Positions 1-64,000 of a DNA stretch of 64,000 bases are shown piece by piece. The stretch is from positions 1 to 64,000 of IMG/VR virus record IMGVR_UViG_3300028197_001049. One strand, written 5' to 3'. Numbering within the stretch: position 1 is the first letter of the stretch; each line of letters begins with the position of its first letter. A program made the position numbers and the translations under genes. The stretch comes from a virus. Under the pieces are notes generated by a model. It had not been told where the DNA came from. It made no database searches and saw only the letters and a program-made list of their open reading frames with translations.

Positions 1-492
1 TATTTCTGAGTATCCTTTTAGTTTCTCAATTCCTCGCATTGAGAAGTTGGAGACAGATGCCTGCCTGCTAAAGGATGAGGACTCAGTGAGACCAGAAAAA
101 GAGCACTTGTTAATAACGTAAAAACTAACAGCACGAGATAAATTGGATTGATCATAATCGTTTACTAATTTCTTTGATTCAATGAATAACTCACGAGCAG
201 ATGTCTCATTGGGATATCTGGATTTAACTTCTTGTAGACGAAGATGAAGTTTATCACCTTCATCCTGAAGGACTCTCCAAAAATTATATAATGGTTCATA
301 AAGATCGTTCACCCACACAGGAATGTCTGGGTTCTCTTTAGTGAATGCGATGGCAACACTACCACCACCTAAAAATGTTTCCCGATACTCTTCAATACCA
401 TCAGGGAAACGTGGAATAAGATACTTAGTGGCGCGAGACTTACCACCAGGGTATCTAAGCGGAGTCTTAAGAGACTTCAAAGTTTGGTTCAT
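1..492 (-). CDS. dam: DNA adenine N6-methyltransferase (Dam/D12 class), partial
   Basis: The C-terminal part runs off the left edge of the window; 164 codons are visible, from an ATG at 492 read leftwards. The N-terminus carries the D12-class AdoMet-binding signature RYPGGKSR (about residues 13-20) followed by an ETFLGGGSVAIAF stretch, the layout of Dam-type methylases that transfer methyl to N6 of adenine, typically in GATC. The visible middle part (INKCSFSGL) also fits the family; the DPPY catalytic motif would lie beyond the edge. The start is preceded by the end of the oxygenase gene six bases upstream, so it is probably the distal gene of the replication operon. Likely roles are protection from host restriction or modification of phage DNA. 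The family call is firm; the GATC specificity is inferred. Confidence 0.88.
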   Translation of the reverse strand, partial: MNQTLKSLKTPLRYPGGKSRATKYLIPRFPDGIEEYRETFLGGGSVAIAFTKENPDIPVWVNDLYEPLYNFWRVLQDEGDKLHLRLQEVKSRYPNETSARELFIESKKLVNDYDQSNLSRAVSFYVINKCSFSGLTESSSFSRQASVSNFSMRGIEKLKGYSEI

Positions 493-498
493 TTAGAA

Positions 499-1095
499 TT
501 AATCAATGTTTCCTGAAATAGAAATTCTATAATCTTCAGATGTATAGAACGGATAAACAAAATGTGCTAACTTTGAAGGGAAGATAATAAATTTTCCATT
601 ATCTTTTTTATCTAAAAAGAAATTTTCAAGTCTAATGTTACCTGTGATATCAGTATATGCTGCACAAAATGTACTTGCCTGATGTGACTGAGTAGACTTT
701 ACAACTTCCTTTCTATTAGTTTCGTCTTCATAATTGAAAGGTATGTTCAACCATAACACAAAACTATAATTACCAGAATGAATATGGCAAGGGTTTACCT
801 CATACTTTTTTTGAAAGTTTACCCAAGCAGTGTCACAATGCCATTTATGAACTGGACGACCTTCACTCTCACAAATTTTGGTGACACCCTCATAAATTCT
901 AGGAAGAATAATTTTCTTCGCAGTAAAAGTCAGAACAAACTCACTTTCAATATGTCCTGCAAGTTGTTCATTTACAGGAATTTTATGTTCACTATCCCAA
1001 ATTTTATTAACTGCGATAGTAAGATCTTCTTGCTCCTGCTCCGTCAATTTACCATCATAATAATGCTGGTTTGGAAAACTTTTAACTGTATTCAT
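499..1095 (-). CDS. 2OG-Fe(II) oxygenase-like protein
   Basis: A 198-residue protein resembling the short phage-borne 2-oxoglutarate/Fe(II) dioxygenases (TIGR02466-like). The region NPCHIHSGNYSFVLWLN supplies a first histidine pair (H104, H106) in the usual H-x-H/D position before a beta strand. The C-terminal region FPSKLAHFVYPF with H178 and R190 (DYRISISGN) matches the distal metal-binding histidine and the 2-oxoglutarate-binding arginine. Such enzymes hydroxylate proteins, nucleotides or small metabolites; the substrate is unknown. The gene lies between the Sm-like gene and the methylase with gaps of 6 bases each, so it is part of the same operon. The metal ligands look intact. Confidence is good for the fold and low for any substrate. 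Confidence 0.72.
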   Translation of the reverse strand: MNTVKSFPNQHYYDGKLTEQEQEDLTIAVNKIWDSEHKIPVNEQLAGHIESEFVLTFTAKKIILPRIYEGVTKICESEGRPVHKWHCDTAWVNFQKKYEVNPCHIHSGNYSFVLWLNIPFNYEDETNRKEVVKSTQSHQASTFCAAYTDITGNIRLENFFLDKKDNGKFIIFPSKLAHFVYPFYTSEDYRISISGNID

Positions 1096-1101
1096 ATGAC
1101 A

Positions 1102-1392
1102 TCAGAGAATAAGTTTCTTTTTCTCGGGAGTTACCAGAGGTGAGTACATTTGTGTGTATTGATCCACAATCTCCTGTGCTGCTTCAGCAACATAGATCAC
1201 AAACTTATTTGAGATTGTAATTTCCTTTTCCGTTTTACTAAGCATGGGTGACCACGCAACAAAAGAAAGTGTGCCTTGAGACGACGGAACACCTACAATA
1301 CCATTTTGAATGGTTATAGATTCATCAGTCTGATTTACAACTTCAGCGATCACATCTTCACCTGAGGTGAGTCGGATTAATTTAACAAGCAT
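1102..1392 (-). CDS. Small Sm-like conserved cyanophage protein (copy 1)
   Basis: About 96 residues from the ATG at 1392. A TTG two codons further upstream is also open, but the ATG gives the start that matches the paralogues. The N-terminus reads LVKLIRLTSGEDVIAEV, then an alternation of short beta strands, FVAWSPML, and a C-terminal FVIYVAEAAQEIVDQY helix. The same arrangement (L-x-TGE-x-VIA-x-V, later F-x-AW-xP and E-x-V-x-QY) recurs in two other genes of this window, at 7389-7802 and 25705-26136. The N-terminal part looks like a small Sm/Hfq-type beta barrel, an inference from strand pattern only. It overlaps the end of the HNH gene by 11 bases, so translation is probably coupled. Function is unknown; RNA binding is possible but unproven. 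Confidence 0.72.
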   Translation of the reverse strand: MLVKLIRLTSGEDVIAEVVNQTDESITIQNGIVGVPSSQGTLSFVAWSPMLSKTEKEITISNKFVIYVAEAAQEIVDQYTQMYSPLVTPEKKKLIL

Positions 1393-1858
1393 TTTCAAAA
1401 AGTAGTTTTAAAGGATTTAATAATGTTTTCTTGGTCTGAGGAGATTCCAACTCTGTATAGTATCTCCCATAAACATGAGTAAAAGGAATCAGATCTGGAC
1501 GATACTTATGATCAATCATACAGAGTAGATCCTGATGATATTTAGTGTGGCAGTTAGGACATAACATAACACATTTATCCATTTCCTCTTCAATACGTGT
1601 TTGTTTATCTCGCGTCACCATTTGTGATATGGCAACCTTATTGGCATCAGTATCATCAATATGATGCCATTCATAAAGTTCCAAAGAGTCTACTAAACCA
1701 CAAAATTCACAACTACATCGTTTCTGCATTTCACTGCGAACAAAATCTCTATTACTATCTGTCCTATGCCTGTCGTATTTTCTACGACGCATTTGTTTTG
1801 GTGAAAGATTATCATCGGGGACACGTTCTGCTCTACGCTGATAGGACTTAAAACTCAT
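1382..1858 (-). CDS. HNH endonuclease
   Basis: A 158-residue protein with a clear HNH nuclease core: C50-x2-C53 (structural zinc pair), the catalytic LYEWHHID with H65-H66, and C100-P-N-C103-H104 with H108, which completes the second zinc knuckle. The N-terminal 45 residues are very basic (QMRRRKYDRHR), as expected for DNA binding. Its ATGA start overlaps the gp44 stop, so it is translated with the clamp loader. In T4 the gene after 44 is 62 (clamp loader small subunit) and then regA; here the HNH gene occupies that place. It could be a free-standing homing endonuclease or a recombination/packaging nuclease. The motif call is firm; the biological role is open. Confidence 0.85.
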   Translation of the reverse strand: MSFKSYQRRAERVPDDNLSPKQMRRRKYDRHRTDSNRDFVRSEMQKRCSCEFCGLVDSLELYEWHHIDDTDANKVAISQMVTRDKQTRIEEEMDKCVMLCPNCHTKYHQDLLCMIDHKYRPDLIPFTHVYGRYYTELESPQTKKTLLNPLKLLFENAC

Positions 1859-2796
1859 TTAAATTGACACTCCATCATAATTTCAGTTAGACATGCCAGA
1901 AGATTAATCTCCTGATCAGCAGCAAACGCTGCTTGATACTGATACTTAGCAATCACTAAGACTGCCATAGGAATAGTAGAAGGAACTAGAACATCATACA
2001 TTGCTTCGTAGATACGATGACTAACCATATTAAAATCGTTATCCAAATTAGCAACTACCCACTTACGAACAGTTGGAAACTCTTTTGCTTTCAGAGCATT
2101 TGTAAGACCTTTAAGATTAAAGTCAGTAATCTCAGCAAGGATACCGGTATCAATACTACCAGTATTACCATACTTCTGAAGTTGATTAAGAACACGACGC
2201 CAATCAGGGAAGTGACTTTGAATTAATTCGGCAACAACTTTAGGATCGTATTTAACATTTTCACCCTCAAGTATAGTCCTGACACGGTTGAAGAATTGCC
2301 CCGCAACAGCTGCCTTTTCTTTTCCTTTGTAGGTAAAGTCAATGACTGAACATCTTGATTGGATGGGGTCAATGATTTTGTTTTTGTAGTTGCAGGTGAA
2401 GATGAATCGGCAGTTGCTATGATACGCCTCAATAGAACTCCGTAAGAGGAGTTGTACATCGTTCCCTGTGTTATCTGCTTCATCAATAATGATGACCTTG
2501 TGCTTACTTCCTTGAAGTGATACGGTCGTTGCAAAAGTTTTTGCTTGGTTCCGTACCGTATCCAGAAAGCGTCCTTCGTCAGATCCATTAATTATAATAT
2601 AAGATAGTCCAAGTTCGGCACAGAGTGCCTTTGCTGCTGTAGTTTTACCAACACCAGGAGGACCAGTGAGAAGAAGGTTATTCAACTCACCAGCAGCAAC
2701 CTGTTGTTTAAGATCGCGTTTGATGTTGTCAGGTAGAATACACTCGTCAATTGTTTGAGGACGATACTTCTCAACCCAAAGATACTGATCGTTCAT
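1855..2796 (-). CDS. gp44: Clamp loader large subunit gp44 (AAA+ ATPase)
   Basis: Large subunit of the T4-type sliding clamp loader, 313 residues against 319 in T4. It uses ATP to open and place the gp45 ring on primer-template junctions. The protein starts with the RFC-family box WVEKYRPQTIDE, then Walker A GPPGVGKTT (45-53), Walker B IIIDEAD (102-108) and the SRC motif (147-149) that supplies the arginine finger. It lies 14 bases downstream of gp45 and overlaps the HNH gene by four bases. The small subunit gp62 that normally completes the loader is not found next to it and was not recognised elsewhere in the window. Confidence 0.96.
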   Translation of the reverse strand: MNDQYLWVEKYRPQTIDECILPDNIKRDLKQQVAAGELNNLLLTGPPGVGKTTAAKALCAELGLSYIIINGSDEGRFLDTVRNQAKTFATTVSLQGSKHKVIIIDEADNTGNDVQLLLRSSIEAYHSNCRFIFTCNYKNKIIDPIQSRCSVIDFTYKGKEKAAVAGQFFNRVRTILEGENVKYDPKVVAELIQSHFPDWRRVLNQLQKYGNTGSIDTGILAEITDFNLKGLTNALKAKEFPTVRKWVVANLDNDFNMVSHRIYEAMYDVLVPSTIPMAVLVIAKYQYQAAFAADQEINLLACLTEIMMECQFK

Positions 2797-2810
2797 AATA
2801 TAAAAAAGTT

Positions 2811-3476
2811 TTAGTTAGTGTCAGGTTCAAGTGCAATCCAATAAGTAACAGAGATGCCCTTATTAACCCAACGACTGATGTAACGCTTAGACATTGTAAC
2901 ATCATAATCACCGTTCAGGATCTTGATGTTTTCAACCTTCATATTGAGAACAAATTCATCAGAGGTTGTGCCCACACTAATAGAGAAAGTATTGGAAGTG
3001 ACATTCTCTTTATCACGAACTACAATACTAATCTCATTGCCATCACCAATCACAGAAAAATCTGGAAGTTGATAGACAGCAGCAGCACGAGTCAGACTCT
3101 GTAGGTCTTGTTCAGTCAATGTGAAATGGACATCCTCAGAAGGAATTACAATTTCTTTATCAGGTGCTTGTTTGATGACGTGTGAGTCAGCAAAAAAATA
3201 TTTGATAGCGGAACGATTAGTTTTAATCTTCACATAATGATCACTACCAAACTCCATGTCGGCACCACGCATCAGCGACATGCCACCAAGGAACTCATTG
3301 AGATCATAGATGGAAAAATTTTGAGGAAAAGATTCCTCAACCCTTGCTTCTGCAAGAATATTTTCTGCAATAGAGATAGTACGAAGAGTATTACCAGATT
3401 TAACAGAGATGGATTGGTTAATACCAGAAAAATTTTTGAGAACTTTAAAAGTATTTTCAGACAGTTTCATGGTCAT
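2811..3476 (-). CDS. gp45: DNA polymerase sliding clamp gp45
   Basis: Processivity factor, 221 residues (T4: 228), expected to form a trimeric PCNA-like ring. The N-terminal segment MKLSENTFKVLKNFSGINQS and the body (FSIYDLNEFLGGMSLM, then EFVLNMKVENIKIL) match the gp45 family. In T4 the same ring is the mobile enhancer of late transcription through gp55 and gp33, so this gene links replication to the many late promoters in this window. Start: ATG at 3476 forms an ATGA overlap with the upstream DUF3310 gene; a second ATG two codons later is also possible. It lies directly upstream of gp44. Confidence 0.95.
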   Translation of the reverse strand: MTMKLSENTFKVLKNFSGINQSISVKSGNTLRTISIAENILAEARVEESFPQNFSIYDLNEFLGGMSLMRGADMEFGSDHYVKIKTNRSAIKYFFADSHVIKQAPDKEIVIPSEDVHFTLTEQDLQSLTRAAAVYQLPDFSVIGDGNEISIVVRDKENVTSNTFSISVGTTSDEFVLNMKVENIKILNGDYDVTMSKRYISRWVNKGISVTYWIALEPDTN

Positions 3477-3757
3477 CGGTTAGGGTATTCTTCAGTAATG
3501 TTGGTTTTGTCAGAGAAGTGGAGCAGCAGCAATGCGTAGTGAAGGATCTTAATGATATCACGACGGGCAGTGCCCTTACGATCATAGCGTGAAGCATACT
3601 TTAGGATGTTGCTGCGGCAGAATGCCTCAGCGTCTCCACATGATTCAATAAGATCTAACGTTTGAATACTGTCGTTACCAGCAGAATAATGTTGTCCATA
3701 GGTTCCTGAGATATAATCGCGCAACTCTTTGAGAAGCGCATCTTCATTGTATTTCAT
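3473..3757 (-). CDS. DUF3310-like small protein
   Basis: A 94-residue protein with the pattern of the phage DUF3310 family: HYSAGNDSIQTLDLIES, then AFCRSNILKYASRYDRKGTARRDIIKILHYALLLL. The conserved histidine-tyrosine near the start, the F-C-x-N-x-x-KY-x-x-R run and the R/K-D-I-x-K-x-x-HY helix are all present. The family is widespread in phage genomes and is sometimes annotated as a nucleotide kinase, without solid evidence. The gene sits between gp46 and gp45 and overlaps gp45 by four bases. Its place in the replication operon suggests a role in DNA or nucleotide metabolism, but that is inference. Confidence 0.75.
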   Translation of the reverse strand: MKYNEDALLKELRDYISGTYGQHYSAGNDSIQTLDLIESCGDAEAFCRSNILKYASRYDRKGTARRDIIKILHYALLLLHFSDKTNITEEYPNR

Positions 3758-3759
3758 AA

Positions 3760-5487
3760 TTAATCTCCATTAGTCATTTCCTCCATTTTACTAAAATTTT
3801 TCACTTTGTCAAATTTGAGAACACGGTCAAATTTCTCAACCATATGCTCTCGGTGCGAGATAATAAACAGATTAAGATCCTTAGTAAAGTTCCTCAAGAT
3901 ATATGATAACTCATCAGTGCCACTGCTGTCAAGTGAACTGTCAAAGATCTCATCAAGGATGAGGAGGTTGGTGTCTACGCTGTTCTTGAGTTTGGCAACT
4001 GACCTCCATGTTAGCATAAGAGCGATGTCAATGCGAGACTTCTCTCCCTCCGAGAACGATGCGTAACTAAAGTCGTCTCTATAACGAGACTTGATAGTCT
4101 CTTCAAAACTCTCACTGAGTGTGAAGTTCACAAAGAAATCCATCTGCTGTAGGTACTGGTTGATGAGTTTGTTCATCACCGGCAGGTATCGTTTGATGAT
4201 CCTGGTCTTGATACCCGTGTCCTTCAGCAGGTTAGCAGCAACACTGTAGTAATCTTTGTTCTCCTTATGTACGAACAAGACTTGCTCATACTCTACTTTC
4301 TGCTCTTGCAGTTCTCTCAACTGGTCCTGTTCTTTACTAGAATTATTCTTACTATCATTAATAGATTTAATCTCACTTTCAAGGTCTCTGATCTGACGAT
4401 TGATATGATTTATAATTCCATTATTTTTATCAATGATTGAATATTTACTTTGAATATCATTTGATACATTTGTAAAGTTAGAGATTTGATCCCTAACATC
4501 AATGATTTGTTCGTCAAGAACACTCCACGCTTTTTCCGTTTCAGAAATAGATTTTTTATTTTTATCTATCTTCTTTTCTTTAAATTCTCCATCTAAATTT
4601 TGTTTGCATGTTGGACAAACATCATTGTTGTTGTAGAATAAAAGTTCTTTATTTAAATTAGATAATTTTGTTTTGAATTTAACTTTAAACTCTTTTAAGT
4701 TATCATACTTCTTAGTTAGTTTATCACCATCAACCAAGTCGCTCATTCTACCTTTAATATAATTTTCTTGGAATATATTTTCCTCCCCAATTTCTTCACT
4801 TTGATTAATAAAGGTAGAAATTTTATCTTTCTTATTAGAGACTAACTTATCACTTTGCGTCTCAAGTTGTTTGATAAGATCTTCTTGTGACTCAATACGA
4901 TGTTTTACTATATCAAAATCTTTATCCGTGAAGCGAATAGCATCGTTTAATTGCTTCATGCGATCTTTAAGATTAGTATTCATTGTAGAGAATACCTGGA
5001 TATCCAGGAGATCTTCAATGATATCGCGACGGGATGCCAATGGCAACTGCATAAATGGAACAAATGTAGAAGATCCCAGAACAACAATCTGTGTAAATGA
5101 CTTATAGTTTAATTTGAGGATTGTTTGTTCTAGGAACTTCTGTTGATCTGCTGCAGCAGCATCTTGATTTAGCATTTCATCATTGACATAAACCTCAAAA
5201 AGATTAGGTTTCATGCCACGGATAATTTTATAAGATTTCTTAGCAATTGAAAACTCAACTTCAACACAACAATCTTTACCATTGATAGTGTTTACAAGTT
5301 GAGGTTTATTAATCTTACGGAATGGTTTGTTAAACAATACAAAGGTAAGAGCGTCTAACACAGTGCTTTTACCGGCACCATTACTACCAATAATTACATT
5401 GCTGCCATGTGTATTGAGTTTTATTTCCGTGAAGTTATTACCGCTAGATAAGAAATTTTTATAACGAATGGTTTCAAAGATAATCAT
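3760..5487 (-). CDS. gp46: Recombination endonuclease subunit gp46 (Rad50/SbcC-like)
   Basis: 575 residues (T4: 560). ATPase subunit of the gp46/gp47 complex that resects double-strand ends for recombination-dependent replication and host DNA degradation. Visible motifs: Walker A GSNGAGKST (34-42), a long charged coiled coil (about 170-410) broken by the zinc hook CPTC (291-294), the ABC signature FSEGEKSR (478-485) and Walker B LLILDE (508-513) followed by the D-loop FDSSLD. All elements expected of a Rad50-type SMC protein are in order. Its start overlaps the DUF3110 gene by four bases (ATGA). Confidence 0.96.
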   Translation of the reverse strand: MIIFETIRYKNFLSSGNNFTEIKLNTHGSNVIIGSNGAGKSTVLDALTFVLFNKPFRKINKPQLVNTINGKDCCVEVEFSIAKKSYKIIRGMKPNLFEVYVNDEMLNQDAAAADQQKFLEQTILKLNYKSFTQIVVLGSSTFVPFMQLPLASRRDIIEDLLDIQVFSTMNTNLKDRMKQLNDAIRFTDKDFDIVKHRIESQEDLIKQLETQSDKLVSNKKDKISTFINQSEEIGEENIFQENYIKGRMSDLVDGDKLTKKYDNLKEFKVKFKTKLSNLNKELLFYNNNDVCPTCKQNLDGEFKEKKIDKNKKSISETEKAWSVLDEQIIDVRDQISNFTNVSNDIQSKYSIIDKNNGIINHINRQIRDLESEIKSINDSKNNSSKEQDQLRELQEQKVEYEQVLFVHKENKDYYSVAANLLKDTGIKTRIIKRYLPVMNKLINQYLQQMDFFVNFTLSESFEETIKSRYRDDFSYASFSEGEKSRIDIALMLTWRSVAKLKNSVDTNLLILDEIFDSSLDSSGTDELSYILRNFTKDLNLFIISHREHMVEKFDRVLKFDKVKNFSKMEEMTNGD

Positions 5488-5753
5488 ATGTAATCATGAT
5501 GTGACGGTGGGATTATAAGTTCGTTAGGAGAAACTACTGTATAATTATACTTTGATTTCTCACACATTTCAATCATTGTTGATGAATCAACCTCAACTAT
5601 AGACATAGAAGGGAAATCATCTGCCTCAAGGAGTCCTCTAAATCTTTCAGCATCCTCCGGTTCGTCAAATAATAATAAGACTCTTTGACCTTTTTTATCT
5701 TCAAGAGCATATGCTCCTTCGTTTTCTTTGCCTTCTAAGCATAGTATGTACAT
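5484..5753 (-). CDS. DUF3110-like protein of cyanobacterial type
   Basis: An 89-residue protein that I match to DUF3110, a small domain known mainly from cyanobacteria and plastids. Visible family features are ILCLEGKENEGAYAL at the N-terminus, a central LLFDEPEDAERFRGLLEADDF block, and a C-terminal EMCEKSKYNYTVV followed by ELIIPP. It lies between gp47 and gp46 with one- and four-base overlaps, so all three are translated together. Biochemical function is unknown. Its position suggests it either acts with the nuclease complex or was picked up from a host and fixed in the operon. The family match is from memory of the pattern. Confidence 0.75.
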   Translation of the reverse strand: MYILCLEGKENEGAYALEDKKGQRVLLLFDEPEDAERFRGLLEADDFPSMSIVEVDSSTMIEMCEKSKYNYTVVSPNELIIPPSHHDYI

Positions 5754-6799
5754 TATACCACCTCTAGTGCCTCCACGTAAAGAGACTTCATAATCTCTTT
5801 CAATTTACCGCTATCCAAATTCGTATTAAGTTCTTCAATATATTTTTCTAAAATAGTTAAGGTATCTTCATGTTCTAAATCCACGTCAACATCATCATCA
5901 ACTTCTGTAGAAAAGTCTTCAATAATCTTAAGATCTAATGTAACATCCTGCAAAGAATTGATAAGATAATCAAACGCAGTGTAATCTGTTTTATTTTCTA
6001 CAACAACTTTTACTACAGTATCTTTATACTTTTCAACATCTAAGTCATAATATTCATTTTTAGTATCATCATAAAATATTTTATGAAACATTTCGTAAGG
6101 ATTTTTAATATGCTGTAACTTTAAAGTTTCAGTATCAAAAATATTAAATCCACGTTCATCAGCATAATCATTCCAGTACATCTGATAGGGATTACCAATA
6201 TATTGGAAGTTTCCTTTCTTACTCCTCGTATGATAATGACCTGACATTACCATCTCAAACTTAGAAAACTCAGAAATCTGTCTACCATGATTAGCAACAT
6301 AGGTAGGATTAGTTTTAAATCCTTCCATCTCCAGGTGCCCTAATATAACTTGAGAATCAGTTTCCTGCAGAAGGTTTACTGTTTGGTTTTCGTTTTGTTC
6401 ACAAATCCAAGGAAGATAGATTAATTTACGACCACCAACAGTAACTTCTGAAGGTTCAGTATAGACACGAAGATTACTATACTCTTGCAATAAACACTCA
6501 AGAGAATTAATTTCCAGAGTGTTTTTATAAAATGAATCGTGATTACCAACCATCATATCAACGGTAACACCTATATCCTGTAAAGGATTAAAGATATTTT
6601 TTCGTGCCCAATCAAGACTCCAAAAATCAATATTACGACGAATATCAAACACATCACCCAAGTGGATAACATGCTTGATTTTTTTCTTCTTAAGAGTTGG
6701 GAAGAAGATATCGTTATAGAACTTCAAGAAATAATCGTGGTAGTCCTGATTGCCTTTCTTAAAACCATAATGTGTATCAGTAATCAGGGCGACTTTCAT
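5753..6799 (-). CDS. gp47: Recombination endonuclease subunit gp47 (Mre11/SbcD-like)
   Basis: 348 residues (T4: 339). Metallophosphoesterase nuclease partner of gp46. The dimetal-site motifs are in order: D8-x-H10 (ALITDTHYG), GDVFD with D49, GNHDS with N86-H87, LGH with H155, and SGHYH with H188 and H190. The C-terminal third is acidic and rich in D/E (TEVDDDVDVDLEHED), typical of the region that docks to the gp46 coiled-coil base. Start and stop overlap gp55 (four bases) and DUF3110 (one base). All catalytic residues are present. Confidence 0.96.
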   Translation of the reverse strand: MKVALITDTHYGFKKGNQDYHDYFLKFYNDIFFPTLKKKKIKHVIHLGDVFDIRRNIDFWSLDWARKNIFNPLQDIGVTVDMMVGNHDSFYKNTLEINSLECLLQEYSNLRVYTEPSEVTVGGRKLIYLPWICEQNENQTVNLLQETDSQVILGHLEMEGFKTNPTYVANHGRQISEFSKFEMVMSGHYHTRSKKGNFQYIGNPYQMYWNDYADERGFNIFDTETLKLQHIKNPYEMFHKIFYDDTKNEYYDLDVEKYKDTVVKVVVENKTDYTAFDYLINSLQDVTLDLKIIEDFSTEVDDDVDVDLEHEDTLTILEKYIEELNTNLDSGKLKEIMKSLYVEALEVV

Positions 6800-7272
6800 T
6801 TTCTATTTTTTTGTTCTATGTTTTGTTTGATACTATTATATTCGGAAGCGGAGAAGTTTAGATCATTCTTATCAGCATAGAGGACTTCATCGTATCCAGA
6901 ACGCTCAAGAATTTTGCTTTTAATTTCTAGTTGCTTCTTTTCTTTTTGGATTCTTCTCAAGAATGCGTAGTAAATAATCTGAGTAAAATATGCAAATGGA
7001 TTGCCACGATCAGGATCAAAGTTATCAATGTACTGAACGCAGTTCTCAATACCATCACTAATCATATCCTCACGAAAAGGATAGTTTATGAAGTTAGGAC
7101 GGTAGGACAAGTGAGTAGCAATCTTAAGGAAACACTCTCCAATATAATTAGGAATCCTAGGGCGTTGTGTTTCCTCTGCCAAGGCATCCTGTACTTTGTG
7201 CTTATAGGCAGACAGTGCTGCTAAGAACTCTTTATTATCTACATAATGTTCAGGTTTCTTTTTGAGTCTCAT
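6796..7272 (-). CDS. gp55: Late transcription sigma factor gp55
   Basis: 158 residues (T4: 185). Small phage sigma factor that replaces the host sigma on RNA polymerase and recognises the TATAAATA-type late promoter. The core INYPFREDMISDGIENCVQYIDNFDP followed by GNPFAYFTQIIYYAFLRRIQKEKKQ is the sigma region 2 that contacts the -10 element. The gene heads the replication operon, directly downstream of a sigma70-like promoter, as expected for an early/middle gene that then switches on late genes. The numerous NATAAATA motifs before structural genes in this window are its likely targets. Confidence 0.93.
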   Translation of the reverse strand: MRLKKKPEHYVDNKEFLAALSAYKHKVQDALAEETQRPRIPNYIGECFLKIATHLSYRPNFINYPFREDMISDGIENCVQYIDNFDPDRGNPFAYFTQIIYYAFLRRIQKEKKQLEIKSKILERSGYDEVLYADKNDLNFSASEYNSIKQNIEQKNRK

Positions 7273-7306
7273 TTTGGTTCATCTTCCTAGGATAATTCGT
7301 ACTTAT

Positions 7307-7334
7307 ATTATACCATAGTTTTAGAGCTTGACAA
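7307..7334 (-). promoter_or_regulatory. Sigma70-like promoter upstream of gp55
   Basis: Reading the minus strand, TTGTCA (7334-7329) and a perfect TATAAT (7312-7307) are separated by 16 bases, with the gp55 start 34 bases beyond the -10. This is a host-type early/middle promoter for the gp55-gp47-gp46-gp45-gp44 operon. A 6-bp inverted repeat ACATGG-GGTT-CCATGT lies immediately upstream of the -35 (7335-7350). Confidence 0.7.
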
Positions 7335-7350
7335 CATGGGGTTCCATGTG
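7335..7350. repeat. Inverted repeat abutting the gp55 promoter
   Basis: Perfect 6-bp inverted repeat (ACATGG, 4-base loop, CCATGT) touching the -35 hexamer of the gp55 promoter. It lacks a T-tract, so it is unlikely to be a terminator for the UvsW operon; an operator or a leader hairpin is possible. Confidence 0.45.
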
Positions 7351-7388
7351 TAGAATAACTCTGTAAGGGTTCAAGAGAGAGAGTAGCT

Positions 7389-7802
7389 TTAATACTTCTT
7401 GAATAGATCTTCAAATAATATTCTAGCATGTTCTGTTGACGCCCGGTATCCGTTATATTTTTTTCCCCGAGATCTTCTTATTTGTCTTTCAAGATGTTCT
7501 TCCTCAGAACTATTAATTTTTTTAACTGCTCTTTTATAATGAGTAAGTCCGGGTTCTATAAGTTCGTTGATTGTTACTATCTGTGAGTCTTTAATGAAAA
7601 AGAAGTTGTCTGTTGTTGATTTAATCCATTTTGATAATCTTAAACCTGATGATCCTGAGTCTTCAATAATGTCTTCTAGTATACTCATATCTTCTAACAC
7701 CAATGGATTGCTGACTATTAGACCTTCATCATGAATTTCAACAAGAGCGACAATTTCTTCTCCAGTCATCAACTTAATTGATGCGAAGAATTTATCATTC
7801 AT
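7389..7802 (-). CDS. Sm-like conserved cyanophage protein (copy 2)
   Basis: 137 residues. The N-terminus FASIKLMTGEEIVALVEIHDEGLIVSNPLVL shares the TGE-x-(V/I)-x-A-x-V core with the two other Sm-like genes in this window (1102-1392 and 25705-26136). The C-terminal 50 residues differ and are basic (RQIRRSRGKKYNGYR), ending in a short helix FEDLFKKY. The gene is the last of the UvsW-UvsY operon and overlaps UvsW by four bases. An RNA- or DNA-binding role is suggested by the fold pattern and basic tail but is unproven. Confidence 0.7.
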   Translation of the reverse strand: MNDKFFASIKLMTGEEIVALVEIHDEGLIVSNPLVLEDMSILEDIIEDSGSSGLRLSKWIKSTTDNFFFIKDSQIVTINELIEPGLTHYKRAVKKINSSEEEHLERQIRRSRGKKYNGYRASTEHARILFEDLFKKY

Positions 7803-9271
7803 TTTTTAATGTTTACTGGGATAATTTCATAATTAAATTGTTCTTCATTATAAATTTTGATTCTTTCTTTAAGGTGATTGAGAGTATAGTTAATGTAACT
7901 GCCTTTAGAAAAATCATCAGCGATATCATAAAGAACTGCTTGTGCTTTATTATCTCCTTTGCGAAGAACTCTTCCAATAGATTGAAGGTTCCTAATCCTT
8001 GATTTACTGGGAGAAGCAAAGATAATATTATGGAGATTTTTAATGTTGATACCTGTGGAAAAGGTTCCGTAGGAAGCAATGATAACGCAGTTATCATTTA
8101 CCTCTGCTAACTTTCTAATTTTTTCTCTTTCTGATCCTTCCACTCCACCATGGACGAAAAATACCTTATTAGTATCACCGATACTATTATTTATCATTTC
8201 AAAAAGTGGTTCCCCGTGTTTCTCTACATAATTAAAAAGGACTAATGTGTTGCCAGTTAGATCACGAATAAGATTTTTTATGAATACATTACGCTTATCA
8301 TGCGTTACAATGTATTCCATTTCATCTTGGTATGTCGCGAACTTACACGATTCATGTTTAAGTGCAAGAATTTTAATCTTGAGTTGTGCTAACTGATCAC
8401 GCTTCATAAGATCAGCAGTACTAGTAACCCGATCAGATAATCCAAACAGACCTTCCAAAACCAGACGGTGAGTTTTCGTTCCGTCCAGTGTACCTGTGAA
8501 TCCGATACGATATTTTGCTTCATGGAGTTTTGTCATAATACTTGTCAAAGACTTTGCCTTAAACGTATGGCACTCGTCTCCGATCACAGCAGTATATGAA
8601 TCAAAATACTTTTTGGGTAGTTTGTAGATAGACTGCCATGTTGTGATGACTACTGGAGCGTCAGATACTTTTGCTTCTCCCTGATATACTTTATGACAAT
8701 ACTCCTCTGGGTTCCATCCATAATCTTCAAAGTCATTGAATAATTGTGTTACCAGTGAAATGCTTGGAACAATAATTAATGTCTTGAGATTAGCAGCAGT
8801 AAAATATCTAACCAAAGAATATATCATGAAAGATTTGCCTGACCCTGTAGGAGAAAGAATAATTTTTCTGTACATTTTTAATGCTTTAAATACAGCATTA
8901 TATTGATAGTCTCTGGGTTTAATCTCTGTACCTTCAGTAAGGTAATCCAAATATTCTTTTACAGTCTCTGGCAAAATATACGGATCTCTTTCTGTAACCT
9001 TACCGTAATATTCATTATTTTCATATGAATAAGTATATCTTCGTTCCTCTGCCCACTCTATCAAATAATGTAATAACCCAATATAAAGTTGACCATTGCC
9101 AGGAGAGAACAATCTAATTTTACCGTCCCAATATTTTTTCTTATACTGGGGCATAAACTTTGCATCGGGTACTTCAAATGTAAAGTACTCTGATAACTCC
9201 ATGCTTATGTGTGCTTCACATTCAAGTTCTAAGTATACTTCGTTTCTTTTCCTGATAACAATGTCAGACAT
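7799..9271 (-). CDS. uvsW: UvsW RNA-DNA and DNA helicase
   Basis: 490 residues. SF2 helicase that unwinds R-loops and branched recombination intermediates, shifting the phage from origin-dependent to recombination-dependent replication. The N-terminal UvsW-specific domain (FTFEVPDAKFMPQYKKKYWDG) is followed by the Q-like motif PRDYQYNAV (119-127), Walker A SPTGSGKS (140-147), DECH box (232-235), GFTGTLDGT motif III region, and motif VI QSIGRVLRKGD near the C-terminus. One-base and four-base overlaps join it to UvsY and to the Sm-like gene. Confidence 0.95.
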   Translation of the reverse strand: MSDIVIRKRNEVYLELECEAHISMELSEYFTFEVPDAKFMPQYKKKYWDGKIRLFSPGNGQLYIGLLHYLIEWAEERRYTYSYENNEYYGKVTERDPYILPETVKEYLDYLTEGTEIKPRDYQYNAVFKALKMYRKIILSPTGSGKSFMIYSLVRYFTAANLKTLIIVPSISLVTQLFNDFEDYGWNPEEYCHKVYQGEAKVSDAPVVITTWQSIYKLPKKYFDSYTAVIGDECHTFKAKSLTSIMTKLHEAKYRIGFTGTLDGTKTHRLVLEGLFGLSDRVTSTADLMKRDQLAQLKIKILALKHESCKFATYQDEMEYIVTHDKRNVFIKNLIRDLTGNTLVLFNYVEKHGEPLFEMINNSIGDTNKVFFVHGGVEGSEREKIRKLAEVNDNCVIIASYGTFSTGINIKNLHNIIFASPSKSRIRNLQSIGRVLRKGDNKAQAVLYDIADDFSKGSYINYTLNHLKERIKIYNEEQFNYEIIPVNIKK

Positions 9272-9699
9272 TACCTAATTCCTTCAATAAATGATTTCCA
9301 CTCAATAGCATTTTTTATTTGAAAGGACCGATTATTAATCATCCTGATTACACTCTCAAGGTATTCAATGATGATGTCGTACATATCAATTTTCATCTGC
9401 AAGTCTTTGACTTGAGAATCAGATTCAATGTACATTGGTAGATCTGACTTGAGTACTTTCAGATCAAACGGTTCTTCTTTGTAATCTTCCTCAGATCCTC
9501 TTCCCGCATAGTATTCAAACTTGCGTCTGTTAAGTTGTTTGAGGTCCAGTACTGATAATTTCTTTTTGAATTTGTAGTCTGAAAAAAAATTTAAATATTT
9601 TGCATGTAATGTGGGAATACTAAGTGCAGCGGTATCAAGTTCAACAGGATCAATTTTTGAATCCTGTTCCCACATCGCCTGAATTTCTTCAAAGGTCAT
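9271..9699 (-). CDS. uvsY: UvsY recombination mediator
   Basis: 142 residues (T4: 137). Mediator that loads the UvsX recombinase on ssDNA coated with gp32. The N-terminal MTFEEIQAMWEQDSKIDPVELD is the family hallmark, followed by a lysine-rich segment (YKFKKKLSVLDLKQLNRRKFEYY) that would bind ssDNA and a long C-terminal helix used for hexamer formation. The start overlaps the stop of the tail-tube-like gene (TAATG) and its own stop overlaps the UvsW start, so the three are translated in sequence. Confidence 0.93.
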   Translation of the reverse strand: MTFEEIQAMWEQDSKIDPVELDTAALSIPTLHAKYLNFFSDYKFKKKLSVLDLKQLNRRKFEYYAGRGSEEDYKEEPFDLKVLKSDLPMYIESDSQVKDLQMKIDMYDIIIEYLESVIRMINNRSFQIKNAIEWKSFIEGIR

Positions 9700-10214
9700 T
9701 AACTAATCACATTTCCATCGTGCTTAATTCTATATATGGTATATTTAAAAGTGGCAGTCGCGGTAAGATAATTTACATTAGTGTCGGTAGCATCAAATAC
9801 TACAGGAGTTAAAGAAACAGGAAAAGCATTATCATATTCAACTTGAATGTTTGAATTAAAATTACTACTTAAAATTTCTAATATAATCTGTCCTTCAATA
9901 GGATCTTTATCGGTATCGTACCCTTCAGCTAAACCAGTTTTAGCTAACCACTTATGAATAGTGGCATAGTTTGACATATCTTCATCAATCAAAAATTTAA
10001 TTGTAAGATCTTCATATTCAGTTTCAGTACCAGCAACTGAATAATCTCTAAATGGAGTGGGGATAGTAATGTCAGTAATTCTGATGCCGGGAATATCTAC
10101 TGATTGGCATAAAAATGCCACCTTAGGAAATTTCAAAATTGATATTTTAAATCCCTGTGGGGCAAGATAGTTGAGATTACTAATTTGATCTTCTAACCAA
10201 TTTCCAGTTGCCAT
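9699..10214 (-). CDS. gp19-like tail-tube-fold virion protein
   Basis: 171 residues with the signature of the tail tube (gp19) fold: QGFKISILKFPKVAFLCQSV, then IPGIRITDITIPTPF, and LTIKFLIDEDMSNYATIHKWL. The same order (core strand ending in F-L-C, a P-G/A segment, P-F, and an x-D-E-D-x helix) is seen in the true gp19 at 15780-16361, so the two appear to be distant paralogues. It may be a tube-initiating or hub-proximal protein, a role inferred from fold only. It is coupled to the recombination gene uvsY by a TAATG overlap. Confidence 0.68.
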   Translation of the reverse strand: MATGNWLEDQISNLNYLAPQGFKISILKFPKVAFLCQSVDIPGIRITDITIPTPFRDYSVAGTETEYEDLTIKFLIDEDMSNYATIHKWLAKTGLAEGYDTDKDPIEGQIILEILSSNFNSNIQVEYDNAFPVSLTPVVFDATDTNVNYLTATATFKYTIYRIKHDGNVIS

Positions 10215-10233
10215 ATCTAATATACTTTTTAAA

Positions 10234-10241
10234 TATTTAGA
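10234..10241 (-). promoter_or_regulatory. Possible late promoter (TCTAAATA)
   Basis: One mismatch from NATAAATA on the minus strand, 20 bases upstream of the tail-tube-like gene. The spacing is a little short and the motif imperfect, so this is only a candidate; it would add late expression to the tube protein, uvsY and uvsW. Confidence 0.35.
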
Positions 10242-10242
10242 T

Positions 10243-10267
10243 AAAAAAAGACCCCCCTAGGGGGTCT
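10243..10267 (-). terminator. Rho-independent terminator after the 57-residue gene
   Basis: Perfect GC-rich hairpin AGACCCCC-CTA-GGGGGTCT (10249-10267). On the minus strand it is followed by a run of seven T (10249-10243, the closing A-T pair included). It ends the transcript of the small gene at 10276-10449. Confidence 0.85.
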
Positions 10268-10275
10268 ATAAGTTT

Positions 10276-10449
10276 TTAGTTTAGAATTACTTTACATACA
10301 CGTTTACATTGATTTTGATTCAATGAATCGCATTCAATTAAACATTCATAGTAATCATTTAACTTTTGATGTTCTATCTCCGCTTGCTCTAATGATCGTT
10401 CAAAATTTTTCCATTCAGATAGTTGACCTCTAGACAATAAATTATGCAT
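10276..10449 (-). CDS. Small 57-residue protein between two terminators
   Basis: An ATG at 10449 has a very strong ribosome binding site, GGAGGT five bases upstream, and opens a 57-codon frame ending in TAA at 10276. The product starts MHNLLSRGQLSEWKNFERSL, is helical and charged, and carries four cysteines in its C-terminal half (YECLIEC, then QCKRVCK), a C-x4-C ... C-x3-C spacing that might bind metal or form disulfides. It is bracketed by the gp23 terminator upstream and its own terminator downstream, so it forms a separate transcription unit. I do not recognise the family. The strong SD and flanking terminators make it convincing as a gene. Confidence 0.72.
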   Translation of the reverse strand: MHNLLSRGQLSEWKNFERSLEQAEIEHQKLNDYYECLIECDSLNQNQCKRVCKVILN

Positions 10450-10525
10450 ACTCTACCTCCATAAATTTTCTAATCATCATGATCAAAAATGAGGGGTCAT
10501 GTGTTACCTAACAATTCTATTAGTA

Positions 10526-10554
10526 TGTATATAAAAATGTTCATTTCAGCACAA
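10526..10554 (-). promoter_or_regulatory. Possible sigma70-like promoter for the 57-residue gene
   Basis: On the minus strand TTGTGC (10554-10549) and TATACA (10531-10526) are 17 bases apart. It would give a leader of about 70 bases before the small gene. Only moderate matches to consensus. The rest of the 195-base gap 10450-10645 holds the gp23 terminator and nothing else that I can recognise. Confidence 0.35.
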
Positions 10555-10597
10555 TCCAGAAATAAAAATTTATGCCTACTAGTTTATACCTAAGCAT

Positions 10598-10622
10598 AAA
10601 AAAAGACCCCTTAGAGGGGTCT
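10598..10622 (-). terminator. Rho-independent terminator after gp23
   Basis: Hairpin GACCCC-TTAGA-GGGGTC (10605-10621), followed on the minus strand by seven T (10604-10598). It sits 24 bases past the gp23 stop codon and should define the 3' end of the major capsid transcript. Confidence 0.85.
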
Positions 10623-10645
10623 GTGTGAACCTGTGTGGGGTTATA

Positions 10646-11998
10646 TCACATGAGGTTGGTAACACGCACACGTCTGTAGTAGACGTTGGTGCTGAGGTTG
10701 CCTGAGGCAACTGGATCAGAATCGGAAAGAGCAGTGTCACCCTTAGCGAATGGATTAAGAACCATGCCGTAGCGTGTCTTAAATCCGATTTTGGGCTGGA
10801 AGGTGTCAGGACCAATTGCACGAACCATCTGAAGAGGAACGTATGGGCAATAGAACATACCAGCATCATAAGGTGAAGTACCCTTATAACCAGCAATGAA
10901 GAACTGAGCAGCGTTAGCGCCCTCAGTAGGCAGTGCCGAATAAGGATCAATGTAAACGCGGATGCGTCCGTTCAGCGTACCAACGAAGGTGCTGCCGGTG
11001 TCATCAACATTAAGACCAGTATTCAGTGCAGGGTTGTAGTCAAGGACTCCAGCCATTGACAGAGCAGAAGCAACATCTGAAGAACAGATGAGCATGTTGC
11101 CCTTTCCTCTACGAGTCTCTTTCGCGATGGCGTTCATTTCACGCTCAATCTGGAAGAGGAGACCTTTGAACTTCTCAACTGACCATCTGCCGTTGGAATC
11201 AACGTCAAGGTCAAAAGTACCTTGGGAAGCAGTGTTCTGTTGAGCACCGGCTTTAGCGGAACGGAAGACTGTGCGAACGACTTCTCTGTTGATTTCCGTA
11301 AGGATCTCAGCAGAAAGGATGTTAGCAAGTTCAGTCTCAGCGTCAAGACCGTGGATTGCCTTAAGGTCTTGTGCCAGTTCCAAGCTGTACTCAGCTTTCA
11401 GGGCGCGTGACTTAGCAGTAACGGCGATCTTCTCAATGCTGAATGCCATCTCAGGGAATACAGCAGCTGCTGCTTCACCAAGTGCTTCAGCACTTGTGGT
11501 TGCCATTGCACCAGCAGAATCGTAAGTACCACTGTCGTTAAGAACGGCAGGGTTAGTTCCGGTTTGTGCAGTACCACCAGCAGAGTTGGTGGAGTTATAA
11601 CCAGTACCAGACCATGCCTGGTTGACTTCGTTGAAGAATGTCTCAGTACCAGTCTGTGACTCGTAACGTGAGCGCATTGCGAAGATCAGTCCAGTAGGAC
11701 CGTTCATTGGTTGAACGCCACAGATATCATAGGCGATCAGGTTAGGCATTGAACGTCTGATCAATGAGATCAGAACGGGGTCAAAACCAGCGACAGCGCC
11801 GGATCCGGTTGTAGCGGAATTAATAGGACCGGCGTTTGTAGGCGACTCGGTCAACATTCTCTCCTCACGGAGGAATTTTTCTTGGTTTTCAAGCAGGACG
11901 GAAGTGACGGCTTTCTTGTAACTATCTTTGATCTCGGGGAGATCGCCATGAGACAGAACAGGTGCCCACTTCTCCTGGAGTTGTTCGGTATTGAACAT
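10646..11998 (-). CDS. gp23: Major capsid protein gp23
   Basis: 450 residues, HK97-fold capsid protein of T4-like cyanophages (T4 is longer, 521). The N-terminal WAPVLSHGDLPEIKD and the region PNLIAYDICGVQPMNGPTGLIFAMRSRY are typical. A candidate gp21 cleavage site, L-T-E (49-51), fits the (L/I)-x-E rule and would remove the first 51 residues during maturation. It has a strong SD (AAGGAG) and its own late promoter 44 bases upstream, and ends at a strong terminator, as expected for the most abundant virion protein. No separate vertex gene 24 was seen in the window. Confidence 0.97.
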   Translation of the reverse strand: MFNTEQLQEKWAPVLSHGDLPEIKDSYKKAVTSVLLENQEKFLREERMLTESPTNAGPINSATTGSGAVAGFDPVLISLIRRSMPNLIAYDICGVQPMNGPTGLIFAMRSRYESQTGTETFFNEVNQAWSGTGYNSTNSAGGTAQTGTNPAVLNDSGTYDSAGAMATTSAEALGEAAAAVFPEMAFSIEKIAVTAKSRALKAEYSLELAQDLKAIHGLDAETELANILSAEILTEINREVVRTVFRSAKAGAQQNTASQGTFDLDVDSNGRWSVEKFKGLLFQIEREMNAIAKETRRGKGNMLICSSDVASALSMAGVLDYNPALNTGLNVDDTGSTFVGTLNGRIRVYIDPYSALPTEGANAAQFFIAGYKGTSPYDAGMFYCPYVPLQMVRAIGPDTFQPKIGFKTRYGMVLNPFAKGDTALSDSDPVASGNLSTNVYYRRVRVTNLM

Positions 11999-12041
11999 TA
12001 GGTGCTCCTTGGAAAAAATTTAAGGTTTGTGAACTATAATT

Positions 12042-12049
12042 TATTTATA
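12042..12049 (-). promoter_or_regulatory. Late promoter of gp23 (TATAAATA)
   Basis: Exact T4-type late -10 element on the minus strand, in the gap between gp22 and gp23, 43 bases before the gp23 start. No -35 is needed for gp55-dependent promoters. Confidence 0.82.
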
Positions 12050-12056
12050 ATTTAAA

Positions 12057-13142
12057 TCACTTAGTATAACGAGCGATTGCATTAACATAAGAAGCCATAT
12101 GAGCAGGAACTTCCTTCTCAACAACGGGCTCAGATGCTTCTACGCTCTCATTAATTTGAGCTTTAGGGAAATAATTTTCCTTAATAGTCTCAACTTTCTC
12201 TCTGAATGCTTCTTCAGAAGTGAACTCTACGCCCTCAGCAAGTGAGGATAGTTTCTCTTTCTGAGTATCAGCGAGACCTTGGGATACTTCGGCAATGATA
12301 GATTCCTTGACGAATTCACCAAGAGATGTATTTAAGTCAATATTTTTGTCAATTTGTTCGTTGAGTTTTGTCTCCATTTCATCTAGTTTTTCGCTCATCC
12401 CCTCAACCATATCATACTTCTCTTCTGGGATGTCCATGTAATGTTCATTGAACACTCCCTTCAGAGCCGTCATAAAGGACTCAGCAATCTCGGTGCGAAT
12501 ACCTTCGTTGATTGCCAACTTGTTATCATTAATCCATTGTTCTACAATATAGTTCAAGAAAGAATCTACCTTGGAGGACATTTCTTCCTTGATCACATCA
12601 ATTTGCTCATTTAACTGAGCAGCATAGTGTTCTTCTAAACGTGTTGTTTCTTCATCAATTCTAGAAGAAACAGCAGCAGTGAAGATTGTTGTTGCCTTTT
12701 CTTTGAACTCTTCAGAAAGTTCCTCGCCATTAACGAGTGCATTGATGTCAGCACTAACATCAAGTTCTTCCTTGCTCAATTTAGGCATTGCGTCCCCGCC
12801 ACCACGACTGGCACTCTTGCCAGACATATCCTTACCACCTTCTAATTTAGGCATAGGATCTTGCTTACCTTCACCCGAGTTAACTGCAGTCTTAGACTTC
12901 TTAACAGCGGCAGCAGCTTTAGCGCCAGAGTTTTCAAACTTGCCTGAGTGACCTTCTGAAGAACCGGCAGCCATTGGTTCTACATTAGCAACCGCAACTT
13001 CAGCACCTGAAGCATTAGGAAGATTTGTACCTTCTGCTGGAGCTGCACCTGCGGTTACAGCATTGTTCATTTCTGTAACGGTATCCGTATCAACATTTTT
13101 TGATACGAAATCCTCAAATTTCTCGTTTAACGAATTAGCCAT
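12057..13142 (-). CDS. gp22: Prohead core (scaffold) protein gp22
   Basis: 361 residues. Internal scaffold around which gp23 assembles; it is later degraded by gp21. Position directly between gp21 and gp23, high content of E/K/A and long predicted helices (for example EMSSKVDSFLNYIVEQWINDN and AINEGIRTEIAESFM) match gp22. The first 130 residues are low-complexity, rich in A/G/S, a cyanophage-type extension compared with T4 (269 residues). A C-terminal half with several (L/I)-x-E sequences offers substrates for gp21. It has its own late promoter about 40 bases upstream. Confidence 0.9.
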   Translation of the reverse strand: MANSLNEKFEDFVSKNVDTDTVTEMNNAVTAGAAPAEGTNLPNASGAEVAVANVEPMAAGSSEGHSGKFENSGAKAAAAVKKSKTAVNSGEGKQDPMPKLEGGKDMSGKSASRGGGDAMPKLSKEELDVSADINALVNGEELSEEFKEKATTIFTAAVSSRIDEETTRLEEHYAAQLNEQIDVIKEEMSSKVDSFLNYIVEQWINDNKLAINEGIRTEIAESFMTALKGVFNEHYMDIPEEKYDMVEGMSEKLDEMETKLNEQIDKNIDLNTSLGEFVKESIIAEVSQGLADTQKEKLSSLAEGVEFTSEEAFREKVETIKENYFPKAQINESVEASEPVVEKEVPAHMASYVNAIARYTK

Positions 13143-13181
13143 TTAAAATAACCCCTAAAGGACCTTGGTTTTTCTATTACT

Positions 13182-13189
13182 TATTTATT
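13182..13189 (-). promoter_or_regulatory. Late promoter of gp22 (AATAAATA)
   Basis: Minus-strand NATAAATA match between gp21 and gp22, 39 bases from the gp22 ATG. Confidence 0.75.
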
Positions 13190-13193
13190 AAAA

Positions 13194-13838
13194 TTATAAG
13201 TTAAAGAGTAGTTTTTCAAAGCTCTCAAGGATTTTACCCTCAAGTTCTCCGCGTGAAACTCTCTCTAAATTCTCTCTTACTTGCTGAAGTTCTGCTTCTT
13301 TGAAAGCGCCATTGTTCCAGACCCATTCTTTTCCTTCCATAATTCCGTTGACGAATGCATCAGGAGCAGAAGGATCTGCTACAATATCCGCAGCAGTAGT
13401 AAGCATAAAATCATCTCTGACATAATTAGAACCACCTTTGGATTCTAAACTACCTACACCTCTAGAAGAAACTCCGAGTTGAACACCTTCCCTAAGAAGA
13501 TTCTTAGCGATTGATCCCATTGGAGTTTCAAGCAATTTTGCCTTACCAATATAGTTTGCACCATCCTGGTAAAGTTCTACAATCTTATGAGAAACACGAT
13601 CAAGATTAATGGTAGGACCATCAGGATGACCGAGTTCTCCAAGAGCACGGGACTTGTTTACAAAATTTTCATTGTAATTAGTAACTTCGCGCTGAAGAAC
13701 AGGCATAGGATATACACGACCATTGCGATTTTTGATATCACCCTGGAGAAATACTCCCTGAATATATGTATACTCTTTTCCATCTTTCTCTTCAGTGAGG
13801 AGTTCAATATCCTCAATGTGTTCTACGATAAGTTTCAT
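13194..13838 (-). CDS. gp21: Prohead core scaffold and protease gp21
   Basis: 214 residues (T4: 212). Serine protease that matures the prohead by cleaving core and shell proteins. The family motifs are in place: RNGRVYPMPVL (38-48), catalytic histidine in GELGHPDGP (H71), serine in GVSSRGVG (S124 or S125) and an acidic AADIVADPSAP segment (D151, D155). The start overlaps the stop of the 80-residue gene upstream by four bases. Confidence 0.95.
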   Translation of the reverse strand: MKLIVEHIEDIELLTEEKDGKEYTYIQGVFLQGDIKNRNGRVYPMPVLQREVTNYNENFVNKSRALGELGHPDGPTINLDRVSHKIVELYQDGANYIGKAKLLETPMGSIAKNLLREGVQLGVSSRGVGSLESKGGSNYVRDDFMLTTAADIVADPSAPDAFVNGIMEGKEWVWNNGAFKEAELQQVRENLERVSRGELEGKILESFEKLLFNL

Positions 13839-14077
13839 GGTTTTTCTGTGGGTTCGGGTTCTGTAATAGGTTCTTCAGCAGATGCTTCTACTTCAGGAAC
13901 TTCAGATGCAACTTCAGGTTTCTCTTCAGTTGGATTCATAACTTGACCAGCATACTCTTTTTTATAAGTATCTAATACTTCAGATGCTTTTGCATACAGG
14001 ATATCAATTACTTCATCAGATGCGACAGAGTTTTCTCCGTTCACAATTTTATCAATCAATTCTTTAGTGACAGTCAT
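13835..14077 (-). CDS. Small acidic prohead core-like protein (gp67 position)
   Basis: 80 residues, the same length as T4 gp67 and in the same place between gp20 and gp21. The N-terminal half is helical (VASDEVIDILYAKASEVLDTYKKEY) and the C-terminal half is almost only P, E, A, S, T, V, giving a strongly acidic disordered tail like the DE-rich tail of gp67. There is little sequence identity to judge by, so the assignment to gp67 rests on position, length and composition. It would be a prohead core component cleaved by gp21. Confidence 0.6.
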   Translation of the reverse strand: MTVTKELIDKIVNGENSVASDEVIDILYAKASEVLDTYKKEYAGQVMNPTEEKPEVASEVPEVEASAEEPITEPEPTEKP

Positions 14078-14098
14078 AATAGTATTTAATCTATGTAT

Positions 14099-14106
14099 TA
14101 TTTAGT
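14099..14106 (-). promoter_or_regulatory. Possible late promoter (ACTAAATA)
   Basis: One mismatch from NATAAATA on the minus strand, overlapping the end of gp20 and 21 bases upstream of the gp67-like gene; it could drive gp67-like and gp21. Candidate only. Confidence 0.38.
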
Positions 14107-15733
14107 TTTCAACTTCTTTAGAAGTTTGCGCCTTCATAGGAGCCTTTGATGATGTATCAACAGGTCCACCTGCAGGCGGCAATGCGGCATTAGGATCTTC
14201 TACTGGCATGACTGGAGTATCCATCAGTTCACCAGACTTTTTCTCAGCATCAATTTGAATACGGATCTCTTCCATTTCAGATTCTTTTTGCTGTAGGATT
14301 TGACGTTTGATGTGATCGTTGGAATAATATACCCCAAGGAAAGGTTGCATTCTCTCTACGAGATTTAACCTCTCGCCAATCATTTCAATTTCTTTTAGTT
14401 CAGTGAAATGGTTATCAAACAAGAAGTCATATTGAATATGCTGCTCTATCATTTCCCAATCATCTACGGTAATAACACCTTTCAGAATGAGTTGGGTCTT
14501 CAGCATGTCATTAAAGATATGCGAGAATTCTTTACGCAACCTTCCAACAAATTTGATAAACTTAAGTTCATCACGCAAGATCTCATTTGATCTGCCGAGA
14601 CTAAATCCCTTTTCCTCGCCCACGCGAGATGGTGGGAGATTAAGCGATTTGTAGAGTTTCTTTAAGAAATACTCAACGTCCTTAAGTTCTCCGAGGTTCT
14701 GAGCACCAGGGAGTGTAGTGATTTCTGTACCTCTACCACCTTCACGGCGAGGCAACCAGAAATCTTCTAGCATACTCATGAACTTTTTGTCGTCACGAAT
14801 CTCTCCAGTGCTGGCGTCATATACCAGTTTATTTCTATAGCGAGACATAACCTCACGCAGATACTGTTCTGCTTTGACCTTTGGAAGATTACCAACGTCA
14901 ATGTAGAAAATTCTACGCTCAGGAGCGCGAGACATTCTATAGATAACCAGAGAATCTTCAATCATTCTCAGTTGGTTAACTGCTTTCAATGCCTTATGAA
15001 GATAAGACAATGGCAGATTTTGATTCATGTCCATCAGTCCTGATGTACAATACGTGATCGCATCAGGTGCAATCTTCACACCAAGTTGATCGTTCCCTGC
15101 AAGACTAACCGCTGCTTTGTGATTGAATATTCCTTTAGGATTGTAGAGATAGTATTCGGTTATATCACCATAGTTTAATTTTGCAGCATCTCCTTGTCCA
15201 GGAGTAGGTTTCTTTTTAACCTCACGCATTTTTTTGATCTTTAACGGATCAATGTAGCGAAGTTCTTTAATACCCTCAGTAGGTTTGTTAACATCAATTA
15301 CCTTATGGTAATACAGTCTTCCGTCAATATACCAACGTCTAAAAATATGATAGCATTTTTTATCAAACTGCAGTAAGCGTTTGATCTCGTTAAATTCTTC
15401 TCTAACTCTCTTCTTGATTGTATCACTCTGGTCAAGATTAGAGAGTTCAATTTCTACAGGTGAATCATCACCATCTGCAACGATTGCTTCGTTGACTACT
15501 TCGTCAATTGCTGAGTCAACTTCAGGGTGTAATGAGACTTCGCGATACTTTCGGATCTGCTCAAACTCATTTTTAGAGACACCCTCCATGTCAACGTATT
15601 GACCATAATAACCTCCCGCAGAGATTGTTACGGTCCCGTCGTCATTATTAGGAGCAACAGGGGAGACTATCCCCTGCTGTTTCTTTTTCTTTTGGTTTTC
15701 TTTATCAAGAGAAAACCCAAATAACTCCGCCAT
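14102..15733 (-). CDS. gp20: Portal vertex protein gp20
   Basis: 543 residues (T4: 524). Dodecameric portal through which DNA is packaged and ejected, and the docking site for gp17 and the neck. Family hallmarks include YYGQYVDMEG near the N-terminus, YREVSLHPEVDSAIDEVVNEAIV, RRWYIDGRLYYHKVID, YRMSRAPERRIFYIDVGNLP and LPGAQNLGELKDVEYF. This is the gene used as a marker for cyanomyovirus diversity. The C-terminal 40 residues are P/A-rich and probably disordered. Confidence 0.97.
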   Translation of the reverse strand: MAELFGFSLDKENQKKKKQQGIVSPVAPNNDDGTVTISAGGYYGQYVDMEGVSKNEFEQIRKYREVSLHPEVDSAIDEVVNEAIVADGDDSPVEIELSNLDQSDTIKKRVREEFNEIKRLLQFDKKCYHIFRRWYIDGRLYYHKVIDVNKPTEGIKELRYIDPLKIKKMREVKKKPTPGQGDAAKLNYGDITEYYLYNPKGIFNHKAAVSLAGNDQLGVKIAPDAITYCTSGLMDMNQNLPLSYLHKALKAVNQLRMIEDSLVIYRMSRAPERRIFYIDVGNLPKVKAEQYLREVMSRYRNKLVYDASTGEIRDDKKFMSMLEDFWLPRREGGRGTEITTLPGAQNLGELKDVEYFLKKLYKSLNLPPSRVGEEKGFSLGRSNEILRDELKFIKFVGRLRKEFSHIFNDMLKTQLILKGVITVDDWEMIEQHIQYDFLFDNHFTELKEIEMIGERLNLVERMQPFLGVYYSNDHIKRQILQQKESEMEEIRIQIDAEKKSGELMDTPVMPVEDPNAALPPAGGPVDTSSKAPMKAQTSKEVEN

Positions 15734-15762
15734 TGTATAATTGAACTACGTTTTACTGTAGT

Positions 15763-15770
15763 TATTTATC
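15763..15770 (-). promoter_or_regulatory. Late promoter of gp20 (GATAAATA)
   Basis: Minus-strand NATAAATA match in the gp19-gp20 gap, 29 bases before the gp20 start. Confidence 0.75.
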
Positions 15771-15779
15771 ATGCAAGAA

Positions 15780-16361
15780 TTATGCAAGATTTACTGTACC
15801 TACAGATCCCTCAACACTCCAGTAATCATACTGGAATTCAACAGTGTATTCAGCAATACTATTGTTGTTATCATATGCCAAGTCAATCTGAGCGATATTA
15901 CTTGGAAAAGCATTCATAAACTGATAAGTTCTGATGATGCTATGGGGATCTGTATCATCATTTCCTGAAGATACTCCTCTTGAAAGTTGATCAACTTGAA
16001 GAGTCGCTGCATATTCTGCAGTATAACCACCTCCATCATCATGCTTGTTAAGACGATCCATCCATTGCTCAAAGAAAGAACGGAGTCCTAGATCCTCATC
16101 AGCCATGACAGTAACTGTCCATGATTCAAAGGTGCGATCACCAGGAAGTTTGATGACTCTTCCTCTGAAAGGAACTTCTACCGTACCAACTGTACTGGCA
16201 GGAATGCCAGCAGAGCGACATAGGAATGAAAAACTGTCGGCTAATTGATTGAAATCTGATGCCCCTTGGATTGCTGTCCCTACAGTTGGGACAGTAACTC
16301 TAAAAAGATTAGGGCGTAACCCATAACCAATTTTGTTCTTAAACGTAGAAAGGTTTGCCAT
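15780..16361 (-). CDS. gp19: Tail tube protein gp19
   Basis: 193 residues (T4: 163). Forms the inner tube of the contractile tail. N-terminal NKIGYGLRPNLFRVTVP, SFSFLCRSAGIPASTVGTVEVPFRGR, and the FESWTVTVMADEDLGLRSFFEQWMDRLNKH segment are characteristic. It lies between sheath gp18 and portal gp20 in canonical T4 order and has a good SD (AAGGAG) and its own late promoter, in keeping with high copy number in the virion. Confidence 0.95.
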   Translation of the reverse strand: MANLSTFKNKIGYGLRPNLFRVTVPTVGTAIQGASDFNQLADSFSFLCRSAGIPASTVGTVEVPFRGRVIKLPGDRTFESWTVTVMADEDLGLRSFFEQWMDRLNKHDDGGGYTAEYAATLQVDQLSRGVSSGNDDTDPHSIIRTYQFMNAFPSNIAQIDLAYDNNNSIAEYTVEFQYDYWSVEGSVGTVNLA

Positions 16362-16383
16362 TGTTTGATTATCTCCTTAAGTG

Positions 16384-16391
16384 TATTTATT
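16384..16391 (-). promoter_or_regulatory. Late promoter of gp19 (AATAAATA)
   Basis: Minus-strand NATAAATA match in the gp18-gp19 gap, 22 bases before the gp19 ATG. Confidence 0.72.
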
Positions 16392-16396
16392 TTTTA

Positions 16397-18331
16397 TCAA
16401 ACTCTGCCAATTACTTCGTCAAAAGAAACACCTGAGCGGGTCGCAACAAATGTAAGAGTGATGAAGTTAATTGAACGAGATGGCTTGATATAGATGTCTG
16501 CAACAAATTCATTTCTATCAATAACATCTGCAGTGTTATTGGATTCATCGGCAACCACGAGGAAATCAGTCATACCTCTTCTTGCCTGAACGTCACGCAT
16601 GTAGTTATTGACTTGCGTTTGGAACTGGAAGCGTGTTGTGGAATCATTCAGTTCAAAGAGAACTCCTTTAGAGAAATCTTTGATTGTTCTTTCAAGAAGA
16701 AGGAACAAACGACGAACGTTAATTCTGTCAAAAGCGGAAGGACTACGAAGAGCAGTCTTATCACCAAACAGAACGATGCCTTGACCAGGGAATGAAACGA
16801 TAGGGTTGATACGCTTACCGTAAAGTTCATCTCTCTGAGCTTTAGATGGGTTGTAAGCAATCTTAACTGCGTTTCTCAGGTTACCACGATTGAAACCAGC
16901 AGGAGAGAACCAAGGTTCTGAGATAGCTGTTGTGTTAACACAAAGACCAGCAACGTCAGCACTAGTTGGAATCCAACGATATACATCATTGAATCTATCG
17001 TAGATGTACTTATAGTTATTATCAAATACAGCGTAAGAAGAACTGTCGCTGATTGCTTCAAAGAAGTCTACGACATTTTCTGTCTGGGCAGCAGCAGTAG
17101 CAGCACCAGATCCAAGAACATCAGATCTCTGAGGAGATACAAATGTAATACAATCTTTTCTAGTATTAGCAAGATTGATCAGTGAGTTTGCTTTCGCGAG
17201 ACTTGCAGGACCAGTAAGGATATAATCAAGTACTAGTGTCTCAACGTCTGAGAATACATCTAGATATGTTTGAGTTTCATTACCTACATTGTAATTCTGA
17301 TAGTCAGATGCTGAAGATAAACTATATGATTTATGACCAAACAGTTTAAAGTCCGAAGCAGCACCATTAGTACCGTCAACATCTACTTGACCAGAAGCAG
17401 CATAGGTAGAAACAGTTTCATATGCAGTTGAATAGACATACTTGGAGCGACCTTTGACAACATTTTGGAAGAAGTTACCTTCTCCTTCTGTAGTCCTAGC
17501 ACCAAATGCTTTTGATACAAATAGAATTTTTTCTAGAACTGTATTTGAAGTTCCTGTAATACCACCATCTTCATCAATGATTACAACATGCATCTCATCG
17601 TTAGCACCACCACGAGCCGCAGCGTAAGGAGAAGTACCAGGACGAGGAGCAAGTGCAGCCCACTTAACACCTGTTACAGCACTTTGCTGATCATACCAGT
17701 CAACTACTGCATCAACGTTTTCTGTGCTTACTGTTCCATTCTTAACGAACTTAGCAGAACCAGCGTCAAGAACAACAGCAACTTTCGTTGTGTCTCCACT
17801 GTTTGTTTCGTATGCAACTCCAGTAGCAGTTCCGTCAGTAACAGCGTCACCAGCTGTAAATGCTACACCGGTCGCGAGTGTCAGAATTTGATCAGCGCCA
17901 GAATCAATTGTGATAACTTTTAGTGAATTGCCCCATGTACCCGGTGTCTTAGCAGCAAACTTATAAGACTGTGAAGTGCCTTCAATGTTTGCTTCAAAGT
18001 CACCAATGTTATTAATTTTTAATGTTGTAACAGAAGCATCATTAGAGTTAGTTAAATGAGAAGCAGAAGAACTAGAAATTCTTGCTACTTGAAGATTGCC
18101 ACCGTAGTTAAGAAACTCGGAAGCAGTAAACCAAAATTCGTAGTTGTCTGCGGTTGGTTTTCCGAATTGTTCAACTAGTTCTTTTTCGTTAGTGATTAAT
18201 TTTGCAACGCCTACTTCTCCTTTCGTGAAAGGACCAGCAATAGCGCCGACATTGGTAATTGTTTCCTGGAGACGTGAGTTAGTAAAATCGCGTTCCTGAA
18301 CAATAATACCTGGCGATGATTGAGATGCCAT
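16397..18331 (-). CDS. gp18: Contractile tail sheath protein gp18
   Basis: 644 residues (T4: 659). The N-terminus SSPGIIVQERDFTNSRLQET and the C-terminal half (FSPAGFNRGNLRNAVKIAYNPSKAQRDELYGKRINPIVSFPGQGIVLFGDKTAL, then the FDRINVRRLFLLLERTIKDF segment) are the conserved sheath core that contracts around gp19. The middle part (about residues 130-330) is variable and carries a GDAVTDGTATGVAYE segment that resembles motifs in the giant structural proteins further right. It has a late promoter 34 bases upstream. Confidence 0.96.
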   Translation of the reverse strand: MASQSSPGIIVQERDFTNSRLQETITNVGAIAGPFTKGEVGVAKLITNEKELVEQFGKPTADNYEFWFTASEFLNYGGNLQVARISSSSASHLTNSNDASVTTLKINNIGDFEANIEGTSQSYKFAAKTPGTWGNSLKVITIDSGADQILTLATGVAFTAGDAVTDGTATGVAYETNSGDTTKVAVVLDAGSAKFVKNGTVSTENVDAVVDWYDQQSAVTGVKWAALAPRPGTSPYAAARGGANDEMHVVIIDEDGGITGTSNTVLEKILFVSKAFGARTTEGEGNFFQNVVKGRSKYVYSTAYETVSTYAASGQVDVDGTNGAASDFKLFGHKSYSLSSASDYQNYNVGNETQTYLDVFSDVETLVLDYILTGPASLAKANSLINLANTRKDCITFVSPQRSDVLGSGAATAAAQTENVVDFFEAISDSSSYAVFDNNYKYIYDRFNDVYRWIPTSADVAGLCVNTTAISEPWFSPAGFNRGNLRNAVKIAYNPSKAQRDELYGKRINPIVSFPGQGIVLFGDKTALRSPSAFDRINVRRLFLLLERTIKDFSKGVLFELNDSTTRFQFQTQVNNYMRDVQARRGMTDFLVVADESNNTADVIDRNEFVADIYIKPSRSINFITLTFVATRSGVSFDEVIGRV

Positions 18332-18365
18332 GTTTGCCCCTAAAGTACATATTTTGTTCTGTGAT

Positions 18366-18373
18366 TATTTATT
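18366..18373 (-). promoter_or_regulatory. Late promoter of gp18 (AATAAATA)
   Basis: Minus-strand NATAAATA match, 34 bases before the gp18 start and downstream of the zinc-binding gene. Confidence 0.75.
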
Positions 18374-18413
18374 AAAACCTATGTTTTAAGTGGGGAAACA
18401 TTACATGAACACA

Positions 18414-18635
18414 TCACCAATCAGGGTATTCCCATCTATTAGCGTCTTTTTTTCTTAAGTTAGTAATCCTCGTGACAGTACATATTTTACATTCATATGC
18501 ATATGCAGATGGTGTCGCTCTACCTTTCCTAGTCCTATAAAAATCCGTCACGAGATCTTTTATTGCCCCACAAGATCTACATTTCCTTTGAGTGAAAAGT
18601 AGATGTTCTAATTCAAACTCTTCTTCAAAATCCAT
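18414..18635 (-). CDS. Small four-cysteine zinc-ribbon protein
   Basis: 73 residues with two cysteine pairs, C19-RS-C22 and C49-K-I-C52, flanked by basic and aromatic residues (DFYRTRKGRATPSAYAYECKICTVTRI). The spacing is that of a zinc ribbon; a similar F-Y-x-R...Y-x-x-x-C-K-x-C motif occurs at the N-terminus of endonuclease VII-like proteins, but the nuclease part is absent here. It starts at the stop of the CpeT-like gene (TAATG) and so is coupled to it and to gp17. Likely nucleic-acid binding; function unknown. Confidence 0.65.
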   Translation of the reverse strand: MDFEEEFELEHLLFTQRKCRSCGAIKDLVTDFYRTRKGRATPSAYAYECKICTVTRITNLRKKDANRWEYPDW

Positions 18636-19114
18636 TATTCCAAACGTTCAAATTCAAATAATCCTTTGCCGGGTTCTGTTCCCCAAACAAAATCTCCTGT
18701 ATCTATATCATATCCCGTATCCAAAGAACGATATAAAGATCCATTGAATTGAATAAAAGATTCAACTCTTGCGTTGTTTATAGTGCATTCACCTTTGACT
18801 GAACCTGTCCACCAATTATCATCATATTTCCACTCCAAAATACAACTAGGGTCTCCCGTTTCTTGATTAATTGGATGGGTGATTACAGTAGTATCATTAA
18901 TATATTCATATGTAATATGATAATGACGATATGGTTCATCTTCAGTTTTATAATCATACCATTGTTTTAATTCTAGTAAATTATTCTCTAATCTAGAATA
19001 TAAAATATTAACTTGTGGCCACCTACTAGGATCTGAAAATGCCTGCATCTTGTTAAGATAATGTCCAACAATCATCTCATCAAAAGATCTGCAATTACAA
19101 TTAATACATTTCAT
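18635..19114 (-). CDS. cpeT: CpeT/CpcT-like phycobiliprotein bilin lyase
   Basis: 159 residues matching the CpeT/CpcT family, which attach or carry bilin chromophores for phycobiliproteins. Visible family features: MIVGHYLNKMQAFSDPSRWP (the G-x-Y/F-x-N-x-x-QA segment, about 14-33), EPYRHYHITY (the PYR motif, about 60-69), a later GSVKGECTI segment, and a C-terminal DTGYDIDTGDFVWGTEPGKGLFEFERL that matches the D-x-G-x-D...WG...G-x-F-x-F ending. It is about the size of known cyanophage homologues and shorter than host CpeT. A CxC-rich extension (MKCINCNC) begins the protein. It overlaps the gp17 stop by one base (TAATG), so it is made late with the terminase. Bilin lyase or carrier activity is inferred from the family. 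Confidence 0.8.
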   Translation of the reverse strand: MKCINCNCRSFDEMIVGHYLNKMQAFSDPSRWPQVNILYSRLENNLLELKQWYDYKTEDEPYRHYHITYEYINDTTVITHPINQETGDPSCILEWKYDDNWWTGSVKGECTINNARVESFIQFNGSLYRSLDTGYDIDTGDFVWGTEPGKGLFEFERLE

Positions 19115-20778
19115 TATAAATGAGAACCCATGTAAGTAAACTCAGAAGATACATCACCATACTCATCTAAGAACCAACGATCTCCTTCTTTATCCACAAA
19201 ACTTTCTTGATCTTCTAGACCATCAGAAACAAAACCAAATGGTGCCATGTCTTGCTCAATCTGATTCTTCTGCTCATCATAGATTCTTTGACGGACATCA
19301 TTGTCTGTCATTTCTTTAAAGTAATCTTGTACCGCTAACCAAGCAAAGATTACTAGACACATTGCAAGGTCATCATGACATCCTTCTTCTGCTTCAAACG
19401 ATTCTCGTTTGGAAATAAATGTTGTTAGTTCTGCAATAGTCTCGTAGTCTGGAATTACAAGTTTATCATCTTCAATAAAAGTTTTTAAGTTTAGACATCC
19501 AATCTTTTTCACAGTCTTAGACATCTTGACACCGAGTTGTGTTTTCTTTCCAGAAAATCCTGTGCCAACAATCTGACCAGCACGTCCTCTCATGGCACAC
19601 ATAAGAATATGATCGTACTCAAGATCATAATGCATCATAGACGCTACCTGATCTCCAATATCATTAACTTCAGTTAGAATGTATGCTCTATTATATCCTC
19701 TGGCAATATCAACAATAATTGTAGGGAACATGATAGCTTTAATTTCATTGTTCCTATATCGTGCTACCAACCTGTAAGGGAACTTTGTAATGTCAAAAAC
19801 CAAAAATGCACTATAATCGCTACCCACACCACGGGCAACGTCAACAGTAATAATGTAATCGTGGTCCTTTTGCGGGTTTTCATATACTACTAAACCTTTA
19901 TTATTACTAGTAATAGGATCATCATACACCAGTGTTCGCAATTTACTTGCAGCAATTAATGTATCTACAGATCCCAGAAACTCACACTCAAATTCTTGAG
20001 TGAACTGTCGTTGAGAAGTGTTTGCAATAGTTTGTGCTTTCCAATTTGCATCTCTACCCGGAACTTGACTCCAATGTACTTCTGTAGTGATGTATTCGTT
20101 CTTACCTCTCTCAGCATCATGCCAGAGCTTGTAGAACATGTTCATCCCGTTAGGGGTAGATATGATAATAACCTTAGTAGACTTACCTGAGGAGATCGTA
20201 GGGTATACTGAGGAGAAAAACTGCTCGGCAATGTGAGTTGGAACGAATGCAAATTCGTCCAAGAAGATGATGTTGAATGACATACCTCGGACAGCAGAAC
20301 TAGAAGTAGATGCTGCCATGATCTTAGAACCATTCTCAAGTTCTAGAGATCCTTTATTCCACGACACAATACCTTGCTGCATCCACTTAGGAAGGTTTTC
20401 ATAAGCAAGTTGCAACCTGCCGAGAAGTTCTCTGGATGTGCTTAGTTTGTTTGCTAGAATACCGATGTTGACATTATCATTAAAGATACAATAATGCAGC
20501 AGGTAAGAAACCACAGTGGTACTCTTACCAGTCTGACGTGGTAGTTTGGCAATGTTAAAACGATTACTGTGGAACCTTTCAATCATTTCTTCTTGAAAGT
20601 CCCACATCTTAAATGGCACCAGACCCTCATCCAGTGACACAATTTTGATATAATTTATAGTAAAGTAGACGGGATCGTCAGCACATTTTAACCACTCCTG
20701 AACTTGATCAGGAGTGAAACTCATTTCCACATTCGCCGCCTTTAGATTAGGCGAACCTTTATAAACTTTATCAGCCAT
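19114..20778 (-). CDS. gp17: Terminase large subunit gp17
   Basis: 554 residues (T4: 610). DNA packaging motor and headful nuclease. ATPase part: Walker A RQTGKST (81-87) and Walker B IIFLDEFAF with D174-E175, then the STPNG coupling motif. Nuclease part (RNase H fold): D313 in TVDVARGVGSDYSAF, E370 in ILTEVND, and D469-D470 in GCHDDLAM, a complete acidic triad. It lies three bases downstream of the lysine-rich 142-residue gene and is followed by one-base-coupled CpeT-like and zinc-binding genes. Confidence 0.96.
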   Translation of the reverse strand: MADKVYKGSPNLKAANVEMSFTPDQVQEWLKCADDPVYFTINYIKIVSLDEGLVPFKMWDFQEEMIERFHSNRFNIAKLPRQTGKSTTVVSYLLHYCIFNDNVNIGILANKLSTSRELLGRLQLAYENLPKWMQQGIVSWNKGSLELENGSKIMAASTSSSAVRGMSFNIIFLDEFAFVPTHIAEQFFSSVYPTISSGKSTKVIIISTPNGMNMFYKLWHDAERGKNEYITTEVHWSQVPGRDANWKAQTIANTSQRQFTQEFECEFLGSVDTLIAASKLRTLVYDDPITSNNKGLVVYENPQKDHDYIITVDVARGVGSDYSAFLVFDITKFPYRLVARYRNNEIKAIMFPTIIVDIARGYNRAYILTEVNDIGDQVASMMHYDLEYDHILMCAMRGRAGQIVGTGFSGKKTQLGVKMSKTVKKIGCLNLKTFIEDDKLVIPDYETIAELTTFISKRESFEAEEGCHDDLAMCLVIFAWLAVQDYFKEMTDNDVRQRIYDEQKNQIEQDMAPFGFVSDGLEDQESFVDKEGDRWFLDEYGDVSSEFTYMGSHL

Positions 20779-20781
20779 TTA

Positions 20782-21210
20782 TCAACAGTTCCAAGCTCTC
20801 AGTGATTTATTAATTCTTGAATCAGGATCTCTAGAAGTTTTCTTGGAAGTTAATTTCTTTTTCATTCCTTTCATTCTAGCGCAGAAGGATGCCCTCCGGG
20901 GATTTCCAACCTTTTTGCTTGGTGCTTTAAGGTCAGATCCTGGATTTTCCTTTTCATAAGATCTGCGTCCTTTTGCGTTAAGTCCTCCTGACTTACTTTT
21001 GCCTGACTTTTTTGTCCAGGCTGCTCCTTCTTGGGTGAGTTCAAATTCTTCTTTAGCAGTCCTCTCCGACTTTTTGAAAGCATCCTTGTCTGGATAATCG
21101 GAGGATCCAGGTTTAGCAGGTGCTTCTCCACGCTTCTTCTTAGCATGGATGTTGGCATAGAGTCCATTCTTCGCTTCGCTTAGTTCTCTAAATTCTTTAA
21201 ATGTCTTCAT
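20782..21210 (-). CDS. Lysine-rich conserved protein (DUF6321-like)
   Basis: 142 residues, extremely basic. The C-terminal half KKSGKSKSGGLNAKGRRSYE, then ENPGSDLKAPSKKVGNPRRASFCARMKGM is a well conserved block in phage and bacterial proteins that I recall as DUF6321; the N-terminal MKTFKEFRELSEAK is typical of cyanophage virion-associated proteins. It sits between gp16 and gp17, directly upstream of gp17, with a late promoter in front. A packaged DNA-binding protein or a packaging accessory is plausible, but no function is known. Confidence 0.68.
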   Translation of the reverse strand: MKTFKEFRELSEAKNGLYANIHAKKKRGEAPAKPGSSDYPDKDAFKKSERTAKEEFELTQEGAAWTKKSGKSKSGGLNAKGRRSYEKENPGSDLKAPSKKVGNPRRASFCARMKGMKKKLTSKKTSRDPDSRINKSLRAWNC

Positions 21211-21234
21211 GCCAGCAGGGAGGGTTTACTAGGG

Positions 21235-21242
21235 TATTTATT
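21235..21242 (-). promoter_or_regulatory. Late promoter for the lysine-rich gene and gp17 (AATAAATA)
   Basis: Minus-strand NATAAATA match, 24 bases upstream of the 20782-21210 gene; it overlaps the stop of the 82-residue gene by one base. Confidence 0.7.
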
Positions 21243-21490
21243 CAATTAAGATGGGCAACAGATGATGCCCACACAGAAGCAGAAGAACCTGTAGTTGCTT
21301 CAAGAGTTTCTGCAGGAAGTTTCTTTACCTCAACACGCTCACCAGCGCCGATGTAAAAATTATTTCCATTGCTATTAACAATCAAGCAAGCAGCACTATT
21401 AGTATTTACGACTGAGACTAATGTTGCTGAAGATACATTGCTTGCTGCAGAGTCAAGATCAACAGCAACTGATACGGGTTTGATAATCAT
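21242..21490 (-). CDS. Small conserved structural-type protein
   Basis: 82 residues, beta-rich and full of small polar residues (VSSATLVSVVNTNSAACLIV, then NNFYIGAGERVEVKKLPAETL). The strand pattern and the IGAGERVEVKK turn resemble short beta-sandwich virion decoration or adaptor proteins of marine phages. It has its own late promoter and lies between gp16 and the lysine-rich gene, so a virion role is likely. No specific family recognised. Confidence 0.6.
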   Translation of the reverse strand: MIIKPVSVAVDLDSAASNVSSATLVSVVNTNSAACLIVNSNGNNFYIGAGERVEVKKLPAETLEATTGSSASVWASSVAHLN

Positions 21491-21507
21491 TGTTCTATAA
21501 TTTTTAA

Positions 21508-21924
21508 TTATTTATCTTCTAATTTATTTTTTGCTTGCTTCAACATCTTTGCAAGATCAGCAGTGGATCCTACAAACATAGTATTGTTAACTGTTGTTGG
21601 TCCTTTCTTTTCTTCTTGACCTAGATCTTTCATCTTTTTCTGAAGATCAGATAATTTATCAGTGATGTCAGCAACGTTCTTAATGCCCTGGAAGGCGACT
21701 TCGTATGCTCTTGGGTGATTACTGCTCCTAGCAACGTCAAGCAACTCCTCAATGGCAACCTGACCCTTCTGAATGAGTTCATATAACTCACCACGGGCAT
21801 ACTTGTAATCTGTCTCTACATCAGCACTAGTAACATCAACCTTTTTGGGTTTGGGTTGCTCCTCTTCATCCATAGGAGTGATGTCAAAAACATCCTCCAT
21901 GTTCTGCTGAAATTTATTGTCCAT
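21508..21924 (-). CDS. gp16: Terminase small subunit gp16
   Basis: 138 residues (T4: 164). DNA-recognition and regulatory subunit for packaging by gp17. An acidic N-terminal arm is followed by the conserved helical core DYKYARGELYELIQKGQVAIEELLDVA and HPRAYEVAFQGIKNVADITDKLSDLQKKMKDL, the oligomerisation coiled coil of gp16. It overlaps gp15 by 11 bases. Two small genes separate it from gp17, unlike T4 where the two subunits overlap. Confidence 0.88.
   Translation of the reverse strand: MDNKFQQNMEDVFDITPMDEEEQPKPKKVDVTSADVETDYKYARGELYELIQKGQVAIEELLDVARSSNHPRAYEVAFQGIKNVADITDKLSDLQKKMKDLGQEEKKGPTTVNNTMFVGSTADLAKMLKQAKNKLEDK
21509..21516 (-). promoter_or_regulatory. Late promoter of the 82-residue gene (GATAAATA)
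   Basis: Minus-strand NATAAATA match at the very end of gp16, 18 bases before the start of the 82-residue gene. Confidence 0.65.
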
Positions 21925-22720
21925 GATATATCACTCCTTCATTAAATCCAAAATCATCATCTGGTTGTAACAGAGCGTCGTCAGCAGCATTAATAACACC
22001 ATCAGTGTTCTTATCTTCTAATGCTTTAGGTGTAACATTATACTCAAGTGCTCTTTGGTTGGTATTAAGATCACCAACAAGAGTAGTAGCAATAGCCTTT
22101 CTAATGATATCATTGGCAGCAACAGGACCATACATGTATGTCTTGACTGTAAATCTTAGGGTATAATAAATATATCTTCTTGTGGAATAATCACCTTCAT
22201 AATCATCAGTAAAATCAATATTTTCTAAGATGATGGGAAGGTCTCTTTTCTCATCCATTTCGGGAATAAGATTTACCGTCATTGTAAAATTAGGTTGAAA
22301 GAAAGGAAGAATTTGCTCAAGAATTTGAAGAGCATCATCTTGAGATTTTGAAATTACATTTAATTCAAATCCGATATTGTATGGAACAGGAAGATACTGC
22401 ACATTGGTTGTGGTTGTTTGTCCATCACCAACCTTCCTATTTTTTTGAATAGGCGGAACTTTTCTTCCAGCATCATAATTAATTCCAGTCATTTCAAATG
22501 ACATTCTAGGTACTGTAATAGTTACCTTCTTGTCTAGATCTGGCGACTGTGTTAGTCTTGCTAAAAACTTTTGGACTGGACCATATGCCAAGGGAACCTT
22601 CTGCTCTACGACAAGCTTGTCATTAGCATCAAAAGTTTTTAATTGAATATTATTAAAAAGAGTACCAAATGTAGTTACTGTCTTCCTAATAATTTTGTGA
22701 TAAAAATAATTTCCTAACAT
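21914..22720 (-). CDS. gp15: Tail sheath stabiliser and completion protein gp15
   Basis: 268 residues (T4: 272). Caps the finished tail and joins it to the neck. N-terminal LGNYFYHKIIRKTVTTFGTLFNNI, PVPYNIGFELNVISKSQDDALQILEQILPFF, and the strand-rich YIYYTLRFTVKTYMYGPV are recognisable gp15 features. It is linked to gp14 by a one-base overlap and to gp16 by 11 bases. Confidence 0.93.
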   Translation of the reverse strand: MLGNYFYHKIIRKTVTTFGTLFNNIQLKTFDANDKLVVEQKVPLAYGPVQKFLARLTQSPDLDKKVTITVPRMSFEMTGINYDAGRKVPPIQKNRKVGDGQTTTTNVQYLPVPYNIGFELNVISKSQDDALQILEQILPFFQPNFTMTVNLIPEMDEKRDLPIILENIDFTDDYEGDYSTRRYIYYTLRFTVKTYMYGPVAANDIIRKAIATTLVGDLNTNQRALEYNVTPKALEDKNTDGVINAADDALLQPDDDFGFNEGVIYHGQ

Positions 22721-23874
22721 TAGAAGCTACCTGTAAAATTACCAAATTCGCCAAAGGGGTTTTTTTCTGTGAAGTCAAGAATGTCATCCGCTGCCGTTTC
22801 AAGTTCTCTATTTTCAGAAAATGAATCAGTCATATCAAGAGTATCAAAAGAACTTACAACCCACTTAGCACCAGAATCCTCACCACAGATCTGCTCATTA
22901 ATATCAAAAGTTCCGTTCATATATGCTGCTTTCAAAATCCTTGTGTCAGGATCAAACTCAGCAACTTTACCAACGGTATTACCTGGAGAGGATTCAATTA
23001 CAATAGTTGGATTCCAACCTGTGATATTTGTAATTTGACCAATGTCATCATATTCAACATCCCCATAAATGTATGGAGTTGTTGGTGAGTTAACTCTACT
23101 GATGACACCATTAGTAAGTTCAGTTGTTGAATTACCAATCAAACTATTAGTTGGCGAATACCAGAAGGCAGTAGGAGGTGTAGTATATTTACCACCCGCA
23201 CTGGTGATAGTAATAGCACCTAATTGTCCTTGAGCATTAGCTACCGTAGTTGCAGCAGCATCAAATCTAGTTCCAATAATTTTTTCATCTTGGGTAAAGT
23301 TACCAGAACCACCAAGACTGAGTAGAATTGGATATACTCCAGATTCCATTTCAGTATTATCAATTGTTGGCACACCAGTATCAAAGATACTGTCACCGTA
23401 CTCAAAGACTTCACATGTCATGGTATATGTATATAGACTTCCTAGTTGATAGAAAGGTTTTTGATTTTCTACATATTTGATTTCAAATACTGTCTCGTTT
23501 AGTGGAAACCAAATAAGGTCACCATCATTAGGTCTTCCAGATACAATTTTATTAGTAGAGACATCTACAAAATCTTTCCAACGTCTCCTTGATACTGTAA
23601 GTTGAATCTCGTCAGTAACTCTCATACCAAACTTTGATAGCATGTCTCCATTACCACCAAACTGATCAAAGCTTTCAAGATACATCTCAATAAGATAACT
23701 ATCCTTAAACTGCGAGTAGTAGATGTCATTCCATAATTTATCCTCATGGATTTGACGAGGAATGTAATAACATTCCAGACCATACATTTTGATCTGTTCG
23801 TCTACAAGATCCTGAACAAGACCTTGCTCACCTTTTGTTCCTTGTGTGAAATATAAATTTTTCATCTTACCCAA
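22720..23874 (-). CDS. gp14: Neck protein gp14
   Basis: 384 residues, considerably longer than T4 gp14 (256). The N-terminal 110 residues (YFTQGTKGEQGLVQDLVDEQIKMYGLECYYIPR, then DSYLIEMYLESFDQFGG) are the gp14 core for head completion and tail attachment. The C-terminal half carries an inserted beta-rich region, about residues 180-340, with ITSAGGKYTTPPTAFW and GKVAEFDPDTRILKAAYMNG. These are the same two motifs that recur in gp8 and in the giant baseplate proteins. Coupled by overlaps to gp13 (eight bases) and gp15. Confidence 0.92.
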   Translation of the reverse strand: MGKMKNLYFTQGTKGEQGLVQDLVDEQIKMYGLECYYIPRQIHEDKLWNDIYYSQFKDSYLIEMYLESFDQFGGNGDMLSKFGMRVTDEIQLTVSRRRWKDFVDVSTNKIVSGRPNDGDLIWFPLNETVFEIKYVENQKPFYQLGSLYTYTMTCEVFEYGDSIFDTGVPTIDNTEMESGVYPILLSLGGSGNFTQDEKIIGTRFDAAATTVANAQGQLGAITITSAGGKYTTPPTAFWYSPTNSLIGNSTTELTNGVISRVNSPTTPYIYGDVEYDDIGQITNITGWNPTIVIESSPGNTVGKVAEFDPDTRILKAAYMNGTFDINEQICGEDSGAKWVVSSFDTLDMTDSFSENRELETAADDILDFTEKNPFGEFGNFTGSF

Positions 23875-24661
23875 TCATATCTAGTGGTGGTAACTCTGCT
23901 GCTAATTTAAATTCACCAAGAATGGTTTCAATTTCTTCTTGTGCATCTTCATAGAACTCTCTACCATTCAAAGTTGTACCACCAGGAAGTGATACGTTCT
24001 TGAATTTAATTAGATTCTGACCCCACTGACGTTTGATCAGAGCGGTAAGATATCTCTTTAACCATACATCATTATAAATTTCTACTGCATTATTAGGATC
24101 AATCATTCTATAGCAGTCAAGAATTAAATGTTGTCCTGCAGTAATATTACCCCAGTCAGTATCAATGTATAATTTATTTTCTCTCTTATTAAATCTAATT
24201 GGTTTGAAGTTACCAATAACAAAATCAAGAGTTTCCAGATACTGCTTAACCATATAGTAGTTCAAGATTTCCATTGAACCAAAGTTATAGAAATCATTTA
24301 GAAACAACTGATACTTCATACTAAAAATATTTCCTGATGTCGCTGATGAACTATTGTCATAAGCATAGACTTGCGTTACACCAAGCACATGCTCGGGAAC
24401 AGTAATATAATTATTTTGCTCCTTAAAATCAGTACCAGCAATTGTACTGCTCGCTTTCGCGTCAGTAATCATTTGTTTAGTAATTTCTACTTTTAAAAAT
24501 GTTTTGATGCTTCCATCAAAATGACGCTCTTGGAAGAATTGAATAGCATCGTCCATGAGATCCTCAATCTGATCATCATCTACATTAATCTCTAGGACGG
24601 GAAAACCTAATTTCCTTAAGCAGTAGTCAATTAACTCCTGGCGTGTTGAGGGTCGTGCCAT
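23867..24661 (-). CDS. gp13: Neck protein gp13
   Basis: 264 residues (T4: 309). Head completion protein that binds the portal with gp14. The N-terminus STRQELIDYCLRKLGFPVLEINVDDDQIEDLMDDAIQFFQERHFDG is highly typical, as is the C-terminal LPGGTTLNGREFYEDAQEEIETI. It is the first gene of the gp13-gp14-gp15-gp16 late operon, with a TATAAATA promoter 31 bases upstream that overlaps a terminator hairpin. Confidence 0.94.
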   Translation of the reverse strand: MARPSTRQELIDYCLRKLGFPVLEINVDDDQIEDLMDDAIQFFQERHFDGSIKTFLKVEITKQMITDAKASSTIAGTDFKEQNNYITVPEHVLGVTQVYAYDNSSSATSGNIFSMKYQLFLNDFYNFGSMEILNYYMVKQYLETLDFVIGNFKPIRFNKRENKLYIDTDWGNITAGQHLILDCYRMIDPNNAVEIYNDVWLKRYLTALIKRQWGQNLIKFKNVSLPGGTTLNGREFYEDAQEEIETILGEFKLAAELPPLDMIG

Positions 24662-24663
24662 GA

Positions 24664-24698
24664 ATAAAAAAATACCCTAGTTTCCTAAAGGTATTTAT
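24664..24698 (-). terminator. Terminator of the 24702-25325 gene, overlapping a late promoter
   Basis: A 7-bp inverted repeat AAATACC/GGTATTT (arms at about 24670-24676 and 24691-24697) is followed on the minus strand by a T-rich run (complement of the A-tract 24666-24672). One arm contains part of the gp13 late promoter TATAAATA (24692-24699). The stem is AT-rich, so terminator strength is uncertain. Confidence 0.5.
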
Positions 24699-24699
24699 A
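24692..24699 (-). promoter_or_regulatory. Late promoter of gp13 (TATAAATA)
   Basis: Exact late promoter on the minus strand, 30 bases before the gp13 start, embedded in the inverted repeat described for the adjacent terminator. Confidence 0.78.
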
Positions 24700-24701
24700 A
24701 C

Positions 24702-25325
24702 CTATACTCCTTCGCCAGTTTTCCAGAACATTGCTGTAGTATTAAATGAAATTACAATCTTATGTCGGTCACATTTTTGCTCAATGGTATCATGATGTAA
24801 ATTGGAATGAAATAACAGTAGTCTATTATCTTCACATTTTATTGGATACATGTTAGTGGAAAAATCATTAACATTATCTGGTTGTGCTACTGCACTAAAT
24901 TTATTAGGATCATAAAACTGTAACCAATTTTCTTCATTGGTTTGAACATAAAAAGCACCCGAAATAAAACTTCCTGGATGAGTATGGGGGAAAAGATAAT
25001 TTCCTTTCTCTCCAATGTTAAACCACATTTGAGATATTTTAATATTTCTGGCAATAAACTCGTTATACCCATACGCAAGAAGAAACTCATAGATGTGTTT
25101 TTCTACTTCTTTAGTCAGATACTTAAATGGCGGAATTCTATGGAGACTATTTTTTTCATGATGTGAAGAATGTACATTGAAATAATCATTTTGATTGAAT
25201 GCATTATCTTTCCATAAGGAATAAATTTCTTTTTTAAATTCTTCATTATAGTCAGAACAAACATCATCCGCAGCATATACTGTTTGCGGTAATATTGCGA
25301 TCAATTCACCTTTACTTGTTTTCAT
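24702..25325 (-). CDS. 2OG-Fe(II) oxygenase family protein (TIGR02466-like)
   Basis: 207 residues. Clear match to the phage TIGR02466 oxygenases: ISQMWFNIGEKGNYLFPHTHPGS with H114 and H116, ISGAFYVQT, a LQFYDP strand, then LLLFHSNLHHDTIEQ with H177/H178 and the R/K-x-VISFN ending that holds the 2-oxoglutarate-binding basic residue. It probably hydroxylates a phage or host protein or metabolite; the substrate is unknown. It overlaps the 96-residue gene upstream by four bases (ATGA) and is the last gene before the neck operon, in an accessory patch rich in oxygenase-like genes. Confidence 0.83.
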   Translation of the reverse strand: MKTSKGELIAILPQTVYAADDVCSDYNEEFKKEIYSLWKDNAFNQNDYFNVHSSHHEKNSLHRIPPFKYLTKEVEKHIYEFLLAYGYNEFIARNIKISQMWFNIGEKGNYLFPHTHPGSFISGAFYVQTNEENWLQFYDPNKFSAVAQPDNVNDFSTNMYPIKCEDNRLLLFHSNLHHDTIEQKCDRHKIVISFNTTAMFWKTGEGV

Positions 25326-25612
25326 TCATTATCCTCATTATTATTAATCATATCATATTCTTCTTTATATTCAACTTCTTCCAGAAACCAATGTTTTGCA
25401 GATGCGAGGTTGTCAAAAACTTTTACTTGATCTTGAAACTCACACCAAAATAAAAGATTTTCTGGAATCTCTTTATTATCTACAGGTGGGAGATCTTCTT
25501 CTGGAGAACCTTCATCAATGAAAGCGTCAATAACCATGTGAGTTTTTTCACCCCATTTCTTTTCAAGTTCTTCAATAACTTGATATAGGGGGATATCCGT
25601 ATCAATGCTCAT
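25322..25612 (-). CDS. Conserved hypothetical protein, 96 residues
   Basis: The start at 25612 (MSIDTDIPLYQVIEELEKKW) is chosen because the longer open frame to 25834 would run through the divergent plus-strand gene and has an unlikely hydrophobic, non-protein-like N-terminus. The product is acidic with a central PEEDLPPVDN linker and a C-terminal LLFWCEFQDQVKVFDNLASAKHWFLEE helix. No family recognised. It is coupled to the oxygenase downstream and divergent from the plus-strand island, with a 92-base gap between the two starts. Confidence 0.6.
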   Translation of the reverse strand: MSIDTDIPLYQVIEELEKKWGEKTHMVIDAFIDEGSPEEDLPPVDNKEIPENLLFWCEFQDQVKVFDNLASAKHWFLEEVEYKEEYDMINNNEDNE

Positions 25613-25622
25613 TTTAACTGGT

Positions 25623-25630
25623 AATAAATA
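25623..25630 (+). promoter_or_regulatory. Possible plus-strand late promoter (AATAAATA)
   Basis: NATAAATA on the plus strand, 74 bases before the start of the first island gene, upstream of a sigma70-type promoter. Distance is longer than at other late promoters here, so it may be chance. Confidence 0.35.
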
Positions 25631-25653
25631 AAACTGACACAATATATAGTCAC

Positions 25654-25681
25654 TTGATTTGAGTGAAAAATGTGTTATAAT
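25654..25681 (+). promoter_or_regulatory. Sigma70 promoter of the plus-strand island
   Basis: TTGATT (25654-25659), 16-base spacer, perfect TATAAT (25676-25681) with an extended -10 TGT just before it. The first gene of the island starts 23 bases downstream. A host-type early promoter. Confidence 0.75.
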
Positions 25682-25704
25682 GTAGTGTATGTACGACAAA
25701 AACA

Positions 25705-26136
25705 ATGAGCATTCAAATTTTACTTCTTGAAACCGGCGAGTCTGTAATTGCAGATGTAAGAGAAGCACTTGATCCAGGCGAAAATAAATCTTTGGGGTAT
25801 TTGGTTGATCAACCCTATGAAGTAAGAGTATCAATGAATCAAAGAATTAATACTGAAGATATTGATGATGCGAATCTTGAAAATTCTTCTTCTGTTGAAT
25901 TTAGAGCGTGGGCACCATTATCTGCTGAAAGAACTTATCGTTTTACTGAGGATTTTGTTCGTTGTATCTATAAACCACATGAAGAAGTTGTGGGTCAATA
26001 TTTTGAGATTCTTCAAAAATGGCAAGCAGCAAATACAAAAACCGTTTATCCTGAGAAATCTTTAACTAATACATCACCTTTCATTGGAAATGAATCTGAA
26101 GATCCATCACAAGCATTAGTTTCAGAATCTAACTGA
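25705..26136 (+). CDS. Sm-like conserved cyanophage protein (copy 3)
   Basis: 143 residues. The N-terminus SIQILLLETGESVIADVREAL, the middle SVEFRAWAPL and the C-terminal FVRCIYKPHEEVVGQYFEIL follow the same plan as the 96-residue protein at 1102-1392 (TGEDVIAEV, FVAWSPM, FVIYVAEAAQEIVDQY), so the two are clear paralogues; the N-terminus is also like 7389-7802. The last 30 residues are a disordered polar tail. It is the first gene of the plus-strand island, 23 bases after a strong sigma70 promoter, so it should be expressed early. Sm/Hfq-type fold and RNA binding are inferences from the strand pattern. Confidence 0.72.
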   Translation: MSIQILLLETGESVIADVREALDPGENKSLGYLVDQPYEVRVSMNQRINTEDIDDANLENSSSVEFRAWAPLSAERTYRFTEDFVRCIYKPHEEVVGQYFEILQKWQAANTKTVYPEKSLTNTSPFIGNESEDPSQALVSESN

Positions 26137-26147
26137 GGAATATAAAA

Positions 26148-26987
26148 ATGGCATTAATTGATACCATCAACATTTTTGATAACTTAAATAATCTTAGAGC
26201 AAATAACGAAAATTATGAAGTTGAAGACTACGACGATTATGTTGTAGTTGATAACTTTGCGTTTGATATTCAAAAGTTTGAATCATCGCTTTTAAAATTT
26301 CCATTTGATGTCGGTCATCAAGTTGCAGAAATTTTATATGAACATAGTGATGATAAACAAGAATTTAGAAGACCCGACCTGGGTGCAATTCAACTATATC
26401 CTAATCATTACTTTGATAACTACATCAGAAACATTCATGAGATTTTAGTTGATACTGAGTATGTTCCAACTACATTGGAAGGTCAATATTATAATCAGGA
26501 ATACTATCAATTTCTGACTACGACTGCTTTAATTAATGGTCATTTAATGTATGAGGGCATGATTATCAATGAAAATGCAAATTTTCCTTGCCCTGAAAGT
26601 GGAGAGTATACCGCTACTTTAATGTTTGACAACGATACTGAAGATCATAAAATTGGACTAAATTTCTGGAATTTCCAATATGAGGACAAATCATATAGTG
26701 GTACTAGTGAGATTATGCTAGAAGAAGAAGAACTCCAAAGAGAAATTCAAGATGTTTTAAACTTGAAGTGTATGGTAAATAATGATCTCGTTAAATATGA
26801 AGAAGTGAAAGACCATCCTATGTTTAAAAAAGCTCATTATATTCCATCTAAAAGAAACCGACTTGTTATCTGGAAAAGTGATAAATTCACTACCCCACAA
26901 TTTACAGAAAATGAAAGGTATACTTTTACTTGTTCTTTTGCAACTCCCCAATGTCAGCAGCAACAACAACAGCATTACGAAGAATAA
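26148..26987 (+). CDS. Oxygenase-like paralogue lacking metal ligands
   Basis: 279 residues with a good SD (GAGGAA). It lines up along its whole length with the next gene (26951-27796): YVVVDNFAFDIQKFESSLLKFPF with its KYLRIKNVLKRPDDLAEFCSKFPC-type segment; EYTATLMFDND with FSIAANFYLTD; NFWNFQ with TSFYKI; and HYIPSKRNRLVIWKSDKF with YIPAEYNSCLMYRGKIW. At the place of the partner's H-x-D it has NFPCPES, and at the distal histidine a threonine, so the Fe(II) site is lost. The C-terminus ends in CQQQQQQHYEE, encoded by a CAA/CAG run that overlaps the start of the next gene. It may be a regulatory or structural partner of the intact enzyme; that is inference. Confidence 0.65.
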   Translation: MALIDTINIFDNLNNLRANNENYEVEDYDDYVVVDNFAFDIQKFESSLLKFPFDVGHQVAEILYEHSDDKQEFRRPDLGAIQLYPNHYFDNYIRNIHEILVDTEYVPTTLEGQYYNQEYYQFLTTTALINGHLMYEGMIINENANFPCPESGEYTATLMFDNDTEDHKIGLNFWNFQYEDKSYSGTSEIMLEEEELQREIQDVLNLKCMVNNDLVKYEEVKDHPMFKKAHYIPSKRNRLVIWKSDKFTTPQFTENERYTFTCSFATPQCQQQQQQHYEE

Positions 26988-27796
26988 CCCTAGATAAATT
27001 TTCTAGATATACTTCTAAAGAGTTAGAAGAGATATGTGAATTTAATCCTGATATGGAAGTAGAACTTCATAAACATGAAGGAGGAAAATATCTTAGAATA
27101 AAAAATGTTTTGAAAAGACCTGATGATCTTGCAGAGTTTTGTTCAAAATTTCCATGTCAGGACAGAAATAAATCAATTGAACTTGGTCAATCATCTGCGG
27201 TAAAAAGTAAAGCTCCAGGGTTTCAACAACCAATTGATGACATTTACCTGACTAAATTGAATAGTCAAGTTGCTAAAGTTGGAAGGGATAATAAACTTTT
27301 TAAGTATAGTTTAAATGATATTAGATTTAGAAACTATACTAATTGCTGCTACCCTAGCATGAAATCAATTGGCAAGAATTATATGCCGCATGTTGATTAT
27401 TTTTCAATTGCTGCAAATTTTTACCTGACTGATGTAAAAAATACAGGAACTTCTTTTTATAAAATTAATACTAAAACAAATCCAATTTATACTGATGATG
27501 ATCTTAGCAGAAGATTAAACGAACCTGATATTAAAGAAGTATATGATAAAATTATTTCTAGTAAATCATTTCCACCCTCATGTTTAACTCAGGAAAAATA
27601 TGATGAACTTATGCTTGAAGATGATGTAGTTGAAGACTGGGTTCACTGGAGTGGTAATGATATTTGGTCTAGATATCTTTACATCCCTGCTGAATATAAT
27701 TCTTGTTTAATGTATCGCGGCAAAATTTGGCATACAATTACATATGATCCTACAGTTGAAGATGTTAGATATTCTTTAGTTTCTGTAATTAGATAA
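26951..27796 (+). CDS. 2OG-Fe(II) oxygenase-like protein (DUF6445-like)
   Basis: 281 residues from the ATG at 26951, which lies inside the glutamine run of the previous gene (37-base overlap; an in-frame TTG at 26930 is less likely). The iron site reads NYMPHVDYFSIAANFYL (H147-x-D149), GTSFYKI, and YRGKIWHTITYDP (H261) with R273 in DVRYSLVSVI for 2-oxoglutarate. This order resembles the DUF6445 group of putative dioxygenases that I recall from marine phages. Substrate unknown. It ends the plus-strand island, just before a bidirectional terminator. No obvious SD precedes the start, so translation may depend on coupling to the upstream gene. Confidence 0.7.
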   Translation: MSAATTTALRRITLDKFSRYTSKELEEICEFNPDMEVELHKHEGGKYLRIKNVLKRPDDLAEFCSKFPCQDRNKSIELGQSSAVKSKAPGFQQPIDDIYLTKLNSQVAKVGRDNKLFKYSLNDIRFRNYTNCCYPSMKSIGKNYMPHVDYFSIAANFYLTDVKNTGTSFYKINTKTNPIYTDDDLSRRLNEPDIKEVYDKIISSKSFPPSCLTQEKYDELMLEDDVVEDWVHWSGNDIWSRYLYIPAEYNSCLMYRGKIWHTITYDPTVEDVRYSLVSVIR

Positions 27797-27832
27797 TAAA
27801 AAAGGGAGGTCGTAAGACCCCCCTCTTTTTTT
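27797..27832. terminator. Bidirectional terminator between convergent genes
   Basis: Hairpin GGGAGGTC-GTAA-GACCCCCC with one mismatch, an A-run on the left (27797-27803) and a T-run on the right (27826-27832). It can stop the plus-strand island and the minus-strand fibre operon, which converge here. Confidence 0.8.
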
Positions 27833-27844
27833 ATGAATCTGATA

Positions 27845-28138
27845 TCAGACCCATTCACCTCTATTCAATTTGTTACCTGGACCTGATGCGATACCATTCC
27901 AAAGTTCAAGAAGTTTTGATACCTGAACTTTATTATGAAGATGGGTTACATCATCTCTCCAACCTGAACGCATTTGGAGTGCATATTCAACTGCATCCAA
28001 ATACTTAGTTTTAGCAGCTTCTGCAGCTGCCTCATCTTCTATATCTCTAAAAGTCCAATCTACTTGATTGAGAAGGGACTCAAGTCCCGCAAAAGTGCGG
28101 GACTGATCTGTGATTGCATTAAGAATACGATCAGCCAT
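27845..28138 (-). CDS. Small conserved virion-type protein
   Basis: 97 residues, helical: ADRILNAITDQSRTFAGLESLLNQVDWTF followed by AAAEAAKTKYLDAVEYALQMRSGWRDDVTHLHNKVQVSKLLELWNG. I do not recognise a named family; similar small helical proteins sit next to fibre genes in marine T4-like phages. It lies 18 bases downstream of the 1907-residue gene with a good SD (AGGAGA), and is the last gene of that operon, ending at the bidirectional terminator. Confidence 0.6.
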   Translation of the reverse strand: MADRILNAITDQSRTFAGLESLLNQVDWTFRDIEDEAAAEAAKTKYLDAVEYALQMRSGWRDDVTHLHNKVQVSKLLELWNGIASGPGNKLNRGEWV

Positions 28139-28156
28139 TGTAGTGTTTCTCCTAAA

Positions 28157-31100
28157 TTATGCTTGTGATTCCTTCCAGGTTACCCTTGCGGATACTGAAT
28201 AAGGATTGTTGATGCTAACGTCCGATGAGTCAACAACGTTTGCGATGATAGTCAGAATATCTGGTCCGTTAGGGAAGGTTCCGTCACCACCAAGAATTGA
28301 GTTGCCAAGGTCAGAGATGTCGGTAAGATCAAAGTTAGTTGCCTGCGTTTGACCATTACCAGCACCTGCCGCTCTCAGCGATAGAATTCCTGAACCACCT
28401 GAGATAATATCATCAGGCGCGTGCTTGACAAGTTGACATAGTGAAGGTTCCTGAACATTCTGATATGCGTCAGTATTTAATTGAGCATTCAGTTTCAAAG
28501 TAAGTTCTGTATCATGAGTTGTCAAGATACCCAAGGAAGAAAGCGACAATTGCATTCTGTTGATAATTTCTCTTTCTCCCAGTGCGCCCGTGATTGATGA
28601 GTCAACCGAAGGTGCAAGTCTAATAGAGATCAGAGGAATATCAGTTGGAATTGAGTTGTCAGTTCCAGAAGGAGCACCAACACCGAAAGTGGTACTACTG
28701 TTAACAGCAGGATTACCTATCTTAGTGTTGATAACACTAGCATAGTTCCATGGGAACTCTTCAGTAGTACCTTCAAGATATTGAATATAAACAAAGTGTG
28801 TACTGCCTGATGTACGAGTTCTTGGGTCAATTGCTCTACCGTCAGCGAAGTAACCGCTCGCGGCACTAGAATGGAAGATCAGTGAGTTGGAAGGTAGACT
28901 ACCTGCATCACTAGATGCGAATGGAATTCTGATAAAGAATTTCCTATTATACCAAGAAGACCACTCTGACTGAATAGTAGAGTTGGAATTTGTATTAACG
29001 TCAACAGCAGTTGCGTTAGTAAACTTCTGGACATTACCAGCAGCGGTGAACAGATACGCTTCGTCATCCTGATACATACCATCCATAATAACTGAAGTAC
29101 CCCAGTGGAACAGAGTTCCAGTGAATGTTGGGGATGAACTATTTTCAATTTCATAACGTGCAGGCAAGTTACCTGAACGGAAATAAGATTCTGTCAATTT
29201 GTTATTATGCTTGAATTGATGGACATACTTGACATGACCGTTTTGATCTTTGAATCCAAAACGAATCTTACCAGCACCATACCAGGAATAATCCATGTAG
29301 CACATCTGAATCTTAGTAATATCCAGAGTGTATCCAGAAGGACCATCACCATCTGCTTTATCAAGGTTCCACTCGGCTTGTGGTACTTTCGTATCTACAG
29401 TCTTAGTACAGATAACCTCACTTGTAGTGATGCCGCGATAAGAAGGTTGAACTGTGAGTTGAGTGTTACTGGTTACTTTAACAACCCTGTAAGTCATGCC
29501 ACGAACAACAATATTTTCACCCTCAATAATTTCTGATGTAAATTTAGTATCAGTACCAATAATAATATTAGAATTATTCTCAACAGAGACTAAACCAGGA
29601 AGTTGAAGAACTGAACTTCTTCTTACACAGTTAATGGTGTTGCCATCAAACTCATAGTAGAAACCATTTTGCTCATCAAACATACCTGCGCGAATATCGC
29701 AACCAGACCAGTTAAGAACTTGTGCTTGTGGGAATCCGCCAGAAGAGGAAATTGCAGGTGTTGATTCAAGAAGATATTGGAATCTGAATTCATCAATAAC
29801 TGTATTGACGAATGACTCGTTATTGAATGCAACGTCATCAGAATTAATGACTTTCATCTTCAGACCTACAGTAAAGTTATGTGGTTTAGAACATCTTACT
29901 TCACCAAGAATTAATTGATGGAATGTAATTGTTGTGCCACTAATAGGTGCAGTTAAAGCATTAGAAATGACAACTGTTGTTGCATTTTTAATTTGCGAAA
30001 TTCTAGTTCCAGATACAATACTTGCTGATCCAGTTACGAACATATGAAGTTCATATACACTTGAGTCAGCAACTGTAAGTTCAGTACTATTCTGCGCCGC
30101 GCTAATAGCCTCAGATGCAGTAGCCTTTGGACCAGTTACATAAGTAAGATCCAAAATTGGTGTCAGAGGAATAAAGTTGATCGCATATGAAGTCTGGATA
30201 CCTTTACCTGACTGATAACGGAAGTACTTACGAGTCTGTCTAGAGATTCTAGAGTTAGGTGACTTAGAAGTACCGATTTCCATACCACCATCAAATGGTC
30301 TATGGAGATAGAATCCATCAGGACGTACATAGATGTAAGAAGGAATCAGATAAACGATGCTAGAACCAGTAAAGTCTAAGTCAATATCTACTAGCAGGTT
30401 GTCGTCATCTGTAACTGCAGTAATTTTTCTTTCAATAATTACACCAGGAGTTGTTGCTGGGTTTACAATTCTCAGTACATCTCCAATTTTGAAGAATCTT
30501 TGGAATGCAGAACTAGAACCAATAATTTTTCTACTACCTGATTCAACAGTCAGACTACCAGGACCAGTAACTTCTCCCGAAAGATTACTACTGATCAACT
30601 TATGGAAACCGCTACCAGAAGAAATTGTAATATTTACTGGAGGAGCAGCAAGTGCATCCGCCTCAGTATCACAGATTTCAATCGTATTATGATCAATTTG
30701 AGAAACAAAGTAATCTTTGCCATCAGTAAGACCAGAAATTGCAGTGTTACCACCAGCATCATAGATTACCTTAGTACCAGATCCAAAGAAATGGTTATTG
30801 ATAGTAATCTGATTGTTGGCAATGTTAGATCCAGCATTGAAACTCTTATTAGTTGGTGGAATCTTGAATGGAATTGTGACTTGAAGTTCAGTCTCACTGA
30901 CTGCTTTAGTTGTGGTATAAGAACCATCAACAACACCAAAATCAGCAGTTGTGTTCTCAAATGTGTGAGAACCAGTACCTTGTGATGTTATATCAATAAT
31001 TGATCCACCTTGAGATGCCGCTAATTGGAATCTGTTTCCAGTGATAGGATAAACATAGTAGGAAGTTCCATTAGTTAATCCACCAATCTCAGTACCAGTT

Positions 31101-33880
31101 GTATCATACTTAAGAAGTTCACCAGCAGAGAACTGGTTATTTGCAATAAAGATGCTATCAGCAAATGGGTTATTGATAACGGCAGTAAATCCAATCGTAC
31201 CATCAATACCAGCAAGTCTTAATGGTGAAGCACCTGTACTTGTTTTAATTCTAAATCGGTTAGAATCAATTTTGTCCATATACCAAACGGTGCCAGCACT
31301 GTAAGTACTTCTATTACCAGCATTATTATAGTAATAGTGAATATTACCACTACCAGATTGGGTTGCACTTGAATTTGTTACCAAACCATGATTTTCTGCA
31401 TAGAAACTATCATTAGTGGACGTGTTTCTCTTAGCCAACATAATATACATGTTGGTTTGTCCATCAGAATTAGGACCATTGAAACTACGGTTCAGAGTAC
31501 TACCATGTCCAACGTTATGATACCAGTGGAAGTGCGTTGATCCTCTGATTCTAAAGTTTTGTCCACTACTTTCGTGCTGAGTATAGAAGTTATCAGTCCA
31601 GTAAGTTTTTACGTTATTTCCGTTACCATTACCAGTAGTATATCCATGACTATGATTACCATTATTCTGCCCGTTTACACCCTGGTTTTCGTGGTCAGTA
31701 AGGAAGTCATATGTTCCTTGCCATTGAGACGTTCCAAGAGGAAGAGATTGATGGTGGTAACCATAGGTTTGCCAGAAAGTTCCATAATATTGACGCCATG
31801 ACCAGTTATACCAGTACCAGTTAGAACTTGCACCAAAACCAGGACCAGGAGAGTTTCCACTACCTTGTCTGTTAGTACTAAAGTGAACCGTGAGATCCCA
31901 GTTCTGTCTACCTAATCCATAGTTACTGTCAATGTTACTGAAATCCCAACCAGAATAAGTATTACCAAAGATATAATAAGTACGGAGATATGTATACCAC
32001 TGACTATATGCTTTATATTCTTCATAGATGTTATAAACAAGACCTACATTGTGGTTACCAAAAGTAAACGTACCACCAGTGGAAAGGTTTTGAGTATAAT
32101 TCAATCTCATACTGTGATTCAGTTTGAAATTGTTATCATCAATTTTTTGAATATAATAAACCTGCATTCTAGCCAAACCAGCAATAGGAGTATCTCCTGG
32201 GTTTGGATAGTAAAGAACAGCAGCTTTATCATGGAATCCGTGACTATCAATATTAATAGTATCAGTACTATAATTAATATCGGACTCATCAAATCTCTTA
32301 GTATAAGTAGATTCGTAGTTATAAGGTACTACTTTTGTTTCATCAACATCAAGCACACCAGATGCTTGAGCTAATGTTTCAACAATCTCATTAGCAATTC
32401 CTGTTCCTTGCCAACCGTTAACATTTCCTGGTTCGTCTGCTGTTGAATCGGGAATCTCCAGAACTTTTGGAGAAACGGTATTTACAAAGTAGAAGTTAGT
32501 ATCATCAGCAAAACCATGCTCATACTTAGTTGTAAGCATGACTTTGGTTTGAGTCGCATAACTAATGACCGCATAATCTCCCATTCCTTGGTGATTAACA
32601 CAGTTATACCATAAGTTATTGTAACTTGGACTAGAACTAGTGACATAAACTCTAGTATATGCTCCAGCTGAACCGGCAGTTCCAGATACATAGACATATT
32701 GAGACAATACATTACCAGCATTACCGGCTGATGTAACATCTTGGGCATCAGCAAACTCAAGTTGATGAGTCGTGTTGGTGCTGCTTGACTGATCAAACAC
32801 ATAGATAGCACCTCTAGCAAGATCTAGTCTAGGTGTAAGAACCTCATCAATAAAATACTTATTAGAAGTAGTTCCAACACCGCCAGCTGCGATTACATAA
32901 TCAATTTCAGTACCTTGAATATCAACCGTGTCGCCATCTGTGAAAGTGCCCGATGCATTTGCAATGGTGAGTAAGGTTGATCCACCAGCATAACCACCAC
33001 TACTATCTCCACCAACAGCAACAACTGTTGCTAGTGCCCCACCACTTGTAGACAAGGGAGTATTGATAGTAATATCAGCACCAAGATCAGCAGTTACTGT
33101 AAGTACCTGTACAGGTTTGACTGTTACAACTTTTTCAAAATAATCTGATGTAATACCTTTAGAAGCACTCAAATTAACTTGAGAACCTTGGAAGAATTGT
33201 CCCGGAATAATAGAAGTATAAGTACCTTGCAATAGTGTAGTTGCAGGTTGATTAGCTCTTGCTTTATATGTAAATGTTGTGGTGCTTGGTACTGATTGAA
33301 TTAGATATGCACCTTCAGCGGTTACCGAGCTAAGACCAGTAACTGTGATGGGAACACCAACTTGTAAATTGTGATCATACTGTGTAGTAACAGTAATAAT
33401 TTCACTATCAAGAATCGCCCCTACTGTGTCAATGAACGGAATAGTAGTATCAGCGGTAGATGCATAGAACGAAGGAATATTGTTAATCGTCTGAAGTGTT
33501 TCCCACTTAGATGATTGTGGACCGTATTCAAAGTCAGTATCAATCAGGTTTTCTGGGTTGGATACTCTAAATTTTGAAACAGCGTCAACATAAGTCTCGG
33601 AAGGCTCAATATTAACGTAATCTTTTTCGTAGAAAATCTGCAGTTCATCAGAGGCATTCATGCTGCCTGTTGCAAAATTAATGATGAAAGTAGTTTCATC
33701 GCTAGCTGTATCATAAGTTCTTGAGTCCAAACCCAAGGAATTGTCACTAAAACTATAGATGTTTACATTATCAGTAACGTTAGTGATCAGCAGCAGCCTT
33801 GTTGATGCGATATTACCCTTTACCTTTACAGACCTAGCGGCTGGATCAAAGGTGTAATAGTGGATTAGTTTCTTTGCCAT
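28157..33880 (-). CDS. Large virion structural protein (fibre/baseplate type), 1907 residues
   Basis: The N-terminus KLIHYYTFDPAARSVKVKGNI is a short conserved docking region typical of cyanophage structural proteins. The body contains several copies of a beta-rich repeat with the plan N-x-F-x-x-G-x-x-V/L-x-Y-D...GL-x-x-G-x-x-YYV-x-x-I-x-x-N-x-F-x-L, for instance near 32,150-32,260, 31,020-31,170 and 30,630-30,810. A strikingly aromatic and His/Asn-rich insert lies at about 31,440-32,020. The C-terminal 400 residues are less repetitive (LVSVENNSNIIIGTDTKF, then a carbohydrate-binding-like jelly-roll pattern). Likely a tail fibre or baseplate spike; no T4 counterpart identified. Confidence 0.7.
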   Translation of the reverse strand: MAKKLIHYYTFDPAARSVKVKGNIASTRLLLITNVTDNVNIYSFSDNSLGLDSRTYDTASDETTFIINFATGSMNASDELQIFYEKDYVNIEPSETYVDAVSKFRVSNPENLIDTDFEYGPQSSKWETLQTINNIPSFYASTADTTIPFIDTVGAILDSEIITVTTQYDHNLQVGVPITVTGLSSVTAEGAYLIQSVPSTTTFTYKARANQPATTLLQGTYTSIIPGQFFQGSQVNLSASKGITSDYFEKVVTVKPVQVLTVTADLGADITINTPLSTSGGALATVVAVGGDSSGGYAGGSTLLTIANASGTFTDGDTVDIQGTEIDYVIAAGGVGTTSNKYFIDEVLTPRLDLARGAIYVFDQSSSTNTTHQLEFADAQDVTSAGNAGNVLSQYVYVSGTAGSAGAYTRVYVTSSSPSYNNLWYNCVNHQGMGDYAVISYATQTKVMLTTKYEHGFADDTNFYFVNTVSPKVLEIPDSTADEPGNVNGWQGTGIANEIVETLAQASGVLDVDETKVVPYNYESTYTKRFDESDINYSTDTINIDSHGFHDKAAVLYYPNPGDTPIAGLARMQVYYIQKIDDNNFKLNHSMRLNYTQNLSTGGTFTFGNHNVGLVYNIYEEYKAYSQWYTYLRTYYIFGNTYSGWDFSNIDSNYGLGRQNWDLTVHFSTNRQGSGNSPGPGFGASSNWYWYNWSWRQYYGTFWQTYGYHHQSLPLGTSQWQGTYDFLTDHENQGVNGQNNGNHSHGYTTGNGNGNNVKTYWTDNFYTQHESSGQNFRIRGSTHFHWYHNVGHGSTLNRSFNGPNSDGQTNMYIMLAKRNTSTNDSFYAENHGLVTNSSATQSGSGNIHYYYNNAGNRSTYSAGTVWYMDKIDSNRFRIKTSTGASPLRLAGIDGTIGFTAVINNPFADSIFIANNQFSAGELLKYDTTGTEIGGLTNGTSYYVYPITGNRFQLAASQGGSIIDITSQGTGSHTFENTTADFGVVDGSYTTTKAVSETELQVTIPFKIPPTNKSFNAGSNIANNQITINNHFFGSGTKVIYDAGGNTAISGLTDGKDYFVSQIDHNTIEICDTEADALAAPPVNITISSGSGFHKLISSNLSGEVTGPGSLTVESGSRKIIGSSSAFQRFFKIGDVLRIVNPATTPGVIIERKITAVTDDDNLLVDIDLDFTGSSIVYLIPSYIYVRPDGFYLHRPFDGGMEIGTSKSPNSRISRQTRKYFRYQSGKGIQTSYAINFIPLTPILDLTYVTGPKATASEAISAAQNSTELTVADSSVYELHMFVTGSASIVSGTRISQIKNATTVVISNALTAPISGTTITFHQLILGEVRCSKPHNFTVGLKMKVINSDDVAFNNESFVNTVIDEFRFQYLLESTPAISSSGGFPQAQVLNWSGCDIRAGMFDEQNGFYYEFDGNTINCVRRSSVLQLPGLVSVENNSNIIIGTDTKFTSEIIEGENIVVRGMTYRVVKVTSNTQLTVQPSYRGITTSEVICTKTVDTKVPQAEWNLDKADGDGPSGYTLDITKIQMCYMDYSWYGAGKIRFGFKDQNGHVKYVHQFKHNNKLTESYFRSGNLPARYEIENSSSPTFTGTLFHWGTSVIMDGMYQDDEAYLFTAAGNVQKFTNATAVDVNTNSNSTIQSEWSSWYNRKFFIRIPFASSDAGSLPSNSLIFHSSAASGYFADGRAIDPRTRTSGSTHFVYIQYLEGTTEEFPWNYASVINTKIGNPAVNSSTTFGVGAPSGTDNSIPTDIPLISIRLAPSVDSSITGALGEREIINRMQLSLSSLGILTTHDTELTLKLNAQLNTDAYQNVQEPSLCQLVKHAPDDIISGGSGILSLRAAGAGNGQTQATNFDLTDISDLGNSILGGDGTFPNGPDILTIIANVVDSSDVSINNPYSVSARVTWKESQA

Positions 33881-33903
33881 TTGTTAATTTCCTTACAAGG
33901 TTA

Positions 33904-33911
33904 TGTTTATA
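33904..33911 (-). promoter_or_regulatory. Possible late promoter (TATAAACA)
   Basis: One mismatch from TATAAATA on the minus strand, 23 bases before the start of the 1907-residue gene. Confidence 0.4.
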
Positions 33912-33921
33912 CTTCTAAAAA

Positions 33922-34110
33922 TCAGAGACCAAACGCCACTGCCATGGCAAGAAGTCCTTGTCTAGTAGCAAGCTCATGTCCTCCAGACTTCACTCCGTCA
34001 TGAACAACAGCCGTCGCTTTAGTGGTATCAACTGTGATTTCTCCTTCCGCACCAATAAAGGTACTGTGTTGAGCAGTTGTTCCTCTTCGGAATTGTACTT
34101 GAGTAGTCAT
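33922..34110 (-). CDS. Small fibre-adaptor protein with Mtd N-terminal-like motif
   Basis: 62 residues. VQFRRGTTAQHSTFIGAEGEITVDTTKATAVVHDG is the short beta motif found at the N-terminus of many phage fibres (major tropism determinant N-terminal type: QFRRGT-x-x-Q, then AEGE-x-x-V, then V-x-DG). Usually it begins a long fibre; here it stands alone with a short helical tail (TRQGLLAMAVAFGL). It lies between two giant fibre genes with its own late promoter. It may trimerise and connect a fibre to the tail; inferred. Confidence 0.7.
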   Translation of the reverse strand: MTTQVQFRRGTTAQHSTFIGAEGEITVDTTKATAVVHDGVKSGGHELATRQGLLAMAVAFGL

Positions 34111-34138
34111 TCTATTAAGCTAGAGATTTTCTTCTTTT

Positions 34139-34146
34139 ATTTATAC
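34139..34146 (-). promoter_or_regulatory. Late promoter (TATAAATA) before the Mtd-like gene
   Basis: Exact minus-strand late promoter in the gap downstream of the 2087-residue gene, 28 bases before the 62-residue gene. Confidence 0.75.
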
Positions 34147-34152
34147 AAATAA

Positions 34153-37100
34153 TTATATTATGGTTCCGAATTTTCTTGGTGGACTAAAGAGGAAGAGTCT
34201 TGTCTTCGCATCACCTGCAGTTATAAGTTCCGCTGTAGTCGCTTGTGTAATTCTGGTGACACTGCCTGGGTTGTTTCCAATAAGTGTAAACAAATTGGTA
34301 GAAACAACTTCTCCCTGTGCCCCAATAGAAGTTTCATCATAATCAATTGCTCTAGCAATAGTTGCTCCATTGAGACCGAAGAGAGAACCAGATCCTTCAT
34401 ATGCTCTAGAACGAGTATCATGAGAATCACCAGTAGCACTAACATATGCGAATCCACTGTTAGCACGGGTAAGTTTGATATCAGTTGCTTCACCTGAGAT
34501 TGTTGCCGATCCTTCAGTATCGTAATTACCTTTAGTGAAGGATTCCGTAGCACCATTGCGGAATTCAAAGAGAGTAGTGTTCTCAACATCAATTGTTCTA
34601 GATTCTGCTGCTCCTCCGAAGGTTGAAAGTGTACCTTCACCAACGAAACTAAGAGTAATGATTGGAACAACTGTATCATTATGAACATTTGCAGTTCCAG
34701 AACCAGCGAATCCTCTTGTTCTCGTGGAAGTAGCATTACCATTAAATTCATATAGGAATGTTTCTTCACCAGGATTAAATCCAACAACTTCAGCGCCACC
34801 ACCAAATGTAGAGAAAGAACCTTCTCCATCATAGTTACCCTTAGTAAAGGATTCTTCATTAATTCCAGAAAGGAACGTAGATCCAGTACCTGCGAAGATT
34901 CTAGTTCTGGAATCGTCACTATCACCACTGATTCTGAAGAGACCCGTTGTTTCCGGTGCGACAGATGCAACTTCTGCTGCGTTACCAACACTAAAGAGAG
35001 AACCAGAACCAGAGAAACTTCTGTCTCTGAGGACACCCGCAAATCCTTGGAATGTAAAGAGACCGATAGATTCTTCATCTATTGTTACCGCTTCGGCAGC
35101 ACCATTAAATCCGAAGAGTGAACCTTCTCCAATATAAGGTCTTGCGAATGCTTCGTCCAGATTATCGCTGATAGTAATATTACCTTCAGCAATAGCAGAT
35201 CTGACGAATGCATTTGCTTCTCCACCAGAAGCCTTGAATAGAACAGTGCTTTCTGGTTTGGAAATTGCTGTAACTTCTGCTGCACTTCCTGCACTGAAGA
35301 GCGAACCTTCTCCAGCAAATGCTCTTGTGCGAATATTTTCTGATTGACCAGAAATAAATTCAGTTCCAATTCCTTCGTATGCGCGTGAACGATCTGTATT
35401 CGCAGATCCAGAAGATACGAAAAGAACGGTGCTTTCTGGTGCATCAATTGTTGTAGATTCTGCACCACCACCGAATCCGAAGATTTGACCACCACCAAAG
35501 ATTCTGAGATTAATCTTAACAATTGGTTCACCACTAAAGGTGAATGCTCTTGTGTCGGTGAATGGATTAAATCCAACAACCTCTGCACTAGAACCAGCAG
35601 TGAAGAGTGATCCACTACCATTATAAACAATGGTGCGAACAGGAATTGCATCACCACCAATCGCAATACTTTCACCTTCAGGATTAGTGAAGATGTTGAA
35701 TCTAAGTTGAAGTTCAGGAGTACCAGAAAGTCTGGGTGAACCATCAGGACGTGATGTCCAAGAAGGAAGCCACTTAGATGGTGAAGTACCGTAGGCACTA
35801 AAGAGAACTGTTTCTGTTGATGGATTATATCCAGCTACCTCAGTTGCACTATTGAATGTGAACAGTGAACCCGAAGTTCCAGGTTCTGCAAGATCACCAT
35901 AGTATTGATAAACATTAATCTTGCGAGTATCACCATCACCATAGACGAATGCAGATCCACCGATTTTACCGTATATGGAGTTGACATAACGAGGAGATGG
36001 ACGGTAACTGCGCCACTCATTACCTTGGTTGTGGGTATAAATTCTGGGGAATACACCCTTAGATACATATGCACCCTTAAATGCAACTTCAGTATTACCA
36101 AGAATTCTTGGAGTTCCAAGAAGATGTTGAGTTCTCCAATGTGGACGGAATCTAACCGCAGCATTAGGAGCGAGAGGTGTCTCCTCCTTAATCTTGATAT
36201 TTCCAGATCCGACCCAGTTTTCAACATGCTTCTCAACTGCAGCGCCAGAGAATCCAAAGAGGAATGTTTCTTCTGGTGGGTTAAACCCAACACACTCTGA
36301 AGTTCCGATTGCAGTGAATAGTGACCCACTAGAGAACTCAGCAAATGTCTGCTTATGACCGCTATCTCCACCAGTAATTTCAAACAGTCTTCCAAATGGA
36401 TTTTCATTACCTGGAAGAATTACAATATCACCATGATCAGTATTTGGTGGTAGATAAGCATCTACTACTGAACCATAATTTTCTGTTGTTGTAGGTGTAG
36501 ATGCAACGGTTGCGAAATCTTCATAAGTTGTTCCGAGAACAATAGAGGAAGAATTATACGAGAATACTGCCTTCTCAATTTTCTCTCCAATGTGGAAGAG
36601 TGATCCTTCACCAACATATACTTTGGCGAGGGCATTAATTTCTCCACCAGAAGTCTTGAAGAGAATTGTAGATTCTCCTCCTTGAGAACCAAACTTCTCA
36701 ATAGCAGTACCGCTAATTGTAAGTTTAAATGTATTGGTTGGTGGAGTGGATATTTTAATAGCACCATGTCCACCGCCACGGAATCTGAATAATCCGTATG
36801 GTTTGGTGGTCTGAGTAATAAAGATCTCACCATAATCAAAGTCACCACCACTAGTTGTGGTTAATAAACCATAGTCATCAATTGTTGATGCCGAACTGGT
36901 GATGTATCCATATTCTTCTGGAGACTCAAATACCTCAACAGAAGATGAATTATATGAGAATACTGCCTTCTCAATTTTCTCTCCAATGTGGAAGAGTGAT
37001 CCAGAACCAACAAAATCTCTAGCTCTTGGAGTTTCAGCAATACCAGAAACTTTGAACTGTTCATCAGGAACACCTCTCCAATGTGGAGTGAATGTAAAGT

Positions 37101-40100
37101 CAGTAGCGGCGCTTTGACCTTTATAGAAGGAAATTTCACCTTTACCACTATAAGGACCACGGAAGAATTGAGTTCTTGTGTTGCCAGTAAACTTATAGAG
37201 ACCAGTTGCAGATTGTGTAGTCTCAGTGATAATGATTTGACCGAAGTCAACTTCACCGCCAGGAGTAAGATCACTACCAATTGTACCGTGATCAAGATTC
37301 TGAGTTGAATTTGAATTGATGAGACCGTAATCTTCTGGGGTCTCAACAACAACAATAGATCCTGTGGTATATCTAAAGGTTGCGCTTTCAACCTTATCAC
37401 CAAGACCAAAGAGTCTACCCTTACCAACAAAATCTCTTGCTCTTGGAGTTTCAGCATTACCGCTGAGTTTTCCTTGTTCGTAAGGACGTGATCTCCAATG
37501 TGGAGTAAATGTAAAGTCTGCAGGATCTTGCTGCTCATTAAAGATCCTAATAGTAGTTGGTCTAACAACATAAGGACCACGGAAGAATTGTGTATCACCT
37601 TCACCGCTGAGTTGATATAACCCAGTCAGAGGTTGAATTGTCTCCGTAATAATAACCTGTCCGAGATCTTCCTCGCCTTCAGTTACTATATCAACAATTT
37701 GACCATAGTTGATATTTGTAGTTGAATTATTAGCGATTGAACCATAGTCATCATCAATAACGAACGTAACAACAGAACTAGAGTTGTAGTTAAAGGTTGC
37801 ACTTTCAAACTTATCTCCAATACTGAAGAGTCTTCCCCCGCCAATGAAAGGTCTTGCCTGAGCATATGTATTAAATTCTCCGTCAGGAGCATTACTAAGT
37901 TTTGGAGACCCGACAGGAACACCTCTCCAGTGAGGCATAAATCTGAAGTCAGCAGGATCTTGCTGATCATTGAAGATCCTGATTGGTGCGCTGAGTTTAT
38001 CCCAAGCAAAGATTGGGAAGAACTGTTCAATCGCAGTACCCTTGATTTCAAATAGTTTTCCGAGTGGATTCTCATCACCAGGAAGAGACCACATAGAACC
38101 ACGATCTTCTTCTAACGCATAACTGAAGAAGTCACCATTATCAATAGTTTGAGTTGCATTATTAGCAACGCTTCCATAATCAGTAGGATCTTCAACCTCA
38201 ACAATAGAAGATATATTGTAAGAATATGCAGTTCTTTCAATTCTATCTCCAATACTAAAGAGAGAACCGGATGCAATGTAAGGTCTAGAGAAACTATTCT
38301 CTCCTTTACTGGAAGTAGAGAAGAGTACCGTAGACTCTCCCGCTCCCGATGTAAACTTGAGATTACTATATCCACCAGTAATTCTGACTCTTGCAATAGA
38401 TCCAGTATATGCAACTGGATTAGCATGAGCAATGTCACCACCAGCTAGTTCAAATAACTTGCCAAATGGTTGAGTTGTTTGTGTGGCAATTACTTGACCG
38501 AGGTCAGTCTCACCATATCCTGGTTCTGAAATCTGACCATAATCAGATATGGAACCAGACGCAGTAATTAGACCATTATCAATTGGTGTTTGAACTGTTG
38601 CAATTGAAGAATCATTGTAGTCAAAGACTGCTGATTCATCAACTGTACCAGAACTAAACAAACTACCTGATGTGAAGTAAGTACCTTTAGAGGTGATAAT
38701 GGAGGACATTCCTCCAATGATTTTAATAAATTCACCCTGACTTGCTTCCTGTGGGCGATGACCATAAACATAAATTTGAACTGCAGGTTCACTAAACTGT
38801 ACAGTTGCTGCACCACTAATATTAATTTCACTTTCGCCAAGATATGCTCTTGGATTAGCATGTGCTCTATCACCACCAGTGATCTTAAGATTACCAAACT
38901 TGAAGAATCCTGGTTTTAATTGACCATAATCTAAAATACCATTTGTAAATGTTTGCGTGAGTATACCATAATCTTCATTGATTCCTGCTGATTGATCAAC
39001 AATTCCAGCATCAGAACTTCCGATAGTCTCATAGACTGGTGCAGGACCTTCTGCATTATAAGAGAATATTCTTCTTTCAGTTTTCTCACCGATATGGAAG
39101 AGTGATCCAGAACCAACATGCGTCTTGGCAAATGCATCGGGAATGATGTGGTTAGTGACCACAATTCCACCACGACTTCTATAATGGGGAATGAACGCAA
39201 TCTGACTGCTTTGACCCTCTCCATAGGAGTCAATGTGCTTGGTAATAGAAAGCGATCCTGAACCAACAAAGTCTCTAGATCTAGCAGCACCATGACCACC
39301 ACCACTAAATTTGAATAAACCAAACGTTGGAGTAGTTTGTGTTATTAGAACACTACCGTTATCAGCATCTCCTTCAGTAACAACTCCTGCTATCTGACCA
39401 TAATCATCAGAAGTACTATGAGATGATGCAACACTACCATTTTCTACTAATGGTTCTAGGGTTACTGCAGATTCAGTAGTATAATCATATACCTTCGCTT
39501 CATTACCATTATTAAATCCAAACAGCACACCGCTGCCTTGATATCCTACTCTTGCAAATGCTTCTGGATTACCGCCACTGAATGTTAATCCAATGACATC
39601 TCTTCTGATAAATTGTCCTGTTGCTAGATCACGTCCAACAACGTAAGTTTGTGCTCCAGATGGTTCCTCAAGTTGATCAACACCACCTGAAAGAACTGAG
39701 AATGAACCCGAACCAGAATAAGATTTAATTTTACCGAGATTACTATTGAATCCAGTAATACTGAACAGACCGAAGGGATTACTACCACCGACATCAACGA
39801 CTGTACCGTTGTCTGTCTCTCCTTCAGTAACAATTCCAGTTACTTGACCATAGTCATTAGAAGAACCTACAGTAGCGGCGACTACACCATAGTCGGCATC
39901 GCTACCATAGGTTATTATTGCATCTTCATTATAGCTGCTTGTGGCACTATCATGTGCAGCACCATAAGTCTTGAGACTTGGTACACCACCAGAACCCCCT
40001 ATGTAAGGAGCGAGCATTCGCTCCAGACCGCTGCCAATCTCAAATAGGGTGCCAGACCCCGCCCATGCCTGTTTAGTGACTACAATGGCGCTCACGCGCA

Positions 40101-40416
40101 ATATAATCGTTTCCGCAATTGCTACGAAGACTACAGTAGCAGCATTCTCTTCGCCACCACTAAAGTTAATATTACCTGATACTGGATATAACGTTTCAGT
40201 AACCCAAACATTTTCATAATCAATAGACCCAGTAACTTCATTTACAATAAAATCTTGACCTACAGGAACAATAAAATCAACGCCTACATTTACAATACTA
40301 TCAAAAAATTTCTCGCCATGATTTACCGTAGACGTAGCAACATCAGTGATGCTACCGAGATCTTCGGTCTCATATACGTGAATTTGAGATGAATCGTAAA
40401 TATAGACGTTGTTCAT
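34153..40416 (-). CDS. Repeat-built virion structural protein, 2087 residues
   Basis: Residues 1 to about 1350 consist of about ten copies of a module of roughly 110-190 residues: G-x-GSLF-x-x-G-x-x-x-E-x-x-x-F-x-YN-x-SS, then several DYG-containing turns (for example DYGQI, DYGSIA, DFGQI) and a G-L-F/Y-x-F/L-x-G strand. The remaining part is made of shorter copies of GSLFxxGxAAE followed by ETxLFxxSG. The protein is therefore almost pure beta-repeat, consistent with a long fibrous or baseplate-decorating protein. The DNA repeats leave few stops in other frames, which explains long spurious antisense frames here. A terminator hairpin (40434-40457) lies 18 bases upstream of the start. Function is inferred from architecture only. 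Confidence 0.72.
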   Translation of the reverse strand: MNNVYIYDSSQIHVYETEDLGSITDVATSTVNHGEKFFDSIVNVGVDFIVPVGQDFIVNEVTGSIDYENVWVTETLYPVSGNINFSGGEENAATVVFVAIAETIILRVSAIVVTKQAWAGSGTLFEIGSGLERMLAPYIGGSGGVPSLKTYGAAHDSATSSYNEDAIITYGSDADYGVVAATVGSSNDYGQVTGIVTEGETDNGTVVDVGGSNPFGLFSITGFNSNLGKIKSYSGSGSFSVLSGGVDQLEEPSGAQTYVVGRDLATGQFIRRDVIGLTFSGGNPEAFARVGYQGSGVLFGFNNGNEAKVYDYTTESAVTLEPLVENGSVASSHSTSDDYGQIAGVVTEGDADNGSVLITQTTPTFGLFKFSGGGHGAARSRDFVGSGSLSITKHIDSYGEGQSSQIAFIPHYRSRGGIVVTNHIIPDAFAKTHVGSGSLFHIGEKTERRIFSYNAEGPAPVYETIGSSDAGIVDQSAGINEDYGILTQTFTNGILDYGQLKPGFFKFGNLKITGGDRAHANPRAYLGESEINISGAATVQFSEPAVQIYVYGHRPQEASQGEFIKIIGGMSSIITSKGTYFTSGSLFSSGTVDESAVFDYNDSSIATVQTPIDNGLITASGSISDYGQISEPGYGETDLGQVIATQTTQPFGKLFELAGGDIAHANPVAYTGSIARVRITGGYSNLKFTSGAGESTVLFSTSSKGENSFSRPYIASGSLFSIGDRIERTAYSYNISSIVEVEDPTDYGSVANNATQTIDNGDFFSYALEEDRGSMWSLPGDENPLGKLFEIKGTAIEQFFPIFAWDKLSAPIRIFNDQQDPADFRFMPHWRGVPVGSPKLSNAPDGEFNTYAQARPFIGGGRLFSIGDKFESATFNYNSSSVVTFVIDDDYGSIANNSTTNINYGQIVDIVTEGEEDLGQVIITETIQPLTGLYQLSGEGDTQFFRGPYVVRPTTIRIFNEQQDPADFTFTPHWRSRPYEQGKLSGNAETPRARDFVGKGRLFGLGDKVESATFRYTTGSIVVVETPEDYGLINSNSTQNLDHGTIGSDLTPGGEVDFGQIIITETTQSATGLYKFTGNTRTQFFRGPYSGKGEISFYKGQSAATDFTFTPHWRGVPDEQFKVSGIAETPRARDFVGSGSLFHIGEKIEKAVFSYNSSSVEVFESPEEYGYITSSASTIDDYGLLTTTSGGDFDYGEIFITQTTKPYGLFRFRGGGHGAIKISTPPTNTFKLTISGTAIEKFGSQGGESTILFKTSGGEINALAKVYVGEGSLFHIGEKIEKAVFSYNSSSIVLGTTYEDFATVASTPTTTENYGSVVDAYLPPNTDHGDIVILPGNENPFGRLFEITGGDSGHKQTFAEFSSGSLFTAIGTSECVGFNPPEETFLFGFSGAAVEKHVENWVGSGNIKIKEETPLAPNAAVRFRPHWRTQHLLGTPRILGNTEVAFKGAYVSKGVFPRIYTHNQGNEWRSYRPSPRYVNSIYGKIGGSAFVYGDGDTRKINVYQYYGDLAEPGTSGSLFTFNSATEVAGYNPSTETVLFSAYGTSPSKWLPSWTSRPDGSPRLSGTPELQLRFNIFTNPEGESIAIGGDAIPVRTIVYNGSGSLFTAGSSAEVVGFNPFTDTRAFTFSGEPIVKINLRIFGGGQIFGFGGGAESTTIDAPESTVLFVSSGSANTDRSRAYEGIGTEFISGQSENIRTRAFAGEGSLFSAGSAAEVTAISKPESTVLFKASGGEANAFVRSAIAEGNITISDNLDEAFARPYIGEGSLFGFNGAAEAVTIDEESIGLFTFQGFAGVLRDRSFSGSGSLFSVGNAAEVASVAPETTGLFRISGDSDDSRTRIFAGTGSTFLSGINEESFTKGNYDGEGSFSTFGGGAEVVGFNPGEETFLYEFNGNATSTRTRGFAGSGTANVHNDTVVPIITLSFVGEGTLSTFGGAAESRTIDVENTTLFEFRNGATESFTKGNYDTEGSATISGEATDIKLTRANSGFAYVSATGDSHDTRSRAYEGSGSLFGLNGATIARAIDYDETSIGAQGEVVSTNLFTLIGNNPGSVTRITQATTAELITAGDAKTRLFLFSPPRKFGTII

Positions 40417-40433
40417 TAAGTTCCTAAAGCATT

Positions 40434-40457
40434 AAAAGGGGGGACCTTAATCCCCCC
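40434..40457 (-). terminator. Terminator downstream of the 390-residue gene
   Basis: Hairpin with 6-bp G/C arms GGGGGG (40438-40443) and CCCCCC (40452-40457), followed on the minus strand by TTTT (40437-40434). The T-run is short. It stands between the 390-residue gene and the 2087-residue gene. Confidence 0.65.
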
Positions 40458-40487
40458 ACAAAGAAACAATAACAAATAGATGTACAC

Positions 40488-40495
40488 TATATATC
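40488..40495 (-). promoter_or_regulatory. Possible variant late promoter (GATATATA)
   Basis: One mismatch from GATAAATA on the minus strand, 72 bases before the 2087-residue gene and upstream of a terminator hairpin. The same variant precedes the 2514-residue gene at 53691-53698. Confidence 0.3.
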
Positions 40496-41666
40496 AGTCA
40501 AGGCTGACGTTCAATGTGATCTTGATTTGGTCACCGTTGTTCTGAATTGGGTACGGACCATTTGTAAATCTTTCAGCAAACATGATGCTGCTGTGAAGAG
40601 TTAGGTCACCAGTTCCGGCAAGAGCAGGAGTGGTATGGAATGTATTCGCATCAGGTACTTCAAATACAGTATATGTAGCAGCAACAGCCGTTGAAGTTGA
40701 ACCTTGAGCGATGTAGAGAACATCACCAACAGTTAGACTATGACCAGTAGCAGTTACTTTACTAAAGCTAAGTTGAATTTCTTCATCAGTAGCAGTCTGA
40801 ATGTTATCAGTCAGGTTAGCACTGAGATAGATAATTCTCTGAAGACGATCAATACCGATGATAGTTGTAGCAGCAGGAACAGCATTGTTATTGCCAACAA
40901 CTTGTCCAACTGTGATATCATCCATGATACCAGCAACGGCAGGCAGAGTGATGAAGTTTTGTCCAACAACACCAGCACAAGGATCAGCGTTAGTACCCTT
41001 TGAAAGAACTGTACCAGCAGCTGCAGCAGCAGCGTCAAGAACACCGTGAATGCTCAGAGGCATGTTGTTTGCACGAGCCAGATAGTAACCATAAATGTTA
41101 CCAGCAGCAGCAGAGAATGTAAATACCTGCTCGGGATATGTAGCGGTAGTTACTCCACCAGTGAAGTTGATTGAGCCTGAAACAGCACCAGAGTTAGCAA
41201 CAGTCATGACGACAGTTGAACCGTCTACTCTAGATACTTTAGCGCCTGCGCCAATACCAGTACCACTGATAAGATTGCCTACACTGATTGTACCAGTTAC
41301 ACTAGCAACTGAAATAGTGAATGCACCTGAAGAACCAGTACCAGTACCAGAAGCAATAGGATCTCCAGCAGTGGAGATTGCCCAACGGTTACCATTCAGA
41401 AGAATACCATACATGTTGGTGTAGGTCTGGTCTGAACGATTATCAACACCTGTTGGATAATCCGTGTTTGCAGCAGTGCCATATCCATTGGTATTACCAT
41501 CGGCATATGGTTCATAATAAGCAGTCTGTGAAGGGACATCGCCCTCAGCAGGTGTTGTATTAGACGTAAAAAGTTTAAGAACTAAGTTTCTGGGAATCTG
41601 GTGAGTGGCGTTTAGAAGATAACGCAGCGACTCCAGTTCACCAATATTTGGTACTAAAAGTGCCAT
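40494..41666 (-). CDS. Virion structural protein, 390 residues
   Basis: The N-terminal domain ALLVPNIGELESLRYLLNAT, then LVLKLFTSNTTPAEGD, DRSDQTYTNMYGILLNGN and a C-terminal FAERFTNGPYPIQNNGDQIKITLNVSLD together look like the phage fibre/short spike proteins whose ends form a closing beta sheet. The middle third is a G/A/S/T-rich beta repeat (GTISVGNLISGTGIGAGAKVSRVDGSTV), typical of collagen-free fibre shafts. Its late promoter lies 40 bases upstream. I cannot name a T4 counterpart. Confidence 0.62.
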   Translation of the reverse strand: MALLVPNIGELESLRYLLNATHQIPRNLVLKLFTSNTTPAEGDVPSQTAYYEPYADGNTNGYGTAANTDYPTGVDNRSDQTYTNMYGILLNGNRWAISTAGDPIASGTGTGSSGAFTISVASVTGTISVGNLISGTGIGAGAKVSRVDGSTVVMTVANSGAVSGSINFTGGVTTATYPEQVFTFSAAAGNIYGYYLARANNMPLSIHGVLDAAAAAAGTVLSKGTNADPCAGVVGQNFITLPAVAGIMDDITVGQVVGNNNAVPAATTIIGIDRLQRIIYLSANLTDNIQTATDEEIQLSFSKVTATGHSLTVGDVLYIAQGSTSTAVAATYTVFEVPDANTFHTTPALAGTGDLTLHSSIMFAERFTNGPYPIQNNGDQIKITLNVSLD

Positions 41667-41706
41667 TTAAAATTTTCCTCCAAGGACATTTGATGTTTAT
41701 CTGTTA

Positions 41707-41714
41707 TATTTATA
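41707..41714 (-). promoter_or_regulatory. Late promoter of the 390-residue gene (TATAAATA)
   Basis: Exact minus-strand late promoter, 40 bases upstream of the gene; overlaps the last codons of the 234-residue gene. Confidence 0.75.
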
Positions 41715-42414
41715 ATTTTACTTTCAAAGCGATAGCAAAATTTTTGAGTGATACTGTTGTATTTATAACTTCATATTGTATGATGTCCCCTGCATTTAAT
41801 TGAGTGGTCCATCCAGTCAATGTAATATCAGTATTTTTTAACGTTCCATTCAGTTGGGGCGTGTTACCACCACAAATTGTTATGGTATTAGGATAGTCCG
41901 CAAAAGTACATTTTCTAATATCAACCTCTAATGTTCCAACAGCATCAGCAATCAAAATCCATGATTGTATGACGCCAGTAACATCAATGGTTAGATAACC
42001 TTTGTTACCGTTTGTCATGGGTCTAGTTCCATTATCTACAACGTAGTTAATAGTTCTAGTCAGATCAGCGGTATTCGCTAATGCAATTCCAAAAAATGGC
42101 ACACTTGTGCTCGCGGGTGCAGTTGCAAATGTAATCTGGTTTCCAGATATTGTATAACCCACCCCAGGTTGAAGAATAGTATTATTCATAGAAATGATCA
42201 ATTGTTGATCATTTAATGCACTATATGTTTCTCCAGAAACTGCCAGTTGAAAGACTGTCTGTGCTCCATCAAACTGAGATGAAAGATCATCCAGAATTAA
42301 ATTCTGATACTGGATACCTTTTGAGGGCGCTTCATAATTAAGACCAATACTGTAATCAGCATCATCTCCTTGAGTTACAGTAAAATTTGTCGTATTAATT
42401 TGATAATTTGACAC
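41710..42414 (-). CDS. Virion structural protein, 234 residues
   Basis: Beta-rich protein with FTVTQGDDADYSIGLNYEAP and a central block, LILDDLSSQFDGAQTVFQLAVSG, then YSALNDQQLIISMNNTILQPGVGYTISG, NQITFATAP. This last pattern (F-D-G-x-x-x-x-F-x-L ... L-I-I-S-x-N-x-x-x-Q-P-G-x-Y-x-I-x-G-x-x-I-x-F) is a recurring structural repeat of marine phages and also appears in the giant protein at the right end (VFIDGVVQIYGESYTI and LVLLDGIPQLEGSSFTI). One-base overlap with the 112-residue gene. Likely a fibre or baseplate attachment protein. Confidence 0.6.
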   Translation of the reverse strand: MSNYQINTTNFTVTQGDDADYSIGLNYEAPSKGIQYQNLILDDLSSQFDGAQTVFQLAVSGETYSALNDQQLIISMNNTILQPGVGYTISGNQITFATAPASTSVPFFGIALANTADLTRTINYVVDNGTRPMTNGNKGYLTIDVTGVIQSWILIADAVGTLEVDIRKCTFADYPNTITICGGNTPQLNGTLKNTDITLTGWTTQLNAGDIIQYEVINTTVSLKNFAIALKVKL

Positions 42415-42752
42415 TAGACTGTCACTCCCGGCGTTACTGTTGCAATACCCTCAATAAATCTAGTCTTCACACCACTGGCAGAAGTCAAGACAATATCGTA
42501 AACATATCGCCTTGGTTTCAATGCAGTAGTAACGGTATCAGTTAGACTAATCATCATTATTCCTTTACTTCTATCAGTAAAAGTAACAGCAAATGAAGTT
42601 GCCGCACTTGAAGTATAATAACTTGTCTTCAATTTAGCTTCTGCAGTAAACCCTAAAAGATTTACTGGATTGCTATCTGAATTCTTGATAGTAAAGCTTG
42701 CTGAAAAGTCAGTACCTTGCTCTATCACTAAATTAATTGTAATTGCAGACAT
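42414..42752 (-). CDS. Ig-like virion structural protein, 112 residues
   Basis: A small beta sandwich: INLVIEQGTDFSASFTIKNSDSNPVNLLGFTAEAKLKTS, then ATSFAVTFTDRSKGIMMISLTDTVT and PRRYVYDIVLTSASGVKTRFIEGIATVTPGV. The pattern matches BppU/adhesin-type N-terminal domains (G-x-T-F...L-x-G-x-x-A-x-x-K...Y-x-Y-D-x). It is coupled to the 234-residue gene and has an exact late promoter in the loop of a terminator hairpin 24 bases upstream. Confidence 0.62.
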   Translation of the reverse strand: MSAITINLVIEQGTDFSASFTIKNSDSNPVNLLGFTAEAKLKTSYYTSSAATSFAVTFTDRSKGIMMISLTDTVTTALKPRRYVYDIVLTSASGVKTRFIEGIATVTPGVTV

Positions 42753-42757
42753 GTACT

Positions 42758-42791
42758 AAAAAAGACCTTCTTTCTTATTTATAAGAAGGTC
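42758..42791 (-). terminator. Terminator of the 78-residue gene with a late promoter in its loop
   Basis: Arms GACCTTCTT (42764-42772) and AAGAAGGTC (42783-42791) form a perfect 9-bp stem. On the minus strand it is followed by six T (42763-42758). The ten-base loop plus the adjoining stem base contains the late promoter TATAAATA of the next gene. Confidence 0.82.
42776..42783 (-). promoter_or_regulatory. Late promoter in a terminator loop (TATAAATA)
   Basis: Exact minus-strand late promoter for the 112-residue gene, 24 bases upstream of its start, located in the loop of the terminator of the preceding gene. Confidence 0.75.
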
Positions 42792-42798
42792 CCATTAA

Positions 42799-43035
42799 TT
42801 ACTCAGGAAGATTATTTAACTCATCTTCAGGAACTACTTCAAATGCGGGTGAATCTTCTTTCGTAGTAACTTCAGTAGGTTCTTGTAAAAGATCTAAAGC
42901 TTCAACAGCTCCTTTTAATTTAAGTGCTAATTCTTTTTTAGTAAGAACTTCAGTTTCTAGTTTTTTAATTTCTTCAACTGCGGAATTAAATTGAGAGATA
43001 AAATTTTCGCGCAATGCGCTTGGATCAACAGACAT
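42799..43035 (-). CDS. Small coiled-coil protein with an early promoter
   Basis: 78 residues. A long amphipathic helix (LRENFISQFNSAVEEIKKLETEVLTKKELALKLKGAVEALDLL) is followed by an acidic tail rich in E, T and P. No family recognised. Unlike its neighbours it is preceded by a perfect-consensus sigma70 promoter and followed by a strong terminator, so it forms a monocistronic early unit in the middle of late fibre genes. A small coiled-coil early protein could bind a host target; this is inference. Confidence 0.7.
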   Translation of the reverse strand: MSVDPSALRENFISQFNSAVEEIKKLETEVLTKKELALKLKGAVEALDLLQEPTEVTTKEDSPAFEVVPEDELNNLPE

Positions 43036-43058
43036 GGTATTACTTAGTTTCAGTTGTA

Positions 43059-43087
43059 ATTATACTACAATTTATTTAGTCTGTCAA
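43059..43087 (-). promoter_or_regulatory. Perfect-consensus sigma70 promoter
   Basis: On the minus strand TTGACA (43087-43082), a 17-base spacer and TATAAT (43064-43059): both hexamers and the spacing are ideal. It drives the 78-residue gene, whose start is 23 bases downstream of the -10. The spacer also holds ACTAAATA, one mismatch from a late promoter. Confidence 0.9.
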
Positions 43088-43104
43088 GAATACTTAGGGG
43101 CACA

Positions 43105-43926
43105 TCATTGATCTGCTGTCAATGTAGATGGGAATGATCTACCACTTCCCCAAATAATTCTAACAGCTCCACCCCCACCATCGCCACCGGTAGCATTAGA
43201 AATGTTATCAGAACAACCACCGCCGCCACCATGGACACCACCATTAGATCCATTTGTGTATGATGTTCCTGTTGTTCCACCAGAACCACCCGTTCCTCCA
43301 GAGAAACCACCCGTTCCGTTAGATCCTTCCCCATAAATTCCTACACCACCACCGCTACTAAATCCGCCGCCACCACCGCCACCAGATCCATTGCCATGGG
43401 ATCCTCCGTTAGTTGCTGAGCTACCACCATTTCCAGAATAACCACCAGCACCACCACCACCACCGTATCCACCGCCGCCGCCAGAAGCGTAAGATCCATC
43501 ACCACCATTACCACCACCATCTCCAGTATAAGTGCCGCCAGTAGAAGTAGTGCTAGTATCTCCAAAATCTCCACCACCACCTTTTACTGTTGATGTATTA
43601 ATAAAATAACTATCTGTCCCTGCTGTAGGACTAGTGCTATCGCTTCCGCCAACACCAACAACCACAGTATATGACTGACCAGGAGTTACCGAAATATTAT
43701 TTTTCCAACCAAGACCGCCGCCGCCTCCACCAGATCCATATTGACCTATCCCACCAGCTCCAGAATAAGGAGTAGAACCACCGCCTCCACCAACAGCAAC
43801 TACACTTACTGAATCCACGCCAGTAGGAGCAGTCCAAGAAAACGCTCCAGAACTTGTGTATTCTGCTTGACCTGTAACATCACCAGCGGATCCACCATAA
43901 CCAAGTAAAAGTTGCTGCATTATCAT
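43105..43926 (-). CDS. Glycine-rich adhesin-like protein
   Basis: 273 residues. The first 45 residues form a small beta domain (EYTSSGAFSWTAPTGVDSVSVVAVGGGGG). The rest is dominated by glycine runs separated by S, T, N, D and Y, ending in GGAVRIIWGSGRSFP, a C-terminal signature shared by glycine-rich phage receptor-binding proteins. Runs of glycine of this type pack as polyglycine-II sandwiches in T-even gp38 adhesins, which sit on fibre tips and bind host surface proteins. It directly follows a 663-residue fibre gene with a one-base overlap, the place expected for a fibre-tip adhesin. Start: first of two ATGs (43926 or 43920). Confidence 0.78.
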   Translation of the reverse strand: MIMQQLLLGYGGSAGDVTGQAEYTSSGAFSWTAPTGVDSVSVVAVGGGGGSTPYSGAGGIGQYGSGGGGGGLGWKNNISVTPGQSYTVVVGVGGSDSTSPTAGTDSYFINTSTVKGGGGDFGDTSTTSTGGTYTGDGGGNGGDGSYASGGGGGYGGGGGAGGYSGNGGSSATNGGSHGNGSGGGGGGGFSSGGGVGIYGEGSNGTGGFSGGTGGSGGTTGTSYTNGSNGGVHGGGGGCSDNISNATGGDGGGGAVRIIWGSGRSFPSTLTADQ

Positions 43927-45917
43927 TAGCTTAACCCCCCACCAGAAATAATAAATTCATTACTAGCACTACAAAGAATGGTACATAAACCTTTTGCGGC
44001 TAGCGTCCTGTTACCAGTATTTGAAGTACCTGCCTGATACATCGTAACTCCTCCTGCTGGCGCAATAGTTATATCACCTGCTGAGGCATTAAATACACTA
44101 CACATATCACCTGCTGTCAATGTACTTGCAGGAACAGTTACTGTTGTACCACTGGCAGTCATTCTGCTTAAATAACTTACATGTGCAGTTGTAAGACTAA
44201 TATTGACGCCAGCACCTGCATGAATTCCAAGTCTTCCCACGATGGTGCCATCGGCAAGAATTTTTGCTGCTGCGCCAGTACCGTCAATAGCAGTAGGACT
44301 TACATAGAAACCATTAGCTAGGAATAGATGAGCTGAGTTAGTACCACTATTGTTGACATTGCCGAGACGAACAAGTACGTCACTACCTACGTTATTTGAG
44401 TGATCTACTCTTACAGTGTTAGCAAACGTGGCAGTTCCGATAGAATTGAGGTTGCCGTTGCCTGCATCAATAGACAATTTTGCGTCAGTAACTATCTGTG
44501 AAGAGGTGCCTATCAGCAGTGAACCATATTTGCTGATAGCACTGTACAAACCAACTGGAGTGTCAGATCCTTTTACTGCAAAACCAATATTACTTTCCCA
44601 AACTCCAGTGGTATTACTATAAGCAATCGTCTTGTCTGTCGTAGCTTTCAATGTAATTCCGCCACCGTCAGCCAGAGCATCGGAGGGAACAGATGTTACA
44701 CCCAACTCAATATTTTTATCGTCTACCTGTAGATTTGTAGTACCGATTGTAGTGGTAGTACCTGTAATATCAAGATTACCAATAACATAAACATCCTTAT
44801 AAATTAGGATTTTTTCATCAGAATTTGTCGTGGTAAACTTAATATAATCGTTAGTTCCTTCTTTGATTGTTAATGCAGATGACTCATTATCTTTGATGAG
44901 AAAGTCAGTAGCAGAGTTAGTTACATCAATGTTAGTCTGAACTTTTAGAGTATTCTGAATCGTTGTAGTTCCAGAACCAGCAAGGGCACCAATTTTTACA
45001 TCACCTTGAGTAATAAACAAATCAACAGTGTTTTGGGACGAAAGAAGTTCTCCGCCATTAATTGCTAAGTCTCCAGAAAGAACTACATCATCACTTAAAA
45101 TGTTTAAATTAGTATTGACTCCAAGACTACCGGCCATGCCCATAGTAATGTCTTCAGCAGCACCAAGGAAATTTACATTAGTACTATTAGTATTAAATAA
45201 ATCTAAATTAGGTGAGAAACTTTTAATATTACTATTTCTAATAGTAAAACTACCTGCTGATTGCTGACCCATTATAATGGTGGTAGCATCACCAAATGCT
45301 TCTACAGTTGTTGCATAATCATCAAATAAATTAACTGATGATGTTGTTGACGGAACTCTAATATCACCAGAATCTACTTGAAGATGTCCAGTAAATGTTG
45401 AATTCTCATCAACTTGTAAAGTATCAATATTCGCAGTACCAGTAATATAAAGATCATTCCACTCTTTTCCAGTACTACCTAAGTTCCAACTTGCAGTAGT
45501 ATCTGGAATAATACTTGAGTTTATGTCCGCATTAAAGACAACATTATCAGTATCAAGATCACCAAATGTTAATGTGCCACCTGATCCATTACCTGCTCTA
45601 AATGTAATATCTCCATCTACTTCTAAGTTACCAGTAACAGCAAGACTGGTACTCAGACCAATTTTATTTGCATCTACCTTATAAAAACCTTGTCCAGAAT
45701 CCCAGAATAAACTTGGTGATGCTAGTGTACCATCATCCATCCCATGAGTCTGGTTAATTAAATCAACATCTCCATTGACAATTTCATTAATACCACTTAC
45801 AACCTCATTAGTTGGTGTCAGTAAAGTTGAAACATCTCCAATATCCACACCAATGAAGTTAATCATCTGGCGTTGTTGTTCAAATGTAAAACTGACTAGT
45901 ACTTCTCTAATTGCCAT
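43926..45917 (-). CDS. Tail fibre protein, 663 residues
   Basis: The N-terminal 60 residues (EQQRQMINFIGVDIGDVSTLLTP) form the attachment region. The rest is a long shaft of repeats such as SLAVTGNLEVDGDITFRAGN, ASWNLGSTGKEWNDLYITGTA, and NVDITGTTTTIGTTNLQVDDKNIELG, which are typical of trimeric beta-helical fibres of marine phages. The C-terminus (AAKGLCTILCSASNEFIISGGG) is a capping domain. The glycine-rich adhesin follows immediately, so the pair probably makes a fibre and its tip. The upstream 68-residue gene overlaps by 11 bases. Confidence 0.75.
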   Translation of the reverse strand: MAIREVLVSFTFEQQRQMINFIGVDIGDVSTLLTPTNEVVSGINEIVNGDVDLINQTHGMDDGTLASPSLFWDSGQGFYKVDANKIGLSTSLAVTGNLEVDGDITFRAGNGSGGTLTFGDLDTDNVVFNADINSSIIPDTTASWNLGSTGKEWNDLYITGTANIDTLQVDENSTFTGHLQVDSGDIRVPSTTSSVNLFDDYATTVEAFGDATTIIMGQQSAGSFTIRNSNIKSFSPNLDLFNTNSTNVNFLGAAEDITMGMAGSLGVNTNLNILSDDVVLSGDLAINGGELLSSQNTVDLFITQGDVKIGALAGSGTTTIQNTLKVQTNIDVTNSATDFLIKDNESSALTIKEGTNDYIKFTTTNSDEKILIYKDVYVIGNLDITGTTTTIGTTNLQVDDKNIELGVTSVPSDALADGGGITLKATTDKTIAYSNTTGVWESNIGFAVKGSDTPVGLYSAISKYGSLLIGTSSQIVTDAKLSIDAGNGNLNSIGTATFANTVRVDHSNNVGSDVLVRLGNVNNSGTNSAHLFLANGFYVSPTAIDGTGAAAKILADGTIVGRLGIHAGAGVNISLTTAHVSYLSRMTASGTTVTVPASTLTAGDMCSVFNASAGDITIAPAGGVTMYQAGTSNTGNRTLAAKGLCTILCSASNEFIISGGGLS

Positions 45918-46113
45918 TGGTAAGTTTCTTTAGTAACTGCTTGATTTCATCAAGTTCTTGCTTCAAAGTATTTATCTCTGAAACCATCCCTTCTCTATTT
46001 GCTTTTGCCTCAATATAATTTTCATAATCAGTACTATTAAAATTGATCACAGCACCAGTTTTAGAATCCCGATATAAATTGCTATGACCATCTACTTTAA
46101 TTTTATCTATCAT
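45907..46113 (-). CDS. Small coiled-coil fibre-associated protein
   Basis: 68 residues. The N-terminal half DGHSNLYRDSKTGAVINFNSTDYENYI is a conserved short motif found next to fibre genes in cyanophages; the C-terminal half is a leucine-zipper-like coiled coil (EINTLKQELDEIKQLLKKL). It overlaps the 2514-residue gene by four bases and the fibre gene by 11, so all three are translated together. It is probably a trimerisation or attachment factor of the fibre; inferred. Confidence 0.65.
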   Translation of the reverse strand: MIDKIKVDGHSNLYRDSKTGAVINFNSTDYENYIEAKANREGMVSEINTLKQELDEIKQLLKKLTNGN

Positions 46114-49100
46114 GAACTAGCAATAACACGAAGATCTTCAATTCTTGGAGCAAGTGCAGGATTATCACCGATAAAAATAATTTTAATAGCGAATGATGAG
46201 AATGGTTTCATATTATTTGAACTATATGCATATTCTAAATAAGATTCTAGATCTTCAACTGAAGGTGATAAAGATTTAAAGTTATTTGGAATAACTTCAG
46301 TATTTTTATCTGAAAGACCAGTTCCATTAAAGTACTCCCACACTAAATCATTGAAGTTTTCATTGCTTCCATCAGGGCGAATTTTATACATTACTTTGAC
46401 GTTATCATTACTGAATACATTAGCAGTAATCTTACAGTCAATAGATGTAGCTGGATTATCTAAAGTAACTTCTTTAGTTAAATATTTAGATGCAGAAGAT
46501 CCATTAAATCTATCTTCTTCAACAAATAAGAATCCTTTAGAATCAGTTACTCCAGTGATTGCTCTAGATGCTTGAGGAGATTGTCCCGCTCCGCTGTCAT
46601 CAATAAGGTCACCAACCACAAAAAGATTAGGTGTAGTCAGTTTTACTTTGAGTGATCCTGTTCCAGAATCCCATCCAATAACAATTCCTGATTTAATGGT
46701 TTGAGAGTCTAACTGAGCAGATACTGCTGATTGGGCAATTGGATTTGATGGTATAAACTCACCAATAACATCAATGACAGTTAATGTGTTGTCGCTAAGA
46801 TTGACATTAACAATTTGACCAGATGCACCATTTGACGCCTGTGTCAATCTAGTTGCAGTATCAACTGTATTAGTAAAGTTTCCACCAGTTGCTTGACTAA
46901 ATGTCATGACAGATGTTCCTACAATATCTGGAGTGATTGTAGAAACTGAGAAATTTGAACTAGAAGAAACGGTTAAAGTTTGAGAGATTGTACCAAATCT
47001 ATCCTCATTTCCTGTTGGTTTATCAATTCTACTAGAGACAGTGATCAAATTAGATCTTTCAACGTCAAAAACTGGCGATACATTATCTCTATTTGTAGAT
47101 AGAGATACAGTATAGAGAATTGATTTATTACCATTAAGTTTTGACGAACCTGCTCTTAAAGATTCATTGATTGGTGATGCAATAACTCTACTATCTTCAT
47201 AATAATAGTTGTCATTTGCTGTAATTGAATTTACTGTTCCGAGAGAATACTCATTAGTTGTAGCAGAATCTACTGCTTTGCCATAAGCAGTTCTAATTGT
47301 TTGAGAGACACTTGATGATGGGAATGTCAGAGTTGAGACTTGTGGAGATACAACTTGGAATAATTTATTTGTCGTGGATCTAATTGCAGTACCACCACCA
47401 GAACCACTACCAGTCATAGCAACATTAGCAGCATTCCAAAGAGTACTGTCAATCTGAATACAATATTCATCAAGTCCTACATTCTGAACATTATGGAGAC
47501 CATTAATCAAAGTAACTGGAATACCGTAAATGGCATTTTGAGCACCTGATCCAATAACGTTATCCAAGATAACTAAATCTCCTTCTGTCATGCCATGGTT
47601 AGGATGAGAGATACGAAGAACTTTTTGATTAGCACCAAATTTTTGAGAAGTTCCCTCAATATTATCAACAAAAATTGGATTGTCTGGTAAGTCTACAGAA
47701 CCTAGATCTTCATTGACTAATTCAATATTTGCAGTAGATGTAGTATTGAATACACATCTGTTTGCACTAAATTTAAGATCTTGTAAATCATCCTCAGACC
47801 AAGATCCAGAATTTTGAGATTTGAACAGAGACCCTACATTTGGAGATGATGACGCAACTGCCACACTATTGAGAATACTTTCCCCAACTACCGAAGTATA
47901 TAATTCATAATCTTGAGAAGATGATGTTACTACAATTGCATATGTTGAATCATTTTGAAGATATACTGGACCATCAAACAAGAACTTAGAAGCAGAAGTT
48001 GCATCACTAGAGATTGAAATGCCCATACGAACTGCTGGATCAGTGATTCTCAAGATAGCAGTTGCAGTTGCGAGGCTATCACCACCAGAAATAGAAACAG
48101 TTGGGGCAGTATAGTAATTTTTACCTTTATTAGTAACATCTACTTTATAAATTCTACCGTCATAAATTTTTGCTGAGGCAGTTGCAGAAGTACCAAAAGT
48201 TCCACCGACATCACCAATAATAGTTATTGATGTTGTTCCTGTAGTATACGCAGATCCAAAAGTATCAACTTGAATATCTTCAATAATACCAGAATCTTCG
48301 TCAATATTAAATACTGTTGCAGTAATAGATGGGGATCTATTTACATTAAACTCCTCTCCTGCAATAAAGTTAATTCCATTATGATTTGAAAGAATTAAAT
48401 TATATCTTGTTGATGCAGAAGTTAAGATAAGATTACCCTTAATAGTTCCTGATGCACCAGATGTCTTACCAGTAATTGTTTCTCCTTGAAGAAGAGTAAG
48501 ACCAGTAGGGACATCATTTGTCATCTTAATTCTGAGAGTAGTATCTGCAGACAATGTAGTTTCACTGAAAGGAAGAACATTTCTTGTAGGAATTCCTCCG
48601 TTTGTTTCTGTCAGATACATTGAAACAGGTCTAAGCGTATCTTCCCCAGTTGGAGTTGCTTTATTTGAGAAGAACAAATCAATACTAGAAATAAATATGC
48701 CATCTTCAAATCCAGACACTGTAAATGTTTGTGCCATAGGATCTAAAAGTCCAGACTGATTAGATCCAGATAATGAACTATTTACATACTGGACACTATC
48801 AGAATTTGAAGGTGACCTTCTGTAGATGTAGGGAACTCTTGTGGAAGAAATTGTGGGACTTGTAGTCTCTGGAATACCCGATACTGTATAAGGAGATTCT
48901 GCAAAAGTAATGACATTTTCTGAATTTCCACTATTTGTGCTGCTGGATGTTAATCTAAACGATTTACTACCAACAACAAAAGATTTCTTAACACTAGACG
49001 TATCGTAGAATGTTGAAATATTAGTGGAAAAATCAAGAGTTTTCTTATTTTTTAATGGAGCAAATCCATTAGGAATTAAGAAAATACCACTAATATTTCC

Positions 49101-52100
49101 ATTATCATCAGTGACCATAGGCTCACCAAATCCTTTTTCTGAGTATCCACCCACACCCGTGAACGGTGTGACGATATTTGTAACATCATCAGCGTTTATC
49201 CAACTAGTTACATCAATTCCATCAAAGAATGCATACAGTTTGGTATTTGGTTCCAGACCTTTGGCAACAAATTGAACCATTCTTGATCTGATATATGAAT
49301 TATATGGTGTAGATACACTTCTACTTCCTTTGGTTATAGAAGCAGTACCATACGGAGACAATCTATTCTGCGTTCCATTTCTAGTTCTAGATCTAGTTTT
49401 TCCAGAAATAACAAGATTAGAAATATCTGCAAATTGACTGTTTATAGAATTAGTAGAATTGGTAAGACTATAGATTGGAGTTCCAGTCCAATTCATTTGC
49501 CACTCATTCCAAACACTACCCCAACAGTTAGTACCATTTTTTATATTATCTAAAATTGAATTCTCATTAAGAATCAATTCTGGATCAGTAAATGTATCTT
49601 TCCACTCATCAAGATTTGGTGTGAGTATACAAATACCACTGTACTTGGATGATTTATTTGGATTGATAGTAGCTGTAGTTGTCGCAGATGTATTTTGGAT
49701 TACTACTTTTTCAGTATATGGAAGAGTAATAAATCCTGTGCGGTTTACATATCCATCAGCAAGTCTCTGTGAATCATTTACATTTTTCTCAATCAATTTA
49801 GTTTGCGATGATGCAAAACTTGGTCTTAAAACACCAGTTTGCATATCAACCGAACATCTATAGTCGCTTGATGAACTATTACCAATACCATGACCTTCAA
49901 AATTATCTACAAGGATACCATTTTTAAATCTATCATTTCCAAACTCATCTTTAATTTGAGCATTAAATGTATCTTGCTCAAGCAAGCTAAGTACAGTATA
50001 ATATTCAAGTTTTTCAACACGTTTTTCAAGTTTTCCGATATCTCGCATTGTGTAGCGACGATTATCAAAACTCTTAGTTGTGACATCAGTAATATTATAT
50101 GTGTAAGCAGGAACATTTATATGATACAAAAGGATTGCATCAGAAATTTCTGCAGGAGTTTGTGGATTAAGCGAAGGAGTTCCCTTTGATACCACAAAAT
50201 TACCATTCTTGGAAATATATACGCTATCAATTCTATTGAGATAGAATTCATACCCAGACTCAAATGCAGTTCCTGATAATGCTATAGTTGATGCAGAAGA
50301 ACCAGTACCAGTAAACTTCAATGCATTTGTAGTAAGTTTATCGCTGTATCCAGGAAGAACTGTTGCAGTATCAGTACCATCATAGTCAGATACTCTAGGT
50401 CTGAAATCAACTGCATCTCTTAATGAGATCTTGCCAAAAGATGAAGAATCATAATCAGGAATATTTTTGTACTCAATGTTAGTGTATGAGTCAACAGTAA
50501 AATAATCACCTGTGTTAACTCCACCAACATGCTTAAAGTAATCAAATACAACTAACAATTTATTTGTAGGGAAGATTGCACCAGGCTTTAAGATAATTCT
50601 TGCAAGATCATAATGTGTATCCCTTTGCCCGCCGTCAAAGATAAACCGATCAGTAATATCAACATCAAGTTTGGTAGCAGCTGCCGCAGTTGCTGACATA
50701 TGGATAGATCTTAATTTAAGTCCATCGGCAAATCCAACAGGAATAACTGGATCGTTAAATCCAGTATTTACATTATATTCATTGTTTTCTACAAGAATTT
50801 TAGTTTTAGGGGCGGTATCAACTTTTCTTACTGGAGCAATAACTTTAAATGCAATATTCGCAAAAGATACCCCAAGATCAATATTCAGTGTTTTATTTGA
50901 TCCTGACAAAGTAGTGACACCAGTTAAATCAATCAATTGACCATTCTGGGGATTACTCATTACATAATTTGATGATGTAAATCCTAAGAACTGTTCATTA
51001 GTGCCTACAGTAACACTCACTGCACCTGCACCATCCAAATTACCAATAAATTCTGCCTGGACAGTATAATTGATGTTAGTGTTATTAGAATCTAATACTA
51101 ATGTTTTTATATGCTTATTTGGAAGAGGATAAATTAATGAATTCTTTTCTCCACCAGAAAGTTTTGATCTAACTCTAATAACTTTTTTAGCACTAAATGA
51201 TGAAAGTATTGAACCGAATACATAAATTCTAGAGGTATCCTGAGTTCCATCTAGACAAGCAAATCTTACGATATACTTTCTAGAAACTCCAGTATTATCA
51301 ACAATTCTAATAACATCACCAGATACGAGGTCTAAATCTGGTCTTGATCCTAAATTATCTGCGGTTATAAAATAATTTCCTTCAGTTGCACTAAAGGTTG
51401 ATCCTCCATCAATATAATAAGTTGATTCAGCTGATGCAATATCACCTGCAAAATCATTACCTGTAGTAGCGTTAAAGAAACTCTTGACAAAGGATGAATC
51501 ATAATTGATTGCATTGTCAATGTTCGTAATAGCAACTACTGCACAAGAATATCCATTATTTGCAACAATCTCAACTGTTGGTGGAGTAGAAAATGTACCA
51601 ATAGCTGCCCTAGCATCGGATGTAATTGTAATTGATCTGATTTCAGTACTAACTACATTGATATTACTAGCACCAATTTCAGTTAATCTATTGACGCCAT
51701 TGATGTTAATAGCTGTTACATCAGCATTATTTGTATATGCAGTTCCAAATGCAACAACCTTTAACTCTTGAAGTGTTCCTTCTTCTTCGGAGAAATTGAA
51801 AGGTGTAACATTTCCATCTTGTTCTGATTGAAGAGTTTCTCCAGGAACAAATTCTCCAGTAACTCTAGAAAGAACCAGTTCATTTGTTTGTGTTAACAGT
51901 TGCTCAACGATTCCTCTAGCACGACTTGACTGACCATCAATAAATTTACCAATAGTAAAGTTAAGAGGATTTTTACATCTAATTTTTGTAAAATACTCTA
52001 CACCAAATAATCCTAACTTAAATAATGCCGACTTGTCATATACATTATTTGATGACGAACCAGAAACAAAATTAACTGATCTTGTCTTACCAATACCTAT

Positions 52101-53654
52101 AAGGGGGGTTGAAATTTGTTCGGTTGTCTTAAGAGTACCATTGACAGCACCCATAACGATTGATTCGCCAATTTCATGGACTACGGTGCCTACTTTAGTA
52201 ATAAGTGCTACTGCTTCATTCTGACTAGCATTCAAAGCATAAGATCTCACCTCTCCCGTAATACTACCATTAGTATAGTTTGCAGGAAGTGATGGTGTAG
52301 CAGTTGAACTCAAATTTTCAATTGTAACGATAAAATAATTCTCTCCATCAGGAGCAGTACCATCTAAGTTAGCTGTAGTATCACCAAATTGAACATCAGT
52401 AAATTTATCAAAAAACTTAAGTTCCTGGAAAGAATTTGTACTCAACAACCCCATACCAGTAAGTGACTGCGACTTACTTTCTACATCAGGGAATGAAAGT
52501 AGATTCTTTACAGTATAACTAGAAGACTCTGATGGTGTGATTGAATTATTTTCCTGTTTCTCAGTATCTCTTGCTTTATCTACCGTAATGTATCTAACAC
52601 CTGTTGTCTCAATTTCATATCCTTTAACATATGCTTTTCCTGGTTCTAATACCAATAAAAATTTGGACTCCGAACCATTAGGATACACACCATTATTATC
52701 AGAGGTAGATAAACTTTCTTTAATTCCAATAAGGAATTCTTTGACAACATAATCTCCAGATTCGTCAAACGTTCTTCTAGCAAGAACGTCTTCAAGAAGA
52801 GCATTTGTATTTGCAATACCTACAGACTCAGTTGCCTCTCCAGAAGTTACCTCAAGTAATTGAACAAAATCTTTTTGATCTGGAAAATCAATAGGTCTCT
52901 GGACTAATGATAGAGACATCTTAAGTCTATGTGCTCCAGGAGCAGCAAAATTAGAATACCCCTGTGCATTGTCAAGTAAAGAAAAATCTTCTTCAGATGT
53001 AGTTAATTGCTCAGATACAATAAATCCAACTTTTAAAGTAGGACTATTGTTATATTTTTCAAGAATAATAGTTTCGTTTTTATTCTTAACTAGACTACCA
53101 TTAATAAAGTAAATTCCTTGTCTTACTGAAGCAGCACAACCATATCCTAATGCATTACTAGAAGTAGGCTTCACATTACCACTGATACCTACAATAGCTG
53201 TAGGTGATCCTGGAGTATTTGCTGTAATTGTTTCACCTTCATTAAACTTTTCATCAATAGTACTCGTCCCGCCATTTTCATATTTGACGAATAAAGTGGC
53301 AGAATCACTGGTGGTAGCAGAAGTAGCATTTACAACAGTTCCGATAACACCAGAAGTATTGCCTGTCATTTTTTTACCGATGTAATCGGTAATCTGTAAG
53401 TTATTAGTAAAAGAACTAATTTTTACATAACTATATTGCTTATCTACAATAAGTTCCCCAGGTACAACAACAGATCCCTGTTTGAAATTTGCTTTCGCAA
53501 GACTCTCAACTTGATTTTGTAAAATTGATTGCAGCGTAGTTAGTTCTCTAGACTGAATTGAAAATCCAGGTCTAAAGAGAACTTTATAGAAGTTGCTATT
53601 CGGATCAAAATCATCAAAGTATGGAGCTTTGTTTAGATTAGTACTCTGGGGCAT
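46110..53654 (-). CDS. Giant structural protein with DUF4815-type N-terminus, 2514 residues
   Basis: The N-terminus NLNKAPYFDDFDPNSNFYKVLFRPGFSIQSRELTTLQSILQNQ matches DUF4815, a domain of cyanophage baseplate or fibre proteins. The body holds repeated short units: G-x-x-x-TG-x-TSG-x-x-G-x-I/V (for instance near 53,370, 48,440 and 46,830) and V-x-x-x-G-x-x-Y-x-x-x-P-x-V (near 48,110 and 48,240). The C-terminal domain (NDNVKVMYKIRPDGSNENFNDLVWEYFNGTG, then PSVEDLESYLEYAYSS, FSSFAIKIIFIGDNPALAPRIEDLRVIA) is conserved among these proteins. Likely a peripheral baseplate or side-fibre network component. Only a weak late-promoter variant precedes it. Confidence 0.78.
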   Translation of the reverse strand: MPQSTNLNKAPYFDDFDPNSNFYKVLFRPGFSIQSRELTTLQSILQNQVESLAKANFKQGSVVVPGELIVDKQYSYVKISSFTNNLQITDYIGKKMTGNTSGVIGTVVNATSATTSDSATLFVKYENGGTSTIDEKFNEGETITANTPGSPTAIVGISGNVKPTSSNALGYGCAASVRQGIYFINGSLVKNKNETIILEKYNNSPTLKVGFIVSEQLTTSEEDFSLLDNAQGYSNFAAPGAHRLKMSLSLVQRPIDFPDQKDFVQLLEVTSGEATESVGIANTNALLEDVLARRTFDESGDYVVKEFLIGIKESLSTSDNNGVYPNGSESKFLLVLEPGKAYVKGYEIETTGVRYITVDKARDTEKQENNSITPSESSSYTVKNLLSFPDVESKSQSLTGMGLLSTNSFQELKFFDKFTDVQFGDTTANLDGTAPDGENYFIVTIENLSSTATPSLPANYTNGSITGEVRSYALNASQNEAVALITKVGTVVHEIGESIVMGAVNGTLKTTEQISTPLIGIGKTRSVNFVSGSSSNNVYDKSALFKLGLFGVEYFTKIRCKNPLNFTIGKFIDGQSSRARGIVEQLLTQTNELVLSRVTGEFVPGETLQSEQDGNVTPFNFSEEEGTLQELKVVAFGTAYTNNADVTAININGVNRLTEIGASNINVVSTEIRSITITSDARAAIGTFSTPPTVEIVANNGYSCAVVAITNIDNAINYDSSFVKSFFNATTGNDFAGDIASAESTYYIDGGSTFSATEGNYFITADNLGSRPDLDLVSGDVIRIVDNTGVSRKYIVRFACLDGTQDTSRIYVFGSILSSFSAKKVIRVRSKLSGGEKNSLIYPLPNKHIKTLVLDSNNTNINYTVQAEFIGNLDGAGAVSVTVGTNEQFLGFTSSNYVMSNPQNGQLIDLTGVTTLSGSNKTLNIDLGVSFANIAFKVIAPVRKVDTAPKTKILVENNEYNVNTGFNDPVIPVGFADGLKLRSIHMSATAAAATKLDVDITDRFIFDGGQRDTHYDLARIILKPGAIFPTNKLLVVFDYFKHVGGVNTGDYFTVDSYTNIEYKNIPDYDSSSFGKISLRDAVDFRPRVSDYDGTDTATVLPGYSDKLTTNALKFTGTGSSASTIALSGTAFESGYEFYLNRIDSVYISKNGNFVVSKGTPSLNPQTPAEISDAILLYHINVPAYTYNITDVTTKSFDNRRYTMRDIGKLEKRVEKLEYYTVLSLLEQDTFNAQIKDEFGNDRFKNGILVDNFEGHGIGNSSSSDYRCSVDMQTGVLRPSFASSQTKLIEKNVNDSQRLADGYVNRTGFITLPYTEKVVIQNTSATTTATINPNKSSKYSGICILTPNLDEWKDTFTDPELILNENSILDNIKNGTNCWGSVWNEWQMNWTGTPIYSLTNSTNSINSQFADISNLVISGKTRSRTRNGTQNRLSPYGTASITKGSRSVSTPYNSYIRSRMVQFVAKGLEPNTKLYAFFDGIDVTSWINADDVTNIVTPFTGVGGYSEKGFGEPMVTDDNGNISGIFLIPNGFAPLKNKKTLDFSTNISTFYDTSSVKKSFVVGSKSFRLTSSSTNSGNSENVITFAESPYTVSGIPETTSPTISSTRVPYIYRRSPSNSDSVQYVNSSLSGSNQSGLLDPMAQTFTVSGFEDGIFISSIDLFFSNKATPTGEDTLRPVSMYLTETNGGIPTRNVLPFSETTLSADTTLRIKMTNDVPTGLTLLQGETITGKTSGASGTIKGNLILTSASTRYNLILSNHNGINFIAGEEFNVNRSPSITATVFNIDEDSGIIEDIQVDTFGSAYTTGTTSITIIGDVGGTFGTSATASAKIYDGRIYKVDVTNKGKNYYTAPTVSISGGDSLATATAILRITDPAVRMGISISSDATSASKFLFDGPVYLQNDSTYAIVVTSSSQDYELYTSVVGESILNSVAVASSSPNVGSLFKSQNSGSWSEDDLQDLKFSANRCVFNTTSTANIELVNEDLGSVDLPDNPIFVDNIEGTSQKFGANQKVLRISHPNHGMTEGDLVILDNVIGSGAQNAIYGIPVTLINGLHNVQNVGLDEYCIQIDSTLWNAANVAMTGSGSGGGTAIRSTTNKLFQVVSPQVSTLTFPSSSVSQTIRTAYGKAVDSATTNEYSLGTVNSITANDNYYYEDSRVIASPINESLRAGSSKLNGNKSILYTVSLSTNRDNVSPVFDVERSNLITVSSRIDKPTGNEDRFGTISQTLTVSSSSNFSVSTITPDIVGTSVMTFSQATGGNFTNTVDTATRLTQASNGASGQIVNVNLSDNTLTVIDVIGEFIPSNPIAQSAVSAQLDSQTIKSGIVIGWDSGTGSLKVKLTTPNLFVVGDLIDDSGAGQSPQASRAITGVTDSKGFLFVEEDRFNGSSASKYLTKEVTLDNPATSIDCKITANVFSNDNVKVMYKIRPDGSNENFNDLVWEYFNGTGLSDKNTEVIPNNFKSLSPSVEDLESYLEYAYSSNNMKPFSSFAIKIIFIGDNPALAPRIEDLRVIASS

Positions 53655-53690
53655 ATTACTAGGCTAGAATGTTGTTTTGATCTTGTATGA

Positions 53691-53698
53691 TATATATC
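53691..53698 (-). promoter_or_regulatory. Possible variant late promoter (GATATATA)
   Basis: One mismatch from GATAAATA on the minus strand, 36 bases before the 2514-residue gene. The same octamer lies upstream of the 2087-residue gene. Confidence 0.35.
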
Positions 53699-55268
53699 AG
53701 AATTCTACGACCAATTTCACATCCTCAATTTGGTCAATTGAGCGAGAAACTGTTCTTCTGTTTTCAACATAAATGATATCACCTGTATACTTCTTGACTT
53801 CTGGCGTTGAATAACCATTGGCAAAAGTCAAATTGGAAGTAGTAGAACTATATGCTGTATCTGGAGTCTCAACTGATCCAGATCCCGATCCTGTAATTGC
53901 ATTGCCGCCAGAGAAAGGAGTCAGATCTCCACCTTGATCTCCAGTAGCAATATGCTCATAGCTGCTCTGATAAATTTTAAGGATTTTAGTTCCCGAATCC
54001 CATGAAACAACCTTACCAGAAGCACCAGTAGTTGTTTGAGTAATTACTTCATCAATATTAAATGATGCTGCAGTTGCTGAAGGGAATTTAATTGCAGTCA
54101 AAGCACTATAAGTTACACCGCTCGCAGCGCCACCACCTGCTTCCAGAGGATCGCGAAGGATACCGATTCTTCTGAAGTCAGTATCAACTGGGAACTCTTG
54201 GTTCTCATCATATGCTACTCTAGAATTAATCATAACACGCTTGGTGCCAAGTTCTTTGAAGATATTAGCACCATGACCACCTGAAGGAGGAAGAACTACT
54301 TCCAATACTGAAACAGAACTAGGTGATCCAATACCAGTAATTTCAGTTGCATTTACGTTGATGTAAGCATAGGTATAACCAGAACCAGGAGTTGTGATGG
54401 TTACCTCACTAACAGTACCACTAGTAACTTTTACTGTAGCAAGTGCTTGGACTCCACCATTTTGTGACCAATCTCCACGAATAGGGACACTAGTATATCC
54501 AGTAACGTCATTATCAGTGTAACCTGCTCCACCATTTTTAATCACTACTGTGTCAATAGATCCATCAACCGCAGCATTCTTTACATCAGTTCCATTAGAA
54601 GGATCTCCAGAAGGACCAGTTCCCCAAGCAGCAGGAACAGGAATATAAGAACTAGTGAAGAATTTGATTACATCATCAGTACCGATGCTGTACAAAAACT
54701 TCCATTTATATCCATCTGCAGTATTGAAGATAGATGTCTGAGTTCCTGAAGGAGCAACTGTAGAAGCAGTTCCGTTAGGGTTAGCAGGAGAAGAACCGTT
54801 GAAGATACACTTGTAAATTTTATAATCATTTACAACATAATACTTGGCACTATAAAGATGGGGAGCATTTTCTCCTGCAGAATTCGCTTTATAGTCAGTA
54901 CTATAATTAGAACGATACATGGAGTATGTAACTCCAGATGTCCAATTATATCTTGGGATTACTAATCGTACATCTGATGAAGTGACTCTCTTAAGAGAGA
55001 TCATATCGTCAAAAGTTTCTTTTTCGTAATTGAAGCTATCAACGGGTGTAGGTGGATTGTTCTCGTCTGGCGTTGCCAGATAAGAGTTACTATGCTGACT
55101 ACCTGTTGATTGCCCAACGTAAGAGGTCGCACCAGCTACAGCTGCGGTATCCCAGTTTTGTGGTCTACCCATAAAGAAGTACATCTTGGTAGATGCCGCT
55201 TCGGAAAATGCTTCATCAAATTGTTGTGCATTATGAATTCTAAATTGTTCAGAAATTAAAGCTGGCAT
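53697..55268 (-). CDS. gp8: Baseplate wedge protein gp8
   Basis: 523 residues (T4: 334). The N-terminus PALISEQFRIHNAQQFDEAFSEA, then KMYFFMGRPQNWD and FDDMISLKRVTSSDVRLVIPRYNWTSG, with YVVNDYKIYKCIFNG and DGYKWKFLYSIGTDD, matches gp8 of cyanomyoviruses, a structural part of the baseplate wedge. The C-terminal half is enlarged by beta insertions with GGAGYTDNDVTGYTSVP and GSGYTYAYINV motifs and a TTGASGKVVSWDSGTKILKIYQ unit, both seen in neighbouring giant proteins. Two overlapping late promoters precede it. Confidence 0.85.
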   Translation of the reverse strand: MPALISEQFRIHNAQQFDEAFSEAASTKMYFFMGRPQNWDTAAVAGATSYVGQSTGSQHSNSYLATPDENNPPTPVDSFNYEKETFDDMISLKRVTSSDVRLVIPRYNWTSGVTYSMYRSNYSTDYKANSAGENAPHLYSAKYYVVNDYKIYKCIFNGSSPANPNGTASTVAPSGTQTSIFNTADGYKWKFLYSIGTDDVIKFFTSSYIPVPAAWGTGPSGDPSNGTDVKNAAVDGSIDTVVIKNGGAGYTDNDVTGYTSVPIRGDWSQNGGVQALATVKVTSGTVSEVTITTPGSGYTYAYINVNATEITGIGSPSSVSVLEVVLPPSGGHGANIFKELGTKRVMINSRVAYDENQEFPVDTDFRRIGILRDPLEAGGGAASGVTYSALTAIKFPSATAASFNIDEVITQTTTGASGKVVSWDSGTKILKIYQSSYEHIATGDQGGDLTPFSGGNAITGSGSGSVETPDTAYSSTTSNLTFANGYSTPEVKKYTGDIIYVENRRTVSRSIDQIEDVKLVVEF

Positions 55269-55299
55269 TTCTATAAGTGGTTTACGGTTTTCCTTGTGT

Positions 55300-55313
55300 T
55301 ATTTATATTTATC
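55300..55313 (-). promoter_or_regulatory. Tandem overlapping late promoters of gp8
   Basis: On the minus strand TATAAATA (55307-55300) and GATAAATA (55313-55306) overlap by two bases, 32 and 38 bases before the gp8 start. The second overlaps the stop codon of the giant gene upstream. Confidence 0.75.
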
Positions 55314-58300
55314 ACCCTCGCCAAGCGAGTCTCAAATAATCTGTATCTGTATGTGATGTTGCTGTTGTTGATTTAGATCCTCTGACGACTGTGAAGTCTT
55401 GACCAGAGATTGATGTATATTCCACAGTTTCATCACCAAATTCCAAATATCCTGTGGGTGGGAAGTTTGATACATTGCCAGTTACTGTAATGGTAGTAAC
55501 TGTGTCATTAATAGCACCATTGAGTGTCAGACCATATGAAACATACGCTTCTGGTCCAATATTAATCATTGATGGTTCAATAGAACCCTGCGAAACTCCT
55601 CTGTGAGTAGTAAAGTCACCCACTGTAAGAGCAGGAGCATATCTATTAATCATTTCAATAGTAACACCCGTACCAAGATAAGATGCTAATGGATCATTAA
55701 GTTCTTGAGGTTCATACGAGAATTTGTTATTATCAAATGTCTGGAGATTATATGCTAGACCGGCATCAGAAGTATCTTTGAGCGTTCTTGATTCAGTTTC
55801 AACATGGATAGTATTAGAAATAATAAGTTGAGATATGATAATTGGGAGTAAGAACTCTTCCTCGCGAACAGATGCAACACCAAATCCATTGATTGCATTA
55901 TAAGAAGTGCTATCTACAATTAACTCTCGTTTTGCAAAAAGTGGTGTTTGGGGTCTAATAATTTCATACTTCTTCGCAAAAATTAACTCAGGTGCCTCAG
56001 TATATCCAGAACCAGGGTTAGTAATTACAATATTAGTAACTCTACCATTAGTAATTTCAGCATATGCTTCTGCACCTGTTCCTGGATTACCACACTCAAC
56101 TTTAAATAACACTATAGGTGCTACATCATATTCAAGACCTTGATTGGTAATATTGACTCCAGTTACTTGATAATCAAAAACTGGAGGAATACCTTGAGTT
56201 CCTTGAATACCTGCAGTGTTTTGGATACCCACTGTATTACCTCCACTAATGGGAATACCACTAACAACTGCATTTGCGACGGCATTTTTACCGCGAACAT
56301 ATGAGTTATCGGTATATACAAATGCAGTATAAAGCAGATTATCAGTATTTTCTAATGCCCTTTCATCAATTTTAATAATTTTCTTGGTGGTTTCTCCATC
56401 AATTTTGATGAGATCTCCAGGAAAGATAATATCTCCAGTGTTTGATAATTTATTAAAGTATCTACATCCCTCAGGATTATTATCACCAAGATATTCAAGT
56501 TTCTCAAAAACATTACCATTCCAGATAGAAATGGTTTTGTCAAACGTTTTCCCATAGAAGTAAAGACAATGGCAATTCTTCCCTACAGTTGGTGCCTCAG
56601 TGAATGTAATAACATTATCAACAATTGTAAATGAAGATCCTTCTAATTGAGGAATGCCATCAAGTAAAACTAAAATTTGATGATCATCAGGTGGAAGAAT
56701 AATATCATCACCAAATTTAAATTCAAATGATTTTTTACTACTATTAAATTCATGCGAGAAATTATTTAATACTTTATACTTACTAAATGTATATGCAAAG
56801 AACTGTCTTTCTGGTGAATGTACTTCAGTAAATACAATCTTATTAGGATTGACACTTCTATTAATAGTATATGATTCACCATAAATTTGCACCACACCAT
56901 CAATAAACACTAATATATTTTCATCTGCCTCGGTGATAATATTAGAACCATTAGTTTTTTTCAAATCAAATGTTTTTGATGTTCCATCAAACAAGATGTC
57001 CCTAACTTTGTATGAGTATCTTATATCATCTGAAGAATTAACAAATTTGAAGAAGATAGAGTGGAATGTAGTTCCAAATTTTGGTGCTTCAAAAAGGTTT
57101 AACGTGGAATTAGTGTAATTAAACTGCCCTTTCGTGTAGATGGAACCAGTAACATCACTAGAATCAATAATACCAGAAGTGGTTAAGAAGTCAGGAAGAA
57201 TTGTGAAATCTTTCTCATAAAGTTGATTAGCAATTGCTAATTTCATCATATCACGAGCTTTATTGAATGCTGTTATAGATTCACTTACTTCACCCGCAAG
57301 ACCATCGGGAAGTAAAGAGTTACCTTGAAGATATCTCCCAACAACTTCTCTTATGTTGGAATTGCCCCCTGTTTTCATGTCATTAATAATAGCATCAACA
57401 ACTAAACCTAAATCTCTCCTACAAACTGCCTCTCCGCTAGATGGAATCCCGACTAGTTCATTGGGGAATGGAGTGGGGAAGAGTAAAGATCCTTGAGTCA
57501 GATAGAATGTAATAGTTTCTGAAAGATTATGGATATTTGAACGAACATCCGCACATGCCGTTGGATCGTTATTTGCGATAACACTAGTTACAGCAGGAAG
57601 AACAACAGCATCCGTAGCAGCACGAACAAATGTATGTGAATAATTACCACCTGAAGTAACCACAACTTGATTCAATGCACTAGCAGTAGCACTTACAAAT
57701 GTATGAGTGTAATTACCACCAGATACAACAGCTCCAGTTGTTGCGGAAACAAATGTGTGAGTAGTTGTGTTAGTAGATGGTATAGTGGTAAGAACTTGAA
57801 TTGTAATTGTGGTTGCAGTTACCGATTCAATATTGATTGCAGTATCATAGAATGGATCAGTTAAACGAGGGTATGCGTGGTTGGTTCCATTACTATCCTC
57901 ATCACATGTGAATACAAGTGAATCTGGCAATAACTTAATGCTTGTACCAGCAGTCAAATTATGATTACCAATGGTCAATTCCATCAATCCTGTTGTAGGA
58001 TTATAATCAGCACCAGTTGGTGTAAATGATACAAGTGGAGATGCTCCAATGTTTACAGTAAGTTGATCATTGGTTGCAGAAATGACATTGAGTCGTTTAT
58101 TAGAAGCAGGATCAGTTGATCTTGGATATGTTTTGTTGGATGTATTTCCATCCATTAAACAACTGAATGTAAGACTCCCATCTCCAATGATAATACCATC
58201 TCCTGCGGTAAATCCATGATTAGCTGATGTAATACCTAAAATTCCAGTGGCAGCATCATAGGTCGCATCAGTTACTGTGTAAAGTCTTGGGACATATGTA

Positions 58301-61300
58301 TGAACTGACGTGTCAGTAGAACTACCAACATTAATTGTGATAGTAGTAGCGGTCGTAGAAGTGATCGGAACAGGAGTATCGTATGTCTTATCCTTTTTCT
58401 TCTTTAAACCGTTCACAGAGGCACTCACAAAGGTATGAGCGGACGTATCACTAGAAACACCTATACGAACCTTGAATGTATCCTCAGTTGTTTCAGTAAT
58501 TGGCAACCACTTCTCTGCATATGGGTCAGACCCTGCACGAGGATATGAATGATTAGTTTGATTATTATCTAAAGCACATGTAAATGTAATTGAGTTATTA
58601 TCAAATTTAATAAAATCTCCATCTTCCCACCCATGATTATTGATAGTAATAACCATTACTCCAGAAACAGGATCATAATCTGCACTTTCAATAGTTTCAC
58701 TAAGAATAGATGTCTTCGGGTATGAATGATTAGTTTGATTGTTATCTAAGTCGCATGTAAATGTAATTGATTCATCTCTTAATTTGATAGTTTCATACTT
58801 AGATAATGTGTGAGTGCCAATAGTCAGTTCAACGTCACCCGATTGGGGGTCATAATCAGCAGCAGTAATATCAAAACCAACCAGAGGTGATGTACCTATG
58901 TTTACCTGGAAAGTATCTGTGGTAACATTAGAAACTGCCATGTTTGTGTTAAAAGCGTTATCAGTTACTCTGGGATAACTCTTCTCAGCAACATTTCCAT
59001 CCATACCACAAGTAAAGATGAAACTATTTTCTTTAAGAAGGATATTATCTGAATTAGCAAGACCATGATTAGCAACTGTTACATTTAAAACTCCAGTAGC
59101 AGCATCATAAGTTGCAGCAGTAGGTGTTCCTACAGCAGTTCCCCAATATTCAGCATTTCCTGGCGTTACTGTAAGATCTTTATCAAGCAACTGGTTAGTA
59201 ATTGCCGATTTCATCATATCACGCGCTTTATTAAATGCTGTTATAGATTGAAGAATTTCACCACTCAATCCATTCGTAATTAATGTATTTCCATTGACAT
59301 TAAAATATTTTTTGAGAAATTTACGAGCATAAACATTGCCACCAGTATGAACATCTAGTGATACGGCATCAATAAACAATCCAAGATCACGCTTACACTT
59401 TCCTTCGCCCGTAGTATCGGACCCGATAGTTTCTGCTGGAAGACCTGCAATAGATCCTGCAGTAAATGCATCATTTACAATACCAGCAAGAACTGTAATA
59501 GCAGATGTTACGTTAGCACACAAAGGAGCACCGAGAGGATCAGGAGTAATCGTAGTATCAGTAACTGTAAGTTGATTAGTAAATGCAAGGATCATATTAT
59601 CCTTAGCGGCATTAAAACCAAAAATTGCCTCTGCTTCTTCACCAAGAATACCGTTAGTTATAGGATTTCCAGAATCATCAAAAAACTGTAGTGCAAATTT
59701 ACGAGCATACTCATTACCACCATTAACAAGATCTAATGATGTGTAATCAATAAAGAGACCCATATCTCTCTTACACTTGGTCTCATACGCTCCATGAGAA
59801 GGATATTGAGCAATAATAGCATTCCAGGAATTATTAACAATCTCAGTTCTATTTTGCTGAATGAGTCTATAAGCGTCCTTAAAGCGATAATCACTCGCAG
59901 TGGCAGGATCTAGCGGATAAACAAAATCAGGATAGTCTATGGCGATTTGAGCAGCACCTCTGTCAATGATTTCCTTACGGTTCCTTTGGATATACCTGTA
60001 TGCATCTTTATAACGTGATGTTGATGTAGTTTGGGGATCATTCGGATAGAAGAAATCTGGATATTCAATAGAAATTTGAGCATTTGCTCTATCAATAATT
60101 TCTTGTTTATTGATATAAATTAGATCAGCACCATCTCTATGGCGGTTTGCACTAACCACAGTAGATTGAGCAGGGTCTAACCAGATTCCTTTATTTGAGA
60201 CAGGAAGTGCAACAGATGGATTATTTAAATAATACGTTAAAATTCCAATTAGAGTCCCAATCGTACTTTGAACATCAGCACAAACTGCAGGATCATTATT
60301 AGTAAGAGTTCCATTAGGATTGGAAATTTTTACTCTAAATGAATCAGAACTAGGAACATCATAGATTTCAAACTTATCATTAAAATTAATATTTTGAACA
60401 CTATTAGTAATTCCAGAAACATGGAGATATTTGTTATCTGGATATCTTTGACCAGCAATTGTTATTGCTAAATTATGATCTGTTGATGTAGTAACTGTTG
60501 CTAAACCAGCATCATACGACAGACTCACAATTGACCCAGTGTCAATTGGTTCTTGGAATACTTCATTCAATGCAAGAATTACAGAAGTATTTTTAGTATC
60601 AGTTGGGAATGTTCCGTCATTGGTGATAACACTATATGTGTTTGTATTTTCATTCAAATTTGATGAAAGATCCGCAATTTGTACTGATTCAATTTGATTA
60701 TCTAAGAAATTAAGTTGTGCAGCGCCTGTGCCCAAATAAGACTTCAAGTTAGCTGCTTTGATCGTAGATAATTCATATTTTTTAAATACAATATCAGATT
60801 CTACATTAATTGTCGGAAGTTGAATAAGAATTTCATTTGCATGAGGATTCGCAGCAAGTCCGATACTAAATGCGGAACCTGTTACAGTGTCCTCAAAGTC
60901 AACATCATTTTCTACAGATACTTCGCCAAATAATTTAAATCCAAGAGGATGAGTTGTTTCATCAACATACTTCTTATAATCACTAAGACCTTTAGTGCTT
61001 CTAATTACATATGAAAAATCTTGGTAGTAATAACTATCAGTAATTTTCTGAGAAGAAGAACTAATTTTACCCAGATCAGAATCAAAGAATCCAACTCTTG
61101 TCATAAATCCATCAACATTTCCAAAAACATCTGGTTCATCAATTGAATAAACTTTAGATGTTGTTGATTGAATTGATCCAGTTAGAATATCATTTACATT
61201 TAACTCACCAGATCTAACTTGTATATCTAATAACAATACATTTTTACCAAGTTCCTGAATTTTACCAATAAATCCCTCAAAATTTGGAGTCTTTACGGTT

Positions 61301-64000
61301 TCTGCTAATTTATATGAAGTTGAACTTACATCTACAGCAATAACTTTTTTATTAAATACGAGTGATTTTGCTAATGTATAATCTGCTGTAAATTGACTAC
61401 CATTATTATTAAATCTTACACTTTTAACCTTACCAATATTTGTACTTTCAGCAAAAATTTCAGCATCATTATCAATTACAGTAACAGTATCACTTGCATC
61501 ATAATCATTGCCAATAGCATCAATAGAAACTGAGACAATCCTACCACCAACAATAGATGGAGTAAGAACTGCACCAGTGCCATTAAGTGTGTTTATATGT
61601 AATGTAACATTATTAGAATATCTACTACCTTGACTGATAACACTGATAGATTCAAAACCTCCACCTGTTATTGACTGGGCGAATGAAGCATTATCTAACT
61701 GACTATGAACTATACCAAGAATTTTCGGTAATTTTTTATATCCTTCTCCACCATCAACTACAGAGATTTTTTTAATCTGACCTAAAGCACTTTTAGATAA
61801 CGTGTCGTATGAAATTACATTGACATACTGAAGTTGTTCTGGTTGACGTGTAACAGTATATTTAAACACATTATCACTGACTACTGTAATATTTTGGACT
61901 CCTTCGGGAGTTGATAAGACAGTGAAAAACTTTTTATCATTACTAATTTTTTTATTTTGTTCATAATAATAGATTCTCGTCACACCAAAATCTAGCAATG
62001 CTGCTTTTCTAATAATTAATCTAGCACCGGCAGTTCCTGGCGTACCAAGGTAGTCAATATTACTAATGGGGTTAATATTTGTAGAATCTTCTGAGAGAGA
62101 AAGGTTAAACCCAAAGTTACTCCCATCACTAGTATCAAGTATATACTCTGTTCCTCTAGATACTCTAAATTGCAGATCTCTTACATAATAGTTTCCAGTA
62201 TTTGTTGGGTCAATTTCCCAATATGTCGTAACAGGACCAACACTATTAATACTAATTTCTCTACCTGCCGGAGTAGATGAATCTAGAATAACACTGGTGT
62301 CTGATAAAGATCCTGATGATACTCTAACTTCAATTGATGTATTTAATTTATCAATACTATAAATTACACCAGCAACTCCTGGTGTGGAAATTGCAGAACC
62401 AACATCAAGTCTATAATCCTTGTCATTTTCTGGAATATGCAATGATACTACATTAGTAGCGGCATGAAGACGAATTGGTGTATTGAATTGTGATCTCTCA
62501 ACAGTAAATTGATGACTTGAATAATTTATTCCTGTAATTTTTAAAATTTCATCATTGATCATAATGAAATCATTTTCTCTATAGTCAATTGACGAATCTA
62601 CGTTTACAGTAGTTTGGTTAAATGAAACGTCAGCAACCAAAAAACTATTCGCAACCGGAGGTGTATAATGAACTGTTTGATAGTTTGATACTCTAACTTT
62701 ATATGTTTTTTCAGAGACTAAAGATTGTCTATCAAGATTTAATGTTACTTGATCACCATTTGATAGTAAGTGAGGTTCTGTTGTTTCAACGTTAACATCA
62801 AATGTAAGTCCTTGCTCTACATATTCAGGACCAGAAATATCAATTGGCCAAGGAAGATCAGGAATATTATTAGTTGTAGTAAATCCAGAAGCAGAAAACC
62901 CTGAAGATACACCATATGAAAGTGTTGATACTGGTTTACCCTCAATTTTCTCAACCCTACCAAAAGATCTAGATCCTTCTGTATCAGTATTATCAATAAA
63001 AACAAAATCTAAGTTTTTGAAGGAATCTCCACTAGAATTCACAGTAAACGAACTGAGTTCCCCTCTTTGAACCTCTCCTACAAGAAGGGAAGCATCAAAT
63101 CCTTGACTTGGTGTATTTGCACTTCTAATTCTCCTTGCATCTGCAGGTAAATTATTTTGATTTGATTGATTGAATTCAATATTAAAATTGTATTGTGATG
63201 GAACTGATTGGTAAGTTGTACCAAGAATATATGGATACTTTCCAGCACCATCATTGTCTACAGTTATGAAGTAGCAATATCTACCATTAGGATATTCTGG
63301 TGTTTTACAAAAACGACCATTATTTCTGTCAAGACTACCATTTCCTTGGGCAAAATTATAATCCTGAACAAATGCCCCCAAAGGATATACTGATGTACTT
63401 GGTCTTGTCGCAAGAGAAGTAGTGTTTAATGCATATGAACTAGTTTGTCTAGAGATGCCACTACTTTCATTCAATGCTTGAGAATAACCATATGGTCCAT
63501 AAATTGGATTACCATCATATGCCCATCCTAAAATAGGAGAGTGAACAAATCCAGATGTTTTTTCATCATAATTAGCATTTACGCCCTGAACATTATCAGA
63601 TAGCGTATGTCTGAGAATTTTTGGATTTGATGGATATCCATATTGTAAATTATATTCTATGTTTCTACTAGCATATAAGTAACCATTACCACTGTCAGAC
63701 TTTATGGACTGAGCTACTGCCCAAATACCTGCATTATCCTTGTCATGAGTAGTTTTAAATACTCTGTCAAAAGACCATTTTCTGACGATACTTATAGCTT
63801 TTACTCCTGATGCTTTTGAAATGATCCTTATTCTAATGGTGCTCTTGTCAGTATAATCTACACCACCATTAAGAACAGTAATTCCCACAACTTCATTGTT
63901 GTTAATTTGTGCTGTGGCAAAAGCACCATTTCCTTTTCCTGAGATATCAGTAATTTCTACCCTAGGAGCAACCACATAGTTAACACCAGGATTAGTTACA
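55312..64000 (-). CDS. Giant baseplate/virion structural protein, 5' end outside the window
   Basis: More than 2890 codons; the frame stays open through the right edge (VTNPGVNYVVAPRVEITDI), so the GTG at 63975 is not the real start. Near the visible N-terminus there is a YHYH-like segment GFVHSPILGWAYDGNPIYGPYGYS (about 63,470-63,550). Three repeat families follow. One is V-x-x-x-G-x-x-Y-x-x-x-P (near 61,750, 61,610, 56,140 and 56,000). Another is DYPDFxYPxDPxTxSxxRxKDAYRxIQxNRxEI with CKRDLGLFIDAVSLD (three to four copies, about 57,250-60,120). The third is GDxIxLxxxSxxFTCDxDxNxTNHxYPR (five to six copies, about 57,830-59,080). The C-terminus has VFIDGVVQIYGESYTI-type units. It sits directly upstream of gp8, so a baseplate role is likely. 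Confidence 0.75.
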   Translation of the reverse strand, partial: VTNPGVNYVVAPRVEITDISGKGNGAFATAQINNNEVVGITVLNGGVDYTDKSTIRIRIISKASGVKAISIVRKWSFDRVFKTTHDKDNAGIWAVAQSIKSDSGNGYLYASRNIEYNLQYGYPSNPKILRHTLSDNVQGVNANYDEKTSGFVHSPILGWAYDGNPIYGPYGYSQALNESSGISRQTSSYALNTTSLATRPSTSVYPLGAFVQDYNFAQGNGSLDRNNGRFCKTPEYPNGRYCYFITVDNDGAGKYPYILGTTYQSVPSQYNFNIEFNQSNQNNLPADARRIRSANTPSQGFDASLLVGEVQRGELSSFTVNSSGDSFKNLDFVFIDNTDTEGSRSFGRVEKIEGKPVSTLSYGVSSGFSASGFTTTNNIPDLPWPIDISGPEYVEQGLTFDVNVETTEPHLLSNGDQVTLNLDRQSLVSEKTYKVRVSNYQTVHYTPPVANSFLVADVSFNQTTVNVDSSIDYRENDFIMINDEILKITGINYSSHQFTVERSQFNTPIRLHAATNVVSLHIPENDKDYRLDVGSAISTPGVAGVIYSIDKLNTSIEVRVSSGSLSDTSVILDSSTPAGREISINSVGPVTTYWEIDPTNTGNYYVRDLQFRVSRGTEYILDTSDGSNFGFNLSLSEDSTNINPISNIDYLGTPGTAGARLIIRKAALLDFGVTRIYYYEQNKKISNDKKFFTVLSTPEGVQNITVVSDNVFKYTVTRQPEQLQYVNVISYDTLSKSALGQIKKISVVDGGEGYKKLPKILGIVHSQLDNASFAQSITGGGFESISVISQGSRYSNNVTLHINTLNGTGAVLTPSIVGGRIVSVSIDAIGNDYDASDTVTVIDNDAEIFAESTNIGKVKSVRFNNNGSQFTADYTLAKSLVFNKKVIAVDVSSTSYKLAETVKTPNFEGFIGKIQELGKNVLLLDIQVRSGELNVNDILTGSIQSTTSKVYSIDEPDVFGNVDGFMTRVGFFDSDLGKISSSSQKITDSYYYQDFSYVIRSTKGLSDYKKYVDETTHPLGFKLFGEVSVENDVDFEDTVTGSAFSIGLAANPHANEILIQLPTINVESDIVFKKYELSTIKAANLKSYLGTGAAQLNFLDNQIESVQIADLSSNLNENTNTYSVITNDGTFPTDTKNTSVILALNEVFQEPIDTGSIVSLSYDAGLATVTTSTDHNLAITIAGQRYPDNKYLHVSGITNSVQNINFNDKFEIYDVPSSDSFRVKISNPNGTLTNNDPAVCADVQSTIGTLIGILTYYLNNPSVALPVSNKGIWLDPAQSTVVSANRHRDGADLIYINKQEIIDRANAQISIEYPDFFYPNDPQTTSTSRYKDAYRYIQRNRKEIIDRGAAQIAIDYPDFVYPLDPATASDYRFKDAYRLIQQNRTEIVNNSWNAIIAQYPSHGAYETKCKRDMGLFIDYTSLDLVNGGNEYARKFALQFFDDSGNPITNGILGEEAEAIFGFNAAKDNMILAFTNQLTVTDTTITPDPLGAPLCANVTSAITVLAGIVNDAFTAGSIAGLPAETIGSDTTGEGKCKRDLGLFIDAVSLDVHTGGNVYARKFLKKYFNVNGNTLITNGLSGEILQSITAFNKARDMMKSAITNQLLDKDLTVTPGNAEYWGTAVGTPTAATYDAATGVLNVTVANHGLANSDNILLKENSFIFTCGMDGNVAEKSYPRVTDNAFNTNMAVSNVTTDTFQVNIGTSPLVGFDITAADYDPQSGDVELTIGTHTLSKYETIKLRDESITFTCDLDNNQTNHSYPKTSILSETIESADYDPVSGVMVITINNHGWEDGDFIKFDNNSITFTCALDNNQTNHSYPRAGSDPYAEKWLPITETTEDTFKVRIGVSSDTSAHTFVSASVNGLKKKKDKTYDTPVPITSTTATTITINVGSSTDTSVHTYVPRLYTVTDATYDAATGILGITSANHGFTAGDGIIIGDGSLTFSCLMDGNTSNKTYPRSTDPASNKRLNVISATNDQLTVNIGASPLVSFTPTGADYNPTTGLMELTIGNHNLTAGTSIKLLPDSLVFTCDEDSNGTNHAYPRLTDPFYDTAINIESVTATTITIQVLTTIPSTNTTTHTFVSATTGAVVSGGNYTHTFVSATASALNQVVVTSGGNYSHTFVRAATDAVVLPAVTSVIANNDPTACADVRSNIHNLSETITFYLTQGSLLFPTPFPNELVGIPSSGEAVCRRDLGLVVDAIINDMKTGGNSNIREVVGRYLQGNSLLPDGLAGEVSESITAFNKARDMMKLAIANQLYEKDFTILPDFLTTSGIIDSSDVTGSIYTKGQFNYTNSTLNLFEAPKFGTTFHSIFFKFVNSSDDIRYSYKVRDILFDGTSKTFDLKKTNGSNIITEADENILVFIDGVVQIYGESYTINRSVNPNKIVFTEVHSPERQFFAYTFSKYKVLNNFSHEFNSSKKSFEFKFGDDIILPPDDHQILVLLDGIPQLEGSSFTIVDNVITFTEAPTVGKNCHCLYFYGKTFDKTISIWNGNVFEKLEYLGDNNPEGCRYFNKLSNTGDIIFPGDLIKIDGETTKKIIKIDERALENTDNLLYTAFVYTDNSYVRGKNAVANAVVSGIPISGGNTVGIQNTAGIQGTQGIPPVFDYQVTGVNITNQGLEYDVAPIVLFKVECGNPGTGAEAYAEITNGRVTNIVITNPGSGYTEAPELIFAKKYEIIRPQTPLFAKRELIVDSTSYNAINGFGVASVREEEFLLPIIISQLIISNTIHVETESRTLKDTSDAGLAYNLQTFDNNKFSYEPQELNDPLASYLGTGVTIEMINRYAPALTVGDFTTHRGVSQGSIEPSMINIGPEAYVSYGLTLNGAINDTVTTITVTGNVSNFPPTGYLEFGDETVEYTSISGQDFTVVRGSKSTTATSHTDTDYLRLAWRG

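Follow-up and report, generated by a model that had tools for sequence, protein, structure and literature searches.

The window analysed here is a 64 kb stretch of a 78.8 kb IMG/VR record from a T4-like myovirus. Identity to cyanophages is 68% for the major capsid protein and only about 40% for gp14. A close relative with a 97% identical gp13 (G001) carries two photosystem reaction-centre genes, and the host of the window phage is therefore likely a cyanobacterium. All convincing genes of the window lie on the minus strand except three, at 25705–26136 (P1), 26148–26987 (P2) and 26954–27796 (P3), with the P2 and P3 reading frames overlapping by 34 nt. The remaining plus-strand ORFs of at least 80 aa in the window are antisense within larger minus-strand genes; beyond it, other plus-strand ORFs occur from about 75.4 kb of the record. 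The three genes stand between gp13/gp14 on one side and the gene for a fibre-like virion protein on the other. A preliminary description made from the sequence of this window had proposed such a plus-strand island (25654–27832) in a minus-strand phage block, separating neck genes from the fibre gene and bounded by an extended −10 sigma70 promoter and a bidirectional terminator. We confirm the layout and gene order, and both signals are borne out by their conservation in relatives, as follows.

The candidate promoter, TTGATT-N16-TGTTATAAT with TATAAT as its −10 element, lies on the plus strand at 25654–25681 and has 10/12 consensus matches. A match in a single sequence is weak evidence because such matches are frequent in the window (29 found versus 18 expected). 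Extended −10 sites carrying a perfect TATAAT number only three over both strands. Conservation across relatives settles the promoter call on sequence grounds. A site with at least 10/12 matches is found 21–28 nt before the P1 start in 22/22 sequences (the window and 21 relatives), compared to a background of 1.7% of random 65-mers, and it is kept although the proteins behind it share just 30–50% identity. Most members of a second lineage also have it; three of the 11 members printed gave no strong call within the 70 nt searched, at least two of them apparently from a misassigned start codon.

A T4-type late promoter motif, ATAAATA, matches exactly at 25624–25630 on the plus strand, 5′ of P1. 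This motif has 16 copies on the minus strand of the window, mostly just 5′ of late (structural) genes, and only three on the plus strand. T4-type late signals are thus recognizable as a TATAAATA-like motif 5′ of late genes, including the conserved plus-strand copy before P1; the T4 late consensus applied to cyanophages is TATAAAT (PMC3037559). Among 32 island loci, 29 have [AC]TAAATA within 170 nt 5′ of P1, mostly at −82 to −86, compared to 1.6% of background windows. Since this motif is conserved, the island looks transcribable both early and late and is probably not expressed early only, as had been proposed.

The terminator (A-run, GC hairpin, T-run; 27796–27834, both strands) was missed by a simple scan of the window. 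Its hairpin folds with −15.4 (plus strand) and −21.1 kcal/mol (minus strand; z = −3.6 and −5.4, respectively), a stability equalled in 0/200 shuffles. An equivalent hairpin occurs 3′ of P3 in the 18 relatives printed. Together, these signals show P1-P2-P3 as one predicted transcription unit that has a host-type promoter and a terminator to itself.

Two variations on these signals were seen in the second lineage. Six members (L185, L187, L193, L194, L202 and L213) have a fourth plus-strand ORF after P3, at the position of the terminator. In L196, L185 and L213, perfect inverted repeats of 10–12 bp (GTACAGTATAAC...GTTATACTGTAC) lie 5′ of and inside the P1 promoter; they resemble operators, and 0/60 shuffles gave repeats as good. 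We rejected such a repeat as a general feature of the island, as it is clear in part of the second lineage only and absent from the window.

P1 (143 aa, 25705–26136, plus strand) matches the Sm-like family phrog_431 (E = 1e-21) and, below the family cut-off, DUF6561 (E = 0.002). By sequence, P1 has no significant match in the PDB. It is 31% identical to an Sm-like protein encoded 5′ of a putative gp43 in G001, and this gp43-adjacent paralogue matches PDB 3by7. The earlier assignment of P1 as Sm-like is thus supported through a chain of homology, from P1 to the gp43-adjacent paralogue to 3by7, and not by a PDB match of P1 itself. By sequence comparison, P1 is a copy, now diverged, of the Sm-like protein encoded next to gp43. 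A shorter relative of P1 is located 5′ of gp43 in P-SSM7, and the paralogue in G001 lies 5′ of a large DNA-polymerase-like ORF. Compared to 3by7 (Sm-like, of putative cyanophage origin) and T4-GC 176, which is found beside gp43 and represents the copy to which P1 is homologous, P1 has a longer C-terminal part. The G001 locus (L114, C1:95851–96406) holds a tandem pair of DUF6561 Sm-like genes directly 5′ of the polymerase-like ORF, the second being the better match to 3by7.

P3 (280 aa, 26954–27796, plus strand) matches DUF6445 (E = 8e-6) and phrog_1644 (E = 3e-22). Its AF2 model (pLDDT 90) and the Foldseek matches of that model agree on a double-stranded beta-helix of the 2OG/Fe(II)-dependent oxygenase type. 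The matches are to prolyl, lysyl and other 2OG oxygenases, with a best E-value of 1e-5 to solved structures and probability 1.00. Superposition scores are modest (TM 0.35–0.45 by query length); the assignment therefore extends to the fold class and not to the substrate. The HxD...H triad and the 2OG-binding arginine (H146, D148, H260 and R272) are invariant in 33/33 complete unique members. P3 is therefore a 2OG/Fe(II) oxygenase by modelled fold, with all ligands kept and catalysis predicted.

P2 (279 aa, 26148–26987, plus strand) is homologous to P3 over its whole length (hhalign probability 99.9%). Its AF2 model (pLDDT 87) has the same fold, and its Foldseek matches are likewise 2OG oxygenases. 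In the alignment to P3, the H/D/H metal site of the window P2 has become C/E/T. Across 32 unique P2 proteins the HxD...H ligands are gone in 30 and kept in two (L201 and L222), a count that depends on the alignment. P2 is thus, as judged from these alignments, a P3 paralogue with a usually decayed metal site. Where the preliminary description had named two oxygenase-like proteins, the fold was right for both, but only P3 keeps the metal ligands. The Foldseek matches of the pair include the protein hydroxylases P4H, PHD2, OGFOD1, Tpa1 and lysyl hydroxylase, and also many small-molecule oxygenases.

Relatives of the pair are hard to find by direct search. Searching P3 against the PDB by sequence gave nothing meaningful, P2 had no tblastn match in named phages, and a direct DNA search of named phages found no match. 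Scans of IMG/VR with single P2 and P3 sequences gave no confirmed match, while an alignment profile of P3 succeeded there; the same profile had no match in bacterial genomes. We found no paper on DUF6445 in a non-exhaustive literature search. The phrog_1644 proteins T4-GC 941 of S-ShM2 and gp213 of syn9 are distant P3 homologues (22–24% identity). Their genes lie in another context, among 2OG oxygenases in S-ShM2, and neither P1 nor a P2 paralogue accompanies them in the stretches seen of either phage. The label ‘minor coat protein’ carried by phrog_1644, syn9 gp213 and S-ShM2 SShM2_041 is at odds with the oxygenase fold and the catalytic residues of P3, the family member in the window, and is probably an annotation error. 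A role of P2 and P3 as minor virion proteins, as this PHROG and RefSeq label and the annotations in the two phages would have it, is accordingly very improbable: the label is given without stated origin, the modelled fold of P3 is that of an oxygenase and its catalytic residues are invariant, and a host-type promoter on the opposite strand is unlike capsid genes.

The island has companions on both sides. A divergent 96-aa gene (25322–25612, minus strand) accompanies the island in all loci that extend to it, is missing from all island-free loci and diverges in step with the fibre (r = 0.81). Next to it, a gene for a 2OG-Fe(II) oxygenase (24702–25325, minus strand; PF13759, E = 5e-16; phrog_81) is a frequent but optional part of the cassette, missing from several island-bearing relatives such as L048, L049, L057 and L066. 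The three genes proposed at the outset are therefore less than the full unit, which always includes the 96-aa gene and often this oxygenase. On the other side, an ORF call for 97 aa without a Pfam or PHROG match (27845–28138, minus strand) lies between the terminator and the fibre gene. Many relatives have an ORF of 80–143 aa at this site and L048, L049, L057 and L066 have none, making it optional. Beyond it is the fibre-like protein of 1907 aa (28157–33880, minus strand), which matches phrog_5838, a family of virion structural proteins (E = 8e-164); from its annotation we take it to be the receptor-binding fibre.

The cassette has a sharp edge in the gp13 leader, which contains a late promoter (24662–24711, minus strand). 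In most pairs of relatives, the DNA aligns through gp14 and gp13 at 85–99.5% identity and stops 37–50 bp 5′ of the gp13 start; in four pairs with related cassettes the alignment extends past this breakpoint. At the empty site of three close relatives (L051, L059 and L033; gp13 88–91% identical), the gp13 late promoter and leader come straight after the fibre stop. The alignment stops and empty sites show that the block from gp13 leader to fibre stop is, as far as sequences tell, present or absent as a whole, bearing out the idea that the unit is gained or lost together.

To place the island in its relatives, 107 loci were collected by gp13 and gp14 searches. Close relatives have the fixed order gp13, (oxygenase), 96-aa gene, P1-P2-P3, fibre. 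The island proteins diverge far more than the backbone in these genomes: in pairs with identical or near-identical gp13, identity is about 26–45% for P1, 18–37% for P2 and 34–47% for P3. Mean identities are 37%, 29% and 41%, respectively, versus 63% for the fibre. Distances of P1, P2, P3 and the 96-aa gene correlate with fibre distances (Mantel r = 0.60–0.85, P = 0.0005, the limit of 2000 permutations). The correlation of island protein distances with gp13/gp14 is weak or nil (r = −0.02 to 0.23).

The P3 profile search gave 47 loci, 23 of them new and including a lineage with gp13 only 44–48% identical. In all 23 new loci, the island is beside this fibre type wherever the contig reaches. A search with the fibre C-terminus gave more than 544 confirmed loci, of which the best 80 were taken. 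Among these, all 40 loci whose fibre is at least 54% identical have the island, and none of the 40 at 51% or less does. After deduplication to 67 unique loci among the best 80 of more than 544, it stands by 35/35 fibres at least 54% identical to that of the window and by 0/32 others. Both backbones within this best 80 of more than 544 are split by fibre type, backbone I into 17 loci with the island and three without and backbone II into 13 and four. Some fibre loci are related by descent and these counts are not independent events; gp13 is absent from the fetched stretch in some island-free loci (22/32 with fibre identity <48.5%).

These comparisons show that, in the sequences sampled, the island always accompanies one fibre type and appears to move with it between two deeply separated backbones. 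Distance correlation alone does not prove functional matching because block exchange of neighbouring genes also produces it. The all-or-none presence on two backbones is a stronger argument for a functional tie. The preliminary description had called the island a moron-like cargo. As in a moron, there is an own promoter and terminator, and the island is present or absent among close relatives at a clean site, so its description as a separate unit that is gained and lost as a block holds. Its independence does not: place, order and orientation are fixed, and presence follows fibre type in 67/67 unique loci (among the best 80 of more than 544). A fixed three-gene unit with its own promoters, an obligate fibre partner and an enzyme/decayed-enzyme pair appears to be new; we found no prior description of such a fibre-tied unit in the literature searched, which is not exhaustive.

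The region itself is known. A hypervariable host recognition cluster has been reported beside gp14 in both pelagi- and cyanomyophages, and in pelagimyophages this region has been proposed to hold coinfection avoidance genes (PMC7029224). Among the frequent genes of marine phage metaviromic islands, Fe(II)-dependent oxygenases appear under host recognition (PMC3909814). The island shares with these regions its position next to the neck genes, their hypervariability and the presence of fibres (PMC7029224, PMC3909814). It differs in being a unit of fixed order and orientation with its own promoters and a single fibre type. The closest working precedent for a receptor-matched role, by analogy, is the llp-oad(hrs) module of T5/BF23, in which a small, early-expressed gene (llp) lies next to the gene for the receptor-binding protein and is exchanged with it as a matched functional module (PMC4728585, PMC9586334). 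The island is similarly linked to, and exchanged with, a putative receptor-binding gene, identified as a fibre by annotation. Unlike llp-oad(hrs), it is a three-gene operon with an oxygenase, has no lipoprotein and shows no homology, and exclusion is proposed for it here.

We consider the island probably a matched helper for host attachment and not stray cargo. Our leading reading, held tentatively and at somewhat less than even confidence, is that the island belongs to a single tail-fibre allele as its companion module and changes the receptor or surface of the host. From the observed fibre linkage we infer the following mechanism. Host polymerase would transcribe the island as soon as the DNA enters, and the late promoter would keep transcription going. 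P3, perhaps complexed with P2, would oxidise a host-surface component bound by this fibre type, or its synthesis pathway, and P1 may act on RNA. The outcome would be a receptor-matched block of re-adsorption, affecting both superinfection and loss of progeny on debris. The logic would be that of the T5 llp-oad module, with a cytoplasmic enzyme in place of the lipoprotein. The conserved host-type promoter and the rapid divergence favour, on sequence grounds, such a host-facing, receptor-matched role: a near-consensus host-type promoter in all sequences suits an early role better than virion assembly, and P1–P3 diverging faster than the fibre is expected if the proteins follow host targets. The conserved late motif also suits a role in virion assembly, which counts against exclusion. 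The full and more specific proposal, a module for exclusion or surface modification that combines a 2OG oxygenase with the decayed paralogue and the Sm-like protein, is firmly linked to one fibre allele and is driven by early and late promoters, is accordingly put forward with a little more reserve.

The late motif 5′ of P1 also fits a different explanation, ranked nearly as likely as the host-surface reading and possible at about the level of the exclusion proposal or just below, in which P3, with non-catalytic P2, hydroxylates or helps fold the adjacent fibre and each fibre allele needs its own enzyme. One-to-one linkage of island and fibre fits this equally, and the structural matches include protein hydroxylases, offset by the many small-molecule oxygenases that Foldseek returns as well. 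Downstream fibre chaperones are known in T4, Mu and V22 (PMC7289586), but their genes belong to the late operon and share its strand; the island is on the opposite strand with a conserved host-type promoter. An Sm-like P1 is left unexplained by fibre maturation. We looked for collagen repeats as a prolyl-hydroxylase target and found none. An aromatic-rich segment was considered as an island-specific substrate and rejected, since island-free fibres have it too.

It is also conceivable, although we think it unlikely, that the island is metabolic cargo, serving auxiliary 2OG metabolism or host takeover, that hitch-hikes beside a recombination hotspot, with the tie to the fibre being linkage only. 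Marine T4-like cyanophages do have many 2OG oxygenases, with proposed roles in nitrogen/2OG metabolism or repair (PMC3037559), and the region around the fibre gene is already known as a hypervariable island (PMC7029224, PMC3909814). Neutral cargo should, however, be lost from some fibres, and on two backbones the island is always present with one fibre type and always absent without it, occurring nowhere else in the loci found. Loose cargo looks different at this very site, where the optional oxygenase at 24702–25325 comes and goes.

Unnamed genes in the variable tail-fibre islands of marine phages are usually taken as cargo. An island that is obligately paired with one fibre type in two lineages predicts instead a testable function linked to attachment, and host-range switching in such phages would be the exchange of a multi-gene cassette and not of the fibre alone. 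If the host-surface reading is true in its exclusion form, each host-range allele would bring its own exclusion function along when exchanged in nature. P3 and P2 also offer a natural enzyme/dead-enzyme pair for study, and the analysis corrects a misleading ‘minor coat protein’ label.

Further variation was observed around the island. The aromatic-rich segment of the fibre (gene at 28157–33880), at residues about 610–850, spans ~200 residues with an abundance of Tyr, Trp, His, Asn and Gly. Aromatic residues plus His make up as much as 35% of a 60-aa stretch, a composition reminiscent of variable binding loops. On the gp13 side, L055, L029 and L040 have extra minus-strand ORFs of about 180–418 aa between gp13 and the 96-aa gene, forming a second cargo spot. 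Past the fibre, a second large fibre-like ORF (34153–40416) is about 40% identical between relatives, and the gene following it (40494–41666) is 66–88% identical; the ORF probably forms the far end of this variable block.
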